DNA of 64,000 bases, taken from assembly GCF_963455295.1 (NCBI RefSeq), contig NZ_OY734020.1, forward strand, positions 3,658,001 through 3,722,000. The letters are read 5' to 3'. Positions 1 through 64,000 of this stretch are shown one piece after another. Each line of letters opens with the position of its first letter. Within the stretch, counting starts at the first letter, position 1. Origin of the DNA: Candidatus Thiodiazotropha sp. CDECU1. Lineage in GTDB: Bacteria; Pseudomonadota; Gammaproteobacteria; Chromatiales; Chromatiaceae. The notes under the pieces were generated by a model. That model saw only the letters and a list, made by a program, of their open reading frames with translations, was not told the DNA's origin and made no database searches. Both the position numbers and the translations under genes were made by a program.

Positions 1-2
1 AC

Positions 3-809
3 AGCGAGGAGTTCTCCCGTTTGCTGGCAGACAAGAACGGCTATCGTTTCTTCTACATGGCACCGCTGTTGACCACACAAGCCTGTCTGCGCTGTCATGA
101 AAAGCAGGGTTATGTGGAAGGTGATTTACGTGGCGGGATCAGTGTTACCATCCCGGACATCCATCCAGCCCCAATCCAGGGAATAATTATCGGCCATTGT
201 GTCATCGGCGTAATCGGGATATTGGTAATCCTGACCCTCGCTCAGAAGCTATCTGAAAGTTATGAAAAGGTTCGGCAACAATCGATTATCGATGTCCTGA
301 CAGGCATCCCCAACCGCCGTCACTTTATTGACCGCCTGGCTACCGAATATCGCCGCGCGAGTCGCAACTCAACCCCATTGACACTGCTGATTACCGATAT
401 CGATCATTTCAAGCAATACAACGATTCCCTGGGCCATCTCGAAGGTGATCAATGCATCGTAATAGTGGCTAAAACCGTCAAGGCATCGCTACAACGTGGC
501 GGCGACCTGTGCGCACGTTACGGGGGGGAAGAGTTCATTGTCATCCTGCCTAACACGGATACAGCCGGGGGAGAGAAGGTTGCCAGGCGCATTCAAAAAA
601 ATATCGCAGCCTTGGAAATCGAGCATCCGGATACTCCTATCGGAGAGCACATCACCTTGAGCATCGGACTGGCCACAGATTACCGCGACTACCCCTCTCA
701 ATACAATCTGATAAAACGTGCAGATGAAGCACTCTACCGCTGCAAGCAACTGGGACGCAACTGCATCGAATCCAACGGTCATGACAACACGGATAACTCG
801 AAGTCATAG
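3..809 (+). CDS. Haem-binding sensor diguanylate cyclase, 5' end outside window
   Basis: Membrane diguanylate cyclase, making the second messenger cyclic di-GMP from two GTP. The reading frame is open to the window edge, so only the C-terminal part is seen. It starts inside a periplasmic Tll0287-like/DUF3365 domain with a c-type haem motif (ACLRCHEK, near nucleotide 84), followed by one membrane segment (about 180-250) and a complete GGDEF domain (about 290-780). The active site is GGEEF, a functional variant. The allosteric product-inhibition motif RxxD is present as RGGD exactly five residues before it. A redox- or ligand-sensing cyclase is inferred from the haem site. The missing N terminus probably carries a signal anchor. 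Confidence 0.9.
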   Translation, partial: SEEFSRLLADKNGYRFFYMAPLLTTQACLRCHEKQGYVEGDLRGGISVTIPDIHPAPIQGIIIGHCVIGVIGILVILTLAQKLSESYEKVRQQSIIDVLTGIPNRRHFIDRLATEYRRASRNSTPLTLLITDIDHFKQYNDSLGHLEGDQCIVIVAKTVKASLQRGGDLCARYGGEEFIVILPNTDTAGGEKVARRIQKNIAALEIEHPDTPIGEHITLSIGLATDYRDYPSQYNLIKRADEALYRCKQLGRNCIESNGHDNTDNSKS

Positions 810-1293
810 ATTTTTTAGGTAGTTGAGGTGCTGTTCAAGGCAGTCTTAATGGCAAATGTAAACTCAGTTGATTCAGATCAGTCTGATTGAGAACGAGATG
901 ACTTTTTACCATCGCGGTTCTCTGATCAGGGAATTAAAATTACAGTACCGGGCCAACATCGATGTAACACCCTAAATTAAGGACTTAAGTTAATAAAAAT
1001 CTCAAGTTATTGTGATGGCCAACGCTACATTCGAGTGAATTGCAAAGCAAATCACGAATAAAAATGTGCCTTTGAATCTTTGCAACCCGGTATAACCAGG
1101 TAAAGAACTATGACACTATGGTTCACCTGCAATTGAAAGAATAAACAATGAAAAACAAAACAGACCTGACATCAAGAATTCTTTTATATCAACTATTCTA
1201 TTTTGCCCAGTTCGAGCGGCAATGGATAGATTAACTTGATGCACCATTGTACTTACTTAGGCCTGCACAAGTTAATTTTTAAAGGGAATCAGT
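810..1293. other. Intergenic, no gene seen
   Basis: AT-rich DNA between the cyclase and the histidine kinase. No frame with coding character, tRNA or clear terminator was recognised. The last 25 bases hold a Shine-Dalgarno-like AAAGGGAA directly before the kinase start codon. Confidence 0.6.
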
Positions 1294-2061
1294 ATGCCGG
1301 TAGCTAAAAAGAATTCAGGACATGACCTCTTTTCTCATGCTCAATTGCCAGTTGTAATTAATAAAAGCTCTCAGCAACGGAAGAGCCCTGCCACTTCATC
1401 CGCATTCAATGAAGAGGAAGAGAGAAAAAGACTCTCAAGGGAACTGCATGACGGGCTGGGTCAGTTATTGACTACCATAGGATTGCAGGTACAGCAGTGT
1501 CTGGATAACTGTGACAGCACCCCTCTGTCATGCCCGTCACCACAAGAACATAAGGCCTCGTTGCAACAGATTTCAGGCATGGTGAAGGAGGCGATTGGAG
1601 AGGTCAGATCGATATGCAGCACCATTCGACCTGCTATTCTCGATGACCTGGGAGTCCTGGCCGCCATCTCTTGGCAGTGCAGACAGATCTCACGAGCATC
1701 ACCTTCGTTGAACATTGTGACTGATTACAGGATAGAAGAAGACCAGATACCAACTGATTTCAGAAACGTAATCTACCGCATTGTGCAGGAATCACTGAAC
1801 AATGCCTTGAAATACTCCCATGCCAACAGGATCGAAGTGACCCTCTCCTTGCAAAACGACTCGATTCATTTGAGTGTCATCGACAATGGCATAGGATTCG
1901 ATCTGGCTTCCATGCATGAGACACTTGGAGTGGGATTGCTGAGTATGCGTGAAAGAGCAGCGTCGCTACAGGGCAAATTGGAAATCCGTGCCGCACATAC
2001 AATCGGGGTCGAGATTCGTGCACATTTTCCGCTTAAGACAATGACCCTCTGCAAAGTTTAG
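1294..2061 (+). CDS. Orphan soluble sensor histidine kinase, NarX/LiaS type
   Basis: Predicted cytoplasmic two-component histidine kinase of the HisKA_3 family, 255 residues. The dimerisation/phosphoacceptor helix carries RELHDGLGQ with His52. The ATPase domain follows with N box (QESLNNALKYSH) and G1 box (IDNGIGFD), and a G2-like LGVGLLSMRERA. There is no transmembrane segment, PAS or GAF domain; the first 40 residues are of unknown type. Kinases of this class normally pair with a LuxR/NarL-type response regulator, but none is adjacent, so the partner must be elsewhere. The start follows AAAGGGAA at good spacing. Confidence 0.88.
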   Translation: MPVAKKNSGHDLFSHAQLPVVINKSSQQRKSPATSSAFNEEEERKRLSRELHDGLGQLLTTIGLQVQQCLDNCDSTPLSCPSPQEHKASLQQISGMVKEAIGEVRSICSTIRPAILDDLGVLAAISWQCRQISRASPSLNIVTDYRIEEDQIPTDFRNVIYRIVQESLNNALKYSHANRIEVTLSLQNDSIHLSVIDNGIGFDLASMHETLGVGLLSMRERAASLQGKLEIRAAHTIGVEIRAHFPLKTMTLCKV

Positions 2062-2434
2062 TCAGTACTTACAAACCTAGTATCCCCCTCATCACACCCA
2101 TACCTATAGTGGGGGATAGCCTAACCCCCTACCTGAATAAATAATCTTCCCCTTCGAACAAGTCAGGATTGTGAACTTTGATGTCACCCTGGCACGGGTG
2201 CCGCTAGAGGGTGTATTGTATATCGAGACTCTGCATGTGAGCGGCCTCGGCTTTGAATACAATCCTGGTTAGAATTACACAACGGATATAGCCGGTATCT
2301 ACCCTGTTGGATGCATTTCTGCATTATTCCATAACCGCTCCAGTCCCAGCAGAGTGCATTGGATTAGTGTTAACAGGCCCTAGGGGCTATAGAAATCACC
2401 TGATCATTGACAGCTTAAAATGGGATCATGAATT
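2062..2434. other. Intergenic region with inverted repeat and 17-bp motif
   Basis: No convincing gene. It holds an inverted repeat TATCCCCC (2081-2088) / GGGGGATA (2111-2118) and one copy of the dispersed motif CTAGGRCCTGTTAACAC on the minus strand (2367-2383). A 33-codon frame at 2171-2272 was considered and not called. Confidence 0.5.
2367..2383 (-). repeat. Dispersed 17-bp motif, copy 1
   Basis: Minus-strand CTAGGGCCTGTTAACAC. The copies at 31273 and 46306 read CTAGGACCTGTTAACAC on the plus strand, differing at one base. Agreement with the 31273 copy extends further downstream (CTAATCCAA here, CTATTCCAA there). All three copies are intergenic; function unknown. Confidence 0.6.
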
Positions 2435-3214
2435 ATGGCTAACATAGATGCGATAAAATTGCTTGGAAGCATACTCAACAGCGGCGTTTTGTCCCGTGGT
2501 TCCGGCTCCAATATCCTGGGTTCCGTAATCGGTTCCATGATGGGAGGCGGCCAGTCCTCGTCCGGGGGTGGACTCGGCGATATCCTCGGCAGTGTACTGG
2601 GAGGCGGCGGCGCTCAGCAGGGAGCCGGTGGACTTGGTGACCTGTTAGGCGGCAACAGAGCCCAGGGGTCTGGCCAGTCAGGCGCCGGTGGTCTCACCGA
2701 TCTGCTTGGAGGCCTGCTTGGCGGAGGTGCCGGCGGCGCGGGATTGGGAGGCCTGATCGGTGCCGCCATGTCTCAATTCGGCGGGCAGCAGGGCGGCCAG
2801 GCTGCCGCCCATTTCACGTCCAGCGATCACCTGCCTCAGGAAATGGACTATCAGCAGGCAACGGATCAGGCGACCCTATTGATCCGTGCCATGATCAATG
2901 CCGCCAAGGCAGACGGGAATGTTGATAGTGAAGAGCAGCAGAAGATTATCGGCAAGCTTGGCGAAGTGACCCAGGACGAGGTTGAGTTCGTGCGCAACGA
3001 ACTTGCACAACCTTTGGATCTGGAGGGCTTCGTACGCGCCATACCCCAAGGGATGGAACAGCAGATCTATACCATGTCACTGATGGCCATCGATCTCGAT
3101 ACTCAGGCTGAGGCCCAATATCTGCACAGACTGGCCCAGGCAACCCAGATTACTCCTCAGGTCAGCAATCTGATCCACCAGAAGTTTGGCGCTCAGCCCA
3201 TTTACAAAACCTAA
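2435..3214 (+). CDS. DUF533 / TerB-like protein with glycine-rich N-terminal region
   Basis: 259-residue protein of the DUF533 family (YebE-like), whose C-terminal half adopts a TerB-like helical fold; molecular function is not established. Residues about 25-130 are a low-complexity Gly/Gln/Ser/Leu region built from repeats such as GGLGDILG and GGLGDLLG. Residues about 135-255 are the conserved helical domain (DQATLLIRAMINAAKADG). No clear signal peptide is present; the glycine-rich stretch may associate with membrane. It stands alone, convergent with ilvC, with a strong hairpin in between. Confidence 0.85.
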   Translation: MANIDAIKLLGSILNSGVLSRGSGSNILGSVIGSMMGGGQSSSGGGLGDILGSVLGGGGAQQGAGGLGDLLGGNRAQGSGQSGAGGLTDLLGGLLGGGAGGAGLGGLIGAAMSQFGGQQGGQAAAHFTSSDHLPQEMDYQQATDQATLLIRAMINAAKADGNVDSEEQQKIIGKLGEVTQDEVEFVRNELAQPLDLEGFVRAIPQGMEQQIYTMSLMAIDLDTQAEAQYLHRLAQATQITPQVSNLIHQKFGAQPIYKT

Positions 3215-3232
3215 GCTGTAGCACATCTCCAG

Positions 3233-3268
3233 TGACACCGGGTGCGGTGTAAACCGCACCCGGTGTCA
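3233..3268. terminator. Long hairpin between convergent genes
   Basis: Perfect 16-bp stem TGACACCGGGTGCGGT / ACCGCACCCGGTGTCA with a GTAA tetraloop (GNRA type). It lies between the stop codons of the DUF533 gene and ilvC. No T run follows on either side, so intrinsic termination is likely but not certain; it may act mainly as an RNA 3'-end stabiliser. Confidence 0.65.
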
Positions 3269-3281
3269 GAGCTTGTAACGA

Positions 3282-4316
<1,035 letters not shown>

Positions 4317-4366
4317 TTATAGGTGTTGAATATGCGGAAACATTATCAGCCTTAGAGAGCTGTAAT

Positions 4367-4464
4367 TTATAACGCAATGCACGCAATGAAACGCAAAGCG
4401 CGCAAAAGAAATTTAATTGATAACCTTTGCGACCTTTGCGTTTCTCCGCGATCTTTGCGTTATA
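4367..4464. repeat. Dispersed long inverted repeat, copy 1
   Basis: Two arms of about 41 bp (4367-4407 and 4423-4464) are imperfect reverse complements. Each is composed of AACGCAAAG/GCGCAAAG units and ends in TTATAACGC / GCGTTATA; the loop is about 15 bp. It lies between ilvH and ilvC. Copies with the same ends occur at 10561-10658 and 15093-15278. It can fold as one long RNA hairpin. Confidence 0.85.
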
Positions 4465-4493
4465 TGCTTCATTTTATTACTTGAACCACAGAA

Positions 4494-4985
4494 TCAGAGC
4501 CCGAGCCCCTTCGATCCGCGGCCGATGCCAGAGGGACCGGTGCGTACCACTTCGATAATCAGGTCTTCGTCCACCGCCTCGATAAAGGCATTCAGTTTAT
4601 TCACCGCCCCCGTCAGCTCGACGGTGTAGCTGGTATCCGTGACATCGATGATCTTGCCGCGAAAGATATCCACCAGACGCTTGATCTCCTCACGCTGGGT
4701 ACGCTCCGCCCGCAGCTTGATCATCATCATCTCGCGTTCGATGTGACTCCCCTCGGTCAGGTCCACGAGCTTTACCGTATCCACCAGCTTGTTCAGCTGC
4801 TTGGTGATCTGCTCGATGATCTCATCACTGCCGCTGGTAACCAGGGTCATACGGGAGAGGCTCAGATCCTCAGTCGGCGCTACCGTCAAGGATTCGATAT
4901 TGTAACCCCGTGCGGTAAACAGGTTTGCCACCCGTGCCAGGGCACCGGACTCATTCTCCAACAGGATAGATATGATATGTCGCAT
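4494..4985 (-). CDS. ilvH: Acetolactate synthase small (regulatory) subunit
   Basis: Regulatory subunit of acetohydroxyacid synthase, conferring valine feedback inhibition and activating the catalytic subunit. It is 163 residues with an N-terminal ACT domain (residues 1-75; ENESGALARVANLFTARGYN binds the effector in this family) and the usual C-terminal ALS_ss domain. Its ATG shares one base with the stop codon of ilvB (TGATG), so the two are translationally coupled, fitting an equimolar complex. Confidence 0.96.
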   Translation of the reverse strand: MRHIISILLENESGALARVANLFTARGYNIESLTVAPTEDLSLSRMTLVTSGSDEIIEQITKQLNKLVDTVKLVDLTEGSHIEREMMMIKLRAERTQREEIKRLVDIFRGKIIDVTDTSYTVELTGAVNKLNAFIEAVDEDLIIEVVRTGPSGIGRGSKGLGL

Positions 4986-6703
4986 CAGACCAACTCGCTC
5001 CCTGGTGACAGATACATCTCATGGTGTCCCTTGCCCGCCGCAATCATCGGATAGACGTTTTCTGCGGGATCAACCACCACGTCCAGGAAGACCAACCGAT
5101 CCTTGAGCGAGAAGGCCTCTTTCATCGCCCCCTCCAGATCCTTGGTCTTATCGACCCGCATGCCCACATGTCCGAAAGACTCGGTCAATTTGACGAAATC
5201 CGGCGTGACGCTCATGCCCGACTGGGAGTAGCGGCTCTCATAGAAGAACTCCTGCCACTGCCGCACCATGCCCATATAACCGTTATTCAGCAGAATGATC
5301 TTTATCGGCAGTTCATACTGCAGACAGGTGGCCAGCTCCTGGATACACATCTGGATACTCGACTCGCCGGTGACCACCGCCACTTCCGCCTTGGGAAACG
5401 CCATCTGCACCCCCATGGCGGCGGGCAGACCGAATCCCATGGTGCCGAGACCACCGGAGTTGATCCAGCGCCGGGGTTTGTCAAAACTGTAGAACTGGGC
5501 GGCGAACATCTGATGCTGTCCCACATCGGAGGTCACATAGGCATCCCCCTTGGTGACCTTGTGCAGCATCTCAACCGCATACTGGGGTTTGATCAGTTTG
5601 CTCTTCTGGTCATATTTCAGACAATCCATGGAGCGCCATTTCTCGATCTGCTCCCACCACTGTTTCAAGGCCTGTTTGTTGGGTTTGACATCACCCTCAT
5701 CGACCACTTTCAGCATGTCCCTGAGCACCTGCTTCACCGGACCCACGATGGGAACATCCACCCGCACGTTCTTGGAGATGGATGAGGGGTCGATATCGAT
5801 ATGGATAATCGTGGCATCCGGACAAAACTGCTTCACATGACCGGTCACTCGATCATCGAAGCGGGCGCCGACGGCGATCAGCACGTCGGTCTCGTGCATC
5901 GCCATGTTCGCCTCGTAGGTACCGTGCATGCCAAGCATGCCCAGGAAATTCTTGCCGCTACCCGGGTAGGCGCCCAGGCCCATCAGGGTCTGGGTAATCG
6001 GGATTCCCAGCTTGTCCACCAGTTCGGTCAGCGGCTTGGCGGCATCGTTCAACACTACCCCGCCACCGGTATAGAAGACTGGGCGTTCCGCCTCCATCAT
6101 GATCTTCACTGCTTTCTTGATCTGCCCGAGATGGCCTTTGACCACCGGGTTATAGGAGCGCATCTTTATCTTGCTGGGGTATTTGTAGGGGATCTTGATC
6201 CCCGGATCCGTCACATCCTTCGGGATATCGACCACGACCGGACCGGGCCGGCCCGTGGTGGCGATATAGAAGGCCTTCTTGATGGTCTCGGCCAGGTCTT
6301 CCAGGCGCTTGACCAGAAAGTTGTGTTTCACGCAGGGACGGGTGATACCGACCGTATCGACCTCTTGAAAGGCGTCACTACCGATCACCGGTGTGGGTAC
6401 CTGACCGGTCAGGACAACCATCGGGATCGAGTCCATGAAGGCGGTGGCGATGCCAGTCACCACATTGGTCGCCCCAGGTCCGGAGGTCACCAGTACAACT
6501 CCCGGCTTGCCGGTAGCGCGCGCATATCCATCGGCGGCGTGACCGGCCGCCTGTTCGTGGCGCACCAAAATATGCTTCACGTCCTTCTGCTTGAATATTG
6601 CGTCGTAGATATGCAGCACAGCACCGCCCGGATAACCGAACACATGCTCCACCCCCTCATCTTTCAAGCATTGAACGATGATCTCGCCACCGCTAAGTTC
6701 CAC
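4985..6703 (-). CDS. ilvB: Acetolactate synthase large (catalytic) subunit
   Basis: Thiamine-diphosphate enzyme joining two pyruvates (or pyruvate and 2-ketobutyrate), the first common step to branched-chain amino acids. It has the three usual domains: N-terminal TPP-pyrimidine (VFGYPGGAVL, with catalytic Glu in RHEQAAGHAADGYAR), central FAD-binding, and C-terminal TPP domain. The TPP/Mg motif normally GDG...NN reads GES...NN here, a conservative Asp to Glu change. I chose the GTG at 6703 because GGAGG precedes it by seven bases and the protein then begins VELSGGE, as relatives do (572 residues). An upstream GTG at 6742 lacks a ribosome site and lies only about 14 bases from the inferred transcription start. 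Confidence 0.93.
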   Translation of the reverse strand: MELSGGEIIVQCLKDEGVEHVFGYPGGAVLHIYDAIFKQKDVKHILVRHEQAAGHAADGYARATGKPGVVLVTSGPGATNVVTGIATAFMDSIPMVVLTGQVPTPVIGSDAFQEVDTVGITRPCVKHNFLVKRLEDLAETIKKAFYIATTGRPGPVVVDIPKDVTDPGIKIPYKYPSKIKMRSYNPVVKGHLGQIKKAVKIMMEAERPVFYTGGGVVLNDAAKPLTELVDKLGIPITQTLMGLGAYPGSGKNFLGMLGMHGTYEANMAMHETDVLIAVGARFDDRVTGHVKQFCPDATIIHIDIDPSSISKNVRVDVPIVGPVKQVLRDMLKVVDEGDVKPNKQALKQWWEQIEKWRSMDCLKYDQKSKLIKPQYAVEMLHKVTKGDAYVTSDVGQHQMFAAQFYSFDKPRRWINSGGLGTMGFGLPAAMGVQMAFPKAEVAVVTGESSIQMCIQELATCLQYELPIKIILLNNGYMGMVRQWQEFFYESRYSQSGMSVTPDFVKLTESFGHVGMRVDKTKDLEGAMKEAFSLKDRLVFLDVVVDPAENVYPMIAAGKGHHEMYLSPGSELV

Positions 6704-6762
6704 CTTGAGGCCTCCAATTGCGCCGATACTCAGTTCGGACACTAAATATATAGAAACAGTGC

Positions 6763-6791
6763 AAAATACTAATACTACCTTTATAGGTCAA
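6763..6791 (-). promoter_or_regulatory. Sigma-70-like promoter for ilvBHC
   Basis: On the minus strand, -35 TTGACC (6786-6791), 17-bp spacer and -10 TATTTT (6763-6768). Transcription would start near 6756, leaving about 53 bases to the GTG at 6703. No leader peptide or attenuator was seen in that leader. Confidence 0.5.
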
Positions 6792-6901
6792 GCGGATATC
6801 CCCTCTCATTTTGTACATTCGAGTCTTCTCGTGACTTGCCATTCGGGTAACATGCTCCATAATGACCCTGATCGATGATGCATGACACAGGGATTACATC
6901 C

Positions 6902-7345
6902 GTGAAACAGACTTTTTTATTCGCACTTTTACTCCTATGCATAAACCCGGTTTCGGCTGAAACCTATCGCTGGGTCAACGAAGATGGCGTGGTAACCTAC
7001 TCGCAAACCCCGCCACCAAACGCCGATGCGGAAACCGTGAAAATAAAAACCGCGCCTGCAACTGGTGCCAACGACTCGAAAAAGCGGCTCGAGGCATTAC
7101 GTCAAAAGCTGGCTGACAGTGCCGAAGACCGGGCCCTGAAAAAGGCGCAAAAGCAGGAGCAAACTGAAATCAAGGCGGAAAACAAGAAAAACTGCAGCAC
7201 CGCACGCAAGAACCTGGAACAGCTCACCGCCCTGGGGAACCGTCTCTACAAAACCGAAGACGGGTATGTGCGCCTCACCGAAGAGGATCGCCAGCAGAAG
7301 ATGCAGCAGGCGCGAGAGCAGATCAAAAAATTCTGTAAGCGGTAA
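6902..7345 (+). CDS. DUF4124 domain periplasmic protein
   Basis: Small secreted protein of unknown function. A signal peptide (hydrophobic FLFALLLLCINP, cleavage near VSA-ET) is followed at once by the DUF4124 motif YRWVNEDGVVTYSQTPPP, then a long charged helical region rich in Lys, Gln and Glu (residues about 55-145) that may form a coiled coil. The GTG at 6902 gives a standard signal peptide; an in-frame ATG at 6875 would add nine residues. The gene runs divergently from ilvB and ends six bases before the tautomerase gene, so the two are probably cotranscribed. Confidence 0.8.
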   Translation: MKQTFLFALLLLCINPVSAETYRWVNEDGVVTYSQTPPPNADAETVKIKTAPATGANDSKKRLEALRQKLADSAEDRALKKAQKQEQTEIKAENKKNCSTARKNLEQLTALGNRLYKTEDGYVRLTEEDRQQKMQQAREQIKKFCKR

Positions 7346-7351
7346 ACGCAG

Positions 7352-7696
7352 ATGCCGCTGCTCAAGATCACAACCAATCAGCCACTCGATCAGGATCAGG
7401 CCGACGCCTTGCTCAAGCACGCCTCCGAATCAGTTGCCGCCGTGCTTGGTAAGCCTGAGAAATATGTGATGATCAGCATCCATCACAATCCACATATGCT
7501 GTTCGCTGGCACATCCGAGGTTTTAGCCTATCTGGAGCTGAAGAGCATCGGCCTGCCGGATGATCAAACCCGGCAGCTATCCCAAGCCCTATGCCAACTC
7601 ATGCAACAGCAGCTGGCTGTCCCGGCAGCAAGGGTCTACATAGAGTTCAGCGCCGCCGAACGCCATCAATGGGGCTGGAACTCATCCACCTTCTAG
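7352..7696 (+). CDS. MIF-like tautomerase family protein
   Basis: 114-residue protein of the macrophage migration inhibitory factor/phenylpyruvate tautomerase family. The catalytic Pro directly after the initiator Met is present (MPLLKI). The family fold is two beta-alpha-beta units (IHHNPHMLFAGT, then RVYIEFSAAERHQWGWNSSTF), and the C-terminal W-G-W-N-S-STF tail is typical. Physiological role in bacteria is unclear. It follows the DUF4124 gene by six bases. Confidence 0.85.
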   Translation: MPLLKITTNQPLDQDQADALLKHASESVAAVLGKPEKYVMISIHHNPHMLFAGTSEVLAYLELKSIGLPDDQTRQLSQALCQLMQQQLAVPAARVYIEFSAAERHQWGWNSSTF

Positions 7697-7740
7697 CGCT
7701 CGCCAGTTGCGCAAGAAAGCCCTGCATCGGCTGAGATTGA

Positions 7741-7754
7741 TTGATTTTTATCAA
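7741..7754. promoter_or_regulatory. Perfect FNR/Anr box
   Basis: TTGAT-TTTT-ATCAA matches the full FNR consensus TTGAT-N4-ATCAA. Its centre (7747.5) is about 41 bases before a plausible start near 7789, with a weak -10 TAAACA at 7777-7782: class II activator geometry. It lies 45 bases before a small membrane-protein gene and heads the tetrathionate reductase unit, implying anaerobic induction. Confidence 0.8.
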
Positions 7755-7798
7755 TAGAAACATCTATTTACACATCTAAACATTATTACTGAGCATCA

Positions 7799-8005
7799 AT
7801 GACCGATGCTTCAACCCCTCCTTACAGTACGCTACACACAGCGTCCACAAACCTATCTCCGCAGGCTATGGGTGGCGGTCTTATAAGAAGGCTGGTGAAT
7901 CAGGAAACCAATGCTTTAGAGCTATGTTGTTCCACCTTTGCAGCAGCTCTCTTGCTGGTGATCCTATTGGGAATTGTCAATGTCATGCGGCACCAAGCTG
8001 AGTAA
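7799..8005 (+). CDS. Small single-span membrane protein ahead of octahaem reductase
   Basis: Not recognised. 68 residues with a polar N terminus and one predicted C-terminal membrane helix (FAAALLLVILLGIVNVM). It begins 45 bases after a perfect FNR box and lies upstream of the tetrathionate reductase gene in the same direction, so it is probably the first gene of that transcript and might help assembly or anchoring; this is inference. The ribosome site is weak, and I cannot exclude a chance frame. Confidence 0.5.
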   Translation: MTDASTPPYSTLHTASTNLSPQAMGGGLIRRLVNQETNALELCCSTFAAALLLVILLGIVNVMRHQAE

Positions 8006-8041
8006 CCTGACCAAAAATTAGGGATAAGACTCCCAAACCGT

Positions 8042-8073
8042 GAGTCACTCAAACTCAGGTTCCTGAGTGACTC
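8042..8073. other. 10-bp hairpin between small gene and reductase
   Basis: Perfect stem GAGTCACTCA / TGAGTGACTC with a 12-base loop. No T run follows, so termination is not evident; it may set mRNA stability or partial polarity between the small gene and the reductase gene. Confidence 0.55.
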
Positions 8074-8147
8074 TGTATTGCTGGAAATAAGACCGGACAA
8101 TGCTGTTTATGTGTCACGGTCATTAACCGTCACCACGGAAATGGAAG

Positions 8148-9851
8148 ATGCATAAACAACCGACACTGGGTATCAGCGCCAGTATCATGGCCTGTCTGGC
8201 AGCCTTTTTACTGGGAATTTCAAACCAAGCTCTGGCCGACACCGAACACGCAGCCGGTGCCGGATCCCCCGATAAGGATATGAACTTTCGCATCGTCACG
8301 GATAACACACCGAGTATCCGCGACGATGGCGAGTCCACCGCCGACCACAGCAAGTTTGAGATCCTTGAAGGCCCCTTCGAGAACGGTCCGGAAGTGACCA
8401 AGGCCTGTCTCTCCTGCCACACCGAGGCGGGACGTCACTTCAGGCAATCGATCCACTGGACCTGGGAGTATGACAACCCGGAGACCGGCCAGAAGCTGGG
8501 CAAGAAGCATCTGATCAACACCTTCTGCACCAACGCCCGCGGTAACGAGGGAATGTGCGCCCAGTGCCACGCCGGCTATGGCTGGAAGGACGAGGCCTTC
8601 GACTTCAACGACGAGAGCAACATCGACTGCCTGGTCTGCCACGACCGCACCGGCACCTACTACAAGACACCCAACAGCATGGGTAACAAGGCCTGCTCGG
8701 TGATGTTTCAGGACAAGGAACCGATCCAGTGGGCCGAGGTGGCGCAGAAGGTCGGCAAACCCGGGCGCGAAAACTGTGGTACCTGCCACTTCTACGGTGG
8801 CGGCGGTGACGGGGTCAAACACGGCGACCTGGACTCCTCGCTGAAGTTTCCCGACAAACAGCTCGATGTCCACATGGATGCCGAGGGTCTCAACTTCGCC
8901 TGTACCACCTGCCATGTCACCAGGCAGCATCTGTGGGCCGGCAGCCGTTACAACGTCATGGCCCACGACACCGAAGGCCTGGGTCTGCCCGGGGAACGAC
9001 GGGACGTGGCCACCTGCGAGTCGTGCCACAGCACCTCGCCCCACACCAACACCGAGCTCACCGGCATCAAGCTGAATGGCCATGTGGACAAGATCGCCTG
9101 TCAGACCTGCCATATTCCCAGCATCGCCCGGGGCGGAGTGGCGACCATGGTCGACTGGGACTGGCGCACCGCCGGCAAGACCAAGAACGGCGAGGGCTTC
9201 AAGGAGAAGAACTACACCCAGGGCAATGGCGCCCATCGGGCAACCTACAAATCGATCAAGGGGGATTTCACCTATGGCGAGGAGCTGACCCCCCACTACG
9301 ACTGGTTCGACGGCCAGATGCTCTACACCACCATCGACACCCGGTTCGACCCGGGGCAGGGTCCGGTGGAGATCAACGGCTTCGAGGGCGCCCGCGACGA
9401 CGGCCTCTCCCGCATCTGGCCATTCAAGCGCATGCATACGGTGCAGCCCTACGACAAGGGCAACAACACCATGGTCTACATGCACCTGTGGGGGGACGAT
9501 GACGACTCATACTGGGGCAACTATGACTTCAGCCGCGCCATCAAGGCGGGCATGCAGAAGAACAGCATCCCCTACAGCGGTGAATTCGGCTTCGTGGAGA
9601 CCTACTCCTTCTGGCCCATCACGCATATGGTGGCACCCAGCGAGGATGCCCTGGGATGCGCGGAATGCCATAGCCGGGACGGCCGTCTGAACCAACTTGA
9701 AGGCTTCTACATGCCGGGCCGTGACAGTTTCAAATGGCTCGACATTCTGGGTTATCTCGCGCTGGGTGGCGCACTGCTGGGCGTGCTGTTACACGGCCTG
9801 ATGCGCAAGCTCTTCAGCCTGAGAAACGGACAGGGGGCAGACCATGAGTAG
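8148..9851 (+). CDS. Octahaem tetrathionate reductase, membrane-anchored
   Basis: Periplasmic octahaem c-type cytochrome of the tetrathionate reductase (OTR) family, whose Shewanella member reduces tetrathionate and also nitrite and hydroxylamine. 567 residues. Signal peptide 1-30, then eight CxxCH haem sites: 87, 137, 161, 210, 252, 290, 318 and one near 505 (CAECH). A hydrophobic C-terminal segment (about 533-552, LDILGYLALGGALLGVLL) followed by basic residues should anchor it to the inner membrane. Its end overlaps the cytochrome b gene by eight bases, indicating coupled translation and a quinol-linked complex. The true substrate is not proven by sequence. Confidence 0.93.
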   Translation: MHKQPTLGISASIMACLAAFLLGISNQALADTEHAAGAGSPDKDMNFRIVTDNTPSIRDDGESTADHSKFEILEGPFENGPEVTKACLSCHTEAGRHFRQSIHWTWEYDNPETGQKLGKKHLINTFCTNARGNEGMCAQCHAGYGWKDEAFDFNDESNIDCLVCHDRTGTYYKTPNSMGNKACSVMFQDKEPIQWAEVAQKVGKPGRENCGTCHFYGGGGDGVKHGDLDSSLKFPDKQLDVHMDAEGLNFACTTCHVTRQHLWAGSRYNVMAHDTEGLGLPGERRDVATCESCHSTSPHTNTELTGIKLNGHVDKIACQTCHIPSIARGGVATMVDWDWRTAGKTKNGEGFKEKNYTQGNGAHRATYKSIKGDFTYGEELTPHYDWFDGQMLYTTIDTRFDPGQGPVEINGFEGARDDGLSRIWPFKRMHTVQPYDKGNNTMVYMHLWGDDDDSYWGNYDFSRAIKAGMQKNSIPYSGEFGFVETYSFWPITHMVAPSEDALGCAECHSRDGRLNQLEGFYMPGRDSFKWLDILGYLALGGALLGVLLHGLMRKLFSLRNGQGADHE

Positions 9852-10548
9852 CGATAAAAAAATCCACCGGGAACGGGGCAGTTTCAAACAACGGGGCGAG
9901 AAGCACTATGTAATGCTCTATACCCGATACGAACGTTTCTGGCACTGGTCCCAGGCCCTGCTCATCTTCACCCTCTTCTACACCGGCCTGGGGCTGCATG
10001 GCCTACATGATTGGCTCGATTTCCATTTGGCGGTCACCATTCACACCTATGGGGCATTGGCATTGATCGTATTGTGGATGTTCACCACCTTCTGGAACTT
10101 CACCACCGGTCAGTGGCGCCAATACCTGTTCAAGGAGGGGGTGATGAAGGTCATCCGCTTCTACGCCTACGGTATCCTGGTGGGAGAACACCATCCCTAC
10201 AAAAAGGGGCTGCAGCGCAAGCAGAACGCCTTGCAGTCCCTGGCCTACATGAGTTTCATGCTGCTGATCGGCCCCGCACTCTGGTCTTCCGGCATCGTCT
10301 ATCTGCTCTACGATCTGTGGAGCGGATACAACTGGTCGGGTCAGGGACTCACACTGATCGCCTTCGTCCACACCGCGGCGGCCTACCTGATGGGCACCTT
10401 CGTGATCATCCATGTCTACATGACCACCACCGGCAAGACGCCGATGCACTATATCAAGACCATGATCACCGGTTACGACAATATCGAGTTGACTGAGGCG
10501 GAGAAGGCCTATATCGAGGAGACCCACTCGGTTTCGATCAAGGACTGA
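9844..10548 (+). CDS. Cytochrome b561-type membrane subunit of the octahaem reductase
   Basis: 234-residue dihaem cytochrome b of the PF01292 superfamily (thiosulfate reductase/formate dehydrogenase gamma type). About four membrane helices are visible, with candidate haem-ligand histidines in RFWHWSQALLIF, VTIHTYGAL, FVHTAAAY and VIIHVYMTT. It presumably takes electrons from the quinol pool and passes them to the octahaem protein, whose gene it overlaps. It is the last gene of the FNR-linked unit; a dispersed inverted repeat follows at once. Confidence 0.9.
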   Translation: MSSDKKIHRERGSFKQRGEKHYVMLYTRYERFWHWSQALLIFTLFYTGLGLHGLHDWLDFHLAVTIHTYGALALIVLWMFTTFWNFTTGQWRQYLFKEGVMKVIRFYAYGILVGEHHPYKKGLQRKQNALQSLAYMSFMLLIGPALWSSGIVYLLYDLWSGYNWSGQGLTLIAFVHTAAAYLMGTFVIIHVYMTTTGKTPMHYIKTMITGYDNIELTEAEKAYIEETHSVSIKD

Positions 10549-10560
10549 GACCTGTGGTTT

Positions 10561-10658
10561 TTATAACGCAAAGGGCGCAAAGAAACGCAAAGCCCGCAAT
10601 GACTATAAATTAAAAAACTTAGCGGCCTTTGCGCTTCACTGCGAACTTTGCGTTATAA
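10561..10658. repeat. Dispersed long inverted repeat, copy 2
   Basis: Same family as 4367-4464. Left arm 10561-10602 and right arm 10622-10658 are imperfect reverse complements built of CGCAAAG units, with TTATAACGC / GCGTTATAA ends and a loop of about 20 bases. It begins 13 bases after the cytochrome b stop codon and may shape that mRNA's 3' end. Confidence 0.85.
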
Positions 10659-10841
10659 GCCCCTTCAGACCCATGCCCCCACAGCGCGGTCGACACCAGA
10701 AGTAAGGTAATAATACCAGAATATGCTTATTGACTAATAAATAACCCTGCGTATAGTAGTTGATTACGAATTACACTGTCCCGCTTGAGAAGCCAATTGG
10801 CCTGATCCGGCCCCATCCTTACCTAGACAAAAGACATCACG

Positions 10842-11216
10842 ATGAAGTACCTGCGAACCCTGCTTGCCGTCACCCTTCTCTTCACTACTCCCCTTGCAAA
10901 CTCAGATGATGTGGTGATCGATACCCCAATGGCCGCCACCACTGTGCATTTCGCGGACCGTTACGCGAGCATCTTCTACATGCAGGGTGAAGAGAGCTAC
11001 AAAGTGATCCTGGCCTTCCCGACCGGCAAGGGTAAGCACGAACAGCTGGTCAGGCAGTCGCTGTATCTTGCCGACGGGCAAAGCTACCAGCTCTCCATCG
11101 GGGGCTACGGCATCAACGAACAGGCATCCACTATCAGCATAACCCGCCAAAACGACCATATTCTGGCCGACATAGTGACCTGCGAATCCAGACAGAACAT
11201 GGCGAAATGTATCTGA
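10842..11216 (+). CDS. Hypothetical secreted protein
   Basis: Not recognised. 124 residues: a clear signal peptide (KYLRTLLAVTLLFTTPLANS) and a mature part of mainly beta character with two cysteines near the C terminus (VTCESRQNMAKCI), which could form a disulfide in the periplasm. Stand-alone gene between two intergenic hairpin elements. Confidence 0.65.
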   Translation: MKYLRTLLAVTLLFTTPLANSDDVVIDTPMAATTVHFADRYASIFYMQGEESYKVILAFPTGKGKHEQLVRQSLYLADGQSYQLSIGGYGINEQASTISITRQNDHILADIVTCESRQNMAKCI

Positions 11217-11288
11217 TCAACACCGGAGGCTAAGGTCCGCAGACAGTTCCCAATACTACCTCGGTCGCGATCGGGTAGTTGATCTATC

Positions 11289-11316
11289 GGTGCGGCAAGC
11301 CGCACCCTACATTTTT
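11289..11316 (+). terminator. Rho-independent terminator
   Basis: GGTGCGG-CAAG-CCGCACC stem-loop followed by CTACATTTTTTT, a good intrinsic terminator for the upstream secreted-protein gene. The core recurs in the 31753 hairpin with the loop CTTG. Confidence 0.7.
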
Positions 11317-11447
11317 TTGTTGCGATTGGCGTCCATTCACGACTTGTTCAGGGTGTGTAATATCGCACCGGAACCCCATCTCCCCGTGACCCGCCACCCG
11401 AAGCGGGATAGAATCACGCTTTTTTACTATCAGGCAGAATCATCCCA

Positions 11448-13160
11448 ATGCGTACCTCCCAGTTCCCCCTGCACACCGTCAAGGAGACCCCCGCCGACGC
11501 CGAAATCGCCAGCCACAAGCTGATGCTGCGGGCCGGCCTGATCCGTAAACTGGCTGCCGGGCTCTACACCTGGCTGCCCCTTGGCCTGCGGGTGCTGCGT
11601 AAGGTGGAGACCATCGTACGCGAAGAGATGGACCGGGCCGGCGCCCTGGAGCTGCTGATGCCGACGATCCAACCCGCCGAGCTGTGGCAGGAGTCGGGTC
11701 GCTGGGAACAGTACGGCGCCGAGTTGCTGCGTCTGCACGACCGTCACAACCGGGACTTCTGCTACGGCCCCACCCATGAGGAGATCATCACCGACCTGGC
11801 GCGCAACGAGCTACGCAGCTACAAGCAGCTGCCGGTCAACTTCTATCAGATCCAGACCAAGTTCCGTGACGAGACCCGCCCCCGCTTTGGTGTCATGCGC
11901 GCCCGGGAATTTCTCATGAAAGACGCCTACTCCTTCCATCTCAATCAGGCGTCCCTGCAGCAGACCTACGATGTGATGCATGAGACCTACTCCCGCATCT
12001 TCAGCCGTTGCGGCCTTGATTTCCGTCCGGTTGCCGCCGACACAGGCAGCATCGGCGGTAGCGGCTCCCATGAGTTCCATGTTCTGGCCGCTTCCGGAGA
12101 GGACGCCATCGCCTTCTCCACCGGGAGCGACTACGCCGCCAATGTGGAGCTGGCCGAGGCCATCGCTCCTGCCGGCGAGCGTCCGGCCCCGTCCCTGGAG
12201 ATGACCCTGGTCGACACCCCCGATGCCAAGACCATCCAGGACCTGGTGGAACAGTTCGATCAGCCCATTGAGAAGACAGTGAAGACCCTGGTGGTGAAGG
12301 CAGCCGAAGAACAGAAAGCCGAGCTGGTGGCCCTGCTGGTGCGTGGCGACCACGACCTGAACGAGATCAAGGCCGACAAGCTGCCCCAGGTGGCCTCACC
12401 CCTGGAGTTCGCCGAGGAGGCGGAGATCCGCGCCGTCATCGGCGCCGGTCCCGGCTCCCTGGGACCGGTCAACCTGCCGATCCCCTGCATTGTCGACCGC
12501 ACTGTAGCCAAGATGGCTGACTTCAGCGCCGGCGCCAACCAGGACGGCAAGCACCACTTCGGCATCAACTGGGGACGCGACCTGCCTGAGCCTGCCGAGA
12601 TCGCCGACCTGCGCAACGTGCTTGAAGGCGACCCCAGCCCGGACGGCCAGGGAACAATCACCATCGCCCGTGGAGTCGAGGTGGGGCACATCTTCCAGCT
12701 GGGCAAAAAGTACAGTGAGGCCATGAACGCCACCGTGCTCGATGAGAACGGCAAGGCCACGGTGATGACCATGGGCTGCTACGGCATCGGCGTGAGCCGG
12801 GTAGTGGGCGCCGCCATCGAGCAGCACCACGACGACAAGGGTATCGTCTGGCCTGCCGCTCTGGCCCCCTTCCAGGTGGCCCTCTGTCCCATGAAGATGG
12901 GTAAATCCCAGCGGGTCAGGGAAGCGGTGGAGAGACTCTATGACGAACTGACAACAGCGGGTATCGACGTGCTTCTCGATGATCGGGATGTTCGACCCGG
13001 CTTTATGTTCGCCGATATGGAATTGATCGGCATCCCTCACCGCATTGTGGTGGGTGAGAAATCCCTGGACGAGGGTAAGGTGGAGTACCGGGGACGCCGG
13101 GAGAGCGAGAACAGTTTCATCCCACTTGACGATATTGTCGGGTTTATACTGGATCGGTGA
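11448..13160 (+). CDS. proS: Prolyl-tRNA synthetase
   Basis: Class II aminoacyl-tRNA synthetase charging tRNA-Pro, 570 residues, the normal length of the bacterial type. Motif 1 region ([20 protein letters not shown]), motif 2 ([21 protein letters not shown]) and motif 3 ([17 protein letters not shown]) are present. The editing (INS) domain lies between motifs 2 and 3 (about 225-390) and the anticodon-binding domain is at the C terminus (about 475-565). Single gene. Confidence 0.97.
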
Positions 13161-13300
13161 AGTAGAAATAAAATCGTTTATGACTTTAACGACCGCCGCA
13201 TAGAACGGGGACAGGGATTTGACAGCTTACCGCTGAAGCGGGGAAACTATGCCGCTTTCGCACCCACACCGGGGTGATTCAACAAAGAGGCAGAACCAAG

Positions 13301-13816
13301 ATGACCAGACAAAACACTTACAACCGCGATGAGCTGTTGAGTTGCGGCCATGGTGACATGTTTGGTCCGGGGAATGCCCAGTTGCCGACCCCCAATATGC
13401 TGATGATGGATCGCATCATCAAAATCACAGATGACAGCGGGGAGTTCAATAAGGGTGAAATCCTCGCCGAGCTCGATATCCAGCCCGATCTCTGGTTCTT
13501 CGACTGCCATTTCCCCGGGGATCCGGTAATGCCGGGCTGCCTCGGCCTCGATGCCATGTGGCAGATGGTGGGATTCTTTCTTGCCTGGATCGGCAATCCG
13601 GGACACGGTCGGGCGCTGGGTGTCGGCGAAGTCAAGTTCACCGGCCAGGTTTTGCCTACCGCCAAGCAGGTCACCTACCACATCAACATCAAACGAGTAA
13701 TCGCCCGCAAGCTGGTACTGGGTGTGGCAGATGGAGTGATGAAGGTGGATGGACGGGAGATCTATTCCGCCAAGGACCTGCGTGTCGGCCTGTTCACCTC
13801 CACCGACAACTTCTGA
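13301..13816 (+). CDS. fabA: 3-hydroxydecanoyl-ACP dehydratase/isomerase
   Basis: Enters the unsaturated branch of fatty acid synthesis by dehydrating 3-hydroxydecanoyl-ACP and isomerising trans-2 to cis-3 decenoyl-ACP. 171 residues, close to E. coli FabA. The hot-dog-fold active site [20 protein letters not shown] carries catalytic His and Asp. The ATG at 13301 follows AGAGG and gives [18 protein letters not shown], as in relatives; a frame extension to 13274 is less likely. No fabB is adjacent, unlike in Pseudomonas; a nucleoside transporter follows by 12 bases. Confidence 0.96.
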
Positions 13817-13828
13817 TCCCAACGGCCG

Positions 13829-15073
13829 ATGGCCATACTGCAGGGATTGACCGGTCTGTTACTCTTCCCTCTGCTGGCTTGGCTGATCAGCGAAAACCGC
13901 CAGGCCTGCAACTGGCGCGTACCGGTTACCGGGCTGGCCCTGCAGCTGATCATCGCCATTCTGTTACTCAAGATCTCGCTGTTTCAAACCCTGTTCATCC
14001 AACTCAACCAGGCCCTGCTGGCCCTGCAGCAGGCCACCCAGGCAGGCACCAGTTTCGTCTTCGGCTATCTGGGGGGCGCCGAATCCCCTTTTCTGGAAAG
14101 TGATAGCGGCAGCAGTTTCATTCTCGCCTTTCGCGCCCTCCCCCTGGTGTTGGTGATCAGCGCCCTCTCCGCCCTGCTCTTTCACTGGCGCATACTCCCG
14201 CTGGTGGTGGGATTCTTCTCTCGACTGCTGCAGAAAAGCCTGAATATCAGCGGCGCCCTGGGCCTGGGTGCGGCGGCCAACGTGTTTGTCGGTATGGTGG
14301 AGTCACCCCTGCTGATCCGCCCCTATCTCAACAGACTCACCCGTAGCGAGCTGTTCAGCCTGATGACCCTGGGCATGGCGACCATCGCCGGCACCGTGCT
14401 GGTCCTCTATGCCAGCCTGCTCGAGGGGGTGATCGCCAATCCGATCGGGCATCTGCTGACTGCCTCGTTGATCTCCGCACCCGCCGCCGTGATGATCTCC
14501 CGGCTGATGATACCGGAGACCCAACCAGGCACGGCAGGCGAGTTGCTGGAACTCCAATCCGCCAACAGCAGCATGGAGGCGATTACCCATGGGACCATCG
14601 AGGGACTCAAGCTGCTGGCCAACATCATTGCCATGCTGATTGTGCTGGTCGCTCTGGTCAGCCTCCTAAACCTGATACTTGGGCTGCTGCCGAATTTCGT
14701 CGGAGAGCCGCTGAGCCTGCAACGCCTGCTGGGGTGGTTGATGGCCCCGATGGCCTGGCTGATGGGCATACCCTGGTCGGAAGCGGTCACAGCCGGTTCA
14801 CTCCTGGGCACCAAGACGGTGCTCAACGAACTCCTGGCCTACCTCGACCTTACCAACCTGCCTGAGGGTAGTTTGAGTGAACGCAGTCGCCTGATCCTCA
14901 CCTACGCCCTGTGTGGATTCGCCAATTTCGGCAGTCTGGGTATCATGCTCGGAGGCCTGGGATCCATGGTGCCGGAACGCCGCAGTGAGATAGTATCCCT
15001 GGGCATGAAGTCGATCGTTGCCGGCACCCTGGCCACCCTGCTCACCGGCACGATCGCCGGATTGGTATTGTGA
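13829..15073 (+). CDS. Concentrative nucleoside transporter, NupC family
   Basis: Inner-membrane symporter of the CNT family, importing nucleosides with H+ or Na+. 414 residues with many hydrophobic helices. The family's conserved gate region is visible as GAAANVFVGMVESPLLIRPY, and the second half has LGTKTVLNELLAYLDL and ALCGFANFGSLGIMLGGLG. It starts 12 bases after fabA, so it may be cotranscribed, although no functional link is evident. Confidence 0.92.
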   Translation: MAILQGLTGLLLFPLLAWLISENRQACNWRVPVTGLALQLIIAILLLKISLFQTLFIQLNQALLALQQATQAGTSFVFGYLGGAESPFLESDSGSSFILAFRALPLVLVISALSALLFHWRILPLVVGFFSRLLQKSLNISGALGLGAAANVFVGMVESPLLIRPYLNRLTRSELFSLMTLGMATIAGTVLVLYASLLEGVIANPIGHLLTASLISAPAAVMISRLMIPETQPGTAGELLELQSANSSMEAITHGTIEGLKLLANIIAMLIVLVALVSLLNLILGLLPNFVGEPLSLQRLLGWLMAPMAWLMGIPWSEAVTAGSLLGTKTVLNELLAYLDLTNLPEGSLSERSRLILTYALCGFANFGSLGIMLGGLGSMVPERRSEIVSLGMKSIVAGTLATLLTGTIAGLVL

Positions 15074-15092
15074 GGGTTTCTGAAAGATTGCT

Positions 15093-15278
15093 TTATAACG
15101 CTAAGGGCGCAATGAAACGCTAAGCACGCAAAGGGATTAAGTCGAACTCACAGTGACAATTTGAATTAAACATGATGCAACAACCACCTGCGTCACTACT
15201 CAAACAAAACAATCTGGCTCGGCGAAATATTAAAAATCCTTCGCGATCTTTGCGTTTCATCGCGCCCTTTGCGTTATA
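15093..15278. repeat. Dispersed long inverted repeat, copy 3 (long loop)
   Basis: Left arm 15093-15134 and right arm 15238-15278 match the arms of the other two copies, but about 100 bp separate them instead of 15-20. It lies between the nucleoside transporter and the aldolase/dehydrogenase gene. The interior has no coding frame; it could be an internal insertion or the longer, parental form of the element. Confidence 0.8.
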
Positions 15279-15311
15279 TTCTTCATAAGAATTCCATCAG
15301 AGGATCCATCA

Positions 15312-17279
15312 ATGAAAAGCCTGTGGAACGACAACGAAGCCGCCAACTGTGAAAGCGAACTGGCGCTACGTGTCTACACCTCCCGCCTGCTGGGCTCAGA
15401 TCCTTCATTAGTGCTGCATGGGGGTGGCAATACCTCGGTCAAGATCAGCGAGAAGAACCTTTTCGACGAACCGGAAGAGATCCTCTATGTAAAGGGCAGC
15501 GGATGGGATCTGGCCAGCATCGAAGCTCCCGGATTCACCCCGGTTCGCATGGACCATCTACTCAAACTGGCCCAGCTAGACACTCTCAGCGACAGTGAGA
15601 TGGTCAATCAATTGAAGACCCACCAGACCTTCGCCAGCGTACCCACCGCTTCTGTGGAGGCGATCCTGCACGCGGTTCTGCCCTATAAATATGTGGATCA
15701 TACCCATGCGGACGCCATCGTAACCCTGACCAATACGACCCAGGGGGAGCAGCTCATTCGCCAGCTCTACGGGGAGCGTGTGGTTGTGATTCCCTATGTG
15801 ATGCCCGGCTTTGATCTGGCAAAGTCTGTGGCAAGGCTGTTTCCCTGCAGTGCCAATCAAGAGACCATTGGCATAGTGCTGATGAATCATGGCCTGATTA
15901 CCTTTGGCGACGACGCGCAGCTCTCATATGACCGCATGATCCAACTGGTGGACGAGGCGGAATCCTATTTACAGCAATCGGGAGCCTGGGAGCTCTCTAT
16001 CCATGGCGAGGAGCATAAGGCTCAACCCGATCTACTGGCCGATCTGCGCAAGGAGATATCCGATGTTGCAGGGTTCCCGGTCATTATGCAGAGCCATCGC
16101 GGTCAGTCCGAGCTGGGATTTTGTCAGCGACAGGACCTGGCAAAGATCTCCCAGCGTGGACCTGCCACACCGGATCATGTGATCCGCACCAAGCAGTTGC
16201 CCATGCTGGGCAGACGCACCATAGAATACGTCGCTGACTATCAGCGCTATTTTGAACAGCACGCCCCCGCTTCCAGAATCCCGGTGGAGATGCTCGATCC
16301 AATCCCGAGAGTGGTACTCGATGGGGAATTCGGCATGCTCACTATCGGCAGAAACTGCCGCGAAGCGGGCATCGTGGCCGACATCTACCAGCACACCATG
16401 ACAATCATTCAGCGGGCGGAACTGCTGGGGGGCTGGCAGGCCCTCCCGACCCAGGCGATTTTCGATGTGGAGTATTGGGAGCTGGAGCAGGCAAAACTGC
16501 GTAAAGGCAACCAGCCTCCCCCCTTCCAGGGAGAGGTGGCGGTTATCACCGGTGCAGCCTCAGGGATCGGCAAGGCCTGTGTCGGTGCATTGCTGAGTCG
16601 GGGTGCCGCCGTTGTCGGATTGGATAGATCCCCTGCCATTGTGGAGCAGCACGATAACCCTGGTTTCCTGGGTGTTCACTGTGACATCAGCGACGCGGAT
16701 GGGGTCGAAGCGGCACTTGAGCAGGCGGTGTTGCATTTCGGCGGCGTGGATATGCTGATTCTGAACGCCGGCATTTTTCCCGGGGGATGCCCGGTATCTG
16801 AGCTGGACGATGAGCTGTGGCGTCAGGTCATGGGGATCAACCTGGATGCGAACCTGGGCCTGTTACGCAACTGCCACCGCTACCTGAAACGGGCGCCACG
16901 CGGCGGTCGGATCGTGGTGATCGGATCAAAAAACGTACCGGCCCCGGGACAGGGGGCGGCCGCCTATTCCGCATCCAAGGCGGCATTGACACAACTGGCC
17001 AGGGTGGTTGCATTGGAGTGGGCGAGTGACGCCATCCGCATCAACACACTCCATCCTGATGCGGTTTTCGATACCGCCATCTGGACAGAAGAGGTCTTGG
17101 CGACCAGGGCGGAACACTATGGAATCAGCATTGCAGAGTATAAAAAACGCAATCTGTTGAAGTGTGAAATCAGCAGCAGAGATGTGGCCGAACTGGCCGC
17201 GGAACTATGTGATGAGCGATTCAGCAAGACCACCGGGGCGCAGATTCCGGTGGACGGGGGCAATGACCGGGTGATTTAG
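15312..17279 (+). CDS. Bifunctional class II aldolase / short-chain dehydrogenase
   Basis: 655-residue fusion of the RhaD-like bifunctional rhamnulose-1-phosphate aldolase/alcohol dehydrogenase family. Residues about 15-390 are a class II aldolase (HGGGNTSVK, the zinc-ligand HTHADA, then MNHGLITFG). Residues about 410-655 are a short-chain dehydrogenase with the nucleotide loop TGAASGIGKA, NAG (LILNAGIF) and active-site YSASK. A deoxysugar or related phospho-sugar is the likely substrate; no kinase or isomerase for rhamnose or fucose is nearby, so the actual substrate is unknown. Start preceded by AGAGGA. Confidence 0.9.
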   Translation: MKSLWNDNEAANCESELALRVYTSRLLGSDPSLVLHGGGNTSVKISEKNLFDEPEEILYVKGSGWDLASIEAPGFTPVRMDHLLKLAQLDTLSDSEMVNQLKTHQTFASVPTASVEAILHAVLPYKYVDHTHADAIVTLTNTTQGEQLIRQLYGERVVVIPYVMPGFDLAKSVARLFPCSANQETIGIVLMNHGLITFGDDAQLSYDRMIQLVDEAESYLQQSGAWELSIHGEEHKAQPDLLADLRKEISDVAGFPVIMQSHRGQSELGFCQRQDLAKISQRGPATPDHVIRTKQLPMLGRRTIEYVADYQRYFEQHAPASRIPVEMLDPIPRVVLDGEFGMLTIGRNCREAGIVADIYQHTMTIIQRAELLGGWQALPTQAIFDVEYWELEQAKLRKGNQPPPFQGEVAVITGAASGIGKACVGALLSRGAAVVGLDRSPAIVEQHDNPGFLGVHCDISDADGVEAALEQAVLHFGGVDMLILNAGIFPGGCPVSELDDELWRQVMGINLDANLGLLRNCHRYLKRAPRGGRIVVIGSKNVPAPGQGAAAYSASKAALTQLARVVALEWASDAIRINTLHPDAVFDTAIWTEEVLATRAEHYGISIAEYKKRNLLKCEISSRDVAELAAELCDERFSKTTGAQIPVDGGNDRVI

Positions 17280-17287
17280 GGCCTAGT

Positions 17288-18238
17288 CTAACCCACCGCA
17301 AGATGGGCGGGTTCAGAGACCAGACTCACCCCATGCAACTGGCAGGTGCGAATCGATTCCCAGAGTAGATTCACCGCCTGGGGACGAGGAAAACTCTTAC
17401 GCCAGGCGAGGCCGATGCGGCGCTGCGGCGACTCCACCGCCAAGGGTCTGGTGGTGAGCAGATCCCAGCGCAGATATTCAGTACCGATCGCCGTATCGGG
17501 TAGTACCGTGATACCGATCCCGCTGGCTACCATGTAGCGAATCGTCTCCAGGGAGCTGCCTTCCAGGTTCTCCTGCAGATTCGTATCCCCATTGCCTTTG
17601 TTCACGCAACCGGGGCAGATCTGTTTGACCTGTTCACGAAAGCAGTGCCCCTCTCCCAGCAACAGGACTTTCTCCTCCTGAAGCTGCTGGATTGAGATTG
17701 ACTCGAACGCGCTCAGTGGGTGCTGCATAGGTAGTAGCACAGAAAAGGATTCATCGTAGAGTGGGCGGGTAACTATACCCGGCTCATCAAAGGGGTAGGA
17801 GATAACGATGACATCCAAATCCCCTTGCTTCAACTGTTCGGTCAGTATGCTGGTGTAGTTTTCCCGGATGACCAGGGGCATTCCGCTGGCCAATTGTTTT
17901 AGTTGCGGCACCAGGTGGGGAAACAGATAGGGACCGACCGTATAGATGGCACCCACCCGCAGGGGGCCCTCCAATTGATCCACGCTCTGGCTGGCAAGTT
18001 GGCGGATCATGCCTGCCTCCTCCAACACCCGCTGGGCCTGGGTGACGATACGCTCGCCAGCGGCAGTCAGGCTCACCTCCCCCTGACCTCGCTCAAACAG
18101 GCCCACACCCAGCTCCTCTTCCAGCTTTTTCACCGCCACACTGAGGGTGGGCTGGCTCACATAGCAGGCCTCCGCCGCATGCCCAAAATGGCGTTTCTGG
18201 GCCACTGCCACCACGTATCTAAGTTCATTCAGTGTCAT
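17288..18238 (-). CDS. oxyR: Peroxide-sensing LysR-type regulator OxyR
   Basis: Transcription factor activating peroxide defence genes. 316 residues: N-terminal winged helix-turn-helix (FGHAAEACYVSQPTLSVAVKKLE) and a C-terminal sensing domain. The redox pair falls at exactly the E. coli positions: Cys199 in GEGHCFREQ and Cys208 in QICPGC, so a disulfide switch is expected. Convergent with the aldolase fusion (eight bases between stops). Its usual targets, peroxiredoxin and glutathione reductase genes, occur in decayed form at the end of the window. Confidence 0.94.
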   Translation of the reverse strand: MTLNELRYVVAVAQKRHFGHAAEACYVSQPTLSVAVKKLEEELGVGLFERGQGEVSLTAAGERIVTQAQRVLEEAGMIRQLASQSVDQLEGPLRVGAIYTVGPYLFPHLVPQLKQLASGMPLVIRENYTSILTEQLKQGDLDVIVISYPFDEPGIVTRPLYDESFSVLLPMQHPLSAFESISIQQLQEEKVLLLGEGHCFREQVKQICPGCVNKGNGDTNLQENLEGSSLETIRYMVASGIGITVLPDTAIGTEYLRWDLLTTRPLAVESPQRRIGLAWRKSFPRPQAVNLLWESIRTCQLHGVSLVSEPAHLAVG

Positions 18239-18475
18239 AACCTATAGTGTAGCCGCTGAGATAGAAAAAACTAATCGGCTTGAAAAATGTTAACGCCTCA
18301 GCAGAAATCGAAGGAGAATATGGAATAATCCCTAACCATTGGGCAAAGAAGTAAAAAATTGGATTTTGCTTTAGCAAATCCTGATCTAATATTATGGCAA
18401 CATGACAAGGGTCCTGATGGGGCGTGGAGAACTAAATTGCTCGTCAGACTAAAAAACAGAAAATCGGACCGTTCT

Positions 18476-19315
18476 ATGGGTAGCAGTCCTGACAATCAAC
18501 CAGCGAATTTCAAACGACTCCCTGTAGAAGGTCTCAACCTGCTGCAACTCACGGATAGTCACCTCTATGCAGACCCCTCCCGCTGTCTGTTGGGGATTAA
18601 TACGCTGGAGACCTTTGATCAGGTGCTTGCCCAGGCACTGCAGGAAAGTGGCACCCCTGACTTCATTCTGGCCACGGGTGATCTGGTACACGATGCCTCT
18701 GACACAGGCTACAAACGGCTGTTCGGCCGATTACAGCTGACTGAAATCCCCACCTACTGCCTACCGGGTAATCACGATATCCCGGGGAAGATGAAACAGA
18801 TCCTGAACCAGGACAATGTGCACACCATCCCAAGTGTACAGGCTAAAGGCTGGTCACTGATCTTTCTCGATTCGACCATACCCAATAGCGATGGTGGACG
18901 TATCGATGAGAACGAACTGGAACTGCTAGAGGTGCTGTTGCAGTCCCACCCCGACAAAAACACCATGATCTGCATGCATCACCATCCCGTGCCTGTGGGC
19001 AGTCGTTGGATGGACACCATGGTGCTGGAGAATCCGGACGCCCTGTTTAAATTGATCGGCGCAAACCCCCAGGTCAAGGCACTCCTCTGCGGCCATATCC
19101 ATCAGGCATTCGACACGGAGTACAGAGGTGTGCGTTTGCTGGGCACACCATCGACCTGCGTACAGTTCATTCCCCGGGTCGACGATTTCGCCATCGACGC
19201 CATACCGCCAGGCTACAGATGGATGAGCCTGCAGCCGGATGGCACTATTCAAACAGGGCTTAATTTACTCCCCAAAATCCCTTCGGGACTCGATCTCGCT
19301 TCCATGGGGTATTGA
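18476..19315 (+). CDS. cpdA: 3',5'-cyclic AMP phosphodiesterase, metallophosphoesterase
   Basis: Cytoplasmic binuclear metal phosphodiesterase that hydrolyses cAMP. All five metallophosphoesterase motifs are visible: TDSHLY, GDLVHD, GNHDIP, MHHHPVP and GHIHQ. From the ATG at 18476 it is 279 residues, near the E. coli length. The open frame continues upstream to a TTG at 18359, but that 39-residue extension does not resemble family members and has no ribosome site. Confidence 0.88.
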   Translation: MGSSPDNQPANFKRLPVEGLNLLQLTDSHLYADPSRCLLGINTLETFDQVLAQALQESGTPDFILATGDLVHDASDTGYKRLFGRLQLTEIPTYCLPGNHDIPGKMKQILNQDNVHTIPSVQAKGWSLIFLDSTIPNSDGGRIDENELELLEVLLQSHPDKNTMICMHHHPVPVGSRWMDTMVLENPDALFKLIGANPQVKALLCGHIHQAFDTEYRGVRLLGTPSTCVQFIPRVDDFAIDAIPPGYRWMSLQPDGTIQTGLNLLPKIPSGLDLASMGY

Positions 19316-19339
19316 TCGGCGGCCGGCAAAGGGTGTCGA

Positions 19340-20056
19340 TTATCGCTCCAAGACCACCTTGACGGAGGATTTCACCTGCATGCTGGCCTCACCATGCTCA
19401 ATCCGCAGCGCCAGGAGCTCTACCCCCGATTCGCGAACAACCCGGCGCAGGGTCTCTCCATACTCAGGGTCAATCTCGTCAGCCGGGTGGAAGTAGTCAC
19501 CCTCTGGACGGTTCAAGGCATAGACCATAACCCCCCTGCAGCCTTGTCCGCAGGCATCCGCCAGCAACTGCAGGTGTTTGCGGCCCCGCAGGGTCACCGC
19601 ATCGGGAAAAGACAATCCTCCACCCTGGTATAGGGTCACGTTCTTAACCTCCACCCAGGCATCGGGGGATTCACCCTCGCTAAGGTGAAGATCGAACCTG
19701 GCCCGCTCACCATCCCGATGCTGATATGTAACTTCTCGACGGATGGATTGGTAACCGCTCAACTGGTCTATATAGCCAGCCCTCACCGCCTCTTCAATGA
19801 CCGGATTGGTACGGCCTGTGTGCACCCCAATCCAACCCTGACCCATATCGACTCTTTCCAGGGTCCAGGCTAGCTTTCGTTTTGGATTATCGCTATAGCT
19901 GATCTGTACCGGCGCACCAGGCTGCCAACAACCAAGCATGCTGCCGGTATTTGGACAATGGGCGGTAACCACCTCGCCATTGGCTAATTCGATATCCGCG
20001 AGAAATCGCTTATATCGTCTGAGGATTATTCCATTGGTAAGCGGTGGTAGTTGCAT
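19340..20056 (-). CDS. sfsA: DNA/RNA nuclease SfsA
   Basis: 238-residue SfsA family protein; E. coli SfsA was named as a sugar fermentation stimulator and later assigned to PD-(D/E)XK-like nucleases. Visible signatures: an N-terminal OB-like part (RRYKRFLADIELANGEVVTAHCPNTG) and the nuclease core (DAWVEVKNVTLY, then FPDAVTLRGRKHLQ). Convergent with cpdA and divergent from the globule-like protein gene. Confidence 0.95.
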   Translation of the reverse strand: MQLPPLTNGIILRRYKRFLADIELANGEVVTAHCPNTGSMLGCWQPGAPVQISYSDNPKRKLAWTLERVDMGQGWIGVHTGRTNPVIEEAVRAGYIDQLSGYQSIRREVTYQHRDGERARFDLHLSEGESPDAWVEVKNVTLYQGGGLSFPDAVTLRGRKHLQLLADACGQGCRGVMVYALNRPEGDYFHPADEIDPEYGETLRRVVRESGVELLALRIEHGEASMQVKSSVKVVLER

Positions 20057-20198
20057 AGGGTTGGTGTATTATTTCATTATGACGGTTTTGTGGCGGTTCA
20101 TGGTAGACCCACTTGGCCACTCCACACATATAACACAATCAAAAATCGTAGTTTCAAAACTTCGAAACAGACGACCAATGCAGGCGAGGGAGCTGAAA

Positions 20199-20894
20199 AT
20201 GAACTCCAAGGTATGGTTAATATTAAGCAGCATTTTATTGATCTCAACCCATCTACAGGCAGACGATTCCGGCTATGGTAACCGCCAATTTACCTTTAAT
20301 CCGGGGAATGGGATGGGTGACATGTTCAACCCGATGCGTAATTTCTTTGGAGGTTCCAACAGATACTCAGATGACTATTACAACCACCCCTATGCCCCAC
20401 CGACTGCCTATCCACCAGGCTACGGATATCCAGGCGCTGCCTATGGATACCCCCCTGTAAACCCAGCCTATCCACCCCAACCACAAGTCGGTGGCTATCC
20501 ATCATTCCCGCCCGTACAGCAGCCACAAGCGCCAACAACCGATAAAAAGGGTTCTCAGACGCCGCCCCCTGCGTATAGTCATCCCACTTCAAATCAACCT
20601 GTGTATGGGGAGCAATACCGCTTTCGACCCTTGGAGAGTAGCGAACCAGCAGCGATTGAGAGGCCACGAGATAGCGCTACGGAGAGAGCGGAATATGCTT
20701 CACCTCCTGTCCAGCAACAGGCTCCGGCGCCTATAAGCTATCCGTCATCACAGCCACAGGCGGAACAGGCCTCAATCCCCCGCAGCAGTCATGCCATGGA
20801 GCAGAGTTACAGTCCAGCCATTGAGCCAACGGCTGGTACGCAGCAGGGTCAGATGAAATTCAGACCCCTGGATCAACCGGGCTATTCGGAATAG
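20199..20894 (+). CDS. Secreted Pro/Tyr/Gly-rich protein, sulfur-globule-protein-like
   Basis: 231 residues: signal peptide (VWLILSSILLISTHLQA), then a Gly/Met/Phe/Asn segment (GNGMGDMFNPMRNFFGG) and a long Pro-Tyr-Gly-Ala region with repeats such as PPGYGYPGAAYGYPP. A more polar C-terminal half repeats FRPLE/FRPLD twice. Composition and order resemble the envelope proteins of periplasmic sulfur globules in sulfur-oxidising gammaproteobacteria; the assignment is by resemblance, not alignment. The ATG at 20199 follows AGGGAG, so I do not use the longer upstream frame. Confidence 0.6.
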   Translation: MNSKVWLILSSILLISTHLQADDSGYGNRQFTFNPGNGMGDMFNPMRNFFGGSNRYSDDYYNHPYAPPTAYPPGYGYPGAAYGYPPVNPAYPPQPQVGGYPSFPPVQQPQAPTTDKKGSQTPPPAYSHPTSNQPVYGEQYRFRPLESSEPAAIERPRDSATERAEYASPPVQQQAPAPISYPSSQPQAEQASIPRSSHAMEQSYSPAIEPTAGTQQGQMKFRPLDQPGYSE

Positions 20895-20921
20895 TTGAAT
20901 GGGAAGCAAATGACGCTAGGC

Positions 20922-21218
20922 TCAGGCAACGCTAAAGCCTTGATATTCATGATAATGGATTGTTTCGCAAGAGACGCCTGTCACATTCGCCCCAGCAGGG
21001 CCTTTGCTTAACCAGGCCTGCAGGGCCTCGATTGCCTCCACACTACCACAGGCAACAACTTCGACCCGGCCATCAAGGAGGTTTCTGGCATAGCCTTTGA
21101 TGCCCAGCTGCTGGGCCTCATGTCGCGCTGATGCCCGGTAGAAGACACCTTGCACCCGTCCCGCCACATGGCAGCGAACACAGATCTTGGTAGCACCGTT
21201 GTCAGCTCGCTCACTCAT
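20922..21218 (-). CDS. acyP: Acylphosphatase
   Basis: Small cytoplasmic enzyme hydrolysing carboxyl-phosphate bonds of acylphosphates. 98 residues; the signature GRVQGVFYRASARHEAQQLG carries the catalytic Arg, and GYARNLLDGRVEVVACG has the catalytic Asn. It overlaps the end of the HlyD gene by eight bases and is the last gene of a five-gene minus-strand operon. Confidence 0.94.
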   Translation of the reverse strand: MSERADNGATKICVRCHVAGRVQGVFYRASARHEAQQLGIKGYARNLLDGRVEVVACGSVEAIEALQAWLSKGPAGANVTGVSCETIHYHEYQGFSVA

Positions 21219-21978
21219 CTTTCAGCCTCACTACAGCCTTTTCACCGGCACGAATCATGATATCTGAGTCGGGGGAAAACACCACCTCAAGCTGATATCT
21301 TGAGCCGTTGGCATCCGTTGCTATGGGCTGCATACCCAAGCTATGGATTGTGCCATCCAACCATTGTCCACGCAGCCCCACCTGAACCGTCATACCTGGC
21401 TTCTTGCCAATCACCGAAGCATCATCAATTTCAGCAATTGCCTTCATGGAACTGCTGTCGACCAGTGTCAGCAGGGGCATCGGCGCATATCGATTGATGA
21501 CTGCCTGGCCTGGCTGTACGTGAATAGACTCCACGACACCGTTAAACGGCGCTGTGATTCGACTGTACTCCCGTTGCAATCGGATAGTGACCAGCTTGGC
21601 TTCAGCTTCACGATAAGCCGCATCCGAAGTTGCCGCGGCGATTTCCGCCTGTTTGCGCTCATGATCCGAGAGCAGGGTTCGGTCGTAGAGTTCCAATGCC
21701 CGGTCCAACTCTCGTTTCGCCTCTTCGTTCTGCTGGGATGTGGCCTCGAGGCGTGATTCCGCGGCCGCCAGCCTTGACTGATACCTCCGCTGATCCAGTT
21801 CCAGCAGCACCTCCCCACGCTTTACAGAAGCTCCGACCTCCACATTGATCCGGCCCACCATACCGCTGACCAGGGTGGTCAGCTCAACCCGGTTCTTCCA
21901 GTCGGTAACGGCCTCCAGGTCCCGGGCGAACAGCTGTCCAGTGAAAAGCAGACAGATAATTAGCGTAACCCTTAGCAT
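21211..21978 (-). CDS. HlyD-family periplasmic adaptor (short)
   Basis: Membrane fusion/periplasmic adaptor protein, 255 residues, rather short for the class. Signal peptide (VTLIICLLFTGQLFA), barrel-sandwich lipoyl half (VEVGASVKRGEVLLELD), an alpha-helical hairpin rich in Ala, Glu and Arg (about 70-130), the second lipoyl half (ITAPFNGVVESIHVQPGQAV) and a beta-barrel. It is coupled to TolC-like and thioredoxin-like genes, but no RND, ABC or MFS pump gene is adjacent. Confidence 0.88.
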   Translation of the reverse strand: MLRVTLIICLLFTGQLFARDLEAVTDWKNRVELTTLVSGMVGRINVEVGASVKRGEVLLELDQRRYQSRLAAAESRLEATSQQNEEAKRELDRALELYDRTLLSDHERKQAEIAAATSDAAYREAEAKLVTIRLQREYSRITAPFNGVVESIHVQPGQAVINRYAPMPLLTLVDSSSMKAIAEIDDASVIGKKPGMTVQVGLRGQWLDGTIHSLGMQPIATDANGSRYQLEVVFSPDSDIMIRAGEKAVVRLKDE

Positions 21979-21993
21979 TCTTCTCCCCCCCCA

Positions 21994-23328
21994 TCATTCA
22001 TTCTTATGTTCAGGCGACGACAACAGATCACCCGTAAGTGCCTTGATACGGGCATGGGTCAACTGGATCTGATAATCATTTCTCGCCCGTTGCAGTTGAA
22101 CATCGGCGATCTGGGACATGGAGTCGCCCAGATCCGCGGCCATATCCAGTTCGTAGAGGGTACGGCTGCGATCCAGGTAGAGATCTCGAAAGTCACCTGT
22201 CACCAGCAATCCCTCGCGTTCGACTTTCAACCTATCCAGCTCCATCCAATAGTCCAGCAGTTGTTGCCGCAGCTTGAGTTCATAAGCTGCCAATTCGGCC
22301 TGTTTCCTGTTCACAATGGCACGCTGTTCTGCAATACCAGACATAACCCGGTTACCTTGATAGAGCGGCAGTTCGAAGACAAGGGCGGCGGTCAATGGGT
22401 TGCGACCGCCCAACTCACGTTGATAGGTAGCAGCCTGCAACTCTGCACGCAATACCGGATTGTCTTCGGCCTCACTCGCCTGGAGCTGTTTCTTCGCCGC
22501 ATGCAGCTCAGCCTGCAGGAGCTTTCGTTTAGGGTTCTCACGCAACGCCTTCTCAACCAGCTCCTCTATCTCCGGCAGCTCTGCCAATGGTTCAAACTGC
22601 GGCGACTCCAGTTCGGCGGGAAGATCCAGTGGACGATTCAAGCTGATCGCCAATTGCGAACGGGTGATGCGTTGCCTGTTGCGACTTGCCGTCATCCTAC
22701 GCAGTGCCTGCTGATAGGTCGCTTCGAGCTCCAGCATGTCCACATCCGATACCTTTCCCAACTCATTCCTTGTTCGCGCCCTGTCGAAACGTATGTAGTC
22801 GATGGAGAGTGCTTCGTTATCTCTTGCAAACTCGAGATCGGCCAGCAGCACGTCGAAGAAGCGTGCCATCACGTTCAACCTGCGCTGCTGCCTGACTTGG
22901 AGCAATTGCCATTGCCGGGATGCCAGTCCAGCCTCAGCCGCCTCCAGGGCATGACTGGTACGCCCGAAATCATACAGTCGTTTACTTAGATTGAGCCGGG
23001 CCAGACTGTCGTTTCGCGAGTCGTATACCGCTATCTCTGACGGCTCTATGACCCGCAGCTCCGCAGTCAGGGAGAGACGCATGTCATCATCCGCCTCTGC
23101 CTGTTCACTCAACGCCCGGGCTTGGGCCAGATCGGCTTCTGCCAGACTTCGCTCGGGATGTGCATGATCAGCCAATCCCAGGGCATACTCCAGTGTCAAT
23201 GGCGAGGGAAGCGGCTCCTCGGCGCAAACCGGTTGGGATTGCAACAGGAAAGCCATAAGCAGCAACAGGGCAACCTGCCGTATATCCAGCGAAAGGACCT
23301 CCCTATTCACTATTCTGTGAAATGACAT
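21994..23328 (-). CDS. TolC-family outer membrane channel protein
   Basis: Outer membrane efflux protein, 444 residues. A signal peptide at about 17-36 (VALLLLMAFLLQSQPVCA) precedes two repeats of long coiled helices: ALEAAEAGLASRQWQLLQVR and KLLQAELHAAKKQLQASEAE. Forms a trimeric channel-tunnel in this family. It sits 15 bases upstream of its likely adaptor and three bases after the SoxW-like gene, so the set is one transcript. Confidence 0.9.
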   Translation of the reverse strand: MSFHRIVNREVLSLDIRQVALLLLMAFLLQSQPVCAEEPLPSPLTLEYALGLADHAHPERSLAEADLAQARALSEQAEADDDMRLSLTAELRVIEPSEIAVYDSRNDSLARLNLSKRLYDFGRTSHALEAAEAGLASRQWQLLQVRQQRRLNVMARFFDVLLADLEFARDNEALSIDYIRFDRARTRNELGKVSDVDMLELEATYQQALRRMTASRNRQRITRSQLAISLNRPLDLPAELESPQFEPLAELPEIEELVEKALRENPKRKLLQAELHAAKKQLQASEAEDNPVLRAELQAATYQRELGGRNPLTAALVFELPLYQGNRVMSGIAEQRAIVNRKQAELAAYELKLRQQLLDYWMELDRLKVEREGLLVTGDFRDLYLDRSRTLYELDMAADLGDSMSQIADVQLQRARNDYQIQLTHARIKALTGDLLSSPEHKNE

Positions 23329-23331
23329 TGC

Positions 23332-23871
23332 CTATTTTTCTTGGCGCAGCGCCCTTCTTTTTTCTCGTTTGTAGCGTGAAAAATTGGTCGACTTGTAGTG
23401 ATCATCAACGACAAATTCCCCCAGCCAAAGAAACTCCTGGGGATCATTAGTCGCACCGGTAAAGCGGGTTATCATCTTTCCATCCAGATCGAAAAAACCA
23501 AACACCGGGGTTGCACGGACCCTATATTGCCTGAAGGCGAAATCCTTCTCCTTCATGGTGTTGCCTTGAAAGTCAGCGATCTCGACGTCACCTTCTATAT
23601 CCACCGTGTAGATCAGAAAGTGTTGTCTGAAATAGTCTTGAACCTCCACCTGGTTCAGCACCCGGGTCTTCATCCGATGGCAGAATGGGCACTCATCCAT
23701 TTCAAACATGATCAGCACACCCTTTTTCCCCTCTTCCTTCGCCACCTCCAGTTCGTCGTTAAAATTGCCTAACGACTGGTCGAAAAAATATTCACCCGGA
23801 TCCCGGGTTGCAGCTGTGATATCACCAATCAGCAGGAACAGGCAGGCAGTTAGCAGTAGATAGCGTGACAT
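23332..23871 (-). CDS. Periplasmic thioredoxin-like protein (SoxW-like)
   Basis: 179-residue thioredoxin-fold protein with a signal peptide (LLLTACLFLLIGDITA) and an active site CPFC (FEMDECPFCHRMKTRVL), plus the cis-Pro segment RATPVFGFF. It resembles SoxW and related thioredoxin_2 proteins that reduce or repair periplasmic thiols. It lies ten bases after the TlpA-like gene; two periplasmic redox proteins in an efflux-type operon is unusual. Confidence 0.85.
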   Translation of the reverse strand: MSRYLLLTACLFLLIGDITAATRDPGEYFFDQSLGNFNDELEVAKEEGKKGVLIMFEMDECPFCHRMKTRVLNQVEVQDYFRQHFLIYTVDIEGDVEIADFQGNTMKEKDFAFRQYRVRATPVFGFFDLDGKMITRFTGATNDPQEFLWLGEFVVDDHYKSTNFSRYKREKRRALRQEK

Positions 23872-23881
23872 GGATCACTCC

Positions 23882-24364
23882 TTACTCGCGCATTGCATCG
23901 ATAAAGCCCTCGATATCTTCCATGGTCAATGGCCCCACCTGACGGGCAACCAACTCACCTTCGGGATTGACCAGGAAGGAGGTAGGCAGCCCAGGCACTC
24001 GTCCCAGCTCGGTACGTGCAGCCGGTTCGGCGATGAGAATGGGATAGCTGAGAAATTGCTCGTCGACAAACGCCTTTAAGCGGGGTTTTTCGATACGTTC
24101 CATCGCAACACCCAATACGACAGCATCTGTATCTTTATGATTATTATGAAATACTTCCAGTTCTGGCAATTCCTCACGGCAGGGGGGACACCAGGTCGCC
24201 CAATAGTTCACCAACACCCATTTACCCCGATAATCAGAGAGACGATAGCGTTTACCGTCCAGTCCCAGCAGGTCGAAATCCACTGTCTCCGCTGCAGCCA
24301 TGACCGAATAAAGCGCTAACGCCATGATACATAACGCGCGCAGCAACGGACTCACATGGGACAT
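23882..24364 (-). CDS. TlpA-like thiol:disulfide oxidoreductase
   Basis: Periplasmic reductant of the TlpA/ResA family. The signal peptide (LLRALCIMALALYSVMAAA) leads to the AhpC-TSA/redoxin fold with active site WCPPC (NYWATWCPPCREELPELEVF) and the cis-Pro segment GLPTSFLV. I place the start at 24364, which has GGAGAG upstream and gives a proper signal peptide (160 residues); a frame extension to 24493 adds 43 residues without secretion features. First gene of the operon ending at acyP. Confidence 0.88.
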   Translation of the reverse strand: MSHVSPLLRALCIMALALYSVMAAAETVDFDLLGLDGKRYRLSDYRGKWVLVNYWATWCPPCREELPELEVFHNNHKDTDAVVLGVAMERIEKPRLKAFVDEQFLSYPILIAEPAARTELGRVPGLPTSFLVNPEGELVARQVGPLTMEDIEGFIDAMRE

Positions 24365-24763
24365 ATTTCTCTCCATTCTCTGTAGACAACAGGTTAATTC
24401 GTAATTCATTCTTTGACCGGACAACCAGGCCCGGGCACTAGATGCGTGACTAGGCAGATTCCTCTGACCCGCATTTTCGGGGTTAATTCCCAACAGTGCA
24501 ATTCATGGAAACCACTATGCCTGGGTGTTATCTTCAACCAGTCAGATCAGCTTATAATCCAGTCTTCGCTCAGATGAAACCAATCTTATACCATTCTCAA
24601 CTAGCACAAAAATCATTATCTTACTGTATTTATTATAAAAATTAGAAGCTTGAATTGGTGCAGCCTGAACACCGGGGGGGATGAAACTGTGCTGTGCCTT
24701 AATCAGGATGATATAGTGGGTAATTGAGCAAGGGCTAGAAGGAACAAGCTTTTTTAGGTCACC
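24365..24763. other. Divergent intergenic region, no gene seen
   Basis: Separates the TlpA-like operon (minus) from the PilZ-like gene (plus). It must hold both promoters, but none is strong enough to call. The final bases include AGAAGGAACAAG as a possible ribosome site for the gene at 24764. Confidence 0.5.
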
Positions 24764-26374
24764 ATGTTTGATTTTTTCTCCCACAGGAGCACACCCCCAT
24801 CTCAGGTACTCTTCTATGTACCGCAAGCGGATCCATTTGAGAATCCGTTGGTGGAAACCGACCCCGCCCTGCTTGGACAATGGGCGACAGCGCTACCCTT
24901 TGCCGACCAAACCCAGCTGGCGGAGACAGTTATCACCAGCCTAAGCCGGCTCAACCGCTATCCCGGCCAAGTCAAGAAGCGCCAGGAGCTGATGGAGATC
25001 TACACCACCCCCTGTGCGAGATTGATTCATGGCCAAGCAAAACGTAAATCTGAAGCCCCGCTACACCTGATACGCAAAGTGCTGCTGGAGATGGCATACG
25101 GGTACAGCCATATCGCCAATGATTGCATCAGCAACAAGGCGAATAGAAAAACACTGCAGCGTCTCAACCATGCGATCTATTATGCAATCAAATATTTCAT
25201 CTACGAGTATATTCTGGCATGCGAAGATTTTGACTGCAGGAGTGGAAGGGTCTATCGGGATGTAACACGCCTGATGACCTATGCAGAAGAGCAAAAGATT
25301 CATAAAAATCAAATCGAGGATGCGGATCAGGCGGAACCGGAATACGCAACAATCATCCACCAGTACAATCGCTTTATCCTGTTGCTGCTGCTCGATCCCT
25401 GTCATCTGCAAGAGGGTGAACCCCGGTTGTGTTTCGAGTATCTCAACACCTTGGCTGGAAATGCCCTTCTCACAGCCCCCAGCCCGCACACTGATATCAC
25501 CGGGCACTATGTCATCGACCGGCTGGGGGAGGTATCACCCTATCTGTTCTACCCTGAGTGTCTGGAAAATTTGAATCAACCCCGCTTCACCCTGTTCGAT
25601 CTCAGCCCCGTCAGCAAGTTGCTGCATCAGAAGCTCAGACATATGGAACGATCTGAAGAGGGAAAACCCCAGGCGATCATGAAATTGACCATGCAGGAAG
25701 CCACGAACCTGCTGGCACGGATGTTGAAATCCTGGCATATCCGTCTCAAGCGTGACAGTGAACGTCATCCCACCTCGGGACAGGTCATGTTATGGGTCGG
25801 GGTAGACGCGATATTCACCTATCTCAGCGGTCACAGTGTCTCTTCTCAATCCCCAGAGGATGAGATCGACATGACTCAGTTGGGACGCATTCAACAGGAA
25901 AAATCAAACAGCAGTTATCAATTCACGGCTATACGCACCAATCAAAGCCGCTCTGGGGTGGCACTCAAGATCGCTAAAAACAGTATCAATACACCATTGG
26001 TCGGTGAATTGGTCCTATTTTCCACGCATCAGCAACGCCAGGAAAATGAGTGGAAAATCGGCATCGTAAAGCGTGTATTAAATTCAAATGGAGATTTGTT
26101 GGACATCGGCGTACAGTTTATTCTCGGAAAGGTCGAACCCATTACCTTGCGTCTGACCAATCAACAACAATCGTCGACACCGCTGAAAGATCGAGCCGGG
26201 ATCTTTATCGATCAGGGTCATACTCATCGTAGTTCACTTATCGTGCCGAAAAACTTCTTCGTCATCGGCAATGAATACCGCGTTGAGGAGATGGTTCCTG
26301 CACCTAGCGTCATCCCCCTGCAGCTACTGGAGACAACCTCCAGATTCGAGCGATACCGAATCAAGAACGCTTAA
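24764..26374 (+). CDS. Large protein with PilZ-like C-terminal domain
   Basis: 536 residues, cytoplasmic, no signal or membrane segment. Residues 1-400 are helical and match no family I recognise. The last 140 residues resemble PilZ: the cyclic di-GMP motif (D/N)xSxxG appears as NQSRSGVAL, followed by beta strands (GELVLFSTH, WKIGIVKRVL, DIGVQFILG). The preceding RxxxR motif of active PilZ domains is not evident, so nucleotide binding is uncertain. Single gene, convergent with the SGNH hydrolase. Confidence 0.65.
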   Translation: MFDFFSHRSTPPSQVLFYVPQADPFENPLVETDPALLGQWATALPFADQTQLAETVITSLSRLNRYPGQVKKRQELMEIYTTPCARLIHGQAKRKSEAPLHLIRKVLLEMAYGYSHIANDCISNKANRKTLQRLNHAIYYAIKYFIYEYILACEDFDCRSGRVYRDVTRLMTYAEEQKIHKNQIEDADQAEPEYATIIHQYNRFILLLLLDPCHLQEGEPRLCFEYLNTLAGNALLTAPSPHTDITGHYVIDRLGEVSPYLFYPECLENLNQPRFTLFDLSPVSKLLHQKLRHMERSEEGKPQAIMKLTMQEATNLLARMLKSWHIRLKRDSERHPTSGQVMLWVGVDAIFTYLSGHSVSSQSPEDEIDMTQLGRIQQEKSNSSYQFTAIRTNQSRSGVALKIAKNSINTPLVGELVLFSTHQQRQENEWKIGIVKRVLNSNGDLLDIGVQFILGKVEPITLRLTNQQQSSTPLKDRAGIFIDQGHTHRSSLIVPKNFFVIGNEYRVEEMVPAPSVIPLQLLETTSRFERYRIKNA

Positions 26375-26389
26375 ACCCGGTCAAGGATA

Positions 26390-28030
26390 TCAGCCGGAAA
26401 CGGTAAAGCTAAACGGCCCAAATACATCATCGGCGACTTTATATTTTATATTCCAATTACCATTGGCCAGATTGGGATTTTGCAGAACGCTGACATGACT
26501 ACCTGTTAATGATGTAAATTGTCTGGGCGATGCCTCTGTCCAAACCGATGGTTCACTATCACCCTCGAACCACAACTTTGTTTCGATCTCAAGATTCGGC
26601 CAAAGATCATTCATGGTCACCAGCAACATATTACCACTGGCGTTATCCACACTATTGGTAACGGCGATTGTAGGTCGTTGTTGATTAGCCCAATATTCTA
26701 TGTTGTAGATCAGGTTCGTATCCCCGTAGATATTCATCCACATTGGATAATCGAAACCCGACAGAAATGCCGGATCAACAACATAGCCATCCCTTCCGGC
26801 ATCCACTTTAAGCACCGACCTCCACAACCGTATAAAGTTGGTGAAATCCCCCAGATCCCTGATTCTAGTGAGCTCAGGAACCGCCGCCCTGATGGCTGCA
26901 TTCCTCTGAAATGCATTCCAGAAGCGGCTCACAATAAAGTAATGACCCAGTGAACTGGGGTGAAAGCGATCATGGGAAAGCAGACCTAATCTTGCCACTT
27001 GAAAATAGCTGGTATCGATTGAGACATCCGCCAACGCTTGACACTCGGCATCCAAAACCCGCCAGTTGTCGAGCCTCTCCTGCATCTCCGGTGAAATCAA
27101 CTTGTCGAGCTCGGTAGGCTCGGAGGTGAACAAGCCATCCTCCCCGGGCATTCCCGAGGTCTGGTGCATAAATGGTATGCAATACTTCTTCTTGATATTT
27201 TCTACTGCAACCTGGCTATGCTTTTCCTCATCGTAGGGCACCAACCTGGAATAGAGGATCAGCGCACCTGGGTTGTTGGTTCTAAAGTAGGCGTAGAGCG
27301 CCTGGGCATCTGCAATCAACTCTGCTTGCGATCGATTTCCAAGTGAGAGTACGGCGTCATTAATCCCCAGTTCCACGATGATCACATCAGGATCACTAGC
27401 ACTTGTCAGCTCCGCCCGGGTCTCTCCGGTCAAGGTATCGGTTTGGGTCATAGCCAAGTGATGGGTCAGGGCGCCAGCCCCGGTATGAAAGAAATCAACC
27501 TTAAGACCTTCTGACTTGAATGCGTCATCGATGAGATCAACCCATGTCTGGCGCCATGGAAAGACTGTCTCGCTGGCGCCTATGACAGCAAATTTGACAG
27601 TCTCATTTGCAGCGAGTGACTGCTTCAAGTTTGCCACATCGTCGCTCAACTGTTGCGCGATCATGGTTAACTTATCCAGGGAACGCTCGATCTCCAAAGG
27701 GGCATAATCGGGCTGGCTTTGCAGATCCGTCAATTGCAACAGATCGACCTCACGCCTGATATGCAACGCTTCATCACTGGGCAAGGGGCCGCTAATACCC
27801 GGGTACTCAAGCACGCCACCTGGATTGTTCTGCTGATCCGCATTCAGAGTGAGCGTGTAGTCAACACCCAGGGTCAAGACCTCTTCGATACCTACTCTGG
27901 TAATCCTGGTGACTCTGAGTTGCCCACTATCAAACAGGGTCATGGAAAACGGAAATGTGGTGCTGACTCCGTCCCCATAGAATGGGCCTTCTTCACTGAT
28001 AATTGTGTGTACAGTCATGGAACATATCAT
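26390..28030 (-). CDS. SGNH/GDSL-type hydrolase with phage tail-fibre-like N terminus
   Basis: 546-residue two-part protein. Residues about 15-135 resemble the proximal domain of podovirus tail fibres and tailspikes: FYGDGVSTTFPF, GVDYTL, NPGGVLEYPG, LHIRREVDLLQLTDLQSQ and ERSLDKLTMIAQQL. Residues about 145-370 are an SGNH esterase: block I VIGASE with Ser153 (GAS instead of GDS), block III ELGIND with Asn224, and block V HDRFHP with Asp354 and His357. The C-terminal 170 residues are beta-rich. It could act on a glycan O-acetyl group. An alternative ATG is at 28018. No other phage gene is adjacent. Confidence 0.8.
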   Translation of the reverse strand: MICSMTVHTIISEEGPFYGDGVSTTFPFSMTLFDSGQLRVTRITRVGIEEVLTLGVDYTLTLNADQQNNPGGVLEYPGISGPLPSDEALHIRREVDLLQLTDLQSQPDYAPLEIERSLDKLTMIAQQLSDDVANLKQSLAANETVKFAVIGASETVFPWRQTWVDLIDDAFKSEGLKVDFFHTGAGALTHHLAMTQTDTLTGETRAELTSASDPDVIIVELGINDAVLSLGNRSQAELIADAQALYAYFRTNNPGALILYSRLVPYDEEKHSQVAVENIKKKYCIPFMHQTSGMPGEDGLFTSEPTELDKLISPEMQERLDNWRVLDAECQALADVSIDTSYFQVARLGLLSHDRFHPSSLGHYFIVSRFWNAFQRNAAIRAAVPELTRIRDLGDFTNFIRLWRSVLKVDAGRDGYVVDPAFLSGFDYPMWMNIYGDTNLIYNIEYWANQQRPTIAVTNSVDNASGNMLLVTMNDLWPNLEIETKLWFEGDSEPSVWTEASPRQFTSLTGSHVSVLQNPNLANGNWNIKYKVADDVFGPFSFTVSG

Positions 28031-28175
28031 CCATTGATTTAATATGCGTGCTGCATGCCCGCCAAAACATTACAAACCAGGGCAATATAGTTGGCGCAGA
28101 TACATACAGCCATAGTGAATCGCAACCTACCTTCAGCTCACACTATAGGAGAGTTGATCCCTTATTGAAAGATCG

Positions 28176-29411
28176 TTATAACAACTCATCCAGAGGTAAA
28201 TCCATTGTTTTTTGCAAGTCCCTATTTATCTTTGCAATCAAAGTATTCAATGCGTCCGGGGCAACTTTTACCTGCCCTTCATCCGGTAACACATAGGCAT
28301 CGGAGTTGTATAACTCAGCCAGTGTTACCTGCCTAAGGTCTCGAGCCAACACCCAACCCTTATCATCTGTCTGCAGGACAAGTCGGGCACGCAACAATGA
28401 TGAAAGTATGGAATCGAGTTGCTCTTCGGTTGAGTGCTGCAGTTGTGCCTGTAACTGACGGGTGGTGATTGACACCCCCCGTTGCTGGGATGCACGCAGC
28501 AGTTGCAGCATATTCACCGCAAGCAATAGCCTGTCCCCACGCTGCTGCATGCTCTCACGCCAATTAAAACGGTAGATACCCAGGCAGTAGGTGAACTCCG
28601 CACCCAACAGGGTCACCAACCAAGATAGATAGATCCAGATAAGAAAGATAGGTATAACCGCAAGCGTCCCATAGATCGCCTCATAGGTTGGAAAGGTCGT
28701 GATATAGAGAGCGAATCCCCTTTTTGTAGCCTCGAACAGGAGCGCCGCGATAACACCGCCGGCAAGGGCATGGCGCAGCATCACCGATCGATTGGGAACC
28801 AGGGCGTATAACAGGGTGAAGGCAAGCGCCGAGATCATGATCGGCATCATACTCAATAACCGTGAACTCACCATGACCACTGTTTCAGCCTCACTGAAGA
28901 AGGGAATGGATACCAGGTAGGAGGTCACACCCACACTGATCGCGATCAATATGGGTCCCAGGGAGAGGATTGCCCAATAAACAGTAAATGTGGCGAGTGG
29001 TGAACGTTTTCGTCGCACATGCCATATGGTATTGAACGCCTTGTCGATATTACTCATCAACAGGAGCGCCACAAGGATCAGAAACAGAAATCCCACCCCA
29101 CTGAGTTGTGCCGCCTTTTGACTGAAATTTTTCAGGTGCTGCTGGACGGCCTCACCGGCTGCGGGGACAAAATTCTGAAACAGGAAGTTTTCGATCTGAT
29201 CCGAGATCCGGTCAGAGACGGGGAATATGGAAAGCAGCGCCAGCATCACCGTCATCAAGGGTACCAGTGAAAGAAGCGTGGTAAAGGTCAATGCAGCCAC
29301 ATGTTTGATACCCCCATCGTGACTGAAATGGTGCAGCCACAAGCGCAGGAAGGCGTTGACATGCTGGATTGCCGGGATACCCCTTTTGCCAACATCATTC
29401 TGGTTCATCAC
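28176..29411 (-). CDS. YihY/BrkB family inner membrane protein
   Basis: 411 residues with about six membrane helices in the first 290 residues (FTTLLSLVPLMTVMLALLSIF; LIWIYLSWLVTLLGAEFTYC), the YihY/UPF0761 fold once misannotated as RNase BN. The C-terminal 120 residues are a soluble winged-helix-like extension (ITTRQLQAQLQHSTEEQLDS) common in proteobacterial members. Function unresolved in the family. Confidence 0.9.
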   Translation of the reverse strand: MMNQNDVGKRGIPAIQHVNAFLRLWLHHFSHDGGIKHVAALTFTTLLSLVPLMTVMLALLSIFPVSDRISDQIENFLFQNFVPAAGEAVQQHLKNFSQKAAQLSGVGFLFLILVALLLMSNIDKAFNTIWHVRRKRSPLATFTVYWAILSLGPILIAISVGVTSYLVSIPFFSEAETVVMVSSRLLSMMPIMISALAFTLLYALVPNRSVMLRHALAGGVIAALLFEATKRGFALYITTFPTYEAIYGTLAVIPIFLIWIYLSWLVTLLGAEFTYCLGIYRFNWRESMQQRGDRLLLAVNMLQLLRASQQRGVSITTRQLQAQLQHSTEEQLDSILSSLLRARLVLQTDDKGWVLARDLRQVTLAELYNSDAYVLPDEGQVKVAPDALNTLIAKINRDLQKTMDLPLDELL

Positions 29412-29574
29412 TGAAATCCATGTTTTTTCAATATTGATTCATCAGAACCGCTTGTGGAGCCATTCTCTCTGTATGGATACAATGACGGCAAATTAAGTTT
29501 GAGGCAATCCGCCATCTCAATCTATTTGTACTTATAGGAAGAGTGTCAACTCTCCTAGCAGAGGGGAATCGTTT

Positions 29575-29922
29575 ATGAGCATTGAAATCTACCACAATCC
29601 GCGCTGCAGCAAGTCCAGGCAGACCCTGCAGCTATTACAGGATAAGGGCATCGATCCCGATGTGGTCGAATATCTGAAAACGCCACCGGATAAGGCCACC
29701 CTGGAGCAAATCCTCGATATGCTGGGCTTGGAACCCCGTGAGTTAATGCGTAAAAAGGAGCAGGAGTATAAGGCCCTGCAACTGGATGATCCGGCGCTCA
29801 CCCGGGATCAGCTTATGCAGGCGATGATCGCCAATCCGAAATTGATTGAACGCCCGATTGTCATTCAAAACGGCAAGGCTGCAATCGGCAGGCCCCCTGA
29901 AAAGGTCCTGGATATTCTGTAA
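29575..29922 (+). CDS. arsC: Arsenate reductase, glutaredoxin-coupled type
   Basis: 115-residue ArsC/Spx-fold protein. The HX3CX3R active site is complete (HNPRCSKSR) and LIERPIVIQNGKAAIGRPPE forms the conserved distal segment. It would reduce arsenate to arsenite using glutathione/glutaredoxin, but no ars regulator or efflux gene is nearby, so a general thiol role is also possible. Preceded by GAGGGG. Confidence 0.9.
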   Translation: MSIEIYHNPRCSKSRQTLQLLQDKGIDPDVVEYLKTPPDKATLEQILDMLGLEPRELMRKKEQEYKALQLDDPALTRDQLMQAMIANPKLIERPIVIQNGKAAIGRPPEKVLDIL

Positions 29923-29937
29923 ACAGGCCCCCTCTGA

Positions 29938-30567
<630 letters not shown>

Positions 30568-30582
30568 TCCTGTAGTCGAGCC

Positions 30583-31263
30583 ATGCCGATCCAGTTGCCA
30601 CTCAGCCTCAGCATCCGCCCCAGTGTTGATTTCTCCACTTTCATATGCGGACGAAATGGCGAGGCGATATCCCGCCTGCGTAGCGGCGCAGATCCCTTTA
30701 TCTATTTGTGGGGGACATCAGGCAGTGGCAAGAGTCATCTCCTCCAGGCCTGTTGTCACCAGTCGCAACAGGAACAGGGTCAACCCGCCTACCTGCCTTT
30801 CAAGTCGGAACACGGCTTGGAGCCAGCCATGCTGGAGGGGCTTGAGGCGTTCTCCCTGGTCTGCCTCGATGACCTGGAGGTTCTAGCGGGCAAACAGGAT
30901 TGGGAATTGGCAATTTTCAATCTCTACAATCAACTGCGTGAGGCGGGGGCAAAACTGATCGTTGCCTGTGACCGCCCCCCCGCAAAACTGCCGCTGCAAC
31001 TCGCAGATCTCGGGTCAAGGTTGACCTGGGGACCCTGTTATCAACTGTTTCCATTGAATGATGAGGAGCGCCTGGAACTGCTGATCAGCAGCGCTGAACG
31101 AAGAGGCATGAGCATGAGTGCGGAGATTGCCAGTTTTCTGCTGCAACGCACCCCCCGGGATATCCACTTTCTAATCCTGCTCATTGAGCGGCTCGACCAG
31201 GCATCCCTAGCCGCACAAAGGCGGCTGACCATACCATTTGTGCGTGAAATCCTGAAACTGTGA
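30583..31263 (+). CDS. hda: DnaA inactivator Hda
   Basis: AAA+ DnaA homologue without the DNA-binding domain; with the DNA-loaded clamp it stimulates ATP hydrolysis by DnaA and prevents re-initiation. 226 residues; N-terminal clamp-binding motif QLPLSL, Walker A GTSGSGKSHLLQ, Walker B LVCLDDLE, and sensor 2 region TPRDIHFL. It begins 15 bases after wrbA and is probably cotranscribed with it. Confidence 0.95.
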   Translation: MPIQLPLSLSIRPSVDFSTFICGRNGEAISRLRSGADPFIYLWGTSGSGKSHLLQACCHQSQQEQGQPAYLPFKSEHGLEPAMLEGLEAFSLVCLDDLEVLAGKQDWELAIFNLYNQLREAGAKLIVACDRPPAKLPLQLADLGSRLTWGPCYQLFPLNDEERLELLISSAERRGMSMSAEIASFLLQRTPRDIHFLILLIERLDQASLAAQRRLTIPFVREILKL

Positions 31264-31272
31264 AGGATTATA

Positions 31273-31289
31273 CTAGGACCTGTTAACAC
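31273..31289 (+). repeat. Dispersed 17-bp motif, copy 2
   Basis: CTAGGACCTGTTAACAC, nine bases after the hda stop codon and upstream of bolA. Identical to the copy at 46306 and one base different from the minus-strand copy at 2367. Function unknown. Confidence 0.6.
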
Positions 31290-31364
31290 TATTCCAATAC
31301 GCCCCGAAGGAAGTGCCCTTGGGGTACACCCTGCTGGGGCTGTTTATCGATCGGAGGCAGTGAC

Positions 31365-31685
31365 ATGACAACCATCCAGGAGTCTATTCAACAGAAGCTT
31401 GAGTCCGCTTTCTCGCCACTCCATCTGGAGGTGATCAACGAGAGCCATATGCACAATGTTGCGGAGGGATCGGAATCCCATTTCAAGGTTGTTCTCGTCA
31501 GTGACGCCTTCAAAGGCGAGAGACTTATCAGTCGCCACCGTCAGGTGAACAAGGTTTTGGCCGCAGAGTTACAAGGGGGTGTGCATGCCCTCGCCCTCCA
31601 CACCCTGACCCCTGAAGACTGGTTCGATCAGGGGGGAAAGACGCCTGATTCACCACCCTGTCTTGGTGGTTCAAAACAGGATTAG
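31365..31685 (+). CDS. bolA: BolA family protein
   Basis: 106-residue BolA-type protein; family members work with monothiol glutaredoxins in iron-sulfur trafficking or act as regulators. Core features: IQQKLESAFSPLHLEVINES, the conserved FKVVLVSDAFKGERLISRHRQVN, and ALALHTLTPEDW. The last 20 residues are less conserved. GGAGG precedes the ATG. Followed by a bidirectional hairpin. Confidence 0.93.
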   Translation: MTTIQESIQQKLESAFSPLHLEVINESHMHNVAEGSESHFKVVLVSDAFKGERLISRHRQVNKVLAAELQGGVHALALHTLTPEDWFDQGGKTPDSPPCLGGSKQD

Positions 31686-31752
31686 AGCGGAATCGCGTTT
31701 CGTTAAGCGGAATGGCTCCATCGGTTGCGAAATACAACACCAATGATCTTCA

Positions 31753-31782
31753 GATTGTGGTGCGGCTTGCCGCACCACAATC
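31753..31782. terminator. Bidirectional hairpin between bolA and symporter gene
   Basis: Perfect 13-bp stem GATTGTGGTGCGG / CCGCACCACAATC with loop CTTG. Further outer pairing (CCAATGAT / ATCATTGG) is possible. It lies between two convergent genes. The core shares GGTGCGG...CCGCACC with the terminator at 11289. Confidence 0.65.
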
Positions 31783-31802
31783 ATTGGATCAGGGCTGTTG
31801 TG

Positions 31803-33158
31803 TCATTTCGCTGAGGAAGCGAAATAATCCCTGGTCAACTTGAATACCACCGGACTCAACAACAACAGAGCGATCAGATTGGGTATCGCCATCAGGGCAT
31901 TCAGGGTATCCGCCACCAGCCAGACGAAACTGAGGAACTCCTGAGCCACTGCCCCAAGTGGAATCATCACTATCCAGGCAACCCGGAAGGGGGTGATCGA
32001 ACGAACCCCAAACAGGTACTCTACGCAGCGCTCCCCATACACGCTCCATCCCAGGATGGTGGTGAAAGCGAACACAGCCAATCCAAGAGAGACCACGTAA
32101 CTACCGATCCCGGGCAAGGCGGTTTCGAACGCCAGAGAGGAGAGGGCAGAGCTGGTCTCACCACTGGTCCAGGCACCGGTCACCACGATGGCCAGGCCGG
32201 TGATGGAACAGACTATCAAAGTATCGATGAAGGTGCCGAGCATAGCCACCGTGCCCTGGCGTACCGGATTGTCGGTCGCCGCAGCTGCGTGGGCGATGGG
32301 GGCGCTGCCCAGACCCGCCTCGTTGGAAAAAATTCCCCTGGCCACGCCGAACTGGATGGTAAGCCAGACGGCGGCACCGGCAAACCCGCCCGTGGCGGCG
32401 GTCGGGGTGAAGGCTTCGCTGACGATCAGCACCAGGGCATTGGGTATGTCACCGGCATAGAGCGCCAGCACCACAAATCCGGAAAGCAGGTAGGCCACCG
32501 CCATGAACGGCACCAGCTTACCGGCCACTTCGGCGATACGACGGATACCGCCGATCAATACCAGTGCGGCCAGAACCGCCATTACCAGGCCTGTCACCCA
32601 GGGCGCGATCTGCAATCCGTCGTTGGCCGACAAGGCGTTGGCCACCGAGTTGGCCTGCACCGTATTACCGATGCCAAATCCCGCCAGGGCGCCAAAGATG
32701 GCGAACAGGGTACCCAACCAGGCCCATTTGGCATCCAGGCCGTTCTTGATGTAGTACATGGGGCCGCCCACATGATTACCGTTTTCGTCCACCTCACGAT
32801 AGCGTACCGCCAGCACCGCCTCGGCGTATTTGGTGGCCATGCCGACCAGGGCGGTACACCACATCCAGAAGATGGCCCCCGGCCCGCCAATCGCGATCGC
32901 TGTCGCCACACCCGCGATGTTGCCGGTACCGATGGTTGCGGAGAGTGACGTCATCAGGGCATTGAACGGGCTGATCTCACCCTCACCCTGCCCCTCTCGA
33001 CCCCGCCACAACATGCGAAAACCGTAGTTCAATCTGGCCAATGGCATCAGTTTCAGACCAATCATGAGAAACAGTCCGGTGCCCAAGATCAGCACCAGCA
33101 TCAGCGGTCCCCAAACGATCCCATTCACCCAGTCAATCAGCTTTGTTACATTGTCCAC
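31803..33158 (-). CDS. Alanine/glycine:sodium symporter (AGCS family)
   Basis: Inner-membrane Na+-coupled importer of alanine or glycine, 451 residues, about ten helices. Family signatures: NALMTSLSATIGTGNIAGVATAIAIGGPGAIFWMW split around residues 65-100, then KYAEAVLAVRYRE and FSNEAGLGSAPIAHAAA. It starts with GTG after a G-rich ribosome site. Single gene. Confidence 0.94.
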   Translation of the reverse strand: MDNVTKLIDWVNGIVWGPLMLVLILGTGLFLMIGLKLMPLARLNYGFRMLWRGREGQGEGEISPFNALMTSLSATIGTGNIAGVATAIAIGGPGAIFWMWCTALVGMATKYAEAVLAVRYREVDENGNHVGGPMYYIKNGLDAKWAWLGTLFAIFGALAGFGIGNTVQANSVANALSANDGLQIAPWVTGLVMAVLAALVLIGGIRRIAEVAGKLVPFMAVAYLLSGFVVLALYAGDIPNALVLIVSEAFTPTAATGGFAGAAVWLTIQFGVARGIFSNEAGLGSAPIAHAAAATDNPVRQGTVAMLGTFIDTLIVCSITGLAIVVTGAWTSGETSSALSSLAFETALPGIGSYVVSLGLAVFAFTTILGWSVYGERCVEYLFGVRSITPFRVAWIVMIPLGAVAQEFLSFVWLVADTLNALMAIPNLIALLLLSPVVFKLTRDYFASSAK

Positions 33159-33362
33159 CCTTCACACCCCCCTCTCTATTTGTCATGGACTTCAGAGAAT
33201 TATATCCGTTTGCCCACACTGTTCCGTTAACGGCCCCACTATACACACCCCAGGTATCTGAATTCAAAAAGAAATTCTGATTAATGGAAACTCCCTATTG
33301 AGATCCTGCGAGTTGCCGGTTAATCTCAACATCTTCAACACAACTCAATTTGGATCCTACCC

Positions 33363-33728
33363 ATGTCAGTCTGTAAAAGTCTAAAAGGGTACACCCGGAA
33401 ACATGAACGTCTGGCGGATCTCTTTTCCCTGCTCGCAGTAGCGCTCTTATTCGGCACCCTCTACATTGTTTTGGCCTACCATACACCAATCGTCGGCTGG
33501 TTGAAGAAAGATGCCGTTATCCATGTGCCTATCGCCATCGCCCTGCTAGTGTTTGATATCTTTATCATGTACTTGTGCCTGAATATCGGTGCGACCCGTT
33601 ATGATGATGAGGAGGATGAGAGCTGCTTCCATACCTTCAAGGGGCGCCGTAGCGGAAGCGGATCTATCGGTGTCATGTTCAGTAACTGGCTGCATCATAT
33701 GGAGCAAGTGGGTAAAAAACACCGCTGA
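33363..33728 (+). CDS. Small membrane protein at head of TRAP cluster
   Basis: 121 residues with two membrane helices (FSLLAVALLFGTLYIVLAY and VPIAIALLVFDIFIMYLCL) and a charged C-terminal tail. Not recognised. Its stop codon is one base before the TatT start, so it is cotranslated with the TRAP accessory lipoprotein and likely functions with it. Confidence 0.7.
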   Translation: MSVCKSLKGYTRKHERLADLFSLLAVALLFGTLYIVLAYHTPIVGWLKKDAVIHVPIAIALLVFDIFIMYLCLNIGATRYDDEEDESCFHTFKGRRSGSGSIGVMFSNWLHHMEQVGKKHR

Positions 33729-33729
33729 C

Positions 33730-34599
33730 ATGCCCCCCCGCGCGCACCGAATCTTCAACTCTCCCGTTATAGTGCTCGTTCTCTGCGCACTGGTTTCATC
33801 GATGAATAGTGGCTGTGTCTCCATGGCCACTGACCGGCTGGCCTCAAACCTCTCCAATGCGATGCTGAATCAGACAGATCCGGACCTAGTGCGCCAGGGT
33901 GCACCCGCCTATCTGTTGCTCCTCGATTCACTCATTGAAGAGAGTCCAGATGACCAACAGTTGTTATATGCCGGTGCCAAACTTTACAGCGCATACGCCG
34001 GCGGGTTGGTGACAAATCCCCAGCGGCAGAAAGGTCTTACCCAAAAGGCCCTGGATTACGCCGGGCGCGGGGTATGCCGAACAAGACCCGGCATCTGTGA
34101 AAAGAGATCGGAGCCTTTCGATGAATTTACCGCGGTCATTCAAGCAACGAACGCCGGGGATCTGCAGGGACTCTATCTCTATGCCACGAGCTGGGCGGGC
34201 TGGATCCAGGCCCGTAGCGATGACTGGAACGCGATTGCCGACCTGGCAAAGGCCGAGGTCATGTTACAACGGGTGGTCTCCATCGACCCGGAATACGAGA
34301 AGGGTCGCGCGCAACTCTATCTGGGTGTGATCAAGAGCCAAATCCCTCCCGCACTAGGGGGTAAACCTGAAATTGGTCGTCAACACTTCGAACAGGCCAT
34401 GAACTACTCCGCGGGAGAGGACCTAATTGTAAAACTGGAATTCGCTCGACACTATGCCCGCCTGGTTTTTGATAAAACCCTACACGATAGACTACTGAAC
34501 GAGGTCATCGAGGCGGATCCGGTAAAACCGGGCCTCACCCTGACCAACATCATGGCCCAACGACAGGCCAGGCAGCTGCTTGAAGACGACTATTTTTGA
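33730..34599 (+). CDS. TatT-type TRAP-associated lipoprotein
   Basis: 289 residues of the TRAP-transporter T-component (TatT) family, a helical TPR-like periplasmic lipoprotein known from Treponema as a DctP partner. A lipoprotein signal with lipobox MNSGC is present near residue 29. Helical repeats follow, with LLYAGAKLYSAYAGG and AEVMLQRVVSIDPEYEKGRAQLYLG. The start at 33730 gives a normal signal; a longer frame from 33589 overlaps the preceding gene. Confidence 0.87.
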   Translation: MPPRAHRIFNSPVIVLVLCALVSSMNSGCVSMATDRLASNLSNAMLNQTDPDLVRQGAPAYLLLLDSLIEESPDDQQLLYAGAKLYSAYAGGLVTNPQRQKGLTQKALDYAGRGVCRTRPGICEKRSEPFDEFTAVIQATNAGDLQGLYLYATSWAGWIQARSDDWNAIADLAKAEVMLQRVVSIDPEYEKGRAQLYLGVIKSQIPPALGGKPEIGRQHFEQAMNYSAGEDLIVKLEFARHYARLVFDKTLHDRLLNEVIEADPVKPGLTLTNIMAQRQARQLLEDDYF

Positions 34600-34768
34600 G
34601 TTTCAGACACCGGCACTCACTCTCATATCCAGTAAATCAGGCACTTTGCGTCTATTTGCGGTCTGATAACGTACATTAAACTGTATCCAGATATAAACGG
34701 CGTTGTAAAAAAGGCCGTGTATATGCTGGATGCTGTTGAGACCACTAGATTGCGCTGAGGGGTACACC

Positions 34769-35773
34769 ATGTTCCGCATCATGAGCACACTGCTGCTGCT
34801 ACTTCTGCTAAGCCCGTCAAGCCAGGCAGCCACCACGTTGAAGATTGCCACCCTGGCTCCCGATGGCACCAATTGGATGAAACAGATGCGGGCGGCAGCG
34901 AAGCAGATTAAGCAGCAGACCGAGGGCAGAGTCAAAATCCGCTTCTATCCCGGCGGCGTGATGGGAAACGATAACAGTGTCCTGCGTAAGATCCGTATTG
35001 GACAACTGCATGGTGGCGCCCTAACAGGCGGTGGACTGAGTATTATCTACAAGGATGCCCATCTTTATACCCTCCCTTTCCAGTTCCGAAATCTTGAGGA
35101 GGTGGATGCGGTACGGCAGATAATGGATCCACAGATCTTGAAAGGCATTAAAAAACAGGGATATATCAGTTTCGGTCTGAGCGAAGGCGGCTTTGCCTAT
35201 TTGCTCTCGAACTCACCTGTCACATCCACCAACAATATGAAGGAATTAAGGATCTGGATACCTGAAGGGGACCAGGTGAATGCATCCATGTTTCAGTCGC
35301 TGGGTATATCTCCAGTCCCCTTACCCCTGACCGATGTGCTAACCGGACTGCAGACCGGACTCATCGACACCATCGCCAGCGCCCCCATAGGAGCCATAGC
35401 CCTGCAGTGGCACACCCGGGTCAGTTATCTGACTCAGGTACCCCTCGCCTATCTCTACGCCACGCTGGTGTTAAAGGAGAAAACCTTCAATAAGCTGGAA
35501 AAAGGGGACCAATCCATACTAAAACAGATACTCGAAACCACATTTGATAAGATAGACCAGCAGAATCGCAAGGATAACGAGCAAGCCCTGCTCGCACTTA
35601 AAAAACAGGGGATCGAGTTTGTCAGTCCCAGCGCAAGCCAACAGCAGGCCTGGGAAACCCATGCGAACAGCACGATTCGAAAACTCAGTGATGAAAAGGT
35701 CTTCAGCAAACAGATGTTGAACAGGATGCAGTCGTTGATTCAACAACAGAGACAAGTGGCAGTGACCAAGTAG
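34769..35773 (+). CDS. TRAP transporter solute-binding protein
   Basis: DctP-family periplasmic receptor, 334 residues, signal peptide (STLLLLLLLSPSSQA) then the conserved LKIATLAPDGTNWMKQM opening and YPGGVMGNDNSVLRKIRIGQ. The ligand-anchoring Arg falls in NNMKELRIWIPEGD, suggesting a carboxylate-type ligand, not identifiable further. GAGG precedes the ATG. It lies 170 bases after the TatT gene. Confidence 0.92.
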   Translation: MFRIMSTLLLLLLLSPSSQAATTLKIATLAPDGTNWMKQMRAAAKQIKQQTEGRVKIRFYPGGVMGNDNSVLRKIRIGQLHGGALTGGGLSIIYKDAHLYTLPFQFRNLEEVDAVRQIMDPQILKGIKKQGYISFGLSEGGFAYLLSNSPVTSTNNMKELRIWIPEGDQVNASMFQSLGISPVPLPLTDVLTGLQTGLIDTIASAPIGAIALQWHTRVSYLTQVPLAYLYATLVLKEKTFNKLEKGDQSILKQILETTFDKIDQQNRKDNEQALLALKKQGIEFVSPSASQQQAWETHANSTIRKLSDEKVFSKQMLNRMQSLIQQQRQVAVTK

Positions 35774-35954
35774 ATACCCACCCGCCGCAGCGCTATTTGT
35801 TCTACACTAAGAGATCAGTCACCAAGAGCCCGATCAGCCTATGAAAAAACGTAACATCACCCATGATAGATGCTGCCTCCAAGCACGCGGTTCATAAATT
35901 CTATACAATTTGTCAGCATAGGCTGATAGTGATAGGCACCTGACCATCAACATA

Positions 35955-36272
35955 ATGCAAACAACCAGCATGAATCTCTACAAACCGGATAAGGCAGTAG
36001 AAGAAAAGGAACGCTTCGATACATTATTGAAAAGTCCGAATGTCACTATTGAACGTATCCTCAGCCCCCCTGACACAGTCACTGAGGTATCGCAACAGCC
36101 CCATGACGAATGGATTTGTGTATTGCAAGGGAGCGCAAAACTGGAAATGGACAACCGGGAGATCACACTCTATCGGGGAGACAGTGTCCTGATACCGGCA
36201 CATACCGCTCATAGGGTATTAACCACCAGCCATCAGCCCCACTGTATATGGCTGGCCATTCATATCTTGTAA
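35955..36272 (+). CDS. Small cupin-domain protein
   Basis: 105-residue single cupin: motif 1 region HDEWICVLQGSAKLEM and motif 2 GDSVLIPAHTAHRVL, with metal-ligand-like His residues. No substrate can be assigned. It lies inside the TRAP cluster between binding protein and permease genes, so it may act on the transported compound, which is inference. Confidence 0.8.
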   Translation: MQTTSMNLYKPDKAVEEKERFDTLLKSPNVTIERILSPPDTVTEVSQQPHDEWICVLQGSAKLEMDNREITLYRGDSVLIPAHTAHRVLTTSHQPHCIWLAIHIL

Positions 36273-36338
36273 TCCGAATCCCCAATTAACATCTACATTA
36301 ATCGAAAAACAGATCCCCACTGAGCATGATTTAGCACC

Positions 36339-36827
36339 ATGTTATTCACTGTGAAACGTATCAAACAGTTGATACTGCTTTTCGAAGATAGCCTGATGGT
36401 AATCCTTCTGAGTGCCACGATCCTGCTTGCTGCCAGCCAAATCGTGTTGCGCAATCTGTTCGACAGCGGTCTGATCTGGGCCGACCCAACCCTGCGTATC
36501 ATGGTTCTATGGCTTTCTCTGTTGGGGGCCATTGCCGCCACCAGGGAGGATCGCCATATCCGTATCGATCTTTTCTCCCATAGATTATCGAAACGGAGCC
36601 GTTCGGTTCTATCCATCATCAACAATCTCTTCAGTGCCATCATCTGTGGCATCATAACCTGGCACGCCATTCGCTTCGTCCACCTGGAGTGGCAGGATGG
36701 CGCCATACTTTTCGCCAGTCTGCCCGCCTGGCTGGGTGAGATCATCATACCCATTGGCTTTGGCGTTATGACAATGCGTTTTCTGTTCAACATACCCCTG
36801 CAACTGCTGCATAGGGGTAATGAATGA
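36339..36827 (+). CDS. TRAP transporter small permease (DctQ)
   Basis: 162 residues with four membrane helices, the small integral subunit of a TRAP transporter. Typical features: LLSATILLAASQIVLRN, the WADPTLRIMVLWLSLLGAI segment, and REDRHIRIDLF. It overlaps dctM by four bases (ATGA), giving translational coupling. Confidence 0.92.
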   Translation: MLFTVKRIKQLILLFEDSLMVILLSATILLAASQIVLRNLFDSGLIWADPTLRIMVLWLSLLGAIAATREDRHIRIDLFSHRLSKRSRSVLSIINNLFSAIICGIITWHAIRFVHLEWQDGAILFASLPAWLGEIIIPIGFGVMTMRFLFNIPLQLLHRGNE

Positions 36828-38098
36828 TTATCGCACTGGGTCTGATCCTGCTGGCGCTGTTCGGTGCGCCACTCTTCACCATTATCGGTGCCAGTGCCCT
36901 CTGGGGCTTCTACCAAGCCGACATCGATCTATCGGTTGTGGTCATCGAGTTCTTTCGCCTGGCGGAGATGCCGGTGCTTTTGGCCATTCCTCTGTTTACC
37001 TTCGCTGGTTATCTGCTGAGTGAGAGCGGTGCTCCCCATCGCCTGGTAAGACTTACCCAGGCGCTGCTGGGTTGGATCCCCGGCGGCATGGCCTTTGTCG
37101 CCCTGGTTGCCTGCGCCCTGTTCACCGCATTCACCGGTGCTTCAGGCGTCACCATCGTGGCACTGGGCGCCCTGCTCTACCCCGCTCTGCGGGAGGCGGG
37201 ATATGGACAGGGCTTCAGTCTCGGGCTGGTAACCACCTCCGGAAGCCTGGGGCTGCTGTTCGCACCGGCCCTGCCGTTGATCCTGTATGCAGTAGTTGCC
37301 CAGCAGCTGGGGATTGGCGGCTCCATTAGCGTGGATGAGATGTTCCTGGCAGGCCTGCTTCCCGGCCTGTTGATGCTGTTGATACTCGTTGCCTGGGCTC
37401 TCTGGTCGGGTCGAAAGCTGCCGCTGAACGAGTTTACTCTGGATGAGGCACAATCGGCCATACGTGAGGCTGCCTGGGAGATCCCGTTACCGATCATCCT
37501 GCTTGGCGGAATCTACAGCGGCTACTTTGCACTTTCCGAGGCCGCCGCGGTCACTGCGGTCTACGTGCTTATCGTAGAAGTCTTCATACACAGAGAGATC
37601 TCCCTCAAAAAGCTCCCGGAGGTGATGCGTGAGGCGATGTTGCTGGTAGGGGGGATCCTGGTCATATTCGGCCTCTCGATGGCATCCACCAACTACCTCA
37701 TCGATGCGGATGTTCCAAGCCAACTCTTCGACTGGCTGCATGAGCGGGTCGAAGACCCGCTCACATTCCTGATACTGCTGAACCTGTTTCTGCTGGTACT
37801 CGGCACCATGCTCGATATCTTCTCGGCACTGGTTTTGATGGTCCCTCTACTGCTACCTGTCGCTATCGAGTACGGTATCGATCCGGTCCATCTCGGGATT
37901 ATCTTTCTGGCAAACATGCAGATTGGGTACTTCACCCCGCCAGTGGGTATGAATCTTTTCATTGCCAGTTATCGCTTCGGCAAGCCGATCGCTGAAATCT
38001 ACCGCGCCACCCTTCCCTGGTTTGTCCTGCTGTTTGGCGCAGTATTGATTATCACCTATTGGCCCACACTCTCACTCGCCTTGCTCGAGCGTAATTGA
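36824..38098 (+). CDS. TRAP transporter large permease (DctM)
   Basis: 424-residue transport subunit with about 12 helices, using a sodium gradient in characterised systems. Conserved regions: VLLAIPLFTFAGYLLSESG, FTGASGVTIVALG, and IIFLANMQIGYFTPPVGMNLF. Its 3' end overlaps the convergent EamA gene by 43 bases, so full-length transcripts would be antisense over each other's ends. Confidence 0.93.
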   Translation: MIIALGLILLALFGAPLFTIIGASALWGFYQADIDLSVVVIEFFRLAEMPVLLAIPLFTFAGYLLSESGAPHRLVRLTQALLGWIPGGMAFVALVACALFTAFTGASGVTIVALGALLYPALREAGYGQGFSLGLVTTSGSLGLLFAPALPLILYAVVAQQLGIGGSISVDEMFLAGLLPGLLMLLILVAWALWSGRKLPLNEFTLDEAQSAIREAAWEIPLPIILLGGIYSGYFALSEAAAVTAVYVLIVEVFIHREISLKKLPEVMREAMLLVGGILVIFGLSMASTNYLIDADVPSQLFDWLHERVEDPLTFLILLNLFLLVLGTMLDIFSALVLMVPLLLPVAIEYGIDPVHLGIIFLANMQIGYFTPPVGMNLFIASYRFGKPIAEIYRATLPWFVLLFGAVLIITYWPTLSLALLERN

Positions 38099-38964
38099 GC
38101 ACTTATTCGACCACTCAATTCAAACCCGGCGAGTCCCAACATAATCAGTGCAGCGCCTGCCCATACCCGTAGGTCCACCTGTTCCGCGTTCAACCATTTC
38201 CCGGCCAACAGCGCGATAACCGGGGTCATCAGGGTTATCAGTGCCACCTTGGTCGTCTCCACATAACGCAATACGTAGAAATAGAGGGCAAAACCGAGCA
38301 CCGAGCCAACCACCCCCAGATAGACAATGGATGTAAGCGCTCGCTGCTCGACCACCACGGGCCAGCTCTCGCCCTGTAGAAACCAACTCAACAGAAACAG
38401 AGGCACCGCCACCATCAATCCACCGGCAGTCACTACCAGACCATGCAGCTGGGCATCGATACGCTTTACCCAGACCGCGCTGGCTGAGTGAGTGACCACC
38501 GAAACCAAGACACCGCTCAATCCCAAGACGAAGCTCACACCAAGCTCCACCCCCACGGAAAAGATCGTCGCCAAACCCACCAGCGCAATCATTACCGCCA
38601 GGAAACGCTGCAGATCGAGACCAGGCTCCTGCAACCAGATCCGCGCCATCAGGCCGGTAAATATCGGGGATAGTCCGAATACCACCGAGATCCATCCCGA
38701 AGGTATAAATTGGGATGCCCAATAGACCGCCGTCATGGCAATGAAAATCCCCAGACCCGCAGCCAGATAGGTGTGTCGCGCACGTTTATGCCAGGCCAGG
38801 CGCTGACCGATCAGGCGCAGTACCAACAGCGCCAGGGTGACGCCGATCACCATCCGGCCGGTCACACCAAACAGATAGCCAACACCCTCACCGCTCCACT
38901 TGATGGCAAGCGGTGTGGTACCCCAGATCAGCACGATCCCAAGATAGGCGGCCGGTACGGACAT
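38056..38964 (-). CDS. EamA/DMT-family exporter
   Basis: 302 residues with ten predicted helices in two EamA repeats (about 5-135 and 148-285), as in RhtA-like amino acid and metabolite exporters; TPLAIKWSGEGV and SGWISVVFGLSPIFTGLMA in the first, GVVGSVLGFALYFYVLRYVE in the second. GGGG precedes the ATG. Twenty bases upstream is a terminator hairpin pointing into the gene, with an antiterminator and a His-containing leader frame further up, so expression is probably attenuated. Confidence 0.9.
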   Translation of the reverse strand: MSVPAAYLGIVLIWGTTPLAIKWSGEGVGYLFGVTGRMVIGVTLALLVLRLIGQRLAWHKRARHTYLAAGLGIFIAMTAVYWASQFIPSGWISVVFGLSPIFTGLMARIWLQEPGLDLQRFLAVMIALVGLATIFSVGVELGVSFVLGLSGVLVSVVTHSASAVWVKRIDAQLHGLVVTAGGLMVAVPLFLLSWFLQGESWPVVVEQRALTSIVYLGVVGSVLGFALYFYVLRYVETTKVALITLMTPVIALLAGKWLNAEQVDLRVWAGAALIMLGLAGFELSGRISAQLRSSKASESVGQ

Positions 38965-38983
38965 TTAATTACCCCCTGTAACG

Positions 38984-39016
38984 AAAAAGGCCGCAGATGA
39001 TGTCATCTGCGGCCTT
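38984..39016 (-). terminator. Leader terminator upstream of EamA gene
   Basis: Minus-strand perfect 14-bp stem AAGGCCGCAGATGA / TCATCTGCGGCCTT whose 3' arm runs into TTTTTC. It ends 20 bases before the EamA start codon, so it would stop transcription before the gene: the position of an attenuator. Confidence 0.8.
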
Positions 39017-39063
39017 GGAAAAACTCAATTAGGTGTTTGCTAACTTCGTATCAAACTCCCGGA

Positions 39064-39071
39064 CGCAGATG
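39064..39071 (-). promoter_or_regulatory. Candidate antiterminator segment
   Basis: CATCTGCG on the minus strand, about 50 bases before the terminator, is fully complementary to CGCAGATG in the terminator's first arm. Pairing would block the terminator stem and allow read-through. Confidence 0.55.
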
Positions 39072-39106
39072 CATAACCGACTGCCCATACAGGTAGGCGG
39101 AGGCGC

Positions 39107-39163
39107 TTAATCATCATCTTTGTCTGGTGGAAGTTGTGCATGCCTATGAGCATGCATGCTCAT
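39107..39163 (-). CDS. Candidate leader peptide, His-containing
   Basis: 18-codon frame MSMHAHRHAQLPPDKDDD ending 91 bases before the leader terminator, a spacing close to that in classical his attenuators. Three His codons alternate with other residues (H-A-H-R-H). Against it: no good ribosome site precedes the ATG, and part of the frame is an 18-bp perfect palindrome (39146-39163), which may itself explain the repeated CAT codons. Confidence 0.4.
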   Translation of the reverse strand: MSMHAHRHAQLPPDKDDD

Positions 39164-39236
39164 GGCGATAAGGTCAAGTAGAGTTTTAAGATGTTACAAT
39201 CCTTGCTCAATAGCAAGACAAGCACAACATCACAAT

Positions 39237-39896
39237 ATGCAACTCTCCCCTCTCTTCCCCCCCAGTGTCGTGATCGTCAACTCCACTGAAGAGATGTGGC
39301 TGAAACCGCTCTGCATTGAAGAGGAGCAGCTGATTGAGGGGAGCGTTACAAAACGCCAAAGGGAGTTTCGTGCCGGCCGCAACGCGGCCCATGCCGCCCT
39401 GAGACAGCTCGACGCCCCTGCTGGACCATTGCTACGCGGCACAAAACGTCAACCGATCTGGCCGGATGGATTTATCGGTAGCATCAGCCACTGCAATGAC
39501 AATTGCGTCGCCGCCTGTGCGATTGCAGGCGAGATCGTCAGTTTGGGTATAGACATCGAACCACTCGATCCGCTAAAGCCGGGAATTGCCCGCTATATAG
39601 ATACGGATGAGGATAAGGCATTCATGCAACGCCATAAGGATTTGCCGCCACGCTTGATTTTCAGCGCCAAGGAGAGCCTGTATAAATGCTACTACCCTCT
39701 GGTCGAGCGCTTTTTCGGCTTTCAGTCGGTCTCACTGGATATCGACGCCTCGCGTCAGCAGTTTCAGTTCAGGCCCAGCGCCGCATGTACCATTGAGTTC
39801 CCGCAAAATCTGCATTTTCACGGCCGCTATCTGATTACAGAGAGACACCTCTATACAGGTTGTTATTTGACAATCGCCATGCCGATGAAAGATTAA
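39237..39896 (+). CDS. 4'-phosphopantetheinyl transferase
   Basis: 219-residue EntD/Sfp-superfamily enzyme that attaches the phosphopantetheine arm of CoA to carrier proteins. Signatures: GSISHCNDN, the Mg-binding LGIDIEPL, and FSAKESLYKCYYPL. The ATG at 39237 is chosen because an upstream extension (to 39156) overlaps the EamA leader. No polyketide or peptide synthetase is in the window, so its carrier protein is unknown. Confidence 0.92.
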   Translation: MQLSPLFPPSVVIVNSTEEMWLKPLCIEEEQLIEGSVTKRQREFRAGRNAAHAALRQLDAPAGPLLRGTKRQPIWPDGFIGSISHCNDNCVAACAIAGEIVSLGIDIEPLDPLKPGIARYIDTDEDKAFMQRHKDLPPRLIFSAKESLYKCYYPLVERFFGFQSVSLDIDASRQQFQFRPSAACTIEFPQNLHFHGRYLITERHLYTGCYLTIAMPMKD

Positions 39897-39903
39897 TTCG
39901 AGC

Positions 39904-40407
39904 TTATGGTTTCCCCATCAGCACAGAGACACCGGTGGCCGTCCATCGATCACCGCCAACAGTCGGTTTTCCACTGTTATTCCAGAGCTCGGCTGCTTGC
40001 TCAGGAGAGATTGCATTGACCTTCAATTCAATCGCTTCCTGCGAGAGTGCCTCTATGTAGCGATCTTTTCCCACCATATCGATTAAATCGTGATAATCGA
40101 TTTCCCTGCTTGAGTCCTGATTCAACATATCGAGGACATCGTCCACATGATTGGCTTCAATGAGTTCGATGGCGCGCTTCTCCAGCGCATCTCGCTCTGC
40201 CTTGGCGCGCTGTTTCTGCACGAGAATCAACTCTCCCTTGCGAAACATATCCTCATTCCAGGTCTCAATCGCCACACGTACCGATTTCGTGGCAAGATGG
40301 GGAAAATTACTTGTAATGCGTCGCAGGTGCCCTACCGCTTCTCTTGCCGCAAATACAACCTCGTACTCTTCGCCTTCGATCTCTACGGGTTCGAATTCTT
40401 CATTCAT
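39904..40407 (-). CDS. Hypothetical acidic protein
   Basis: Not recognised. 167 residues, acidic, no signal or membrane segment; predicted mostly helical with a charged middle (QKQRAKAERDALEKRAIELIEA). Convergent with the phosphopantetheinyl transferase gene, seven bases between stops. Confidence 0.65.
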   Translation of the reverse strand: MNEEFEPVEIEGEEYEVVFAAREAVGHLRRITSNFPHLATKSVRVAIETWNEDMFRKGELILVQKQRAKAERDALEKRAIELIEANHVDDVLDMLNQDSSREIDYHDLIDMVGKDRYIEALSQEAIELKVNAISPEQAAELWNNSGKPTVGGDRWTATGVSVLMGKP

Positions 40408-40547
40408 GACTAGTCATACCCCTCAAACTATTATGGTTTAGCGGCATCCCTTCTAATTCCTTTACAATCACTGGCAGTCCATCAAACCTGGCCTTATACT
40501 GGCCCCCTTCCGTTAAGGCCTGGAAACACCAAGAGAAACTTCACAAC

Positions 40548-40955
40548 ATGTACGCAGTCAGCAAAGAGATCCACTTCTGTTATGGCCACAGGTTACTCAA
40601 CCACCAGGGAAAGTGCCGCCATCTCCATGGTCACAACGCCAAGGCCGTCATCCGCCTCGAAACGGAACAACTCGATGCCTTGGGGATGGTGTGTGATTTT
40701 TCCGATATCGGTGACTATGTGAAGAGTTGGATCGAAAAGACCCTGGATCACAATATGTTGCTGCATAGGGACGACCCGGTTCTGCCTCTACTGCAGCAGG
40801 CCGGTGAATCCGTATACGTGATGCAGACCAATCCCACCGCAGAGAATATCGCCCGGTTGATCTACGAATATGTGGAAGCCGGAGGCTTTCCAGTCGTTGA
40901 GGTAGCGATATTCGAAACAGACAGCGCGCTAGCCAGTTACAGAAGAAATTCGTAA
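40548..40955 (+). CDS. queD: 6-carboxytetrahydropterin synthase QueD
   Basis: PTPS-family enzyme converting dihydroneopterin triphosphate to 6-carboxytetrahydropterin, first committed step to queuosine and other 7-deazaguanines. 135 residues. Zinc ligands are HxH in HLHGHN and the His of YGHRLL; the catalytic Cys is in GKCRHLHGH, and the C-terminal Glu in AIFETDSA. No other que gene is nearby. Confidence 0.92.
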   Translation: MYAVSKEIHFCYGHRLLNHQGKCRHLHGHNAKAVIRLETEQLDALGMVCDFSDIGDYVKSWIEKTLDHNMLLHRDDPVLPLLQQAGESVYVMQTNPTAENIARLIYEYVEAGGFPVVEVAIFETDSALASYRRNS

Positions 40956-40968
40956 AAGGCAACCTAGG

Positions 40969-41014
40969 CTCAGGTACACCCGACAGCACAAGAGTGTGCT
41001 GTCGGACGCCTGAG
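40969..41014. terminator. Hairpin between queD and amt
   Basis: Perfect 11-bp inner stem CCGACAGCACA / TGTGCTGTCGG with loop AGAG, extended by an outer CTCAGG / CCTGAG pairing. It lies between convergent genes; no T run, so it is either a bidirectional 3'-end hairpin or a weak terminator. Confidence 0.6.
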
Positions 41015-41092
41015 AAAGAATATCAGCTCCAGTTCCTGCCAATCCTCAGCGCTTAATTGGAACCAGGGCGATAAATGGTATTATCGGGCAGT

Positions 41093-42409
41093 TCAGCCGA
41101 TGTCGTTGTAGCCACGCTCTTCGTGCAGCGCGATATCCAGACCCTGGATCTCCTGCTCCTTGTTGACTCGCAATCCCAACAGGGCATCCACCACTTTCAG
41201 GATCACAAAGGTTGCCACGGCGGTAAACGCGACGGTTGCCAGGACGCCTATCAACTGCACATAGACCTGACCCCCCATGCTATCGATACCATCGGCATAA
41301 CCATAGCCGGAAAAGACCCCCAGGGAGGTCGAGGAGAACACACCCGCGAGGATGGTGCCGAGTATACCGCCGACACCGTGGACGGGAAAAACATCGAGGG
41401 AGTCGTCGATCTTCAACACCTGCTTCAGATAGTTGGTGGCGGAAAAGCAGATAGCCCCCGCCAGCAGACCGATCACCAGCGCCCCAGCAGGACCGACAAA
41501 ACCGGATGCGGGGGTAATCGTACCCAAACCGGCCACCATTCCGGTCACCGCACCCAGGGCGCTGGGCTTACCAAACTTGATCCATTCACGTACCAGCCAG
41601 GTCATGGCACCGGTAGCGGCAGAAATATGGGTCACCAGCATCGCCATGGCGGCATTGCCATCGGCAGCGAGCGCACTACCGCCGTTGAAGCCGAACCAAC
41701 CGACCCAAAGCATGCCGGCACCGGCGATGGTCATGGTCATGTTGTGGGGCATCATTGAAGCGGTGCCAAAGCCATTGCGGGGTCCCAACACCACGGCGGC
41801 TACCAGGGCCGCCACACCGGCTGTGATGTGGACCACCGTGCCACCGGCGAAATCATACAAACCCATACTACCCAGCCAGCCGCCGCCCCAGACCCAATGA
41901 GTGATCGGCACATAGACCACAAACAGCCAGAGTGCACTGAACAACAGCATCGAGGAGAAGCGCATGCGCTCGGCAAATCCACCCACGATCAAGGCGGGGG
42001 TGATAATTGCAAAGGTCATCTGGAACAGCATAAACAGGGATTCCGGAATGTCCCCGGAGAGGGTCTCCCGTCCAATATCCGCCATCAGCACCTTGCTGAA
42101 GTCACCAATCCAAGCGTTACCTTCGCCAAACGCCAGGCTGTAGCCCGCGATCAGCCAGAGAATGGAAACTATGCCGGCGATAGCGAAACACTGCATCAGG
42201 ACAGATAGCACGTTCTTGGCTCTTACCAGCCCGCCATAGAACATAGCCAGACCCGGTAGGGTCATGAATAGCACCAATGCGGTAGAAGCCATGATCCAAC
42301 CGGTATTCGCGCCATTCAGTGAGGCGTCTTCCGCCAGGCAGATTCCCGGCAACAATAATAGTGCAGCTGTCAGCAATCCGCTGAACCTTTTGTTTTTACT
42401 ACTAATCAT
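41093..42409 (-). CDS. amt: Ammonium transporter
   Basis: Amt/Rh channel passing ammonia/ammonium across the inner membrane. 438 residues with a cleavable signal (LLTAALLLLPGICLA) and 11 helices. Family signature region FAGGTVVHITAGVAALVAA and the twin-His pore (FAGGTVVHI and FPVHGVGGILGT) are present. No glnK lies next to it, unlike in many proteobacteria. Confidence 0.95.
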   Translation of the reverse strand: MISSKNKRFSGLLTAALLLLPGICLAEDASLNGANTGWIMASTALVLFMTLPGLAMFYGGLVRAKNVLSVLMQCFAIAGIVSILWLIAGYSLAFGEGNAWIGDFSKVLMADIGRETLSGDIPESLFMLFQMTFAIITPALIVGGFAERMRFSSMLLFSALWLFVVYVPITHWVWGGGWLGSMGLYDFAGGTVVHITAGVAALVAAVVLGPRNGFGTASMMPHNMTMTIAGAGMLWVGWFGFNGGSALAADGNAAMAMLVTHISAATGAMTWLVREWIKFGKPSALGAVTGMVAGLGTITPASGFVGPAGALVIGLLAGAICFSATNYLKQVLKIDDSLDVFPVHGVGGILGTILAGVFSSTSLGVFSGYGYADGIDSMGGQVYVQLIGVLATVAFTAVATFVILKVVDALLGLRVNKEQEIQGLDIALHEERGYNDIG

Positions 42410-42686
42410 GGTTTCCCCTCAATACTGTCAAATCTTGTATTTAGCCCCTGAGCACCAAATCAAGCAGAGCATTTTAAGTGAAATAAAACAAAATTACTCA
42501 ATTTCTTCCACGAATACGGTGGCTTAGGCCCTGACCACGAACCTCAAGTTATTGAAATAAAAGCCGATAGAGTTCTCATAACACATTATTTTACGAATTT
42601 TAGTGCCGAAATTACTTGATATATAAGAAATCGCTTATATAATTTATCTAGTATTCATTGGGGTTTTTTGGGAACATAGCCGAGCC

Positions 42687-43598
42687 ATGAGCATGCTGTT
42701 TAAGGACTTCGAGAAAAGCGATCCGATGAAGCAGGAGGTATTACCCTTCAGGATCAACAGTGTCGAGCGGCTTCCTGCCCTGGCTCAGGATGAGTCCTGC
42801 AAAATCATCAAGCAGTATTTCGACTACCTGGAGTCGGTGCTTGGTCGCAAGCACAATGAAATCAACATTGTTCAGTTACGCGAGATACTGACCGAAATTT
42901 CCGGTTTTATCCGCTCTGAAAAGAGCCAGATCCAGGATGACGGCTACATGCGTATGCTCAACCGTCTGACCACGATCTACGCCAAAGGCATCAAGTTAGA
43001 GGACGACAAGGCCTTTACCGGGACAGCTGTCAATTTCGCCGATATCATGAATACGGTCAGCCAATCCTACGCAGGCTACGACTATAGAGAATCCGTGGGA
43101 CTCATGCTGCATTATATGAACAGGCTCTTCAACGATCGGGAAGAGAGCTGGCTTGAGGTATTCGAGCACTTAATGGCCATGCCCGATTCCCATGTTCTGC
43201 AGATGCTCAAGGAGCAGCACCTGCAGGAGATTAAAAACTGGGTGGAAGAGGGAGTCGACAATCTGTTTGCGATCTGGGATGAGCAACTGGATGTGATCTC
43301 CAATCTCAGCAATGAGATCTATCAGCTGGACAAGCAGATCCTGCAGGTAAATCAACAATTGCGAAAGAACCTGATGGGTGCGGCTGCGTCCAACATTATC
43401 TACCTTAAAAATGTCCAACTCCGCCAGGAACTGGATCAATTGCGGCAAAACCGCATGGAACTGGACATGGCCCGGGATGGAAAACTCGAGTTGGTCAACC
43501 TGCTGGATGAGAACATCCACGAGTTCGGGGATAGGCTCACCGAGATAAGACGCAGCACCCAGATACAACTCGTCTGGGACAATTCGGCTCAAGCCTGA
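42687..43598 (+). CDS. Hypothetical coiled-coil protein
   Basis: Not recognised. 303 residues, soluble, helical throughout. The last 110 residues form a likely coiled coil (EIYQLDKQILQVNQQLRKNL and RQELDQLRQNRMELDMARDG). No signal or membrane segment. It stands alone and is followed by a strong bidirectional terminator and a tRNA gene. Confidence 0.7.
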   Translation: MSMLFKDFEKSDPMKQEVLPFRINSVERLPALAQDESCKIIKQYFDYLESVLGRKHNEINIVQLREILTEISGFIRSEKSQIQDDGYMRMLNRLTTIYAKGIKLEDDKAFTGTAVNFADIMNTVSQSYAGYDYRESVGLMLHYMNRLFNDREESWLEVFEHLMAMPDSHVLQMLKEQHLQEIKNWVEEGVDNLFAIWDEQLDVISNLSNEIYQLDKQILQVNQQLRKNLMGAAASNIIYLKNVQLRQELDQLRQNRMELDMARDGKLELVNLLDENIHEFGDRLTEIRRSTQIQLVWDNSAQA

Positions 43599-43630
43599 TC
43601 CACCGCGGACGGCACACCACCCCCAAATAA

Positions 43631-43657
43631 AAAGGCCTGACGAGAGTCAGGCCTTTT
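43631..43657. terminator. Bidirectional rho-independent terminator
   Basis: AAAGGCCTGAC-GAGA-GTCAGGCCTTT stem-loop with an A run before and TTTT at its end, serving the coiled-coil gene on the plus strand and the tRNA on the minus strand. Confidence 0.85.
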
Positions 43658-43662
43658 ACATA

Positions 43663-43739
43663 TGGTAGCAAGGGGCAGATTCGAACTGCCGACCCCAGCA
43701 TTATGAGTGCTGTGCTCTAACCAACTGAGCTACCTTGCC
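43663..43739 (-). tRNA. tRNA-Met (CAT anticodon)
   Basis: 77-nt cloverleaf on the minus strand. Acceptor GGCAAGG / CCTTGCT (G-U at the first pair), D arm GCTC...GAGC, anticodon stem CAGCA / TGCTG with loop CTCATAA, T arm GGCAG-TTCGAAT-CTGCC, and encoded CCA. The body closely resembles E. coli elongator tRNA-Met. A CAT anticodon could also be tRNA-Ile2 after lysidine modification, but the arms favour Met. Confidence 0.93.
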
Positions 43740-43793
43740 AGAAGCTGTTATGAAGGGCGTGGAATATACTGTTGCCATACTCCCCTGTCAATA

Positions 43794-44885
43794 TCAGACG
43801 TTGAAACGGAAGTGGATGACGTCCCCATCCTTGACCACATACTCCTTGCCCTCAGAGCGTAGCTTACCCGCCTCCCTGGCCCCCTGCTCCCCTTTGCAAT
43901 TGACAAAATCCTCGTAGGCCACGACCTCGGCGCGGATGAAACCGCGTTCGAAATCGGTATGGATCACCCCGGCCGCCTGGGGTGCCGTGGCACTCTGGGG
44001 AATGGTCCAGGCCCTGACCTCTTTTTCGCCGGCGGTAAAGTAGGTTTCAAGGCCCAACAACTTGTAACCCGCCCTGACGACCCGGTTCAAGCCCGGCTCA
44101 TCCAGCCCCAGGTCAGCCAGAAACTCACCCCGCTCATGTTCGTCCAATTCCACAATCTCCGCCTCGATGGCGGCACACACAGGTACCACCTCCGCACCCT
44201 CACTGGCCGCCAATGCTGAAAGCGCATCCAGATGGGGATTGTCCTCAAAACCATCCTCCGCCACATTGGCAATGTAGAGTACCGGCTTGATTGTGAGCAG
44301 AAACAGATCCCGTAACTCCGCCCTTTCATCCTCATCCATGGCCATGCTGCGAACCGGTTTGGCACTGTTCAAATGATCCTGCACCCTCTCCAGCAAGGCC
44401 TTACGCGCCAATACCTTTTTGTCACCGGTCTTGGCCTGCCTGAGGCTCTTCTCCAGCGCCTTCTCAACCGATTCCAGGTCGGCCAATCCCAACTCCGTAT
44501 TGATAACCTCCACATCGCTGATCGGATCCACCCGACCGGCCACATGCACCACGTCACTATCCTCAAAACAGCGCACTACTTGAGCGATGGCATCGGTTTC
44601 ACGGATGTTGGCCAGAAACTTGTTCCCCAGTCCTTCCCCTTTGGAGGCCCCGGCAACCAGCCCGGCAATGTCCACGAATTGCATACTGGTGGGAATCACC
44701 GCTTGCGGATTGACAATGGATGCGATCACATCCAGGCGATGGTCGGGGAGGGGCACCACACCCACATTGGGATCGATGGTGCAAAAAGGGTAGTTTTCCG
44801 CAGCAATTGTGGCCTTGGTCAAGGCATTGAACAGGGTTGACTTACCGACATTCGGCAGACCCACGATACCGCATTTGAATCCCAT
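43794..44885 (-). CDS. ychF: Ribosome-binding ATPase YchF
   Basis: Obg-related P-loop ATPase binding the 70S ribosome and implicated in oxidative stress response. 363 residues: Walker [17 protein letters not shown]3 DIAGLV, and a degenerate G4 that shifts specificity to ATP in this family. The C-terminal TGS domain includes [13 protein letters not shown]. The usual partner pth is not next to it here. Confidence 0.96.
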
Positions 44886-44944
44886 CTAGAACGACCCCTG
44901 GAAAAAAGGGGCAAGCATACCGGAAAGGTGGGCTGATGCCAAAG

Positions 44945-45250
44945 CTACTGAATGACGAATAATTTCCCGAAATTGGCTATTCGCAACACATCCTGTACTG
45001 CGTCGTTACCGTTTTTAAGCACTACACCGTCGCTGTCTGAAGAACTGTGTTCACGCAGTTGCAGCAGCATACCCATTGCAGAGCTGTCCAGATATTCGGC
45101 ATTGGTCAAATCAACCACAAAGACCTTCTCACCCTTTGGAAAGGCCTTATAGGCCTGCATGAACTCCTGATGGGTGGAGAAATCAAATCGCCCGGAAATA
45201 ACAATGGTAACGCTCTTTTCATCCGGGGAAAGTTCGCTGGATATGGACAT
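44945..45250 (-). CDS. STAS-domain anti-sigma factor antagonist-like protein
   Basis: 101-residue single STAS domain, as in SpoIIAA/RsbV. The phosphorylatable Ser lies in EYLDSSAMGMLLQL. In such switches a kinase/anti-sigma factor is controlled by STAS phosphorylation, but neither is adjacent. GAGGAGGAGG precedes the ATG. Lies 56 bases downstream of a ParA-type gene on the same strand. Confidence 0.88.
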   Translation of the reverse strand: MSISSELSPDEKSVTIVISGRFDFSTHQEFMQAYKAFPKGEKVFVVDLTNAEYLDSSAMGMLLQLREHSSSDSDGVVLKNGNDAVQDVLRIANFGKLFVIQ

Positions 45251-45306
45251 GGGACCTCCTCCTCACTTTATACATGTTCTAAATAGCGTCAATAATAGGC
45301 CAAGCT

Positions 45307-46062
45307 TTACCCGGGATCACGGGCTAGCAACTCTGTAGCCAGAGACTGGAACTCCTTCGCCGACTGGCTACCGGGCTTATACTCGAAAATGGTACGCCCT
45401 ATGCCAGGGCACTCGGCGATGACTGCCGCTTCCCGTATCGGGGTATGAATCAGCTGATCGGAAAAGTGCCTCTTCAGCTTCTCCGAAACCTCTTTGCAGA
45501 GTCGCCGGCGGGGAAAGTAACGGTTCAATGCAATCCAGGTGGGCAGCGGTTTGCTCAGGTAGGGTTCGAACTTCTTTATGGTGAGCATCATCTTGGCCAG
45601 GCCATTCAATGACATGTGATCTCCACTCACCGGAATCAGTGCTTCATCGGCGGCAAAAATTGCATTCGCCACCAATAATCCTGACGATGGCGGACAATCG
45701 AACAGGACAAACGCCTGATCATCCAACGCCCCATCCAATGCCTGTTTCAGCAGCTGAGCCCTCGACGCACCGCCGTCGTGCAGGTGCTCGATCTCCTGCA
45801 GGCAATCGCCAGCGGGGATCAATGTCAGCATATCCCTGATCCCCTGTTTCACCGATGCGGGATCCTGTGCCTCGAGCATCACCTGATCGATCCCCTTCGC
45901 AGGTGCGCGAAAGATGCCGTAACTGGAGGCCAACTGCCCTTGCGGGTCCAGGTCGATCACAGTGACCCGGTGACCGGCAAGGGCCAGGGCATGTCCCAAA
46001 TTGGTGGTGATCGTGGTCTTTCCCACACCACCTTTTTGATTAATCAACGCAATTCGTCGCAT
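45307..46062 (-). CDS. ParA/MinD-family ATPase
   Basis: 251-residue ParA family protein with deviant Walker A KGGVGKTTITTNLGHALA and Walker B DQAFVLFDCPPSSGLL. The start is immediate (MRRIALINQKGG), without the DNA-binding helix of plasmid type Ia ParAs. There is no ParB or parS nearby, so chromosome partition is unlikely; positioning of another complex is possible. It is followed by a STAS gene. Confidence 0.88.
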   Translation of the reverse strand: MRRIALINQKGGVGKTTITTNLGHALALAGHRVTVIDLDPQGQLASSYGIFRAPAKGIDQVMLEAQDPASVKQGIRDMLTLIPAGDCLQEIEHLHDGGASRAQLLKQALDGALDDQAFVLFDCPPSSGLLVANAIFAADEALIPVSGDHMSLNGLAKMMLTIKKFEPYLSKPLPTWIALNRYFPRRRLCKEVSEKLKRHFSDQLIHTPIREAAVIAECPGIGRTIFEYKPGSQSAKEFQSLATELLARDPG

Positions 46063-46305
46063 GCCTGTCCTGTCCGTTATCGATCGAGATCCAGCTTGGT
46101 CTATGCGCAGCCAATATTTCAGAGGTTCTTGATCTTAAAAGAAAAATACCAGTATTAAATAGACTATCGACCCTGAAAACCAATTCTTTAGATCACCACG
46201 GGTGATGTAATTTCAGGAACTACATAGCGAAACACACAATCCATATCCCCCCAAGGCAGGATCTACACCATATTTCTCAACTAAAATAGTCGCTCCTCAG
46301 GTAAA

Positions 46306-46322
46306 CTAGGACCTGTTAACAC
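46306..46322 (+). repeat. Dispersed 17-bp motif, copy 3
   Basis: CTAGGACCTGTTAACAC seven bases before the L,D-transpeptidase start codon, identical to the copy at 31273. Here it would lie in the 5' leader or promoter of the following gene. Confidence 0.6.
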
Positions 46323-46329
46323 CAAGATT

Positions 46330-47262
46330 ATGCTATTGAATTTGTTACTAACACTGTTGCTCCTCGTGAGTACCCTGGGAACCGCCCGGGCTGTCACCCT
46401 CGATCTGCCTCCAGAGGGTGATGATGTAGTGGGCAGGATCTTCATGCTGACCACGCGCTATGAGGAGACATTCTCCGATATCGCCCGCACCTATGACATC
46501 GGCTACCGACAGATGGTAGCGGCCAACCCCGAGGTGGACCCATGGTTGCCCGGGGAAGGCTCGGAAGTCGTCATCCCCCAACAGTACGTCCTACCACCGG
46601 GTCCCCGCGAGGGTCTCGTCATCAACCTGGCTGAACTGCGCCTTTACTACTTTCCCCAAGATCGTCCCGTGGTCATCACCTACCCGATAGGAATAGGTCG
46701 TGAAGGGTGGAGCACTCCCACCGGAGAGACCTCGGTTATCGGCAAAAAAAAGGATCCGAGCTGGACCGTTCCCAAATCGATCCTGCAGGAGCACGAAGAG
46801 GATGGCGATCCGCTGCCGCCAATTGTGCCGCCCGGGCCCGATAATCCACTCGGAAATCGTGCCATCTACCTGGGCATGAATGGCTATCTGTTGCATGGAA
46901 CCAATAAGCCCTATGGCGTTGGCATGCGGGTCAGTCACGGTTGTATCCGTCTCTATCCTGAAAATGTTGAACAATTTTTTGAAGAGGTTGAAATAGGTAT
47001 CCCGGTCAGGATTATCGATAAACCCTTCAAAGCCGGTTGGCTGAAGGGTGAACTGTTTGTCCAGGTCCATCCTCCTTTGGTCGAATATGTGGAGGAGCGA
47101 GGCAACAACTACACCGAGCTGGTGAATGCGGTGGTCAGCAAGCTGGGCGAGGATCAGCGCAGGCCGGATTGGGATCAGCTACACAACTTCATTGAACAGA
47201 AGACCGGTATACCCATGCCACTTTACCTATGGCGTGAGAATGCGGTCGCAGACGGCAATTAA
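46330..47262 (+). CDS. L,D-transpeptidase (ErfK/YbiS family)
   Basis: Periplasmic enzyme of the YkuD fold, which cross-links peptidoglycan or attaches Lpp-type lipoprotein to it. 310 residues: signal peptide 1-21, a LysM-like segment (RTYDIGYRQMVAANPEVDPW, about 55-85) and the catalytic domain with HGTNKPYG and SHGCIRLYPENV (Cys nucleophile). Neighbouring, convergent, is an Lpp/OprI-type lipoprotein gene sharing its terminator, which suits an Lpp-anchoring role. Confidence 0.93.
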   Translation: MLLNLLLTLLLLVSTLGTARAVTLDLPPEGDDVVGRIFMLTTRYEETFSDIARTYDIGYRQMVAANPEVDPWLPGEGSEVVIPQQYVLPPGPREGLVINLAELRLYYFPQDRPVVITYPIGIGREGWSTPTGETSVIGKKKDPSWTVPKSILQEHEEDGDPLPPIVPPGPDNPLGNRAIYLGMNGYLLHGTNKPYGVGMRVSHGCIRLYPENVEQFFEEVEIGIPVRIIDKPFKAGWLKGELFVQVHPPLVEYVEERGNNYTELVNAVVSKLGEDQRRPDWDQLHNFIEQKTGIPMPLYLWRENAVADGN

Positions 47263-47298
47263 AAAACCCCGACAGGCGTATAACCTGTCGGGGTTTTT
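47262..47298. terminator. Bidirectional rho-independent terminator
   Basis: AAAAACCCCGACAGG / CCTGTCGGGGTTTTT, a perfect 15-bp stem with a seven-base loop, shared by the convergent L,D-transpeptidase and Lpp-like genes. Confidence 0.9.
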
Positions 47299-47317
47299 GT
47301 GTCGATTAGTGCAGGGT

Positions 47318-47590
47318 TTATTTAGCCATTGCCTTCTCTGACATACGGCCACAACGCTCACTACAAGCTTCAGCGGCATCTTTAGCCGAGTTAGCGGCCT
47401 TGAGAGCAGCATCAGCAGTACCTTGAGCGGTAGCAGCATCCAGCTGAGCCTCTTTGGCAGCTTTCATGGCAGCATCGGCTGCAGCCTGGGCGTTGGCGAC
47501 GTCCTCTTGCAGACCGCTGTTAGTCGCACAACCTGCGAACAAACCAACAGTAAGAATCATTGCGGCGGTTTTCATGATGGTGGTTTTCAT
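47318..47590 (-). CDS. Lpp/OprI-type alanine-zipper lipoprotein
   Basis: 90-residue outer membrane lipoprotein resembling Pseudomonas OprI and E. coli Lpp. Lipobox FAGC near residue 21, then an Ala-rich heptad coiled coil (NAQAAADAAMKAAKEAQLDA) and a C-terminal Lys, the residue joined to peptidoglycan in Lpp. An extra CSERCGRM segment with two cysteines near the C terminus is distinctive. In-frame Met at residue 6 is an alternative start. Confidence 0.88.
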   Translation of the reverse strand: MKTTIMKTAAMILTVGLFAGCATNSGLQEDVANAQAAADAAMKAAKEAQLDAATAQGTADAALKAANSAKDAAEACSERCGRMSEKAMAK

Positions 47591-47936
47591 AATTACTCTC
47601 GATCTCTCTACGAATTAATTATTACATTGTGTGTAAACTACACACCCCTTCTACCTGGTCGTGCTGATGCAGAGCTTCCCAAATAGACCCTAGAATATAC
47701 TGCAAGTCACGGCCTATTCGGGACACACCTCCCTAAGGACCAGGTAACAAACAGTCCTTCCATGTCAAAACCAAGGTAGAGGCATCACCTATACCGGCAT
47801 GACAGTTATGGCTACTGGCTCCCCATCTCGCTGCATCCACAAGATCCAGGTTGATAGAGCAGCAGCATCTGGCACGAAAGCTTGAGCTAAAATTCAAACA
47901 AATTCAATGGCAAGTTTCCAAATTTAAGAACTTTTT
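47591..47936. other. Intergenic, no gene seen
   Basis: Between the ggt stop codon and the lipoprotein gene start, both on the minus strand. It should hold the lipoprotein gene's promoter. No RNA gene or strong hairpin was recognised. Confidence 0.5.
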
Positions 47937-49670
47937 TCAATTTTTTCCATCAACTTCGCTACCTGTCTCCTCTCTTCCATGAGAACTCGACTTCACAACA
48001 CGGGAAAATCCCAAACCACGGGGATCGGAGGCAGCCTCGATTTCACCCAGTTGTTTGTCCCATAAAATCGCCTGCATGTTTCCATATTGGCTATCGAGAG
48101 GCTTTAAATTGTGTCCCATTGCAGTCAACTGCTGTTTCATTTCATCACTGAAAGCGCCCGCTTCGAATTGAACGGCATCGGGTAGATATTGATGATGAAA
48201 ACGGGGCTGTTCCACCCAATTTTTCGGTCCCTTGCCATCAGCCATCTCCAAGATACCCAATAACACCATGGTGATGATCCTGCTGCCGCCAGGGGTGCCC
48301 AGAATGGCCAACCGGCGATCATCTTCCACGAAGGTTGGAGTCATACTCGACAACATTCGCTTACCCCCGGCGATGGCATTCGCTTCACCCCCAACCAACC
48401 CATACACATTGGGTACCCCGGGGCTGGCGGAGAAATCATCCATTTCATCATTCAACAACACCCCGGTACCCGGCACCACGAAACCGGAGCCGAAGGGATA
48501 GTTGATGCTGAGTGTGGCCGCCACCCGGTTCCCCTCCCCATCGAGTATGGAGAAATGGGTGGTGTCGCGCCCCTCCTGTGACCGGGAGAGGTTACCCACA
48601 CTTGGGCTGGCACGGTGCAGTTGAATATCCCGTGCCAGGCCTGCTGCGTACCAGGGATGGGTCAGCGCCTCCACTGGAATATCCACATAATCGGGGTCGC
48701 CCAGATAATCGGCACGATCCCGATAGGCCCGGCGCATCGCCTCCACCAGCAGGTGGGTACGAAGAGGTTCTTGCTGCGCCTGCAGATCGAATCCCTGCAG
48801 GATATTCAACATGGTCATCAATGCTATGCCACCGGATGAGGGCGGTGAGGCACTGGTGATCTTCAGTCCCGCATAACGACCGACAATGGGTTGCCGCTCC
48901 ACGACCCGGTAAGCGGCCAGATCCTCAAGGCTCCAGATACCGCCCGCAGCCCGCACTCCATCCACCAGGCGTTGGGCGACCTCCCCTTTGTAGAAACCAT
49001 CGAACCCGTGCTGAGCGATCTTTTCAAGGGTCTCCGCCAAAGCCGGCTGCTTGATCAGGGCACCCTCTTCAGGCGCCTCGCCCTGCTGCAGAAACTGTGC
49101 AGCCGAAGCAGGATGGGCACGCAACACCGCCAGACGCCAGTTCGCCATCCTGCGGTAGTGGCTGTCTGCCTTGAATCCATCCCGGGCCAATCTGATCGCC
49201 GGCTGCAGCGACTCGGTAAGGGATAGACGTCCGTAGTGGCGAGCCAAATGGACCAGGGCCGCAGGCTCACCGGGAATGCCGGCCGCCAGCGCCCCATCGA
49301 TGGAAAGCTGCGGGATAACCTTTCCCGCCTGATCCAGATAGAGATCACGATGGGCGGCCATGGGGGCTCGTTCGCGGCCGTCCAGCATGGTCTGGAAACC
49401 GTCACTGGCACGATGCAATAGCCAGAAGCCACCGCCACCGATACCTGAACTATAGGGTTCGACCACAGCCAATACGGCACTCACAGCAACCGCCGCATCG
49501 AAGGCGTTTCCACCAGCGTCCAACAGTTGCAGGCCTGCGGCAGTCGCCTGCGGATGGGCCGTGGCGATGGCGGCAGATCCGGGGCTTTCAGCCGCCGCTA
49601 GCTGAGAACAGATGAAAAAGAGAAAAATAAGGCTCCACAAGGGAGCCTTTTTGATGACGCTTGTCTGCAT
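47937..49670 (-). CDS. ggt: Gamma-glutamyltransferase
   Basis: Periplasmic Ntn-hydrolase cleaving glutathione and transferring its gamma-glutamyl group; made as a precursor that self-cleaves. 577 residues with signal peptide (LWSLIFLFFICSQLAAA). The autocleavage/nucleophile Thr is in DTTHFSILDGEGN, and the substrate loop LLNDEMDDFSASPG and ML-SSMTPTF segment are conserved. It ends the minus-strand run that starts near coaD. Confidence 0.95.
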   Translation of the reverse strand: MQTSVIKKAPLWSLIFLFFICSQLAAAESPGSAAIATAHPQATAAGLQLLDAGGNAFDAAVAVSAVLAVVEPYSSGIGGGGFWLLHRASDGFQTMLDGRERAPMAAHRDLYLDQAGKVIPQLSIDGALAAGIPGEPAALVHLARHYGRLSLTESLQPAIRLARDGFKADSHYRRMANWRLAVLRAHPASAAQFLQQGEAPEEGALIKQPALAETLEKIAQHGFDGFYKGEVAQRLVDGVRAAGGIWSLEDLAAYRVVERQPIVGRYAGLKITSASPPSSGGIALMTMLNILQGFDLQAQQEPLRTHLLVEAMRRAYRDRADYLGDPDYVDIPVEALTHPWYAAGLARDIQLHRASPSVGNLSRSQEGRDTTHFSILDGEGNRVAATLSINYPFGSGFVVPGTGVLLNDEMDDFSASPGVPNVYGLVGGEANAIAGGKRMLSSMTPTFVEDDRRLAILGTPGGSRIITMVLLGILEMADGKGPKNWVEQPRFHHQYLPDAVQFEAGAFSDEMKQQLTAMGHNLKPLDSQYGNMQAILWDKQLGEIEAASDPRGLGFSRVVKSSSHGREETGSEVDGKN

Positions 49671-49681
49671 TGACAGCCTAA

Positions 49682-49948
<267 letters not shown>

Positions 49949-50044
49949 CTAACAAAATCGCATAAAGTGAATTCTATTCATTAACCGTGAGTGTGGCATC
50001 GATATTTTATCGATTTTAACCCTGTATCACCCAGGGATTCCGTT

Positions 50045-50551
<507 letters not shown>

Positions 50552-50583
50552 TTACCAGAAACCGATCCGATGAATGATAATTA

Positions 50584-51156
50584 TCAGCCGGCAAGCGGGG
50601 CATACGCCAGGCCGTAGTGTACCTGGCCAGCCGATTTCTGTTTCTTCATCTCCCAACCTTCAGGCAGGGGCGGCATGTCACGGGAGAGGGCATCTTCCAT
50701 ATAGATCAGTGCCCCATCCGTCAGCCATCCCATACTCAGCCTTTGACACAGGGGCTGCAGCAGATTATCAACGAATGGCGGATCCAGAAAAACGATATCG
50801 AAGGGGGTTGCATCCTGTTCCAGCCATTGAAATGCATCTGCCCTAATAACAGAGACCTGGTCAAGACCCAATTGACGCTTATTCTCTGTCAGCTGCCTGA
50901 CCACAGCCATGGCTGTATCAAGCATCACTACCTTGGATGCACCACGGGAAGCCGCCTCCAGACCCAGTGCACCGCTGCCGGCAAACAGGTCAAGGCAACG
51001 GGACCCTTCGATATAGGGCTGCAACCAGTTAAAAAGAGTCTCGCGAATGCGATCACCTGTCGGTCGTAATCCCGGCATATCGGCAAATGGCAGGCGCCGA
51101 CCCCGATGCATCCCACCGATGATTCGTACTTGAAAAGCCGCTTGAGGGGAAGTCAC
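50584..51156 (-). CDS. rsmD: 16S rRNA (guanine-966-N2) methyltransferase
   Basis: SAM-dependent methyltransferase modifying G966 of 16S rRNA during 30S assembly. 190 residues; RIIGGMHRGRRLPF opening, RPTGDRIRETLFNWL, SAM loop DLFAGSGALGLEAASRG and catalytic DPPF (VFLDPPF). Confidence 0.96.
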   Translation of the reverse strand: MTSPQAAFQVRIIGGMHRGRRLPFADMPGLRPTGDRIRETLFNWLQPYIEGSRCLDLFAGSGALGLEAASRGASKVVMLDTAMAVVRQLTENKRQLGLDQVSVIRADAFQWLEQDATPFDIVFLDPPFVDNLLQPLCQRLSMGWLTDGALIYMEDALSRDMPPLPEGWEMKKQKSAGQVHYGLAYAPLAG

Positions 51157-51180
51157 TTTATTAACCTTTAAATTATTGTG

Positions 51181-52539
51181 TCACTCTTTGCTATCAGCGT
51201 CTGATTGCTTTGAGACTTTAGCCAAAGGAGCGGTTCGTCCGACCTGCACCCTGACCAGACGATCCGGATCTATGCGACGCTGGAAGGCATCCTGAATCTG
51301 CTCACGGGTCACGGCTGCCACCTTGTCGGTAAAACGGTCCAGATAATCCAGAGGCAGATCGTAAAAGCCGATCACCGCCAGATACTCAACGATCTTGCCA
51401 TTCGAGGCGATCCGCAATGGAAACCCGCCGGTAATATTCTGCTTTGCAGCTTCCAGTTCCTTTTCCGAAGGTCCTTCCCTGATGAAACGTTTAAGCGTTT
51501 CCCTCACCACCTGCAGCGCCTCGCCAGCCTGTTCATTCTTTGTCTGCAAACCCAATTGAAACAGTCCGGTCTGACGCATCGGCAGGAAATAGCTGTAGAC
51601 GCTGTAACTCAAGCCGCGTTTCTCACGGACTTCATTGCTAAGGAGTGAGACCAGGCCGCTGCCACCGAGGATGTGATTCCCCACATAGAGGGTGAAGTAG
51701 TCAGGGTCACCACGGCGCATGCCGGGTTGTCCAATATAGAGATGGGACTGGGTTGAGGGAAAAGGGATCTGCTCATCGATGGCTCCCTGCAGCGGCGCCA
51801 CCTGGGGCAGTTTCGCCACCTGCTCCCCGGGTTCGAGTCCGTGTGTTACCTGCTCTGCAATCGATTCAGCCTGGCTTCTGTTGACAGCCCCGACAATCGC
51901 CACCAAGGCATTCTTTGCCACATACAGTCGCTTGTGGGTGGCGACTATGTCCGCTCGGGTTATCGCTTTAACCGACTCGATAGTGCCATCGGGATCTGAG
52001 GCATAGGGGTGATCCCCAAACACGAGCTGATAGAGGCGCTTTTTGCCCAGACTGCCAGGAGACTGCTCGTCCTGGACCAATCCTGCCAGTATGGATTGGC
52101 GCAGCCGCTCGATATCCTCCTCGGCGAAGCTGGGCTCGGCAACCACTTTAGACATGGTTTCAAGGGCCAGGGCGAGTGCCTTGGATTCAGTCAGCGAGCG
52201 TACCGACACCCAGGCCATATCCCGTAAAGATCCCGTTTCTAGCTGTGCCCCAACACCCTCCATCCGTTCAGCGATCTGATAGGCGCTCCAACCACCGGCA
52301 CCTTCGCTCAACAGGTTGTTGGTAAAAGAGGTGACACCCTGTTTATCACCATCTCTGGCGCTGCCCGCATCGAATACAATGCGCACATCCACCATCTCGA
52401 TTTCAGGTGCCGCGACAAACAGTACTTTTACCCCGTTTGCGGTCTGCCAGGTCTGAATTTGCGGTGCTGCTGAGACCCATCCGCTCAGCAGTAGAAAAGT
52501 GTAGAAAAAGATATGTTTAATCCAAGCTTCAGTATGCAT
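51181..52539 (-). CDS. M16-family protein, non-catalytic partner
   Basis: 452-residue secreted M16 (insulinase/PqqL-like) protein. The signal peptide (IFFYTFLLLSGWVSAA) leads to an M16 fold that lacks the HxxEH zinc site, so it is the inactive partner of a heterodimer with the next upstream protein. SGLVSLLSNEVREKRGLSYS is the conserved second-half substrate region. The ATG at 52539 lies within the end of the upstream gene (11-base overlap), coupling the two; a GTG at 52608 is less likely. Confidence 0.9.
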   Translation of the reverse strand: MHTEAWIKHIFFYTFLLLSGWVSAAPQIQTWQTANGVKVLFVAAPEIEMVDVRIVFDAGSARDGDKQGVTSFTNNLLSEGAGGWSAYQIAERMEGVGAQLETGSLRDMAWVSVRSLTESKALALALETMSKVVAEPSFAEEDIERLRQSILAGLVQDEQSPGSLGKKRLYQLVFGDHPYASDPDGTIESVKAITRADIVATHKRLYVAKNALVAIVGAVNRSQAESIAEQVTHGLEPGEQVAKLPQVAPLQGAIDEQIPFPSTQSHLYIGQPGMRRGDPDYFTLYVGNHILGGSGLVSLLSNEVREKRGLSYSVYSYFLPMRQTGLFQLGLQTKNEQAGEALQVVRETLKRFIREGPSEKELEAAKQNITGGFPLRIASNGKIVEYLAVIGFYDLPLDYLDRFTDKVAAVTREQIQDAFQRRIDPDRLVRVQVGRTAPLAKVSKQSDADSKE

Positions 52540-53893
52540 ACGCCACTCCCTCGTGCATCGACTTGGACATTGAATCATCCATCGGCAATGGCTCCAGCAC
52601 CGCAACACTGAGATTGTCCTCGACCAGATACTTCTGCGCGACCTGCCTGATCTGTTCCGCGGTAACCGCCTTTAAATGGTCCACATACTCATCGGCAAGA
52701 CGCCAATCGAGCCCTACCGTTTCCAACTGTCCAATCAGCATCGCCTGATAAAAGACCGAGTCCTTCTCGTACACCTTGGCGGCAATGATTTGATTACGCA
52801 CCCGTTCCATCTCATCTTCGCTGACCAACTCTTTTTTGAATCGCTCGATCTCCGTCACCAGGGCTCCTTGAACCGCATCAATGCTGGCGTCAGGAGACGG
52901 CACCGCATCCATCACCAACATTCCCGGGAGTCGTGAAAAGGCGCTGTAACTGGCATCCGCCGCCACCGCCAGCTTGCTGCCGCGGATCAGGTTGTTGCTG
53001 AGACGGGCACTGCTGCCCCCATCCAGGATGTAGGCCAGCATCTCCAGGGCATAGGGCTCCCAGGCCTGATCCGCTTTACCCACCACCGGTGTCTTGTAAC
53101 CCAACACAAGATAGGGCTGTCGCGCAGGCACCTTTACGGTGATGTGTTTGCTGCCGCGCTGGGTCGGTTCCAAACGCGGTTTGGGCTGGGTCACCCGCTC
53201 TGGCTTGAGGGGACCGAAATAGCGTTGTGCAAGATGGATCACCTTATCCGGTTCCACATCACCCACCACCACCAGGGTGGCGTTGTTGGGTGCATACCAC
53301 TTGCGGTACCAGACCTGCAGGTCCTCCACTTGCAGGGCATCCAGATCCGCCATCCAGCCGATTACAGGGGTGCGATAGGGGGAACTCTCGTAAGCCCCCG
53401 CCAGGAAACGTTCATAGGTAAGTGACTGGGGCTTGTCTTCGGTGCGCATGCGGCGCTCCTCTTTGACCACTTCGACCTCCTTTGCAAACTCTTCAGGCAG
53501 CAACAGCAGATTGCGCATACGGTCTGCCTCGAGTTCAAACGAGACCTCAAGCCGGTCACTTGCCATGGTCTGAAAATAGGCGGTGTAATCTCTTCCAGTG
53601 AAGGCGTTTTCATCCCCGCCATTGGCCGCGATGATACGTGAAAACTCACCCGGGGGATGGTTATTCGTACCCTTGAACATCATGTGTTCGAGCACATGGG
53701 AGACACCGGTGATACCACCGAACTCATAACTCGACCCCACTTTGTACCAGACCTGAGAAACGGCGATCGGGGCCCGACGATCCTGTTTTACTATTACCTT
53801 CATGCCGTTATCGAGCTGGTGCTCCACGACATCCGCCTGCACAAAACTGGAACAGAGTGCCGTCAACATCAGGCCTGTGATCAATCTTCCCAT
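52529..53893 (-). CDS. M16-family zinc peptidase, catalytic partner
   Basis: 454-residue secreted zinc peptidase. Inverted zinc motif HxxEH is present as HVLEHMMFKG, with the distal Glu in FELEADRMRNLLL. Signal peptide ITGLMLTALCSSFVQA. The start at 53893 has GAGG nine bases upstream; in-frame starts at 53902, 53920 and 53986 exist. It is cotranscribed with its inactive partner, and divergent from ftsY, an arrangement seen in other gammaproteobacteria. Confidence 0.92.
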   Translation of the reverse strand: MGRLITGLMLTALCSSFVQADVVEHQLDNGMKVIVKQDRRAPIAVSQVWYKVGSSYEFGGITGVSHVLEHMMFKGTNNHPPGEFSRIIAANGGDENAFTGRDYTAYFQTMASDRLEVSFELEADRMRNLLLLPEEFAKEVEVVKEERRMRTEDKPQSLTYERFLAGAYESSPYRTPVIGWMADLDALQVEDLQVWYRKWYAPNNATLVVVGDVEPDKVIHLAQRYFGPLKPERVTQPKPRLEPTQRGSKHITVKVPARQPYLVLGYKTPVVGKADQAWEPYALEMLAYILDGGSSARLSNNLIRGSKLAVAADASYSAFSRLPGMLVMDAVPSPDASIDAVQGALVTEIERFKKELVSEDEMERVRNQIIAAKVYEKDSVFYQAMLIGQLETVGLDWRLADEYVDHLKAVTAEQIRQVAQKYLVEDNLSVAVLEPLPMDDSMSKSMHEGVAYAY

Positions 53894-54143
53894 GGAGAAC
53901 ATCCTCACTAAGGTTTGCATTATATGGTCGTTTTCTAACTCAACATCATCCGAAACAGACTCCATCCGGCCAAGAACTCGCAACAACGGGTTGCTTACCC
54001 TTTATATATAGTCCCTTGGCACTGTAGAATAGCGTCCTCGACGATCCCGGGGATTCTTTCAGAGACCACCGGGATTGTCCAAACAACAACTATGAACCTG
54101 TGATCATCACAGAGTTCCAACCTCAGAGCCGGTAAATCACTCT

Positions 54144-55133
54144 ATGTTCGGATTTGGCAAGGGCAAGAAACAGGATCAGCAGGGTGCTGCGTCCCTCCCT
54201 CCGGAAGAGGAGAAGCGCGGCCTCTTTTCTCGACTTCAAGAACGCCTCTCGCGTACCCGCCACAATCTCACGGACGGACTGTCGAATCTCCTCCTTGGGC
54301 GCAAGACCATCGATGATGAACTGCTGGAGGAGCTCGAAACCCTGCTTCTCACCGCTGATGTGGGAGTGGAGGCAACCAGCCGCATCATCAACGATTTGAC
54401 ACAGCGGGTCGATCGCAAGGAACTGAGCGATCCGCAGCTGTTGATGCAACTCTTGAAACAACACCTCAGAGAGATTCTGCTGGCATGCGACGAGCCTATC
54501 GGCGAACACAACGGCGGCAAGCCACTGGTGATGCTGATGGTCGGTATCAACGGCGCGGGCAAGACCACCACCATAGGGAAGTTGGCGCGCAAGTTTCAGC
54601 TGGATGGGGAGTCGGTCATGCTCGCCGCGGGAGATACCTTCCGCGCCGCCGCTGTGGAGCAACTGCAAACCTGGGGTGAGAGAAACCAGATCCAGGTGAT
54701 CGCCCAACACACCGGTGCTGATGCGGCTTCAGTCGTGTTCGATGCACTGCAGGCAGCCACATCACGCAGCATCGACGTCCTGATCGCCGACACGGCGGGG
54801 CGTCTGCACACCAAGGCCAATCTAATGGAGGAGTTGGCGAAGATCAGCCGGGTGATGAAGAAGATCGATCCCGACGCTCCCCATGAAGTACTATTGGTTG
54901 TGGATGCGGGTACCGGACAGAATGCGGTCAACCAAGCCGTGCAGTTTCACCAGACTGTCGGCTTGACCGGACTGGTGATCACCAAGCTGGACGGTACCGC
55001 AAAAGGCGGTGTCGTTTTCGCCATTGCCGACAAGGTCAAGGTGCCTATCCGCTTTATCGGTGTCGGCGAAGCCATTGAAGATCTGCGTGAATTCAACCCG
55101 GACGAGTTTGTAGACGCCCTGTTTGAAACCTAA
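54144..55133 (+). CDS. ftsY: Signal recognition particle receptor FtsY
   Basis: SRP-receptor GTPase that docks ribosome-nascent chains at the inner membrane. 329 residues with a short acidic/basic A region (first 30), then N domain and G domain: G1 GINGAGKTTTIGKLA, G2 DTFRAAAVEQL, G3 DTAGRLHTK, G4 TKLDGTAKGG. First gene of ftsY-ftsE-ftsX-rpoH. Confidence 0.97.
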   Translation: MFGFGKGKKQDQQGAASLPPEEEKRGLFSRLQERLSRTRHNLTDGLSNLLLGRKTIDDELLEELETLLLTADVGVEATSRIINDLTQRVDRKELSDPQLLMQLLKQHLREILLACDEPIGEHNGGKPLVMLMVGINGAGKTTTIGKLARKFQLDGESVMLAAGDTFRAAAVEQLQTWGERNQIQVIAQHTGADAASVVFDALQAATSRSIDVLIADTAGRLHTKANLMEELAKISRVMKKIDPDAPHEVLLVVDAGTGQNAVNQAVQFHQTVGLTGLVITKLDGTAKGGVVFAIADKVKVPIRFIGVGEAIEDLREFNPDEFVDALFET

Positions 55134-55836
55134 CCAGGAAAATACCAGCACCTTGATTCACTTCGACAATGTCAGTAAACGCTATCCTGGTGGCCATACC
55201 GGCCTGAGTAACGTCAGTCTGCGTATCGAGGCGGAAGAGATGGTATTTCTGACCGGACACTCCGGTGCCGGCAAGAGTACCCTGTTGAAACTGATCGGCC
55301 TGCTGGAACGTCCCAGCAATGGGCAACTGCATGTCAACGATCGCAATCTCACTCGCTTGAAGAATCGTCAGATCCCCTACCACCGCCGGGATGTGGGGAT
55401 GATCTTCCAGGATCACAGACTGCTGCACGATCGCACGGTTTTCGACAATGTGGCACTGCCACTGGTGGTTGCCGGGGTCGGTCACAAAGAGATCGGCCGC
55501 CGGGTGCGTGCCGCCCTCGACAAGGTTGGCCTGCTGCACAAGGAGAGGAACGCGCCGATTACACTCTCCGGGGGGGAACAGCAGCGGGTGGGCATAGCCC
55601 GGGCAGTGGTCAGCAAACCGCCCCTGGTGCTTGCGGATGAGCCCACCGGCAATCTCGATCCGGAGCTTTCCGAGGAGATTATGCAGCTGTTCCAACAGTT
55701 TAATCAGGTCGGGGTAACCCTGCTCATCGCCTCCCACGACATCGACCTGATCAAGCGCATGCAGAAGCGCGTTCTCTCTCTGAGCAAGGGACAGCTGGTT
55801 GGCGACACCCAGGCGGAGTCTGGCAATGACTCTTAA
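55123..55836 (+). CDS. ftsE: Cell-division ATPase FtsE
   Basis: ABC ATPase of the FtsEX complex, which activates septal peptidoglycan hydrolases through periplasmic partners. 237 residues: Walker [16 protein letters not shown] loop MIFQDHRLL, signature [14 protein letters not shown], Walker [13 protein letters not shown]. The start at 55123 overlaps ftsY by 11 bases; a TTG at 55153 ([11 protein letters not shown]) would match E. coli FtsE more closely. Confidence 0.95.
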
Positions 55837-56770
55837 AAAGCGGCTACTGAATGCACCAAAGATCTGGCTGCAGCGTCATGCGCAGGTGGCCCTGGCCAGC
55901 CTCGGTAGACTGGTCAATAACCATCTAGCATCATTGATGACCTGTTCTGTGATCGGCATCGCCCTCGCTATGCCGGTTGGGCTGCATGTGATGCTCGGGA
56001 ACCTGCAACAGGTAAGCGGCGCTTGGGACAGCGGTGCCAGCATTTCGGTCTTCCTTAAGCAGAAGGTCTCGGACAGGCAGGCTGCATCGCTGGCCGCCAA
56101 GCTACGCAAGCATCAACGCATCGAAGGGGTGAATCTAATCACCCGGGAGGCAGCCCTACAGGAGTTCCAACAACTCAGCGGTTATGCCGATGCCCTGGAG
56201 GCACTCGACAACAATCCCTTGCCGGCGGTACTGATTGTTCAACCTAAGGCCGACTACACCACTGCGGAGACGGCCCAACTGCTGGTACAGGAGTTAAAAC
56301 TGCTGCCTGATGCGGAGATCGTACAACTCGATCTGCAGTGGGTGCGACGACTACAGGCGATCACCATCATCGCCCAGAGGGCAGTGGTAGTATTGGCCGC
56401 ACTACTCGGCATGGCGGTATTACTGATTGTCGGCAACACCATTCGTCTCGAGATCCAGAACCGGCACGCGGAGATCGTGATCAACAAGCTGATCGGCGCC
56501 ACCAACGCCTTCATTCGCAGACCCTTCCTCTATACCGGTTTCTGGTATGGGCTGTTCGGGGGCCTCATCGCCTGGCTGCTCATTGCCATCGCCATCACCC
56601 TGCTGAGCGGGCCGATCGCCAATCTGGCCAATCTCTACGAGAGCAGCTTCAATCTCGCCTCATTCGACTTCGAGACCATCCTCTCACTCCTGTTGGGAAG
56701 CAGTCTGTTGGGACTGGCCGGTGCCTGGCTGGCCGTGGGCAGGCACCTCAGCGCCATTGAGCCCAGTTGA
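55826..56770 (+). CDS. ftsX: Cell-division membrane protein FtsX
   Basis: Permease-like partner of FtsE, 314 residues, with an N-terminal cytoplasmic part, one helix, a periplasmic loop (about 60-180) and three C-terminal helices (VVLAALLGMAVLLIVGNTI and others). It lacks true transport residues; the loop recruits EnvC-like factors in E. coli. The ATG at 55826 follows GGAG and overlaps ftsE by 11 bases. Confidence 0.95.
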   Translation: MTLKKRLLNAPKIWLQRHAQVALASLGRLVNNHLASLMTCSVIGIALAMPVGLHVMLGNLQQVSGAWDSGASISVFLKQKVSDRQAASLAAKLRKHQRIEGVNLITREAALQEFQQLSGYADALEALDNNPLPAVLIVQPKADYTTAETAQLLVQELKLLPDAEIVQLDLQWVRRLQAITIIAQRAVVVLAALLGMAVLLIVGNTIRLEIQNRHAEIVINKLIGATNAFIRRPFLYTGFWYGLFGGLIAWLLIAIAITLLSGPIANLANLYESSFNLASFDFETILSLLLGSSLLGLAGAWLAVGRHLSAIEPS

Positions 56771-56988
56771 CCTCCTGCTCGATCCCGCACTGCTGGGCGG
56801 AAAGCAGGCCAATAGAGCAGCAAAATGGCCCATCTCCCCTATTTCCTCAAACATCAGAGGGCCTCTGAGGAGAGCAGGTCATGGCCTATACAACCCTGGC
56901 ACAACCAACATATGTCATTGTATTTTCTTAATTTATATTTAAATCAAGAGAGGGAACTATTGTTGAAACCCCAGGTCCTATTAAACGA

Positions 56989-57015
56989 TTGGCACTCATC
57001 CACTGAGAGTGCTAA
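56989..57015. promoter_or_regulatory. CIRCE operator (HrcA site) over rpoH promoter
   Basis: TTGGCACTC-N9-GAGTGCTAA differs from the CIRCE consensus TTAGCACTC-N9-GAGTGCTAA by a single base, with the correct nine-base spacer. It ends 33 bases before the rpoH start codon and covers a promoter with -35 TTGGCA and -10 TAATAT, so HrcA should repress rpoH. Confidence 0.9.
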
Positions 57016-57018
57016 TAT
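56989..57018 (+). promoter_or_regulatory. Sigma-70-like rpoH promoter
   Basis: -35 TTGGCA (56989-56994) and -10 TAATAT (57013-57018), 18-bp spacer. The predicted start is near 57025, about 25 bases before the ATG. Both hexamers lie within or touch the CIRCE arms. Confidence 0.65.
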
Positions 57019-57048
57019 TCTATCAGCAGTTTAATCCGGGGATACTCA

Positions 57049-57894
57049 ATGAGCAATGTAAACGCACTGACAGCACTGCCATCAGGCAGCATGGATGCCT
57101 ATATCAGCGCCGCTTTCCAACTGCCCATGCTGAGCGCAGAGGAGGAGAAATCCCTTGCGATCAGACTTCGCGATCAGAAGGATCTGCAGGCTGCACAGAC
57201 ACTTATCACTTCCCATATACGATTCGTCGTACGCATTGCCCGCAACTACAGCGGTTACGGCCTGGCCCTTCCCGACCTGATTCAGGAAGGCACCGTCGGC
57301 CTTATGAAAGCGGTCAAACGCTTCGATCCCGATATGGGGGTTCGCCTAGTCTCCTTCGCCGTCCACTGGATCAAGGCGGAGATCCACGAGTACATCCTGA
57401 AAAACTGGCGCATCGTCAAGGTGGCAACCACCAAGGCGCAACGCAAACTGTTCTTTAATCTGCGCAGCTCCAAAAAGCGTCTGGGTTGGTTCTCCAAGCA
57501 GGAGGTCGACGACGTGGCCCAGGATCTAGGGGTCAAACCCGAAACTGTGCTGGAGATGGAATCCCGCCTCTCCGGTCAGGACATCGCCTTCGACGGCCCC
57601 ATGCAAGATGATGATGATAAGGTGACGGCTACACCCGCAGGTTATCTGAGCGACATGCGTATGGAACCCGCCCACCTGCTCGAGTCATCGGACAGCGAAT
57701 CGCAGATGAAACAACAGCTGATCGGTGCCATGCAGAACCTGGATGAACGCAGCCGTGAGATCCTAGAGGCACGCTGGCTGGGCGAGAAGAAATCGACCCT
57801 GCACGAATTGGCCGACAGATTTCAGGTTTCGGCTGAGCGTATTCGTCAGATCGAGAAGAACGCCATGAACAAGCTCAAGACGCAGCTCGCTTAG
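57049..57894 (+). CDS. rpoH: Heat-shock sigma factor RpoH (sigma-32)
   Basis: Alternative sigma factor for heat-shock genes. 281 residues: region 2 ([20 protein letters not shown]), the RpoH box [15 protein letters not shown] that distinguishes it from other sigma-70 proteins, and region 4 helix-turn-helix ([20 protein letters not shown]). It follows ftsX by 278 bases that contain its own promoter and a CIRCE element. Confidence 0.97.
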
Positions 57895-57978
57895 ACAGCC
57901 ACTCCTGAGTATTCGTCCAATATCTTGATTTTGAGTAGCCCGCTGGTTAACCGGTGGGCATACTGATCGTCCCCTATT

Positions 57979-58572
57979 TCAGTTTTCAGTCAGTACGTAT
58001 CGGATAGCTTCCAGGATGACGAACGATGGTGTTTGATGTGGAAACACAAAACGCAGCTCGCCGTCCTGAGTTATCAAGTACGTTGCCGATGAGTGGTTGA
58101 CCGCGTATCCGAAAGCTGAGTCCTCCAGATCAACTTCATCGTATTGCACACCATAGAGTTCCGCCACCTCCTCTATCTCACTTGTACTACCGGTTACGCC
58201 TAACAGATTGGGATGAAAATAGCTGGCATAGTTATCCAGCACCTGTACTGTATCCCGTTTCGGATCGACACTGATAAACACACCCTGCACAGATTTCAAC
58301 TCTTCAGCATTGAGTTGATTCAGGGCCTGAGCCAGAAAAGCGAGAGAGGTGGGGCAGACATCGGGACACTTGGTATAACCGAAGTAGAGCAGCACCACTT
58401 TCCCTCTGAATTGCTCCAATGAGAACTCACCCTGACTCGAGTGCAGGATGAAATCACCACCCAGTTGTTTACCACTGAGACCAGGGTAATCATGTAAATC
58501 AGATGTACCACTCGAACTGACAGCTGAACATACGTTGATGAACATGAAAAAGAACAGGATTAACCGCAACAT
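57979..58572 (-). CDS. SCO1/SenC-type copper chaperone
   Basis: Thioredoxin-fold membrane or periplasmic protein delivering copper to the CuA centre of cytochrome oxidase. 197 residues; signal/anchor LRLILFFFMFINVCSAV, copper ligands CPDVCPTSLAF and the distal His in NHSSATYL. No oxidase gene is in the window. Convergent with rpoH. Confidence 0.92.
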   Translation of the reverse strand: MLRLILFFFMFINVCSAVSSSGTSDLHDYPGLSGKQLGGDFILHSSQGEFSLEQFRGKVVLLYFGYTKCPDVCPTSLAFLAQALNQLNAEELKSVQGVFISVDPKRDTVQVLDNYASYFHPNLLGVTGSTSEIEEVAELYGVQYDEVDLEDSAFGYAVNHSSATYLITQDGELRFVFPHQTPSFVILEAIRYVLTEN

Positions 58573-58869
58573 AGCTCCTCAGTAGCCTTTTATACAACAA
58601 TTGCTCACCCGCATCAGCCCGGGAATGAACACAAGCAATCAGACAACAATCAGGCGCCAATACTCCTCTACCCGTCAATCTCGACATACCCACCAGTAGA
58701 TTCAGTAAATTAGTCGATACCGGTGAAATCTTGTGTCGACAGTCAAATTTAGACTATTTTTCCACTTAAGGCAGGATATTAATTCCTGTTATTAATTTTA
58801 CAATAACAATTCTTGACTACTATAGTTAGCTATTCTTAACCGAATCAAAACGACACAACGAGGACATCC

Positions 58870-59742
58870 TTGCGAAATCTAATCGTACTACTGCTACTGG
58901 CACTTTTACCCTTCACCGCACAGTCGCTGGAACTCTCCTGGGTGGGCTGCGGCATCACCAGAAACGCATTCATGTCTGACCTCGCCGCTGCCTACAAGCA
59001 GGAAACAGGGGTCGACATCAGCATCGCTGGCGGTGGTGCCACCAAGGGAATTCGCGCCATCACCGGCAAACAGGCCGATATTGGCGGGGCCTGCCGTTTC
59101 ACCCTGGATATGAGTCGGGAAGAGGCTGGAGCCAGTATGATTCCCGTAGCCTGGGATGCGCTGGTGGTTGTGGTACATAAATCCAATCCCGTCGATACCA
59201 TCAGCCTGCAGCAACTGCGCAGGCTCTACCAGGGCGAGATCACAAACTGGTCCCAACTGGGCGGGAAGAGGCAACCATTGGAGCTGCTGATCCGCAAGGG
59301 AAAGATCTCGGGGGTCGGTTACACCCTGCGCACGCACCTGTTCGAAGACCAGGACGTTGAGTTTAAGAGTAAGCATGTCTTTCCCTCTTCAGGTCCACTG
59401 GAGAAAACCGTGGAAAAGAATCCCAATGCCATCGCGGTGACCGGCATTGCCAGTGCCCATAAACGAGACTTTAAGATCCTCAAACTGGAAGGCAGGGATC
59501 CGAACTTCGATAATATCCGTACCGGCAACTACCTGCTCTATCGCCCCCTCTACCTGGTACACAGCAAGAGCTCTCCCAACAGCCTGGAGTCAAATCGTTT
59601 CATCCAGTACGCCCTGGGCCCCAAGGGCCGGGAGATCATCCGCAGGAATCAGGTAGTACCCTATTTCGACGGTATGCTGCTATTGCAGAAGCGGATGGAC
59701 GATTGGAAGCGGTTTATCAGGCAGTCCCTCGCCAAGCAATAA
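58870..59742 (+). CDS. PstS-like periplasmic phosphate-binding protein, orphan
   Basis: 290-residue substrate-binding protein of the PstS-like class. Signal peptide LIVLLLLALLPFTAQS, then the fold's glycine-rich AGGGATKGIRAITGKQADIGGA and the conserved LQQLRRLYQGEITNWSQLGG. It starts with TTG, supported by GAGG eight bases upstream. There is no pstC, pstA or pstB nearby, so it may be a sensor or scavenging protein. Confidence 0.85.
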   Translation: MRNLIVLLLLALLPFTAQSLELSWVGCGITRNAFMSDLAAAYKQETGVDISIAGGGATKGIRAITGKQADIGGACRFTLDMSREEAGASMIPVAWDALVVVVHKSNPVDTISLQQLRRLYQGEITNWSQLGGKRQPLELLIRKGKISGVGYTLRTHLFEDQDVEFKSKHVFPSSGPLEKTVEKNPNAIAVTGIASAHKRDFKILKLEGRDPNFDNIRTGNYLLYRPLYLVHSKSSPNSLESNRFIQYALGPKGREIIRRNQVVPYFDGMLLLQKRMDDWKRFIRQSLAKQ

Positions 59743-60418
59743 GCCTATCGTTATCCCAGGAGATCATCGATAATCATCGGCATTCTTAATATTCACCGAA
59801 AGGTTCAGTCTGTCGTTTAAGCCGTATTCGATGACTTGTATCCTGATGCTATTTGGGATTCGGTTGGTAGTTATATTTGACGCACTAGTTAACACAATAA
59901 TGAAGTCTATCCTCATTTATCTTTAGGCGTTACGCTAGAAGCACTCATGAGAATTTTTAATAGATGTATATTGTAGAAGAGTCAAAAATATTTAGTACTG
60001 ATGGCATCAAGTCTTACTACACTCATGCATATGTTATTTTTCCGTTGCGATATAAATTACATCAGTGTTTTTAGTAATGTCTAACAAAACAAACTTGCTC
60101 GGACGTCTATAAGCACTGCAAGCTTCTCACCCTGCCCATTCGGCCCCTCCCCTACGACTTTGTAGCTTATCCATCACCTCTGACTGGATTGACAACACTC
60201 AGTGATTTTATCGGCTGCTGTATGTTGGCAACAGACCAGCTTTCACACCTTCGGATGAGATTTGTACCACATGTTGTTTTTTTTGATATTTGATTTATTT
60301 GAGCAATTCAAAAATTTTCTTTGTAAATGAATAACTTGGTGTCGGTATTTTTTACAGAGTTTTTTTTGGCGCAATGCGAATCAAGAACTAATCATTGATC
60401 TTTAGTAATTTTTTTCTT
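59743..60418. other. Long AT-rich intergenic region
   Basis: About 680 bases without a convincing gene. Several T runs and short dyads are present, none forming a clear terminator. It ends at a sigma-54 promoter for the PEP-CTERM gene; an activator-binding site is expected somewhere here, but I could not define one. Confidence 0.6.
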
Positions 60419-60435
60419 TTGGCACACATAATGCT
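60419..60435 (+). promoter_or_regulatory. Sigma-54 promoter for PEP-CTERM gene
   Basis: TTGGCACACATAATGCT matches the RpoN consensus with GG (-24) and GC (-12) exactly ten bases apart; one core base differs (ATGC for TTGC). Transcription would begin near 60445, just before a hairpin. Confidence 0.75.
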
Positions 60436-60448
60436 AATTTTTTCTGTG

Positions 60449-60491
60449 GCGCCGGTCACAGGATGTGGATGTTAGTGGGCCGGCGTTTTTT
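60449..60491 (+). terminator. Terminator-like hairpin at the transcript's 5' end
   Basis: CGCCGG (60450-60455) pairs with CCGGCG (60480-60485), with a G-U pair extending it, followed by TTTTTT. It begins only a few bases after the predicted sigma-54 start, so most transcripts might stop at about 45 bases unless something intervenes. Confidence 0.65.
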
Positions 60492-60537
60492 ATGCAGCAA
60501 AACAAAATTAAAACTACCGGAAGAGGATCATTGAATA

Positions 60538-61302
60538 ATGAAGTCATTTAAAACTACCTATCTTAATCTGAGTCTGTTCCTCGCTTTTGGAGTAACCGGG
60601 CTGGGCTTTACTGCCTCTGTAGCGGCCGATGCTATATACCTGTCGAGCACTAGTTTTTCACTCACACTGGAGAACGTCGAAACACTTGATGGTTATAGCG
60701 TTGATAACGATTACTGGTATGCCAGCGGCGGGGAGTTCTTTATCGACGATACACTCTTCACAAGTGGTGACGGAGTAGCGGACTACACATCGACCCTGGC
60801 GACCAACAGTTCAGTGGAAATGCTCGAAGGGGACACAATCACAGTGGCAACAGGCGCCAACGGTGAAGCCGGTCTGGGTATTGCCGAGTCGAGTATTTTT
60901 ACAGCGCTGGATCTCTTCGTCGACAACTTCTACTACGACTACCTGGTATTTAACTTTGCGTATGAATACACACTTTCGGCCGCTGTCGGAACATCCACGG
61001 GTATCCCTGATGATGACGCCATCGCTGAGGCCAGCCTCTTTGTCACAGACGACTTTTTGGCTGTTGATATTGCTGAAGTGGCTTTCGCGGATCTGTTGTT
61101 TGGTCCGTTGAGCGATGATTACAGTGGCAGTGGAAGCTTCTCCTTCATGTTGGATTCCTACGACTATAACTATCTCCTGGTTGAAAGCTTCAGTGGTGGT
61201 CTTGCCGTTGGCGCATCATCAGTGCCTGAACCCTCATCGTTGATGCTGTTGTCAATAGGGTTAATCGGCATCGGTGCAATCCGTCTACGTAAGCAGGCTT
61301 GA
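60538..61302 (+). CDS. PEP-CTERM sorting-domain exported protein
   Basis: 254 residues: N-terminal signal peptide (to about residue 31), an acidic Tyr/Asp/Ser-rich beta-type mature part, and a C-terminal PEP-CTERM tripartite signal: VPEPSSL, a hydrophobic helix MLLSIGLIGIGA and basic RLRK. Such signals are processed by exosortase (EpsH/XrtA), linked to exopolysaccharide-rich surfaces; no exosortase gene is here. GAGG precedes the ATG. A dihaem peroxidase gene follows by 30 bases. Confidence 0.9.
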   Translation: MKSFKTTYLNLSLFLAFGVTGLGFTASVAADAIYLSSTSFSLTLENVETLDGYSVDNDYWYASGGEFFIDDTLFTSGDGVADYTSTLATNSSVEMLEGDTITVATGANGEAGLGIAESSIFTALDLFVDNFYYDYLVFNFAYEYTLSAAVGTSTGIPDDDAIAEASLFVTDDFLAVDIAEVAFADLLFGPLSDDYSGSGSFSFMLDSYDYNYLLVESFSGGLAVGASSVPEPSSLMLLSIGLIGIGAIRLRKQA

Positions 61303-61332
61303 GATATTTTAATTATCCCGGGGGAGCAGATC

Positions 61333-62964
61333 ATGATAAAACTAAAAGCCTTATCACTGTGCGCAGCGTCTGCCACAGTGCTTTCACTAATAAGCGTTCA
61401 AGCCAATGCCTTGAGTCTTGATGAGGACCACTATCCGCTCAAACTATTGGGTAAATTTATCTTCTTTGATGAGATATCGGCACCGGAACGCCAGTCCTGT
61501 GCATCCTGTCACGCGCCGGATACCGGGGGGACCAATGACAATGCCTATATCAACCGGACCGTGGTTGCGGTACCGGGCGCCAATGTTCATGTCAGTGGTA
61601 TGTTGAAGCCGCCAACCAACGCCTATGCCAGTGAGATCGAGCCCTTTCATGAGTGCAATCAGGGCGGTATCAGTTTTGGTGGGAGTGGTGGTCCCACCAG
61701 CGGCGATCGCTATTGTGGTGGTAACTTCTGGGATGGACGTGCCGAGGGGCGTGAAGCGACGCTGTTCAATGCCACCAGGCATATCGGTATGGAAATTTTC
61801 CAGGGTGAGCCAGACAGTCGTGGATACAGCAACTACTTTGGCGCAACCTCCGATCAGGCACTCAATCCTATGCCCAATCCGGTAGAGCAAAATATCCAGC
61901 GTCAGGCTGTGTGTGAGCATGTTGCAACGTCTGAGTATGCAGAAATCTATGAGGTCGTTTGGGGCGAACCGATAGACTGTAGCGATAATCCTGTCGACTA
62001 TATGGCGAATGACCTGCCGCCGGAAGAGCGTCCTGAGCGTGAATTCGATATCAGTTTCAAACGACTGATGCTCGCGGTCGGTGCCTGGCAGTCTTCCGAT
62101 GAAGTCAACTCATTCAGTTCCAAGCGGGATATCGCTCTGCGTACTGAACTTGCCTGTGATGATGGGGAATTCTCTGAGTACTATGATCCCGGCGTCTGTG
62201 CCGACGAGGAGTATATAAACTCACCTGGTAGCTTCCCTTTGGTCGGTTTGAGTTACCAGGAGAACCTGGGACATGATCTTTTCTACAATACCGATCCCCC
62301 CGGGCCGGCTACAGCGCCTTTTCCCGATCTGCCTGTGACCCAATGTTCGTTCTGTCACCTCAGTGATCAGGCCTCGCGCGACGGTACCGGACTGTTTGAG
62401 CGCTATGCCGATGATGCCTATCACAATATCGGCACACCGGCCAATCCGGATGTGCCTGGCGCGGACGATCCCGACAATCTGCCAACGGGTCTCGCAGGTC
62501 ATGTTGATCCAACTTCGGATGGTGGTTTTTTCAAGACACCTACCCTGCGCAACGTGGACAAGCGGCCCAATCAACGCTTCATTAAGGCCTATACCCACAA
62601 TGGCTGGTTCAAGAGTCTGGAAAGCTTGGTGCACTTCTATAACACGAGTGACGTAGACGGTGAGACCGCAGCAGCCTTTGGTATCACTCGTTGTCCACCC
62701 GAGATCACATCAGAACGTCGTGCATTGAGATCCAATTGCTGGCCTGAACCTGAGTGGCCGGGGGCGGCGTTTGGCTTCCTGGTGGGAGACCTGGGTATGG
62801 ATGCAGCACAGGAGGCAGCACTGGTTGCTTACATTAAAGCATTGACGGATTCCATGACGGCGCAGCCGCCGCAGCTGAACGAACTCTATGCCTTGACCGG
62901 CTCCAGTGAACCTGCTGTTGAAGAGGAGCCTGCTGCTCCTCGCAGGCTAACGCGCAGTCGTTAA
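61333..62964 (+). CDS. Dihaem cytochrome c peroxidase/MauG-family protein
   Basis: 543-residue periplasmic dihaem protein: signal peptide to about residue 27, haem motifs CASCH (56-60) and CSFCH (about 338-342), and the family segment KTPTLRNVDKRPNQRFIKAYTHNG. Longer than bacterial cytochrome c peroxidase, with insertions around 90-160. It may reduce peroxide or modify a protein as MauG does. Its placement directly after the PEP-CTERM gene suggests a shared transcript and possibly a shared surface process. Confidence 0.88.
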   Translation: MIKLKALSLCAASATVLSLISVQANALSLDEDHYPLKLLGKFIFFDEISAPERQSCASCHAPDTGGTNDNAYINRTVVAVPGANVHVSGMLKPPTNAYASEIEPFHECNQGGISFGGSGGPTSGDRYCGGNFWDGRAEGREATLFNATRHIGMEIFQGEPDSRGYSNYFGATSDQALNPMPNPVEQNIQRQAVCEHVATSEYAEIYEVVWGEPIDCSDNPVDYMANDLPPEERPEREFDISFKRLMLAVGAWQSSDEVNSFSSKRDIALRTELACDDGEFSEYYDPGVCADEEYINSPGSFPLVGLSYQENLGHDLFYNTDPPGPATAPFPDLPVTQCSFCHLSDQASRDGTGLFERYADDAYHNIGTPANPDVPGADDPDNLPTGLAGHVDPTSDGGFFKTPTLRNVDKRPNQRFIKAYTHNGWFKSLESLVHFYNTSDVDGETAAAFGITRCPPEITSERRALRSNCWPEPEWPGAAFGFLVGDLGMDAAQEAALVAYIKALTDSMTAQPPQLNELYALTGSSEPAVEEEPAAPRRLTRSR

Positions 62965-63012
62965 TAGGGCAGCTGTTTAGGCTGGCCTATACGCTTTAGT
63001 AAGGCGGCATGA

Positions 63013-63045
63013 CCGTAGCAACCGTTTAGGGTGCTACGGTTTTTT
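63013..63045 (+). terminator. Rho-independent terminator
   Basis: CCGTAGCA / TGCTACGG, 8-bp stem, 11-base loop, followed by TTTTTT. Ends the PEP-CTERM/peroxidase transcript. Confidence 0.85.
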
Positions 63046-63069
63046 ATGCCATTTAAGGACATGCAGCGA

Positions 63070-63232
63070 TTAAAGTCTCACTATGCTCTCTTTCCAATCC
63101 GATCCTGTATCGAATTTACGCTCCTCAATAGGATCGGGCTCTGCCACCTTCATGGTGACCAACTCTTCAGCACTGATCGGGTGAATGGCAATGGTGTTGT
63201 CAAAATCGGTCTTGGTGGCACCCATCTTCACC
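63070..63232 (-). pseudogene. gor: C-terminal remnant of glutathione reductase
   Basis: The minus strand encodes [18 protein letters not shown] and AEELVTMK, the characteristic C-terminal interface/active-site end of glutathione reductase (His-Pro motif), then about 25 further residues and a stop at 63070. The rest of the gene is absent: upstream it joins directly, out of frame, to a peroxiredoxin fragment. Confidence 0.85.
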
Positions 63233-63395
63233 GTGACGCTTGAATACCGGGGTCAACTGGTTATAGCGTGGCACATGGGTGGATGAACAGCTGGGGGTAA
63301 AGGCGCCGGGTTGCGAAAACACCACCGCGGTCTTGCCCTTGAAGATATCTTCACTGGTCACATGAAATCTTTCTCCACGCTCCTAGTTCATCATT
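63230..63395 (-). pseudogene. Internal remnant of a second peroxiredoxin gene
   Basis: The minus strand reads [28 protein letters not shown] and LTPVFKRHG, about 45 residues including the peroxidatic Cys. Over 63230-63363 it differs from the fuller copy at 63747-63880 at 15 of 134 bases by my count (about 89% identity). It has no start of its own, has an in-frame stop just upstream and fuses into the glutathione reductase remnant. Confidence 0.85.
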
Positions 63396-63953
63396 ACCTC
63401 GGCAAGCATATAGGTCATCTATATCCATGTTGTTTCGTGGAGGCAATTTACACTTCTTTACGCACACTGATAGTGCTTGTAAAAACAGGTAAAAACGGCT
63501 GACCCAGGCGGTTCGTTTCAGCAAACTAGTCTTCAACTTCTCTATTACCCCATCCTTGACCAGCATGGAGTAGCGCCAGGAGCGGTCACCGAAACCGAGT
63601 TCCTCCTTCGATACCAGCATCCCCATGCCTCGGGTGAAATCACCGTTGCCGTCGGGCAGGAAAGTAATGCGATCTGCCTGCTGTTCCCGCTGCCACTCGT
63701 TCATGACGAAGGCATCATTCACCGAGACGCAGATTACCTCGTCAACACCGTGACGCTTGAATACCGGTGTCAGCTGGTTGTAACGCGGCACATGGGTGGA
63801 TGAACAGGTGGGGGTAAAGGCGCCGGGCAGTGAGAACACCACCACTGTCTTGCCCTTGAAGATCTCGTCGCTGGTCACATCGACCCATTCGTGCTCACGA
63901 CGGGTACGCAAGATGACATTGGGTACGGCTTGTTTTTCGCGGTTCTCTAACAT
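63351..63953 (-). pseudogene. Peroxiredoxin gene truncated at its 3' end
   Basis: From the ATG at 63953 about 141 residues form a good Prx5-type peroxiredoxin domain: [18 protein letters not shown] with the peroxidatic Cys, NDAFVMNEW, and [21 protein letters not shown]. After about 63530 similarity stops abruptly and 59 unrelated residues follow, ending inside the second remnant in the wrong frame. Relatives often continue into a glutaredoxin domain, missing here. The Prx part might still fold; an upstream Met at 63989 is in frame. Confidence 0.75.
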
Positions 63954-64000
63954 TGTTTCTCTCCAGAATATTGGTGATTCAAATTTCAACTTGGAGAGAA

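Follow-up and report, generated by a model that had tools for sequence, protein, structure and literature searches.

The EamA-family transporter gene in the window (the whole 64,000-nt stretch of DNA analyzed here, part of a 4.46-Mb genome) is very likely controlled by a ribosome-mediated transcription attenuator, as judged by comparing its leader with those of its relatives, and Trp is the likely signal. The full reading, in which a Trp codon in a short leader ORF would sense shortage of charged tRNA-Trp and place the transporter in a Trp or Trp-related regulon, is one that we regard as probable. The layout, the reading frame, the conservation of Trp and the alternative pairings are supported by computation. 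The preliminary description of this DNA had already claimed ribosome-dependent attenuation of an EamA exporter, a view now supported by testing both conservation and base pairing in several genera. The elements are as follows:

39172..39177, minus strand: −35 box TTGACC, 17 nt from the −10 box; both boxes recur in relatives
39149..39154, minus strand: −10 box CATGCT, followed after 7 nt by the leader ATG (promoter scan of 69 leaders)
39040..39141, minus strand: leader ORF MHNFHQTKMMIKRLRLPVWAVGYASASGSLIRS, 33 codons, probably leaderless (translation; pN/pS)
39115..39135, minus strand: region 1, able to pair with region 2 as the anti-antiterminator (swap and slide tests)
39085..39087, minus strand: codon 19, an in-frame Trp that is conserved (66 of 69 leaders have Trp) and at which stalling is proposed
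39054..39071, minus strand: region 2, the antiterminator arm, containing CATCTGCG (permutation and clade pairing tests)
39004..39016, minus strand: region 3, the terminator 5′ arm (hairpin found in the window and RNAalifold on the clade)
38984..38999, minus strand: region 4, the terminator 3′ arm and the end of the T run
38056..38964, minus strand: EamA-family (DMT) transporter gene, 302 aa (Pfam EamA, 102.8 bits)

The EamA ATG is at 38964 on the minus strand, and a phosphopantetheinyl transferase gene lies upstream on the opposite strand. The EamA protein matched the NCBIfam TIGR00950 and YedA models below their cut-offs and the YddG model weakly (16 bits, cut-off 300); a search of solved structures with its sequence gave no matches at an E value of 0.1. 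The perfect terminator that had been claimed ahead of the exporter was confirmed as a hairpin at 39016-38987 (minus strand), with 13 bp in the stem and 4 nt in the loop, and a T run that reaches 38984 and ends ∼20 nt before the EamA ATG. The leader folded better than 200 of 200 shuffled versions (z of −3.9). At seven loci (L036, L043, L044, L076, L086, L126 and L155) the terminator lies 151 to 289 nt from EamA, and L036 and L043 carry repeat-like inserts in this interval.

Related loci were collected by a genome-contig scan (the best 80 of 530 loci), a relatives search (46 of 113 genomes) and a class search (97 of 369 genomes), the last two capped at 30 loci each, for a total of at least 137 loci with an EamA match. 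Dropping those with less than 200 nt upstream and merging identical 150-nt upstreams left 112. A region passed when an ATG ORF of 20 to 45 codons preceded the terminator and the promoter score was at least 8. The full layout, consisting of a promoter, an ATG 6 to 9 nt later, an ORF of 23 to 37 codons, a terminator and the exporter, was found in 95 of the 112 nonidentical upstream regions of EamA relatives. These are mostly gammaproteobacterial, with some from Mariprofundus, a member of the Zetaproteobacteria (the class is also named in two sequence-record titles). Judged by record title, the layout occurs in Thiodiazotropha, Lamellibrachia symbionts, Sedimenticola, Imhoffiella, Thiorhodococcus, Thiocystis, Thiocapsa, Marichromatium, Thioalkalivibrio and Mariprofundus, among others. 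The leader looks like an old RNA switch common to various sulfur- and iron-oxidizing bacteria. The EamA relatives include those in records titled Candidatus Thiodiazotropha and symbiont of Ctena orbiculata, the nearest being 99.7% identical (L052). Removal of peptides at least 0.75 alike reduced the 95 leaders to 70, and to 69 without L060 from the Lamellibrachia barhami symbiont, whose leader ORF is frameshifted relative to L040 and L059 and has no Trp. At 80 named loci the other EamA neighbors vary between lineages and gave no clue to the transporter substrate; the leader is retained with EamA while these neighbors change, and therefore leader and gene travel together.

The 17 regions that failed are of several kinds. 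Six (L049, L085, L088, L094, L106 and L123) belong to a type of EamA whose start differs, for which a GGCC-type terminator was looked for and none was seen. Four of these (L049, L085, L094 and L106) have no terminator but, as read by eye, an ORF of ∼15 to 17 codons that runs over the EamA start codon and has Trp at or close to its end, a possible case of translational coupling. No leader was seen at L097, L109 and L112 (Methylobacter, Methylococcaceae). The ORF or promoter fell under the score at L099, L104, L124 and L129, the detector chose an inner ATG at L047, and L108 also failed, as did L036 and L043, where the ORF was cut by the 420-nt limit. L047 and L049 had scored high enough and were excluded individually. 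A record titled Pontiellaceae bacterium B12219, after a family of another phylum, contains an EamA with 60% identity and a Trp-free version of the leader (L065); this is either contamination or transfer.

Comparison of the relatives identified a conserved frame, different from that of the leader peptide proposed in the preliminary description. The frame at 39141-39040 is open at equal length in 17 chosen leaders, and a sister group has 31 codons. Its pN/pS was 0.50 (0.42 over the first 66 nt) versus 1.02 and 0.88 in the other frames, as obtained from 12 of the 17 leaders by a simple pairwise count that ignores kinship. The leaders were aligned from a DNA search and a protein search, each with matches in 20 of the 21 genomes of the genus, part of the DNA matches spanning only the terminator.

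The promoter lies very close to this frame. When gaps of −30 to 80 nt before the ATG were scanned in the 69 distinct leaders, the best promoter was 6 to 8 nt ahead of the leader ATG in 56; nine further leaders had tied best promoters, and every tie includes a gap of 5 to 9 nt. The leader ATG was picked partly by promoter score, and the control therefore put shuffled upstreams through the identical choice. A score of 8 was reached by all 69 leaders (by selection) versus a shuffle mean of 4.0, and a score of 10 by 59 of 69 versus a mean of 0.7. A Shine-Dalgarno core was present at only 2 of the 69 leader starts, compared to 64 of the 69 EamA starts. The absence of a good ribosome site, seen before in the window alone, is thus common to the relatives and compatible with a leaderless start. 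Because the leader AUG sits 7 nt past the −10 box and lacks a Shine-Dalgarno sequence, we infer that the leader mRNA is probably leaderless, with its start at or within 1 to 2 bases of the AUG. A leader without a ribosome site can thus be recovered by comparing the correct frame.

The 18-codon, His-containing frame MSMHAHRHAQLPPDKDDD of the preliminary description does exist at 39163-39107, but it is poorly conserved and starts upstream of the predicted transcription start. Of 12 clade sequences, one of them from the window itself, two keep the ATG of this frame (the window and the nearly identical L052); GTG stands at this place in four, three of which retain the 18-codon frame, and the frame ends after nine codons in five. 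The frame begins at 39163, between the two promoter boxes and 22 nt ahead of the conserved ORF, and therefore this promoter would not give transcription of the whole frame. Nor do His codons appear to be the sensor, as had been suggested: conservation of His in aligned leaders had been put forward as a check, and His occurs in codons 10 to 27 of the conserved frame in 34 of 69 leaders versus 29.8 in shuffles, which is not an enrichment. With no run of His in the conserved leader frame and the His-frame ATG present in 2 of 12 sequences, a his-type attenuator was rejected. The 18-bp palindrome described earlier is present and overlaps the −10 box, but it is kept at 18 bp in just 2 of the 12 clade sequences, the others having 16 bp (two), 14 bp (one) or at most 6 bp (seven).

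The conserved frame is instead enriched in Trp. The leader peptides diverge strongly, but Trp lies within codons 10 to 28 in 66 of the 69 distinct leaders (92 of 95 before thinning), versus 17.4 ± 3.5 in shuffles (maximum of 29 in 500) and 28 and 13 of 69 in the other two frames; in the residue-by-residue comparison that included His, Trp again occurred in 66 of 69, versus 16.6 in shuffles. Across the 69 leaders Trp has an enrichment z of 13.5, followed by Ala (4.6), Cys (4.3), Met (3.3) and Arg (2.9). The phase of the antiterminator arm relative to the ORF varies (8, 19 and 19 leaders), but whatever the phase, 44 of these 46 leaders have an in-frame Trp, which points to the codon rather than to an RNA motif. 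Retention of Trp as an RNA element was rejected on the basis of these frame counts and the arm phase. In 43 of 46 leaders the Trp codon precedes the arm, in 38 of them by 7 to 26 nt. Three features count against a simple Trp sensor or qualify it. In 16 of those 43 leaders Trp is 1 to 11 nt from the arm, and a waiting ribosome would therefore cover part of the arm. Leaders of the trpL type use tandem Trp codons, whereas here tandem codons are not the rule and 41 of 69 leaders have a single Trp codon. Finally, two of the 69 leaders lack Trp altogether, and one more lacks it in codons 10 to 25.

The leader can adopt two pairings that would compete with the terminator. The upstream pairing reported for CATCTGCG is real: this segment, at 39071-39064, is complementary to the terminator 5′ arm, and the antiterminator is backed by a cross-genus permutation test. 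Leaders scored 14.49 with their own terminator arms versus 11.60 ± 0.34 with permuted ones from other species, with a maximum of 12.89 in 20,000 permutations; the test used 65 of 70 leaders (five have no anchor), and since the sequences are related it yields no exact probability. The arm begins 64 to 71 nt past the ATG in 41 of the 65 leaders, and clear pairs are formed by GGATTGCG/CGCAATCC in L045 and by GGCTCGCG/CGCGAGTC in L130. Within the clade, 97.3% of antiterminator cells are paired versus 24 to 45% when the arms are slid. Covariation of the hairpins in relatives had been named beforehand as a check; there are no doubly changed antiterminator pairs within the clade, where column shuffles did equally well in 500 of 500 cases, and thus it is the cross-genus test that supports the antiterminator.

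For the 1:2 pairing, regions from the same leader gave −11.71 versus −9.66 ± 0.34 when swapped, and none of 5,000 swaps was as good (region 1 taken as nt 3 to 40; the 46 of 69 leaders passing the arm score). A control stretch, nt 30 to 48, showed no effect, with 3,393 of 5,000 swaps as good. Within the clade, 69.3% of 1:2 cells are paired versus 34 to 48% when slid; of 500 column shuffles, one reached this pairing and four reached the covariation score. Other measures of the 1:2 pairing were weaker: the seven doubly changed pairs in the clade were reached by 81 of 500 shuffles and are not unusual, the comparison with dinucleotide shuffles gave a z of −0.59 ± 0.17, and a swap test with the whole upstream ORF gave −10.19 versus −9.79 ± 0.27. 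RNAalifold on the clade recovered the terminator and not the alternative pairings. Both pairings are supported across species, the anti-antiterminator less evenly. A GAG stretch is present 3′ of the antiterminator arm (∼39060-39055 in the window), 8 to 22 nt from the arm start in 20 of 46 leaders, and is perhaps chance or a pausing site.

The terminator and the two alternative pairings suggest a trp-operon–type 1:2/2:3/3:4 switch. Transcription would begin at or near the AUG of the ∼30-codon leader ORF, and a ribosome would initiate on the leaderless 5′ end. A ribosome running freely to the stop codon would cover region 2, leaving the 3:4 terminator to form and the transporter off. With no translating ribosome, 1:2 would pair and 3:4 would again terminate transcription. 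A ribosome waiting at the Trp codon between regions 1 and 2 would block 1:2, allow 2:3 and so let the transporter be transcribed. Low Trp-tRNA would thus slow Trp decoding, leading to antitermination and transporter expression. The start site, the stalling, the direction of the response and the substrate are what we infer here. Given the Trp codon and what is established about attenuation, shortage of charged tRNA-Trp is the most likely signal, which makes membership of a Trp (or Trp-related) regulon most likely for the transporter. An exporter induced by Trp starvation is, however, odd and puzzling physiology, which counts against this reading.

In a rival reading the leader encodes an arrest peptide, in which basic residues and then Trp would stall the ribosome in the presence of the substrate or a ribosome-targeting drug and the same switch would turn the exporter on. 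A substrate-induced exporter makes physiological sense, and Arg is often found ahead of Trp, at −4 in 28 of 66 leaders and at −5 in 23 of 66. Arrest peptides, however, have fixed spacing, whereas here the stretch from the principal Trp to the end of the peptide varies from 7 to 26 residues, and no residue besides Trp is near-fixed; we therefore consider inducer-dependent arrest unlikely. A TnaC-type Trp arrest peptide, with its fixed spacing from Trp to the stall site at the ORF end, was rejected on the same grounds. A leader-peptide attenuator of an exporter does have a precedent in Bacillus subtilis bmrB-bmrCD, which according to PMC4191407 is an efflux pump under the control of a leader peptide and ribosome-targeting antibiotics. 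Unlike the EamA leader, bmrB has its terminator within the leader ORF, and the pump is an antibiotic-induced ABC transporter.

Alternatively, any slowing of the leading ribosome might cause readthrough, with Trp kept solely because its slow decoding sets the timing between ribosome and polymerase. The predominance of single Trp codons (41 of 69) fits such a general translation sensor, and with a leaderless 5′ end the switch would be tied to that mode of initiation; but other slow codons would serve equally, and only Trp is this strongly enriched, which makes this explanation improbable. Still harder to sustain is a small RNA gene with a terminator of its own. The terminator is strong and in some relatives stands 151 to 289 nt from EamA, but the element stays with EamA as other neighbors change and has a competing antiterminator and a coding frame, so that we give this idea very little weight. 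A metabolite-sensing leader without a peptide, the alternative offered in the preliminary description, is less likely in view of the reduced amino acid change in the frame and the lack of an Rfam riboswitch match. Known riboswitches and T-boxes were rejected, as Rfam at the gathering score gives nothing in 38900-39300; over the whole window it finds one tRNA only. The idea of a spare terminator was rejected by the antiterminator permutation test.

The preferred reading, a Trp-codon attenuator, can be set beside known systems. Escherichia coli trpL has three alternative pairings, a Trp codon between regions 1 and 2 and a terminator before the first gene. The EamA leader resembles it in all three respects and differs in being probably leaderless, in its longer peptide with mostly one Trp codon, in an antiterminator arm that starts inside the ORF and in controlling a transporter rather than a biosynthetic gene. 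The nearest precedents that we found are the leaderless trpL of Sinorhizobium meliloti and the Trp-regulated ycbK of B. subtilis, a gene of the rtpA operon that encodes an EamA/DMT protein. As PMC7298713 describes it, the S. meliloti trpL/rnTrpL attenuator transcript begins with the leader-ORF ATG and has Trp codons, as is predicted for the EamA leader; its peptide, unlike ours, has 14 residues and stands before trpE(G). According to PMC11255114, PMC3971595 and PMC13170310, TRAP represses the putative efflux gene ycbK together with the Trp genes, rtpA responds to uncharged tRNA-Trp, and (among these sources) the drug/metabolite transporter superfamily includes the aromatic amino acid exporter YddG. 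Like the EamA gene as proposed here, ycbK is thus a putative efflux gene under Trp control, but rtpA and ycbK use a T-box and the TRAP protein rather than a ribosome-mediated attenuator.

Titles and opening lines of abstracts in the open-licence literature yielded no description of the EamA leader. In term searches, the words EamA and DUF6 were absent from a premature-terminator survey (PMC2965389), and a T-box transporter survey (PMC2494555) gave nothing useful on EamA. More tentatively, and at somewhat less than even confidence, the leaders may constitute an unrecognized ancient class of leaderless Trp-tRNA attenuators, defining a Trp-regulon transporter family in Gammaproteobacteria and Zetaproteobacteria that would be a Gram-negative counterpart of ycbK. 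Because of the leaderless 5′ end, such a switch would respond both to Trp-tRNA and to 70S initiation on leaderless mRNA, and its module could move to other genes with a change of codon; the instance cited for this movement is an Arg-rich, Trp-free copy before argD in one genome. The proposed Trp attenuator itself would be a widespread amino acid attenuator built on leaderless initiation and serving a transporter outside biosynthetic operons, and it predicts for an orphan EamA transporter family a signal, and with that a class of substrates, open to direct testing.

Twenty-two leaders were used to build a covariance model, which matched 22 of 22 genomes of the genus at an E value of 0.1, many of these being in the model. 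For the class sample, the comparison drew 98 EamA places and 78 model matches from a longer listing. Among the entries listed, a match lay 0 to 400 nt upstream of 60 of the 98 EamA genes, three of them (G000, G010 and G405) in the model, and 22 of the 26 matches of at least 45 bits preceded a listed EamA gene; a 23rd, in G331, precedes a shortened EamA frame.

Similar leaders also stand before a few other genes, a point against the preferred reading. One with Trp (L215, G368:C21:60200-64200) is followed by a second short ORF, which likewise has a basic stretch and Trp, and then by a transglutaminase-like gene; 12 other genomes match this copy, solely over the terminator stretch. Another leader with Trp precedes an alpha/beta hydrolase gene (L204). 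The leader MNNLKPMALRMRFMLRLRGVNTVLCVLGKG, Arg-rich and Trp-free, has the same layout and is separated by repeat-like DNA from the argD (acetylornithine transaminase) gene that it precedes (L214, G103:C1:398900-401900). A search for relatives of this copy returned itself alone among 36 genomes from 36 genera, which is a poor test, and the argD leader may be chance. The window's own genome also carries the biosynthetic gene trpE (L159, G000:C1):

4138928-4140298, minus strand: trpE, window's own genome

Shortly before trpE ends a short frame, MALLSHDTTLMYGARWRW, which was read by eye and has two Trp codons; it looks like the Trp leader peptide of the biosynthetic operon.
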